Source of the DNA: Candidatus Nanoarchaeia archaeon
GTDB taxonomy: Archaea; Nanoarchaeota; Nanoarchaeia; SCGC-AAA011-G17; JAFCDX01
DNA: 10,130 nucleotides
Assembly (NCBI GenBank): GCA_028717785.1
Contig: JAQUND010000051.1
Span: 1 to 10,130 of the forward strand
Reading direction: 5' to 3'
Shown: positions 1 through 10,130 of the stretch, one piece after another
How the letters are laid out: every line of letters begins with the position of its first letter
How positions within the stretch are numbered: the stretch's first letter is position 1
The notes under the pieces: generated by a model
What the model was told of the DNA's origin: nothing
The model's database searches: none
Seen by the model: the letters and a program-made list of their open reading frames with translations, nothing else
Translations under genes and position numbers: made by a program

Positions 1-1
1 A

Positions 2-391
2 TCATTTTTATTACCTTCTTTACTAAGTGTACTTGAAAATAATAAAAATAGAGAGTATCCACAAAATATATTTGAATTTGGAATTGTATTTAAGAAAGAT
101 TTCAAAGAGAAAACAAAATTATGTATTCTATTATGTGATAATAAAACTAATTTTACTGCAATAAAACAAACTCTAGATTATTTATTTAATTCACTAAATT
201 TGAAATATTCTTTAAAATCTCAGGAGTTAGATGCATTTATTCCAGGTAGATCAGGAAGAATTGTTGTTAATAATAAAGAAATTGGTTCTATGGGAGAAAT
301 TTCTCCTTTAGTATTAACTAATTTCAAATTAGAAATGCCAGTTTCTGCATTAGAATTAGATTTAGAAGAATTATATAATATGTTGAGGTGA
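2..391 (+). CDS. pheT: Phenylalanyl-tRNA synthetase beta subunit, C-terminal 129 residues (5' end outside window)
   Basis: This is the C-terminal end of the beta subunit of cytoplasmic PheRS, which pairs with PheS to charge tRNA-Phe. The frame is open from base 2 with no start, so the gene enters from outside the window; a TTG at 200 is internal and not the start. The segment LLPSLLSVLENN followed by YPQNIFEFG matches the conserved 'LLPgLL..L..N...yPQ.iFEiG' stretch of the catalytic-like core module. The end, with IGSMGEISPLVLTNF and then PVSALELDLEEL, matches the archaeal/eukaryotic-type terminus (lG.iGei.P.vl.nf...Pv.afEl.l). There is no bacterial-type anticodon-binding extension after it, which fits the shorter archaeal PheT. 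The TGA stop at 389-391 overlaps the ribosome-binding site of the next gene, so the two are probably co-transcribed. I am sure of the family; only the tail is present. Confidence 0.95.
   Translation, partial: SFLLPSLLSVLENNKNREYPQNIFEFGIVFKKDFKEKTKLCILLCDNKTNFTAIKQTLDYLFNSLNLKYSLKSQELDAFIPGRSGRIVVNNKEIGSMGEISPLVLTNFKLEMPVSALELDLEELYNMLR
385..390 (+). promoter_or_regulatory. Shine-Dalgarno for the 396-665 gene, inside the pheT end
   Basis: GAGGTG ends 5 nt before the ATG at 396 and overlaps the last codons and stop of pheT. It is complementary to the archaeal 16S 3' tail and supports the ATG at 396 as the start. It also fits internal-operon translation, in contrast with the leaderless starts elsewhere in the window. 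Confidence 0.75.
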
Positions 392-395
392 AAAA

Positions 396-665
396 ATGGA
401 AAAATTTGTAAAATTAAATGTATTAAAATTTGCATTAGCAGCAGGAATTTGGTTAGGTTTATGTTTTTCTTTAGTTACTATTTTAAGTTTGTTAAAAATG
501 CCTGGATTTGTAAGTTCTAGTGAAATGTTAGTTAGTTTTTATGGTTGGTGGGGATATTCAGTTTCAATACAAGGAATTTTTATTGGTGCATTTTATGGTT
601 TTGTAGAAGGTTTTGTACATTTAGGTATTTTAGCTTGGATATATAATAAATTATTGAAGGTTTAA
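396..665 (+). CDS. Small two-helix membrane protein, resembles DPANN proteins annotated 'bacteriophage holin'
   Basis: An 89-residue integral membrane protein. Helix 1 spans about residues 11-35 and helix 2 about 58-86, with a Trp/Gly-rich loop (YGWWGYS) between them. The second half, GIFIGAFYGFVEGFVHLGI followed by AWIYNKLLK, has the Gly-spaced pattern and the 'AWxYNKL' ending that I recognise from small archaeal membrane proteins often labelled 'bacteriophage holin' in automated annotation. That label reflects size and topology; no phage genes are nearby, so lytic function is unsupported. The start is fixed by the SD at 385-390, 4 nt after the pheT stop, so it is the last gene of the pheT operon. 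Its stop is one base from the stop of the convergent 667-1287 gene. Real gene: high confidence; function unknown. Confidence 0.85.
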   Translation: MEKFVKLNVLKFALAAGIWLGLCFSLVTILSLLKMPGFVSSSEMLVSFYGWWGYSVSIQGIFIGAFYGFVEGFVHLGILAWIYNKLLKV

Positions 666-666
666 T

Positions 667-1287
667 TTAGTCTCTTAAAACTTCTCCAGAACAATCTTCA
701 AAAAAATTATAAGTTTTATGTAAAATATCATGAATATAATTTAATTTTGTTTTTAAATCTCCATTTTCAATTTCATTTATTTTTATTAATCCTTCTAATA
801 TTCCATTTTCATCTATTTTTTCTGATAAAGCCTTAGTTATTAATTTATTATTTATCTTCGTTAAACGAGTTCTTATATCTACATCTGTTTCGTAAATTTT
901 TAATTCTTCATTAGTTTTTTTATAACCTTCAATAAAAGAATCCATAATTTGATTAGTTTTTTTAAATTGTTCTTTTAATCTTTCAAAAAATTCTTTTTGT
1001 AATTTTTCATCATAATAAATTTGTTCTGGCCAAACTCCATATTTTGTTTCTTCTTTTTCTTTATAACTTACTAATCTAAATACAGTTCCACTTAAAATTC
1101 TATGAGGTAAATCATTACATTTATCAATTTCAATTTCTCCTTCGTGGTTTTCTCCCATTTCATAATCATATATTTCTATAAAATAAGTATCTTTATTTTT
1201 TCCTAAAAAACGAGCTTCCAATTCTTTTAATATTATAATTTCTAAGGGATTTTCTAATTGTCTTATCCAAGGTTGCTTTTCTTCCAT
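667..1287 (-). CDS. Hypothetical soluble protein, 206 aa
   Basis: I do not recognise this protein. Residues 1-95 look like a mixed alpha/beta domain (strands such as DTYFIEIYDYEM and GTVFRLVSYK, ending in YGVWPEQIYYDE). Residues 95-200 are almost entirely charged helix (KEFFERLKEQFKKTNQ and on), with no signal peptide or membrane segment. The acid/base-rich helical half suggests a coiled-coil or helical bundle. It stands alone on this strand: convergent with the pheT operon (1-bp gap) and divergent from the dph2 remnant, with which it shares the TATA element at 1304-1317, centred 25 nt upstream of its ATG. A leaderless transcript is therefore likely. The length, codon use and promoter make it a real gene; no function is proposed. 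Confidence 0.85.
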   Translation of the reverse strand: MEEKQPWIRQLENPLEIIILKELEARFLGKNKDTYFIEIYDYEMGENHEGEIEIDKCNDLPHRILSGTVFRLVSYKEKEETKYGVWPEQIYYDEKLQKEFFERLKEQFKKTNQIMDSFIEGYKKTNEELKIYETDVDIRTRLTKINNKLITKALSEKIDENGILEGLIKINEIENGDLKTKLNYIHDILHKTYNFFEDCSGEVLRD

Positions 1288-1303
1288 ATTTTAACCCATT
1301 TAG

Positions 1304-1317
1304 AAAAATATATATAA
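1304..1317. promoter_or_regulatory. Shared, near-symmetric TATA box between two divergent genes
   Basis: The A/T element AAAAATATATATAA lies in the 50-bp gap between the ATG codons at 1287 (-) and 1338 (+). Its centre is about 25-26 nt from both start codons, the usual spacing for leaderless archaeal transcription on each side. One element may therefore serve both directions; TFB-recognition sequences were not resolved by eye. Confidence 0.65.
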
Positions 1318-1337
1318 CTTTCTTTTATATTATAACT

Positions 1338-1577
1338 ATGTATAATTTAGAATTAGATCAAGTTATAAGCGAAATTAAGAAAGTCAAAGCCAAACGAGTT
1401 TGTATTCAATTACCAGATGGATTGAAAGATAAAGCTTTAGAAATAGTAGATTTTATAGAAAAAAATACTAATGTTAGCTGTTTAATCTGGATGGAAACTT
1501 GTTATGGTGCTTGTGATATTCCTAATTTAAAAGATGTAGATTTATTAGTTCAATTTGGGCATTCTAAAACATTGTAA
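1338..1577 (+). pseudogene. dph2: dph2 (diphthamide synthase) N-terminal remnant, truncated after 79 codons
   Basis: Residues 18-76 match the first domain of archaeal Dph2, the radical enzyme that transfers 3-amino-3-carboxypropyl from SAM to the histidine of EF2 in diphthamide synthesis. Visible are AKRVCIQLPDGLKDKA, the METCYGACD motif carrying the first [4Fe-4S] cysteine, and DLLVQFGHS. Archaeal Dph2 is about 320-340 residues and binds its cluster with one Cys from each of three domains; here the frame stops two to three codons after FGHS, and domains 2 and 3 are not found in the window. The product could not bind the cluster in the known way. The promoter (TATA at 1304-1317, leaderless start) is intact, so decay or rearrangement looks recent, or the truncation is an assembly join. 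Its 3' end overlaps the convergent Nudix-like gene by 33 bp. Confidence 0.85.
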
Positions 1578-2036
1578 TTTTGTAAGATCACTTAAATCTA
1601 AATTAGGAAATTTTCCTCTTAAATAATCTTGACAGAAAGATCTCATTATTTGTCCTAATTTTTCTGACTCATATTTTTTAACTTCAATCCATTTAACATA
1701 TTTTCTTCCTTCTTCTAATTGTTCTTCGGTTAATCCTAAAACTTTTCCATCTATCTTTCCTAAATAAACATGAGCAATTAGAATTCCATTTTTTTGTGTA
1801 GGTATTTCATATTTTGTAAATTCGTCTTTTAGCATTAAAAGTGTTGAATTTCCAGATAATCTTATTTCTTCAGGAACCTCTCGTACTATAGTATCTAAAT
1901 AATTATTGTCTTTTTTTACTTCAAATTCTCCTCCAGGAAATTCAATAATTCTCTTTTCTTGATTATATAATCCAAGTACTTTTAATTCTCCATTTCTTCC
2001 TGATAGAAATGCTCCATATGCTAAATCTTTTGCCAT
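1545..2036 (-). CDS. Nudix-like hydrolase with a degenerate Nudix box
   Basis: A 163-residue protein. After a first strand (AYGAFLSGRNGELKVLGL) comes FPGGEFE and then REVPEEIRL. Together these resemble the Nudix box (Gx5Ex7REUxEExGU), whose family hydrolyses nucleoside diphosphates linked to another group using Mg2+. Departures: the spacer between the GG and REVPEE is about two residues longer than usual, the first metal-site Glu position holds Lys, and the late Gly is Arg. The REVxEE glutamates remain. Activity is therefore uncertain. Residues about 154-163 (QCFRMPKLN) are encoded antisense to the dph2 remnant, so the original C-terminus has probably been replaced. No clear TATA box sits at 25-30 nt before the ATG; an A/T stretch near 2090-2096 would give a short leader. 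Family call is moderate. Confidence 0.6.
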   Translation of the reverse strand: MAKDLAYGAFLSGRNGELKVLGLYNQEKRIIEFPGGEFEVKKDNNYLDTIVREVPEEIRLSGNSTLLMLKDEFTKYEIPTQKNGILIAHVYLGKIDGKVLGLTEEQLEEGRKYVKWIEVKKYESEKLGQIMRSFCQDYLRGKFPNLDLSDLTKLQCFRMPKLN

Positions 2037-2107
2037 TTTTTATAAAAGTTAGAATAGACTAACCCTATTTGAATCGTACTAAAAAAGCATTTAAAACTAT
2101 CGTAAGA

Positions 2108-2114
2108 TTTATAT
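2108..2114 (+). promoter_or_regulatory. TATA box for tRNA-Gly
   Basis: TTTATAT is centred about 29 nt upstream of G1 of the tRNA at 2140, the expected box A position. A short inverted repeat (GGGT-ATAA-ACCC, 2117-2128) followed by T residues lies between it and the tRNA; I give that no function. Confidence 0.65.
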
Positions 2115-2160
2115 TTGGGTATAAACCCTTTTATTTAATGCGCTGGTAGTATAGTGGTTA

Positions 2161-2181
2161 GAGATTCAAAAAAATCGACTA
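2161..2181 (+). other. Probable second tRNA intron, D loop (21 nt; register ambiguous by 2 nt)
   Basis: Removing 2161-2181, 2160-2180 or 2159-2179 gives the same mature sequence, because the flanks repeat TA. Removal restores an 8-nt D loop AGTGGTTA and a fully paired D stem. The insert folds as GATT (2163-2166)/AATC (2173-2176) with an A-rich loop. I do not see a canonical bulge-helix-bulge at the junctions, so splicing is inferred from the tRNA it would restore, not from the splice motif. Confidence 0.55.
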
Positions 2182-2197
2182 ATATCGAACGTTGCCA

Positions 2198-2237
2198 ATA
2201 ACTTTTTGATTAAATCTTTGATCAGAAAGAAGCAAAC
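2198..2237 (+). other. tRNA-Gly intron at the canonical 37/38 site (40 nt)
   Basis: A bulge-helix-bulge is visible. The outer helix is the anticodon stem GAACG/CGTTT. The 4-bp central helix is TTGC (2192-2195)/GCAA (2232-2235). The 5' bulge is CAA (2196-2198) and the 3' bulge ACA (2236-2238). Cuts after the second base of each bulge release 2198-2237 and join positions 37 and 38. Inside the intron a 9-bp stem pairs 2202-2210 (CTTTTTGAT) with 2221-2229 (ATCAGAAAG). This is the substrate form recognised by the archaeal tRNA-splicing endonuclease. Confidence 0.85.
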
Positions 2238-2328
2238 ACGTTTGGGCCCGAGTTCGAGTCTCGGCCGGCGCAGTTTTAATTTAATTATTATTGGGAAAAT
2301 GGGGCGCTTGGAAGTTCTAACCAAAAGA

Positions 2329-2336
2329 TTTATATA
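2329..2336 (+). promoter_or_regulatory. TATA box of the first MNT/HEPN module
   Basis: TTTATATA is centred about 30 nt upstream of the ATG at 2363, with no Shine-Dalgarno, so a leaderless mRNA is likely. Its 3' edge overlaps the first TACATAAT repeat of the putative operator. Confidence 0.7.
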
Positions 2337-2364
2337 CATAATATAATGTATTATAGTACATAAT
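2335..2364 (+). repeat. Operator-like repeats over the first module's core promoter
   Basis: TACATAAT occurs at 2335-2342 and again at 2357-2364, a 22-bp period. Between them lies ATAATGTA (2343-2350), which matches the reverse complement of TACATAAT in 7 of 8 bases, so 2335-2350 is a 14/16 palindrome. The array runs from the TATA box to the start codon. A bound regulator would block TBP or the transcription start; the obvious candidate is the wHTH domain of the gene it precedes. Binding is inferred, and A/T-rich sequence raises the chance background. Confidence 0.5.
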
Positions 2365-2938
2365 GAAAACAGAAGATAAAATCATAAGATTATTTATAGA
2401 AGAAAAAAATTCAAAAACCATCAGAGAAATTTCTAAAATAATAAAATCTGATTATAAAATAACTCATACTGCAATACAAAGATTATTAGGAAAAAAAATA
2501 CTTATATCAAAACCAGTAGGCAAAAGTGTTTTGTGTGAGTTAAATAATTTTTATTATGGTCCTGAAATTTATGAAGCCGAAAATAAAAGAAGAGAAAATA
2601 TCCTAAAAAATAAAAATTTAAAACAGATGTATAAAGAGGTTATGAATAAGATAAAATCAAGTTTATTTATTTTTCTCCTTTTTGGTTCATATGCTAAGAA
2701 TAAATCTACTAAATCTTCAGATATTGATATTATTTTTGTTTCAAATGAAAAGAGATTTGAAGAAGAAATATTAAGTATTTTTTCTTTATTTCCAATTAAG
2801 ACCCATGTGTTAGTTTTTACAGAAGAAGATTTTATAAGGATGAAAGATTCAAAAAAATCAAATGTTATTAAAGAAGCAATCGAAAATAATATAATCTTAT
2901 ATGGTATAGAAAATTATTACAATATAAAAAATGCTTAG
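2363..2938 (+). CDS. Winged-helix plus minimal nucleotidyltransferase (MNT) protein, antitoxin-like, module 1
   Basis: A 191-residue two-domain protein. Residues 1-62 look like a winged helix-turn-helix (TIREISKIIKSDYKITHTAIQRLL followed by a wing ending GKSVLCELN). Residues about 85-185 are a minimal nucleotidyltransferase with FGSYAKNKSTKSSDIDI, an exact GS-x10-D-x-D signature (G108 S109, D120, D122) that binds the nucleotide and metals. I do not see a third acidic residue in the following strand (IKTHVLVF), so catalysis may be altered. In known MNT/HEPN pairs the MNT is the antitoxin and, where tested (MntA), transfers AMP to the HEPN partner. Here the stop overlaps the HEPN start by 8 bp, implying translational coupling. 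The wHTH fusion suggests it also controls its own promoter, where repeats lie. Confidence 0.9.
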   Translation: MKTEDKIIRLFIEEKNSKTIREISKIIKSDYKITHTAIQRLLGKKILISKPVGKSVLCELNNFYYGPEIYEAENKRRENILKNKNLKQMYKEVMNKIKSSLFIFLLFGSYAKNKSTKSSDIDIIFVSNEKRFEEEILSIFSLFPIKTHVLVFTEEDFIRMKDSKKSNVIKEAIENNIILYGIENYYNIKNA

Positions 2939-3467
2939 TGACAAAAGAATTAAGGAAGCTGAATCAAATGTTAGACAATATTTAGTAGAAGGTTTGTTAA
3001 AGAAACAAGAGAATGAGACCGCTAAAGAGATGTACGTTGAAAATAGTGATTTGTCTTTGGAAACTGCCCAGAAACTATTATCTTTAGAGACTTCAACTTA
3101 TAAGCCATATTTATGGGTTATAGTTTCTTCCTATTATTCTATGTATTATATTGCAAATGCAGTTTTGCTTAATAACAGTTATAAAGTTGGAGATAAAATA
3201 AGCCATAAAGTAACTAGTGATGCTTTAATTGTTTTTATAAGAGACAAGCTTAAGAAAGACCTTATTGAAGAATATGAAGACATAAAAGAGAATGCTCTTG
3301 AATTAATATCTTCTAAGGCAGATTTTATATTACAATCTTTGGATTTTGAAAGAGAGAAGCGTTCAAAGTTCCAATATCAAATGGATGAACAAGCTAAAAA
3401 ATCAAAAGCATTAACTTCATTAGATAGAGCAAAGCAATTCGTATTTGAATTAAAAAAATTATTATAA
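2931..3467 (+). CDS. HEPN-domain protein, toxin-like partner, module 1
   Basis: A 178-residue all-helical HEPN protein. An N-terminal extension (1-40) precedes helices with SSYYSMYYIANAVLL (67-80), the typical 'YYamf.aa.alL' HEPN helix, then a conserved-looking SHK (91-93), and a late helix starting REKRSKFQY (141-149). Ribonuclease HEPNs carry R-x4-6-H at that last site; here it is R144-S-K-F-Q-Y149, with Tyr instead of His. In the characterised MntA/HepT pair the antitoxin AMPylates a Tyr next to the R-x4-6-H motif, so Y149 is a candidate target; this is inference. ATG at 2931 overlaps the upstream MNT gene by 8 bp, and the PAP2 gene starts 2 bp after its stop, so it sits inside a longer transcription unit. 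Confidence 0.85.
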   Translation: MLSDKRIKEAESNVRQYLVEGLLKKQENETAKEMYVENSDLSLETAQKLLSLETSTYKPYLWVIVSSYYSMYYIANAVLLNNSYKVGDKISHKVTSDALIVFIRDKLKKDLIEEYEDIKENALELISSKADFILQSLDFEREKRSKFQYQMDEQAKKSKALTSLDRAKQFVFELKKLL

Positions 3468-3469
3468 TA

Positions 3470-4084
3470 ATGAAACTATCAAAGAAACTAATTGAAATAA
3501 ATGTAATTTCTCTAGTAATTTTTATCTTAATATTATTAGCTGTTAAATTTACTAATTTATTTACTAATATTAATTTATACATTCACTCTTTATTCTTATT
3601 AATCCAAAATAATTATTTACTAATATTTTCAAGTATTATAGCATTTATTTTTGATACAACTAGTATGGTTGTAATTTCTTTAATAATATCAATATTTATA
3701 TGGAAAAAATACTCAAAGAAAGAAGCAATTTTCTTTAGTATAACAATGTTATTTGATGCTTTAATATTATTTATTTTAAAGAATTTATTTCAAATTCAAA
3801 GACCATTAAATGGATTTGAAACTGATTTTGCTTTTCCAAGTGGACATGCAACAACAGCAATTTTATTCTTTAGTTTGTTAACTTATTTTATAATTAAAAA
3901 ATACAAAAATTTAAAATTAAAAATGATAATAATTTCAATTTTTATGATTACATTAATTTCATTAACAAGATTATATCTAGGAGTACATTATATTAGTGAT
4001 ATTTTAGCTGGATTAGCTCTAGGTACATTTATATTTACTTTAAGTATTATTATACAAAATGGCAGATCTAAATCTAGAATTTAA
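3470..4084 (+). CDS. PAP2-family membrane phosphatase (lipid phosphatase-like)
   Basis: A 204-residue membrane protein with about five to six hydrophobic helices. All three PAP2 motifs are present: K104-x6-R111-P112 (KNLFQIQRP), P123-S-G-H126 (FPSGHAT), and a variant of SR-x5-H-x3-D with Thr for Ser, T166-R167...H173...D177 (TRLYLGVHYISD). The catalytic histidines H126 and H173 are in place, so it should be an active phosphatase using a phospho-His intermediate. Family members dephosphorylate phosphatidic acid or polyprenyl diphosphates; in an archaeon a polyprenyl (dolichyl-type) carrier is plausible, but the substrate cannot be read from sequence. It begins 2 bp after the HEPN stop and ends inside the NSUN gene (26-bp overlap), so these are co-transcribed. 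It is not an expected part of an MNT/HEPN module. Confidence 0.92.
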   Translation: MKLSKKLIEINVISLVIFILILLAVKFTNLFTNINLYIHSLFLLIQNNYLLIFSSIIAFIFDTTSMVVISLIISIFIWKKYSKKEAIFFSITMLFDALILFILKNLFQIQRPLNGFETDFAFPSGHATTAILFFSLLTYFIIKKYKNLKLKMIIISIFMITLISLTRLYLGVHYISDILAGLALGTFIFTLSIIIQNGRSKSRI

Positions 4085-4985
4085 AGAAAAGTTCCTTGAA
4101 CGTTATAAACAGTTAACTGATATAGATCAATTTTTAGAATACTCTCAAACTTTTTTAAGAAGATCAATAAGAGTAAACACTTTAAAAATTTCTGTTGAAG
4201 AATTAAAAGCAAGATTAAAAGATTGGAATTTAAAACAAATTCCATGGTGTAAAGAAGGATTTTGGATTGAACATAAAAGAAAAGAAAGAAGAGATATTGG
4301 TAATTTAATTGAACATACTCTTGGTTATTTTTATGTACAAGAAGCAGCTTCGATGTTACCTCCTTTGGCATTAAATCCAAAAAAGAATTCTATTGTCCTA
4401 GATTCATGTGCTTGTCCTGGAAGTAAGACAACTCAATTAGCTTCTATAATGGATAATACAGGTATTATTGTTGCAAATGATGATAGTTTTTCAAGACTAA
4501 GTGCATTAAATGTTAATTTACAAAAATCTGGAGTTTTAAACACAATTGTTACACTAGGAAAAGCTGAAAGATTCAAAAATGTAAATTTTGATTATATTTT
4601 ATTAGATGCTCCTTGTTCTGGTACTGGAGTTATAAGAAAATCTCCTAGAACTGCTTTAACTTGGAATCCAAATACAGTAAAAAAAATAGCTGGAACACAA
4701 AAATATATGATTATGAATTTATTTGAAAAATTAAAAAAAGGTGGAACAATGGTTTATTCAACTTGTTCTCTAGAACCAGATGAAGATGAAGCTGTAATTG
4801 ATTTTTTAGTTAATAGATTTGATAATGCTAAAATAGAAGATATAAAATTAGATATTAAACGTTCTAAACCAATAATGGAATTTGAAGGAAAAACATTTCA
4901 TAAAGATGTAAGTAAGTGTTTACGTATTTGGCCACAAGATAATGATACAGAAGGATTTTTTGTTTGTAAGATTAAGAAAATATAG
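4059..4985 (+). CDS. NOL1/NOP2/Sun-family RNA (cytosine-5)-methyltransferase
   Basis: A 308-residue SAM-dependent RNA m5C methyltransferase. The N-terminal part includes FLERYKQLTD and SIRVNTLK (36-43), the family's RNA-binding entry motif. The Rossmann core follows: motif I VLDSCACPGSKTTQLA (113-128), motif II IIVANDDS, motif IV DYILLDAPCSGTG (178-190) with C186, and motif VI STCSLEPDEDEAV (234-246). The Cys of TCSLEP (C236) is the nucleophile in this family and that of PCSGTG assists release. The C-terminus ends RIWPQDNDTEGFFVCKIKK, as usual. There is no PUA domain. The target (tRNA or rRNA) cannot be assigned. ATG at 4059 lies 26 bp inside the PAP2 gene; the resulting N-terminus fits the family, so the overlap looks real. 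Confidence 0.95.
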   Translation: MADLNLEFKEKFLERYKQLTDIDQFLEYSQTFLRRSIRVNTLKISVEELKARLKDWNLKQIPWCKEGFWIEHKRKERRDIGNLIEHTLGYFYVQEAASMLPPLALNPKKNSIVLDSCACPGSKTTQLASIMDNTGIIVANDDSFSRLSALNVNLQKSGVLNTIVTLGKAERFKNVNFDYILLDAPCSGTGVIRKSPRTALTWNPNTVKKIAGTQKYMIMNLFEKLKKGGTMVYSTCSLEPDEDEAVIDFLVNRFDNAKIEDIKLDIKRSKPIMEFEGKTFHKDVSKCLRIWPQDNDTEGFFVCKIKKI

Positions 4986-5000
4986 ATTAAATTACAATAA

Positions 5001-5010
5001 TATTTATAAT
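5001..5010 (+). promoter_or_regulatory. TATA box for the frameshifted small gene
   Basis: TATTTATAAT is centred about 27 nt before the ATG at 5033 with no Shine-Dalgarno between them. The presence of a leaderless promoter supports that a gene really starts here. Confidence 0.55.
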
Positions 5011-5032
5011 CTAATTTTTATTTAAAAATAAA

Positions 5033-5310
5033 ATGGAACCAGAAAGACCAACTAAAGATAAAGTAAATATTGGAGATTTAATACTAGAAATGGAAGGAAA
5101 AGCTATTAGAAAATTAAGAGTAATTGGTGTTGAAGATGAAGGATAACATATCAAAAAGAGGATGATGAATATTTTAAGGATTTTAGAGATTCTATAATTT
5201 ATAATGGTAAAGAATTATTAGTAGGATTAAATCAATTTCCCTTGTATGCTAAAAATAGATGGGTATTACATAAATCTGCTCGATTAAATTATTCTAGAAA
5301 GGATATTTAA
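5033..5310 (+). pseudogene. Small unrecognised gene broken by a one-base frameshift
   Basis: From ATG 5033 the frame encodes 37 residues (MEPERPTKDKVNIGD and so on, ending GVEDEG) and stops at 5144-5146. In the -1 frame an open stretch begins at ATA 5143 and runs ITYQKEDDEYFKDF to ARLNYSRKDI, stopping at 5308-5310. Adding one base near 5143-5144 joins the two into a protein of about 92 residues. I see no slippery heptamer, so programmed -1 shifting is less likely than a deletion or sequencing error. The joined protein is soluble and charged; I do not recognise it. Its 3' end overlaps the convergent endonuclease IV-like gene by 27 bp. The TATA box at 5001-5010 and sensible amino-acid composition in both halves support a real, broken gene. 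Confidence 0.55.
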
Positions 5311-6066
5311 AGTTTTTACTGCATCTCCAGTAGGATTAGGAGATTCATTTATTATTGTTATATCTTTAATATTATTTTTCTTAATTGCATTCATTAATTT
5401 TTCAATTTCTTTTTCATGAGTTAATTTATGATTTTTTTCACCTTTATCTCCATATTCAATACCTGAAAAGTGTGCATGTACATGATCAAATTCTTTTATT
5501 TGTTTACACATTTCATCATAAGACATTTTTCCATTAGTTCTTGCTAGTAAATGTGCAAAATCAATACAAAAACCGCATTTTATTTCTTTTACTAATTTTA
5601 GTATTTCTTCCATAGAACCAAAAACATTAATCTTACCCATAATTTCTGGAGCTAAAATAACATTCCATTTATTTTTCTTAATTGTTTCTTGTATATCTTG
5701 AATATTATTTTTAATATTTTCATAAGTTTCTTCTTTAGACATTTTTCCATAATAACCTGAATGGAAAACAATATATTTTGCATTTAGATAATGAGCTCTT
5801 TCACAACAATCTAAAATTCTTTTTTTACTTGCTTCTATTTTTTCTTTTTCTACTGAGTTTAAGTTAATAAAATAAGGAGCATGAATGCTTAAGTCAATAT
5901 TTAATTGTTTTGCTACTTTTCCAATTTCTTCTGCTTGTTTATTATTTAAGTAAATTTTATAAGTAAATGCAATTTCACAAGCTTTTAATCCCAATTTATA
6001 ATAATTGTTTAAATTATCAATAGCTTCTTTTACCCCACCTAAACCTGCTGGTCCTATCTTAATCAT
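5284..6066 (-). CDS. Endonuclease IV-like TIM-barrel protein (AP endonuclease 2 / xylose isomerase-like fold)
   Basis: A 260-residue TIM-barrel protein. The metal-site pattern of endonuclease IV can be followed: LSIHAPYFINLNS (H62), YIVFHSGYYG (H102), LAPEIMGK (E141), GFCIDFAH (D169, H172), HVHAHFSG (H199), GDKGEKNHKL (D207, H213), and INESP (E241). In the family these bind three Zn ions that cleave DNA 5' to abasic sites. The residues for a trinuclear site appear present. Sequence outside the motifs is less typical, and the N-terminus (KIGPAGLGGVKEAI) fits the archaeal branch often annotated deoxyribonuclease IV; another sugar-phosphate activity remains possible. Its ATG overlaps the stop of the upstream 65-residue gene (ATGA), indicating coupled translation. 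Confidence 0.85.
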   Translation of the reverse strand: MIKIGPAGLGGVKEAIDNLNNYYKLGLKACEIAFTYKIYLNNKQAEEIGKVAKQLNIDLSIHAPYFINLNSVEKEKIEASKKRILDCCERAHYLNAKYIVFHSGYYGKMSKEETYENIKNNIQDIQETIKKNKWNVILAPEIMGKINVFGSMEEILKLVKEIKCGFCIDFAHLLARTNGKMSYDEMCKQIKEFDHVHAHFSGIEYGDKGEKNHKLTHEKEIEKLMNAIKKNNIKDITIINESPNPTGDAVKTLNILSRII

Positions 6067-6260
6067 TTTCTATGTTTAAAAAATTCTATTTGTCTAAATC
6101 TTTTTATTATATCTTCATAATTTCCTTTATCTGCAAGAATTTTAGTTTTTTTCTCATTTAGTAATCTAAAATCATATTTTTTAACAGAATATTCTAATTT
6201 AGATTTACCTTTGTAATCTTTCCATCTCTTTTCTGATTTTAACTTGTATTGTAAAACCAT
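6063..6260 (-). CDS. Small basic protein, 65 aa, upstream of and coupled to the endonuclease IV-like gene
   Basis: I do not recognise it. It is Lys/Arg-rich (KLKSEKRWKDYKGKSKLEY, then a helical end IIKRFRQIEFFKHRK), with no Cys and no membrane segment. It could bind nucleic acid, which would suit the repair gene that follows, but that is inference from charge and context only. The TGA overlaps the ATG of the next gene. A TATA box on this strand at 6281-6289 lies 25 nt before the start, supporting both the ATG at 6260 and its place as first gene of a two-gene operon. Confidence 0.7.
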   Translation of the reverse strand: MVLQYKLKSEKRWKDYKGKSKLEYSVKKYDFRLLNEKKTKILADKGNYEDIIKRFRQIEFFKHRK

Positions 6261-6280
6261 ATAATATAGAATATGTTAGA

Positions 6281-6289
6281 ATTTAAAAG
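6281..6289 (-). promoter_or_regulatory. TATA box for the 6260 operon
   Basis: CTTTTAAAT on the minus strand is centred 25 nt before the ATG at 6260; no Shine-Dalgarno, so a leaderless transcript is expected. Confidence 0.55.
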
Positions 6290-6310
6290 AATAACTAATT
6301 ATTGACAGAA

Positions 6311-6790
6311 TTATAAATTTTTATCTTTTTTTACTTTTTTAGGTTTTTCTTCAATTTCCTCTTCTTCTTCGTCTTCAATTTCTTCATCATCTTCAAAGCA
6401 ACTTTCTAAAAGTTCAATTATTTTATCTAATTTTGTATTAAGTTGGTTGAATTGTTCTGAAGATATTCCACTTGATTGAGGTCTATCGTTTCTTGAATTA
6501 TCCCTTGAACCAGATCTTGAATCATTACTTCTGAAACAATCATTACAATAAACTGGTTTATCAGTTGAAGGTTTAAATGGAACTTGACATTCTTTTCCAC
6601 ATTTATCACAAATAACATTATGCATTTCTCTATCACTTGGTCTTCTATCAAAACCACCTGATCTTTCTCTAAAACCACCATCTCTATTATCTCTTCTAGA
6701 ACTTCTATTTCTATCTCTTCCACCAGATCTTCTATTAGATCTATCTGGTCTTTCTCTGAATTCTGGTTGGCTATCGTTATATCTTCCCAT
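6311..6790 (-). CDS. Arg/Gly-rich zinc-ribbon protein with acidic tail
   Basis: A 159-residue protein in three parts. Residues 1-54 are an RGG/RS-like disordered region (RRSGGRDRNRSSRRDNRDGG). Residues 57-86 are a zinc ribbon, ICDKCGKECQVPFKP to VYCNDCF, with C61-x2-C64 and C82-x2-C85 as ligands. I recognise this short ribbon as common in DPANN and CPR proteins. Residues 110-132 form an amphipathic helix (QFNQLNTKLDKIIELLES), probably a coiled-coil. The end is a Glu/Asp run, then KPKKVKKDKN. An RNA- or ribosome-associated role is plausible from the RGG-like and ribbon parts but not shown. A TATA box at 6811-6820 gives a leaderless start at 6790. It is a single-gene unit, divergent from the YcaC-like gene. 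Confidence 0.85.
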   Translation of the reverse strand: MGRYNDSQPEFRERPDRSNRRSGGRDRNRSSRRDNRDGGFRERSGGFDRRPSDREMHNVICDKCGKECQVPFKPSTDKPVYCNDCFRSNDSRSGSRDNSRNDRPQSSGISSEQFNQLNTKLDKIIELLESCFEDDEEIEDEEEEEIEEKPKKVKKDKNL

Positions 6791-6810
6791 ATTTTTTTAA
6801 CTGAATTGGA

Positions 6811-6820
6811 GTTTATAAAG
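6811..6820 (-). promoter_or_regulatory. TATA box for the zinc-ribbon gene
   Basis: CTTTATAAAC on the minus strand is centred about 26 nt before the ATG at 6790, the leaderless spacing. Confidence 0.65.
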
Positions 6821-6850
6821 CTATAGTTATTGGCTTACTATCTAGTTATA

Positions 6851-6896
6851 ACATAAATATTAAATATATATTTGATTAATTATAAAAATGGAGGTG
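6851..6896 (+). promoter_or_regulatory. TATA region and strong Shine-Dalgarno of the YcaC-like gene
   Basis: A/T stretches at 6851-6870 (ACATAAATATTAAATATATA) include candidate TATA boxes far enough upstream to leave a short leader. GGAGGTG at 6890-6896 ends 4 nt before the ATG at 6901 and fully matches the archaeal anti-SD. Most first-in-unit genes in this window are leaderless, so this leadered start is an exception. Confidence 0.65.
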
Positions 6897-6900
6897 AAAA

Positions 6901-7500
6901 ATGGAAAATACAAAATTAGATTTACTTACAAGCAAAAACAGTGTTTTAGTTCTAGTTGATTATCAACCTGCAATGATAAAAGGTGTTGGATCAAGTGATA
7001 GAACTGTTATCAAAAATTGTGCAGTATATGCAGCAAAAGCAGCAAGCATTTTAGATGTACCAGTGATTTTAAGTTCAATAAATCCGTCTATGAATGGAGA
7101 TGTTTTCAAAGAGATTACAAGTTTATTTCCAAAACAACCAGTATTTGCAAGAAAAATGCCAAGTTTTGATGCTTTTGAAGATGAAGCTTTTTTAAAAGCT
7201 GTTAAAAAAACAGGAAGAAAAAAAATAGTTTTATCTGGGTTATGGACTAGTATGTGTTTTGCTTTTACAGCACTTCATGCAATAAAAGAAGGATTTGAAG
7301 TTTATGGACTTATAGATGCTGCAGGTGATTCAACTGTAGATGCTCATAAATATGGAATTAAAAGAATGGAGCAAGTTGGAATGATTCCTGTTACACTAGT
7401 TCAAGTAACATCTGAATGGATGCACGATTGGGCAAATCCAAAAGCAGGAGAACTTGTAAAAGAAGTATATTCAAAATACGATGCAGTTCTTGGAATTTAA
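6901..7500 (+). CDS. YcaC-like cysteine hydrolase (isochorismatase superfamily)
   Basis: A 199-residue cytoplasmic hydrolase of the isochorismatase-like fold. The catalytic triad reads D20 (VLVLVDYQPAM), K85 (FARKMPSFDAF) and C119 (LSGLWTSMCFAFTAL); these align with Asp19, Lys84 and Cys118 of E. coli YcaC. The stretch LDVPVILSSIN, the pattern DAAGDSTVDAHKYGIKRM and the end SEWMHDWANPKAGEL also match YcaC-type proteins, which are close in length (about 208). The physiological substrate of this branch is unknown; amide hydrolysis is likely from the triad. It is a single gene ended by a T-rich terminator. It differs from its neighbours by a perfect SD and somewhat less A/T-biased codons, and the family is mostly bacterial, so transfer from bacteria is plausible. 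Confidence 0.92.
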   Translation: MENTKLDLLTSKNSVLVLVDYQPAMIKGVGSSDRTVIKNCAVYAAKAASILDVPVILSSINPSMNGDVFKEITSLFPKQPVFARKMPSFDAFEDEAFLKAVKKTGRKKIVLSGLWTSMCFAFTALHAIKEGFEVYGLIDAAGDSTVDAHKYGIKRMEQVGMIPVTLVQVTSEWMHDWANPKAGELVKEVYSKYDAVLGI

Positions 7501-7528
7501 TTCTTTTTCTTTTTTTATTATTTTTTAA
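7501..7528 (+). terminator. T-rich intrinsic terminator after the YcaC-like gene
   Basis: Immediately after the stop, three runs of T (5, 7 and 6, broken by single C, A or ATTA) fill 28 bases. Archaeal RNA polymerase terminates at such U-runs without a hairpin. The 69-bp gap separates this gene from the convergent membrane-protein gene. Confidence 0.6.
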
Positions 7529-7569
7529 TGTATTCAAATTTACAAAAATAGTTATAATAATTTGATGGT

Positions 7570-7944
7570 TTAATGAGAATGATTTTTAATTGCACTAACT
7601 ATTCCTACTGTTAAAATTCCAAATAGAATACCCACCCACATCATTAAATTTCCAAACATTAAATTATAATTTTTAACAAATAATGGAACTGTTATTACAG
7701 AATCTAAAATAACTCCAGTAATAGCAAATATAATTCCAACTAGAATTCCTTTTTTAAAATTTAATTTTTCTTTACCAATATAAATTATTGTTGTAATTCC
7801 AATTAAAATAATTGATAATAAATAATGAATTATATAATAAGTTAAACCAGTTTTTAAACCAAATCCAAACATTAAGATAGAAACTTCAAAAAATATCAAT
7901 CCCCATAAAAGTGCCCCAAATAAGATAGTTTTCAAAATTTTCAT
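7570..7944 (-). CDS. Four-helix membrane protein, 124 aa
   Basis: I do not recognise the function. Four hydrophobic segments are visible at about residues 7-28, 35-56, 66-88 and 99-118, separated by short loops; KEKLNFKKG (58-66) is the main charged loop. The third helix contains the polar ILDSVITVPLFVKNYN, and the second ends near a short TIIYIGKEK. The Asp and Pro in the third helix resemble small archaeal membrane proteins of unknown function that I know only by pattern. There are no catalytic motifs and no cleavable signal peptide. It is a single-gene unit with a minus-strand TATA box 26 nt upstream (7966-7974), so the ATG at 7944 is well supported. Confidence 0.8.
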   Translation of the reverse strand: MKILKTILFGALLWGLIFFEVSILMFGFGLKTGLTYYIIHYLLSIILIGITTIIYIGKEKLNFKKGILVGIIFAITGVILDSVITVPLFVKNYNLMFGNLMMWVGILFGILTVGIVSAIKNHSH

Positions 7945-7965
7945 AATAAATATAATTATTAAAAA

Positions 7966-7974
7966 TATTTAAAT
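7966..7974 (-). promoter_or_regulatory. TATA box for the 7570-7944 gene
   Basis: ATTTAAATA on the minus strand, centred 26 nt before the ATG at 7944; leaderless spacing. Confidence 0.6.
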
Positions 7975-8014
7975 CTTTCTTTAGCGTTTTTGTTGGTATA
8001 ACTAAAAAAGAAAG

Positions 8015-8025
8015 CTTTAAAAAAT
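8015..8025 (+). promoter_or_regulatory. TATA box for the 8044 operon
   Basis: CTTTAAAAAAT is centred about 25 nt before the ATG at 8044 with no Shine-Dalgarno between, so a leaderless mRNA for the two-gene unit is likely. Confidence 0.55.
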
Positions 8026-8043
8026 AAAATATCTTAGATTAAT

Positions 8044-8511
8044 ATGGAAAAAGAGTGTTGCCCAAAATTTAATCCAACCCCTTGGGATGGAAAAATATTC
8101 AATTGGAAAAATAAAAAGTTTATCAAAGACAGTGTTTTTACTATATTTTATATGCCTATTAATTTTGGCAGTGTAATAACTAAATTAATGAAAAAAATTG
8201 ATATGAATAATGCTAAATGTGTTGATTATCTGAGTCTTTCAGATCATACTTCTAAATGGAATATGGATCTTTATCTTGCTGTTGATAAAAATATACCTAG
8301 TGCAAATAATATAACATTAAATGGAAAGTTTTTAAGTAAAGTTTATGAAGGTTCATTTAAAGATACTGGAAAATGGAATAAGAATTTTAATGAATATGCT
8401 AAAAGTAAAAAATTAGATATTAAAAAACAATATATGTGGTATACTACTTGTCCAAAATGTGCAAAAAAATATGGTAAAAATTATGTTGTTATAATTGGAG
8501 AAATAAAATGA
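8044..8511 (+). CDS. Conserved cysteine-containing protein of the family loosely annotated 'hydrolase'
   Basis: A 155-residue soluble protein. It starts with a CC pair (C5, C6) in ECCPKFNPTPWDGK, then FIKDSVFTIFYMPINFG, WNMDLYLAVDKNIPSANNITL, GKFLSKVYEGSFK, and ends YTTCPKCAKKYGKNYVV with C136-x2-C139. I recognise this ordered set (CCPxFxPxPWD at the start, 'LSGTFLxKVFEGPY'-like middle, 'FYTTCPKCAKKYGxNYVV' end) from a bacterial and archaeal family usually named just 'hydrolase', with no activity that I can confirm. The paired N- and C-terminal cysteines suggest a metal or redox site. It is full length. Its stop overlaps the start of the small membrane protein at 8508 (ATGA), so the two are translated together. 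Confidence 0.85.
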   Translation: MEKECCPKFNPTPWDGKIFNWKNKKFIKDSVFTIFYMPINFGSVITKLMKKIDMNNAKCVDYLSLSDHTSKWNMDLYLAVDKNIPSANNITLNGKFLSKVYEGSFKDTGKWNKNFNEYAKSKKLDIKKQYMWYTTCPKCAKKYGKNYVVIIGEIK

Positions 8512-8720
8512 AAAAGAATATTAAATTTAAGCGTAAATCTGAAAAATGTTATTGTAATTCTCATAGTGGTGGAGCTGTTTATGGTCTTGGATTTATAGGT
8601 GCAGCAATTTATTATATTTCAATTGCAACAAGTTTTTGGATGGGTGTTTTAGGATTTTTAAAAGCAATAATATGGCCTGTTTTTGTTATTTATGCTTTAC
8701 TAAAATTCTTAGGATTATAA
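8508..8720 (+). CDS. Conserved small two-helix membrane protein, 70 aa
   Basis: A basic N-terminus (MKKNIKFKRKSEKC) is followed by SGGAVYGLGFIGAAIYYI (helix 1, about 22-40) and FWMGVLGFLKAIIWPVFVIYALLKFL (helix 2, about 43-68). This 'GGAxYGLGFIGAxxYYI...ATSFWxGVLGxLKAIxWPxFxxYxLLxFL' pattern is a widely spread small membrane protein of unknown function that I recognise in bacteria and archaea; the Gly-rich first helix and W-P in the second are its hallmarks. The positive N-terminus predicts an N-in, C-in hairpin. Its ATG overlaps the stop of the CxxC protein by 4 bp, so the two are coupled. It is convergent with the second HEPN gene, with 3 bp between the stops. Confidence 0.85.
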   Translation: MKKNIKFKRKSEKCYCNSHSGGAVYGLGFIGAAIYYISIATSFWMGVLGFLKAIIWPVFVIYALLKFLGL

Positions 8721-8723
8721 TTT

Positions 8724-9206
8724 TTAATAATTAGGCATTAACATATTTTTTATATGAGATACAAAAAGAGTTGCATTATTTATTGATTCTTCTGCAGGAT
8801 CTTTATTTGCTTGGGGTAATGTTTTATATGTAAATTTTCCTCTTTTTATTTTTTCGTCTTTCATTATTTGAAGCAAGTCTTCTGCTCTTACTAGTGCAGT
8901 CTCATATACTTCTAGAATATGTATATCTAATTTTCCACTATCAACAAAAGTTTTTTTGAATTTATCATAAGCTTTATTGTGTATAAATGGAGCGGATATT
9001 TTTATTCCTTTGCTTAACAAAGCTGCTTTTGCAGAATAAAAAATTGAATAATAAGCATGTGAAATAACCGCACTATAAAAAGTTGTTCGTTCTGGAATAG
9101 AAAGATTGTTCTTTAAATCAATTTCTTCACTTATTCTTTTTAATGCTTTTGCTGTGATAAGCTCATTATCTGCTCTATCAAGTAAAAGTCTAACCTCTGA
9201 ATCCAT
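8724..9206 (-). CDS. HEPN-domain protein, toxin-like partner, module 2
   Basis: A 160-residue all-helical HEPN protein. Visible are RADNELITAKAL (11-22), the first HEPN helix; SHAYYSIFYSAKAALLSKG (49-67), the signature helix; FIHNKAYDKF (74-83); and the late helix start IKRGKFTYKTL (120-130). At the catalytic site of ribonuclease HEPNs (R-x4-6-H) it has R122-G-K-F-T-Y127, the same R-x-K-F-x-Y form as the HEPN at 2931-3467, although overall sequence similarity between the two is low. The N-terminal extension of the other copy is missing. The gene follows the wHTH-MNT gene and overlaps it by 17 bp. A ribonuclease or tRNA-modifying toxin role is family inference only. Confidence 0.85.
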   Translation of the reverse strand: MDSEVRLLLDRADNELITAKALKRISEEIDLKNNLSIPERTTFYSAVISHAYYSIFYSAKAALLSKGIKISAPFIHNKAYDKFKKTFVDSGKLDIHILEVYETALVRAEDLLQIMKDEKIKRGKFTYKTLPQANKDPAEESINNATLFVSHIKNMLMPNY

Positions 9207-9810
9207 GTTTTATCGCCTCATTTAATATGGAATAATATTGAGAACCACCGTAAAATATAAAGTTATGTTTTGCTATTTCTTTTCCATAATTTTCTTCATC
9301 ATCTAAAAGCATTTTTAAAAATTGATCTTTTGTAAAAACATAAGGATGTACTTTTGGTATGCTTGTTTCGCTTTCATAGCTTATTTGAGCCATTATTTTT
9401 TTAGAATCTTCATCAGAGATTATAATTATATCTAAATCAGAGTTTTTATTTTGTGTTTCTTTTGCATAACTTCCAGTTACTAATAAGATAAAAAATTTAG
9501 TAGGTATTTTATTTCTTATATTTTCTATTATTTGAAATGGAATATGTTTTTGATTTCGTGATTTGTATTCATTTAAAAATCCTACATAGTTTTGGGTAAA
9601 AATTGATTGTAAATTAAGGGTATAAAGAATAGATTTTCCAATTTTATCTGATAAAATTATTTTTTCATTAAGCAATCTCTTTAAAGCATTATAAATATAG
9701 CCTTTTGAACGTTTTTTTGTTATTTTTTGAATGTCTGAATAAGTTAATTTCTTCCAAGGCTCTTTAATAAAAGCCAAATCAATAATATATTCTTCTTTTA
9801 ATATTCCCAT
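9190..9810 (-). CDS. Winged-helix plus minimal nucleotidyltransferase (MNT) protein, antitoxin-like, module 2
   Basis: A 206-residue paralogue of the 2363-2938 protein. Residues 1-67 are a winged helix (LTYSDIQKITKKRSKGYIYN, LKRLLNEKII, wing DKIGKSILYTLN, compare GKSVLCELN in the other copy). The MNT domain has VTGSYAKETQNKNSDLDI, an exact GS-x10-D-x-D (G113, S114, D125, D127). As in module 1, no clear third carboxylate follows (PKVHPYVFTKDQF). The C-terminal EIAKHNFIFYGGSQYYSIL matches the other copy's VIKEAIENNIILYGIENYY in kind. It overlaps the HEPN start by 17 bp. Two 18-bp inverted-repeat units flank its promoter, so self-repression through the wHTH is likely. Probably an antitoxin that nucleotidylates the HEPN; activity is not proven by sequence. 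Confidence 0.9.
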   Translation of the reverse strand: MGILKEEYIIDLAFIKEPWKKLTYSDIQKITKKRSKGYIYNALKRLLNEKIILSDKIGKSILYTLNLQSIFTQNYVGFLNEYKSRNQKHIPFQIIENIRNKIPTKFFILLVTGSYAKETQNKNSDLDIIIISDEDSKKIMAQISYESETSIPKVHPYVFTKDQFLKMLLDDEENYGKEIAKHNFIFYGGSQYYSILNEAIKHGFRG

Positions 9811-9816
9811 TTTATA

Positions 9817-9856
9817 AGTCCTATTTTTTAGACTATATAGTCCTATATTTAAGACT
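9817..9856 (-). repeat. Tandem operator-like inverted repeats, 22-bp period, upstream of module 2
   Basis: Two 18-bp units, 9817-9834 (AGTCCTATTTTTTAGACT) and 9839-9856 (AGTCCTATATTTAAGACT), agree at 16 of 18 bases and start 22 bp apart. Each is AGTC-N10-GACT. Where they meet, GACTATATAGTC (9831-9842) is a perfect 12-bp palindrome. The array begins 7 bp upstream of the start codon. This is the layout of a dimeric repressor binding two adjacent sites on one DNA face, most simply the wHTH-MNT protein itself. Confidence 0.65.
9833..9840 (-). promoter_or_regulatory. TATA box of module 2, embedded between the operator-like repeats
   Basis: CTATATAG is centred 26 nt before the ATG at 9810, the leaderless spacing. 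It sits at the joint of the two repeats, so repressor and TBP binding would exclude each other. A second A/T element (TTTATAAA, 9856-9863) lies about 50 nt upstream as an alternative. Confidence 0.55.
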
Positions 9857-9914
9857 TTATAAAACTTTCTATTTATTTAAAATTTATAAAAATTAAAGCA
9901 AATAAGGTAAAATA

Positions 9915-9989
9915 TGCTCCCAGCGGGATTTGAACCCGCGTCTTCGGCGCGAAAGGCCAAAATCCTTGACCGGGCTAGACTATAGGAGC
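9915..9989 (-). tRNA. tRNA-Glu(UUC), uninterrupted
   Basis: Read on the minus strand it folds as a full cloverleaf. The acceptor GCTCCTA pairs with TGGGAGC (one T-G pair). The D arm is GTCT with an 11-nt loop and GGAT. The anticodon arm TTGGC-CTTTCGC-GCCGA has anticodon TTC. The variable region is AGAC and the T arm GCGGG-TTCAAAT-CCCGC. The discriminator is A, and no CCA is encoded. The 75-nt length includes the discriminator. It has no intron, unlike the tRNA-Gly. It lies 104 bp upstream of the second wHTH-MNT gene on the same strand. Confidence 0.95.
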
Positions 9990-10012
9990 TTAGACTAAAG
10001 AATTAAATAATC

Positions 10013-10022
10013 TTTTATAAAG
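10013..10022 (-). promoter_or_regulatory. TATA box for tRNA-Glu
   Basis: CTTTATAAAA on the minus strand is centred about 28 nt before G1 of the tRNA at 9989. It overlaps the stop codon (10015-10017) of the upstream gene on the same strand, so the tRNA has its own promoter inside that gene's end. Confidence 0.6.
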
Positions 10023-10130
10023 TTTTGGTTTTAGCAACAGAATTCTGCATTTCAAGACTTATTTGTCCAATATTAGAAATTATTACTTCATACAATCTTT
10101 TTATCATTAATTCAAGCATAGATTCTTTTA
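10015..10130 (-). CDS. C-terminal end of an unidentified gene (or small ORF), partial
   Basis: On the minus strand a frame is open from the window edge to TAA at 10015-10017. It encodes about 37 residues, including MLELMIKRLYEVIISNIG and ending NSVAKTKTL. Composition and helix-forming pattern look coding. Two in-frame ATGs near the edge (first at 10119) could be internal or the true start of a very short protein; the window does not decide. I do not recognise it. It precedes tRNA-Glu on the same strand. Confidence 0.5.
   Translation of the reverse strand, partial: KESMLELMIKRLYEVIISNIGQISLEMQNSVAKTKTL

Follow-up and report, generated by a model that had tools for sequence, protein, structure and literature searches.

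The tRNA-Gly(GCC) gene and its surroundings

The window, i.e. the whole stretch of 10,130 nt that was analysed, carries at 2140-2272 a gene confirmed by sequence comparison as a predicted tRNA-Gly(GCC) gene with two short introns, and its host appears to be an uncultured, Woesearchaeota-like archaeon. By direct reading, the acceptor and anticodon stems and the T arm are complete after removal of the two inserts. The features of the gene and its neighbourhood are displayed in Table 1. T/A-rich boxes like TTTATAT are also found by eye upstream of the syntenic tRNA-Gly genes in the loci L002, L003 and L004. The 133-nt transcript folds with z = -3.84, and none of 200 shuffles was equally stable.

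Table 1. Features of the tRNA-Gly(GCC) gene and of its syntenic neighbours in the window
Feature	Position	Strand	Basis and remarks
Dph2-like ORF, 79 aa	1338-1577	+	Left synteny marker in window, G002, G003, G004
TATA-like box TTTATAT	2108-2114	+	26-32 nt upstream of tRNA; by eye
Exon 1	2140-2161	+	Reading, scanner; intronless syntenic genes in L003, L004
Acceptor 5' strand GCGCUGG	2140-2146	+	Reading; pairs with CCGGCGC 2265-2271
U8-A9, between acceptor 5' strand and D stem		+	Reading; exon 1
D stem 5' GUAU	2149-2152	+	Reading
D loop AGUGGUUA	2153-2160	+	Reading; exon 1
GGUU, exon strand of D-intron central helix	2156-2159	+	Pairs with intron GACU 2177-2180 (4 bp)
G22, end of exon 1	2161	+	Reading, scanner
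D-arm intron, 21 nt, at 22/23	2162-2182	+	Cut AG↓A ... AA↓U; site shared by 10 further genes; helix covaries
GAUU, 5' arm of D-intron helix	2163-2166	+	Pairs with AAUC 2173-2176
Exon 2: D stem 3' UAU, C26, anticodon stem GAACG, loop UUGCCA	2183-2197	+	Reading, scanner
Anticodon stem GAACG / CGUUU	2187-2191 / 2239-2243	+	Reading
Anticodon GCC	2194-2196	+	Reading
37/38 intron, 40 nt	2198-2237	+	Strict bulge-helix-bulge; reading, scanner
Exon 3: A38, CGUUU, variable loop, T arm, acceptor 3' CCGGCGC, A73	2238-2272	+	Reading, scanner
T arm CCGAG-UUCGAGU-CUCGG	2248-2264	+	Reading
Acceptor 3' CCGGCGC; discriminator A73	2265-2271; 2272	+	Reading
PAP2-family gene	3470-4084	+	Right synteny marker common to window, G002, G004 (by eye in G002, G004)
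NOL1/NOP2/Sun-type RNA methyltransferase gene	4059-4985	+	Right synteny marker; source of relatives

The gene was analysed with a custom tRNA scanner, which combines bulge-helix-bulge (BHB) geometry with a cloverleaf score and sees only part of the tRNA set. When motif support was counted, both introns were recovered in the window, and a tRNA-Glu was also detected at 9989-9915. The scanner made no calls in the controls on 586 kb of G002 (one Markov-1 copy and the reversed DNA), which were run at a span of 260 nt, the whole-genome scans of G002 and G004 being run at 300 nt. Cloverleaf, motifs and scanner agree with the original prediction of a tRNA-Gly(GCC) carrying a canonical 37/38 BHB intron and a D-loop intron. 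It had also been anticipated that standard finders would miss this gene and that the genome was of the DPANN type, and both points were borne out: the sole ARAGORN call in the window was the tRNA-Glu, Rfam gave no match at 2140-2272 with E ≤ 1, and the named protein matches, including that of the RNA methyltransferase, led to Woesearchaeota/Nanoarchaeota relatives.

The 40-nt insert lies after position 37, as in canonical archaeal introns, and presents a 4-bp central helix (UUGC 2192-2195 with GCAA 2232-2235) between two 3-nt bulges, read as CA↓A and AC↓A. Its hairpin is present in the minimum free energy (MFE) structure of the precursor; the boundaries originally given for this insert proved exact and its BHB motif strict. 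Group I and group II self-splicing introns contain a ribozyme core and are hundreds of nucleotides long. An intron of either group is ruled out here by the lengths of the inserts (21 and 40 nt) and by the lack of any Rfam match to them with E ≤ 1.

Regarding the other genes of the window, a nucleotidyltransferase-like gene and a second short gene directly follow both tRNA genes, at 2363-3467 (+) after tRNA-Gly and at 9810-8724 (-) after tRNA-Glu. They resemble an MNT-HEPN pair (HEPN by eye only), and the two nucleotidyltransferases are 37% identical. No such pair was seen by eye beside the tRNA-Gly of L002 and L004.

The D-arm insert in the window

Excision of 2162-2182 leaves the D arm GUAU-AGUGGUUA-GUAU, which is the D arm of the intronless syntenic gene in G004 (L004). 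The motif is strict on the 5' side, where a 3-nt bulge at 2160-2162 (A2160 G2161↓A2162) sits between the central helix and the intron helix, and relaxed on the 3' side, where the junction A2181 A2182↓U2183 is followed by no firm exon helix. The insert presents the features of a non-canonical archaeal BHB intron, since it lies outside 37/38, its removal restores the cloverleaf and its BHB is one-sided.

In the isolated fold of the window pre-tRNA this BHB is a minority conformer, with a pairing probability of 0.13-0.14 for the D central helix and 0.72-0.86 for the intron helix, and a competing helix (GUUAG 2157-2161 with CUAAU 2179-2183) wins. The 42-nt D-arm piece folded alone gave z = -0.69, and 43 of 200 shuffles were as stable. 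Whole-precursor folds, which covered all the D-intron genes described below except those of G004, G409 and G456, gave central helix probabilities of 0.01 in G053, 0.15 in G002, 0.38-0.47 in G012 and G011, and 0.81-1.0 in G005, G277 and G015. When six D-arm pieces were folded alone, the expected form was obtained in G005, G277 and G015, the competing helix was the MFE structure in the window and G456, and G409 folded in a register shifted by one.

Shuffling of the insert letters in the window alone reproduced the D motif with a frequency of 1.1e-4 when the register was fixed and of 0.018 when any of 14 starts and 7 lengths was allowed. The support for a splice motif from the window alone is moderate, suggestive and not decisive; comparison with the relatives settles the identity of the insert as a predicted D intron.

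Recurrence and covariation in relatives

Ten further tRNA-Gly genes present an intron at the 22/23 site, so that eleven are known including the window. These are GCC genes in the window, G002, G005, G011, G277, G409 and G456, and UCC genes in G004, G012, G015 and G053. They were gathered by blastn (13 genomes), by exact patterns and by the scan of G004, and these samples overlap. Exact patterns gave five matches in 103 genomes of the order, all of them D introns, ten in 378 genomes of the class (six D introns) and seven in 371 genomes of the phylum (six D introns). Read backwards as a control, they matched 3/103, 6/378 and 2/371 genomes (manual count); such a pattern is therefore not specific on its own, and a match was accepted only when a tRNA surrounded it.

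Some matches were rejected on this inspection. Those in G123, G279 and G308 are not tRNA, that in G313 is a tRNA-Gly with other introns, the insert match in L100 is inside a sequence unlike tRNA, and the one match on viral contigs (L081) belongs to a different tRNA cluster. This IMG/VR contig carries tRNA-like genes at 7113-7212, one of them with a tRNA-Gly-like D arm and a long stretch before UUGCCA. No match was obtained by blastn of the tRNA-Gly gene against phage records.

The insert starts with AG↓A in 10 of the 11 genes (AG↓G in G011) and ends with AA↓U in all 11, this end being demanded by the pattern in five. The genes of G015, G053, G277, G409 and G456 were found by a pattern demanding GACY at the intron end, and the uniformity seen there is in part a product of this selection; no such demand was made at the first finding of the genes in the window, G002, G005, G011, G012 and G004. 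The positions of the four intron-helix pairs followed from the geometry without any search, and 35 of 36 pairs form over the nine distinct arm pairs of the 11 genes. The first pair is G-C in five of them, C-G in three and A-U in three. Re-dealt arms formed 20.8 pairs on average and only 2 of 200,000 permutations, which ignore relatedness, reached 35; sliding the 3' arm by 1-3 positions left 7-16 of 36 pairs. The view that the D insert lacks a canonical splice motif is thus contradicted by a strict 5' half (4-bp helix, 3-nt bulge and intron helix), in which the intron helix covaries over the 11 genes.

The insert could instead be removed in another register, for example 2161-2181 (21/22 site, with a D stem pair U13-A22) or 2161-2179. 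By direct reading the former also gives a full cloverleaf, but it lacks the 4-bp central helix. The latter has the central helix and even the better cloverleaf score taken alone (29.2 vs 28.8 for 2162-2182), but the scanner gives it an intron helix of 0 bp vs 4 bp for 2162-2182. Moreover, an intron helix of at least 3 bp is obtained at 22/23 in every one of the 11 genes, though G004 also fits the register shifted by one, and a different register is regarded as improbable. The length of about 21 nt originally predicted for the insert holds, but the proposed limits, 2159/2161 to 2179/2181, do not, since 2162-2182 has the motif support.

Other inserts were also found in these genes. The D-intron genes of G002 and G005 present further T-arm introns, and in our own reading the tRNA-Gly genes of G015 and G456 have three introns each. 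By eye, the tRNA-Gly(GCC) of G008 presents a D-loop insert at another place and a long anticodon-loop insert; tRNA-like genes at 1587-1870 of L087 (G009) and 1369-1526 of L085 (G008) seem to carry D-loop and anticodon-loop inserts at other sites; and L128, L253 and L254 show inserts in or just after the T loop of tRNA-Gly in G313, G409 and G456.

Syntenic genes with and without the D intron

In the window, G002, G003 and G004, the tRNA-Gly(GCC) gene is close to the Dph2-like ORF, which in G004 is on the other strand, and lies upstream of the methyltransferase gene; the window has a PAP2-type gene in between, and one was also recognised by eye in G002 and G004. At this place the window and G002 carry the D intron, which G003 and G004 lack; the G002 ortholog also carries its T-arm intron, which is likewise missing from those of G003 and G004. 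With one and the same D intron occurring in two isoacceptors, and in some syntenic genes but not in others, this is a clean case for the study of intron gain and loss.

The exons of the window and G002 are identical at 65 of 72 positions, and pairing is kept in all four stem pairs that differ, of which one has a two-sided change (29-41, A-U to G-C) and three a one-sided change. Since G002 keeps the D intron at the syntenic place together with stem changes that still pair, the suggestion that this gene copy may be dead seems unlikely to be correct. As a pseudogene, the window copy would have been inactivated by the D insert and another tRNA-Gly(GCC) would serve the cell. A second copy is possible elsewhere in the genome of the window, but in G002 blastn (E ≤ 1), the scanner, which misses some tRNAs, and visual inspection of 24 of the 25 Rfam hits showed a single GCC gene; furthermore, the helix of the insert covaries, and we give this explanation very little credence.

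Equally improbable is that the insert is retained, giving a mature tRNA with an enlarged D arm and an extra hairpin: the MFE structure of the precursor does have the insert hairpin, tying up part of GGUUAG, but the D loop would grow to 29 nt with one of G18-G19 paired, the syntenic genes of G003 and G004 have an ordinary D arm, and the shared starts and ends of the insert come with covariation beside both junctions.

As for the left neighbour, it is a stand-alone ORF whose length, 79-83 aa, is conserved in four genomes (window 1338-1577; L002 1610-1852; L003 7147-7389; L004 8816-9067). The window ORF matches the N-terminal part of Dph2 only, and the copies in L002, L003 and L004 were matched by eye.

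tRNA introns in two relatives scanned whole

The scanner found 17 tRNA genes in G002, 12 of them with introns and five with two, and 25 in G004 (two contigs, about 804 kb), 16 with introns and four with two. Each genome presented 13 introns outside 37/38. A helix of at least 3 bp supports 7 of the 13 in G002 and 8 of the 13 in G004 (manual count), including one G004 intron at 38/39 that may be a shifted canonical intron; the rest are weaker (0-2 bp) and their registers may be off. A two-intron tRNA had been expected to be unusual in such a genome, and this is partly overturned, as both relatives scanned whole commonly have introns outside 37/38.

Rfam gave 25 hits in G002 at E ≤ 1, of which 18 are longer than 80 nt, some of them belonging to tRNA types that have a long variable arm. 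These 25 hits do not include the Gly(GCC) gene; the D-intron genes of G011 and G277 are among the Rfam matches listed. Since the genes of the window and G002 were missed by Rfam, some essential tRNA genes of this uncultured lineage escape common finders and the tRNA counts for such genomes may be too low.

Splicing enzymes in relatives

With PF01974, 10 of 12 relatives yielded a single EndA gene above the cut-off, G005 and G053 yielded none, and two further matches were weak; with PF02778 a single gene exceeded the cut-off in 10 of 10 relatives, and one further match was weak. Profile A2, built from ten EndA proteins, gave one strong match in 6 of 6 relatives and two weak ones in G004. The beta-subunit model NF007084 matched, below its cut-off, the same EndA gene in 5 of 10 genomes and also a weak site interrupted by stops; this model passed its cut-off in none of 14 control genomes and its sensitivity is unproven. 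No beta subunit or fused three-unit EndA was accepted in the relatives with these four models. Among solved chains, profile A2 detects the N. equitans beta chain with 62.6 bits and the M. kandleri beta-like domain with 56.6 bits, and therefore a beta subunit of those types is unlikely in the relatives. Among the matches listed for this profile no other chain could be recognised as a crenarchaeal beta chain, and a crenarchaeal-type beta subunit may exist in the lineage.

The EndA profile lacks 10 residues of 2cv8 at the inferred place of the Crenarchaea-specific loop and presents one-residue gaps there against M. jannaschii 1a79; against 4fz2, small gaps fall in the ARMAN-specific loop region. 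A predicted EndA structure (mean pLDDT 71.9) was not used for conclusions. Two candidates for a second EndA were rejected by inspection: the weak one on C8 of G277 is resolvase-like by eye, and the frame at C1:304731 of G004 reads like a membrane protein. Other weak matches to EndA subunits are found on C29 and C7 of G011, at C2:1095 of G004 and at C8:119223 of G277. In G002, a LAGLIDADG-type gene (L112, 365-1477) lies tail to tail with the EndA gene.

The ligase RtcB was over the cut-off in all eight relatives searched, the G001 match being a mere fragment. The RtcB match is broken near profile position 48/49 in G004 (C1:498996-501707), G011 (C22:4289-6890) and G002 (C18:11081-12395). In G004 (952 aa) and G011 (810 aa) the frame is very long, as it would be with an intein or other insert, and G011 also has an unbroken copy.

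Proposed processing of the pre-tRNA

Taken together, the locus is very probably a functional tRNA-Gly(GCC) gene with two protein-spliced introns. The pre-tRNA would be transcribed from the box at 2108-2114. An EndA, as known from the relatives, would then cut the strict BHB at 37/38 and also the half-strict, half-relaxed motif of the D arm, with AG↓A at the 5' bulge and AA↓U at the 3' junction. An RtcB-type ligase, likewise known from the relatives, could join the three exons, giving a tRNA of 72 nt whose D arm is GUAU-AGUGGUUA-GUAU.

Regarding the specificity of the enzyme, the D motif may need a broad-specificity endonuclease, as originally suggested. The single EndA of the relatives resembles the alpha type, which a review describes as narrow (PMC6379350), and relaxed motifs are tied to (alpha-beta)2 and epsilon2 enzymes and to accessory loops in reviews and a structural paper (PMC6379350, PMC4090602, PMC12397907). 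It is conceivable, albeit doubtful, that relaxed motifs in the D, anticodon and T arms are all cut in this lineage by a single-gene, alpha-only EndA that lacks the crenarchaeal loop; broad specificity and a large load of non-canonical introns would then have arisen with neither a beta subunit nor that loop. If it is true that a single EndA cuts these motifs, the published link of subunit type, accessory loops and intron diversity would need an exception.

Comparison with known systems

In the open literature, a search outside which most subscription papers and preprints lie, no paper describing such introns in Woesearchaeota was found.

The insert at 2198-2237 is like the canonical 37/38 archaeal tRNA intron in position and motif, and no difference was seen. 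As for the D intron, Crenarchaeota and Nanoarchaeota are rich sources of non-canonical tRNA introns, and the published sites include 22/23, 53/54, 29/30 and 30/31, according to the review PMC4090602. The introns treated in that review are alike in the 22/23 site, in the occurrence of two or three introns per tRNA and in their BHB or one-sided hBH/HBh' motifs; they are tied there to alpha2-beta2 enzymes, whereas here one alpha-type gene is found in the relatives and the host is Woesearchaeota-like.

Atabeyarchaeia and Freyarchaeia, Asgard archaea from wetland soil, also have many non-canonical introns and several per tRNA gene (PMC11291895). However, they are an unrelated lineage, and the same paper gives 92-95% of tRNA genes with introns there vs 12/17 in G002 and 16/25 in G004 as found by the scanner. 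What is known is therefore the kind of intron, with 22/23 already catalogued, and what is new is the lineage and the single alpha-type EndA without the crenarchaeal loop in the relatives.
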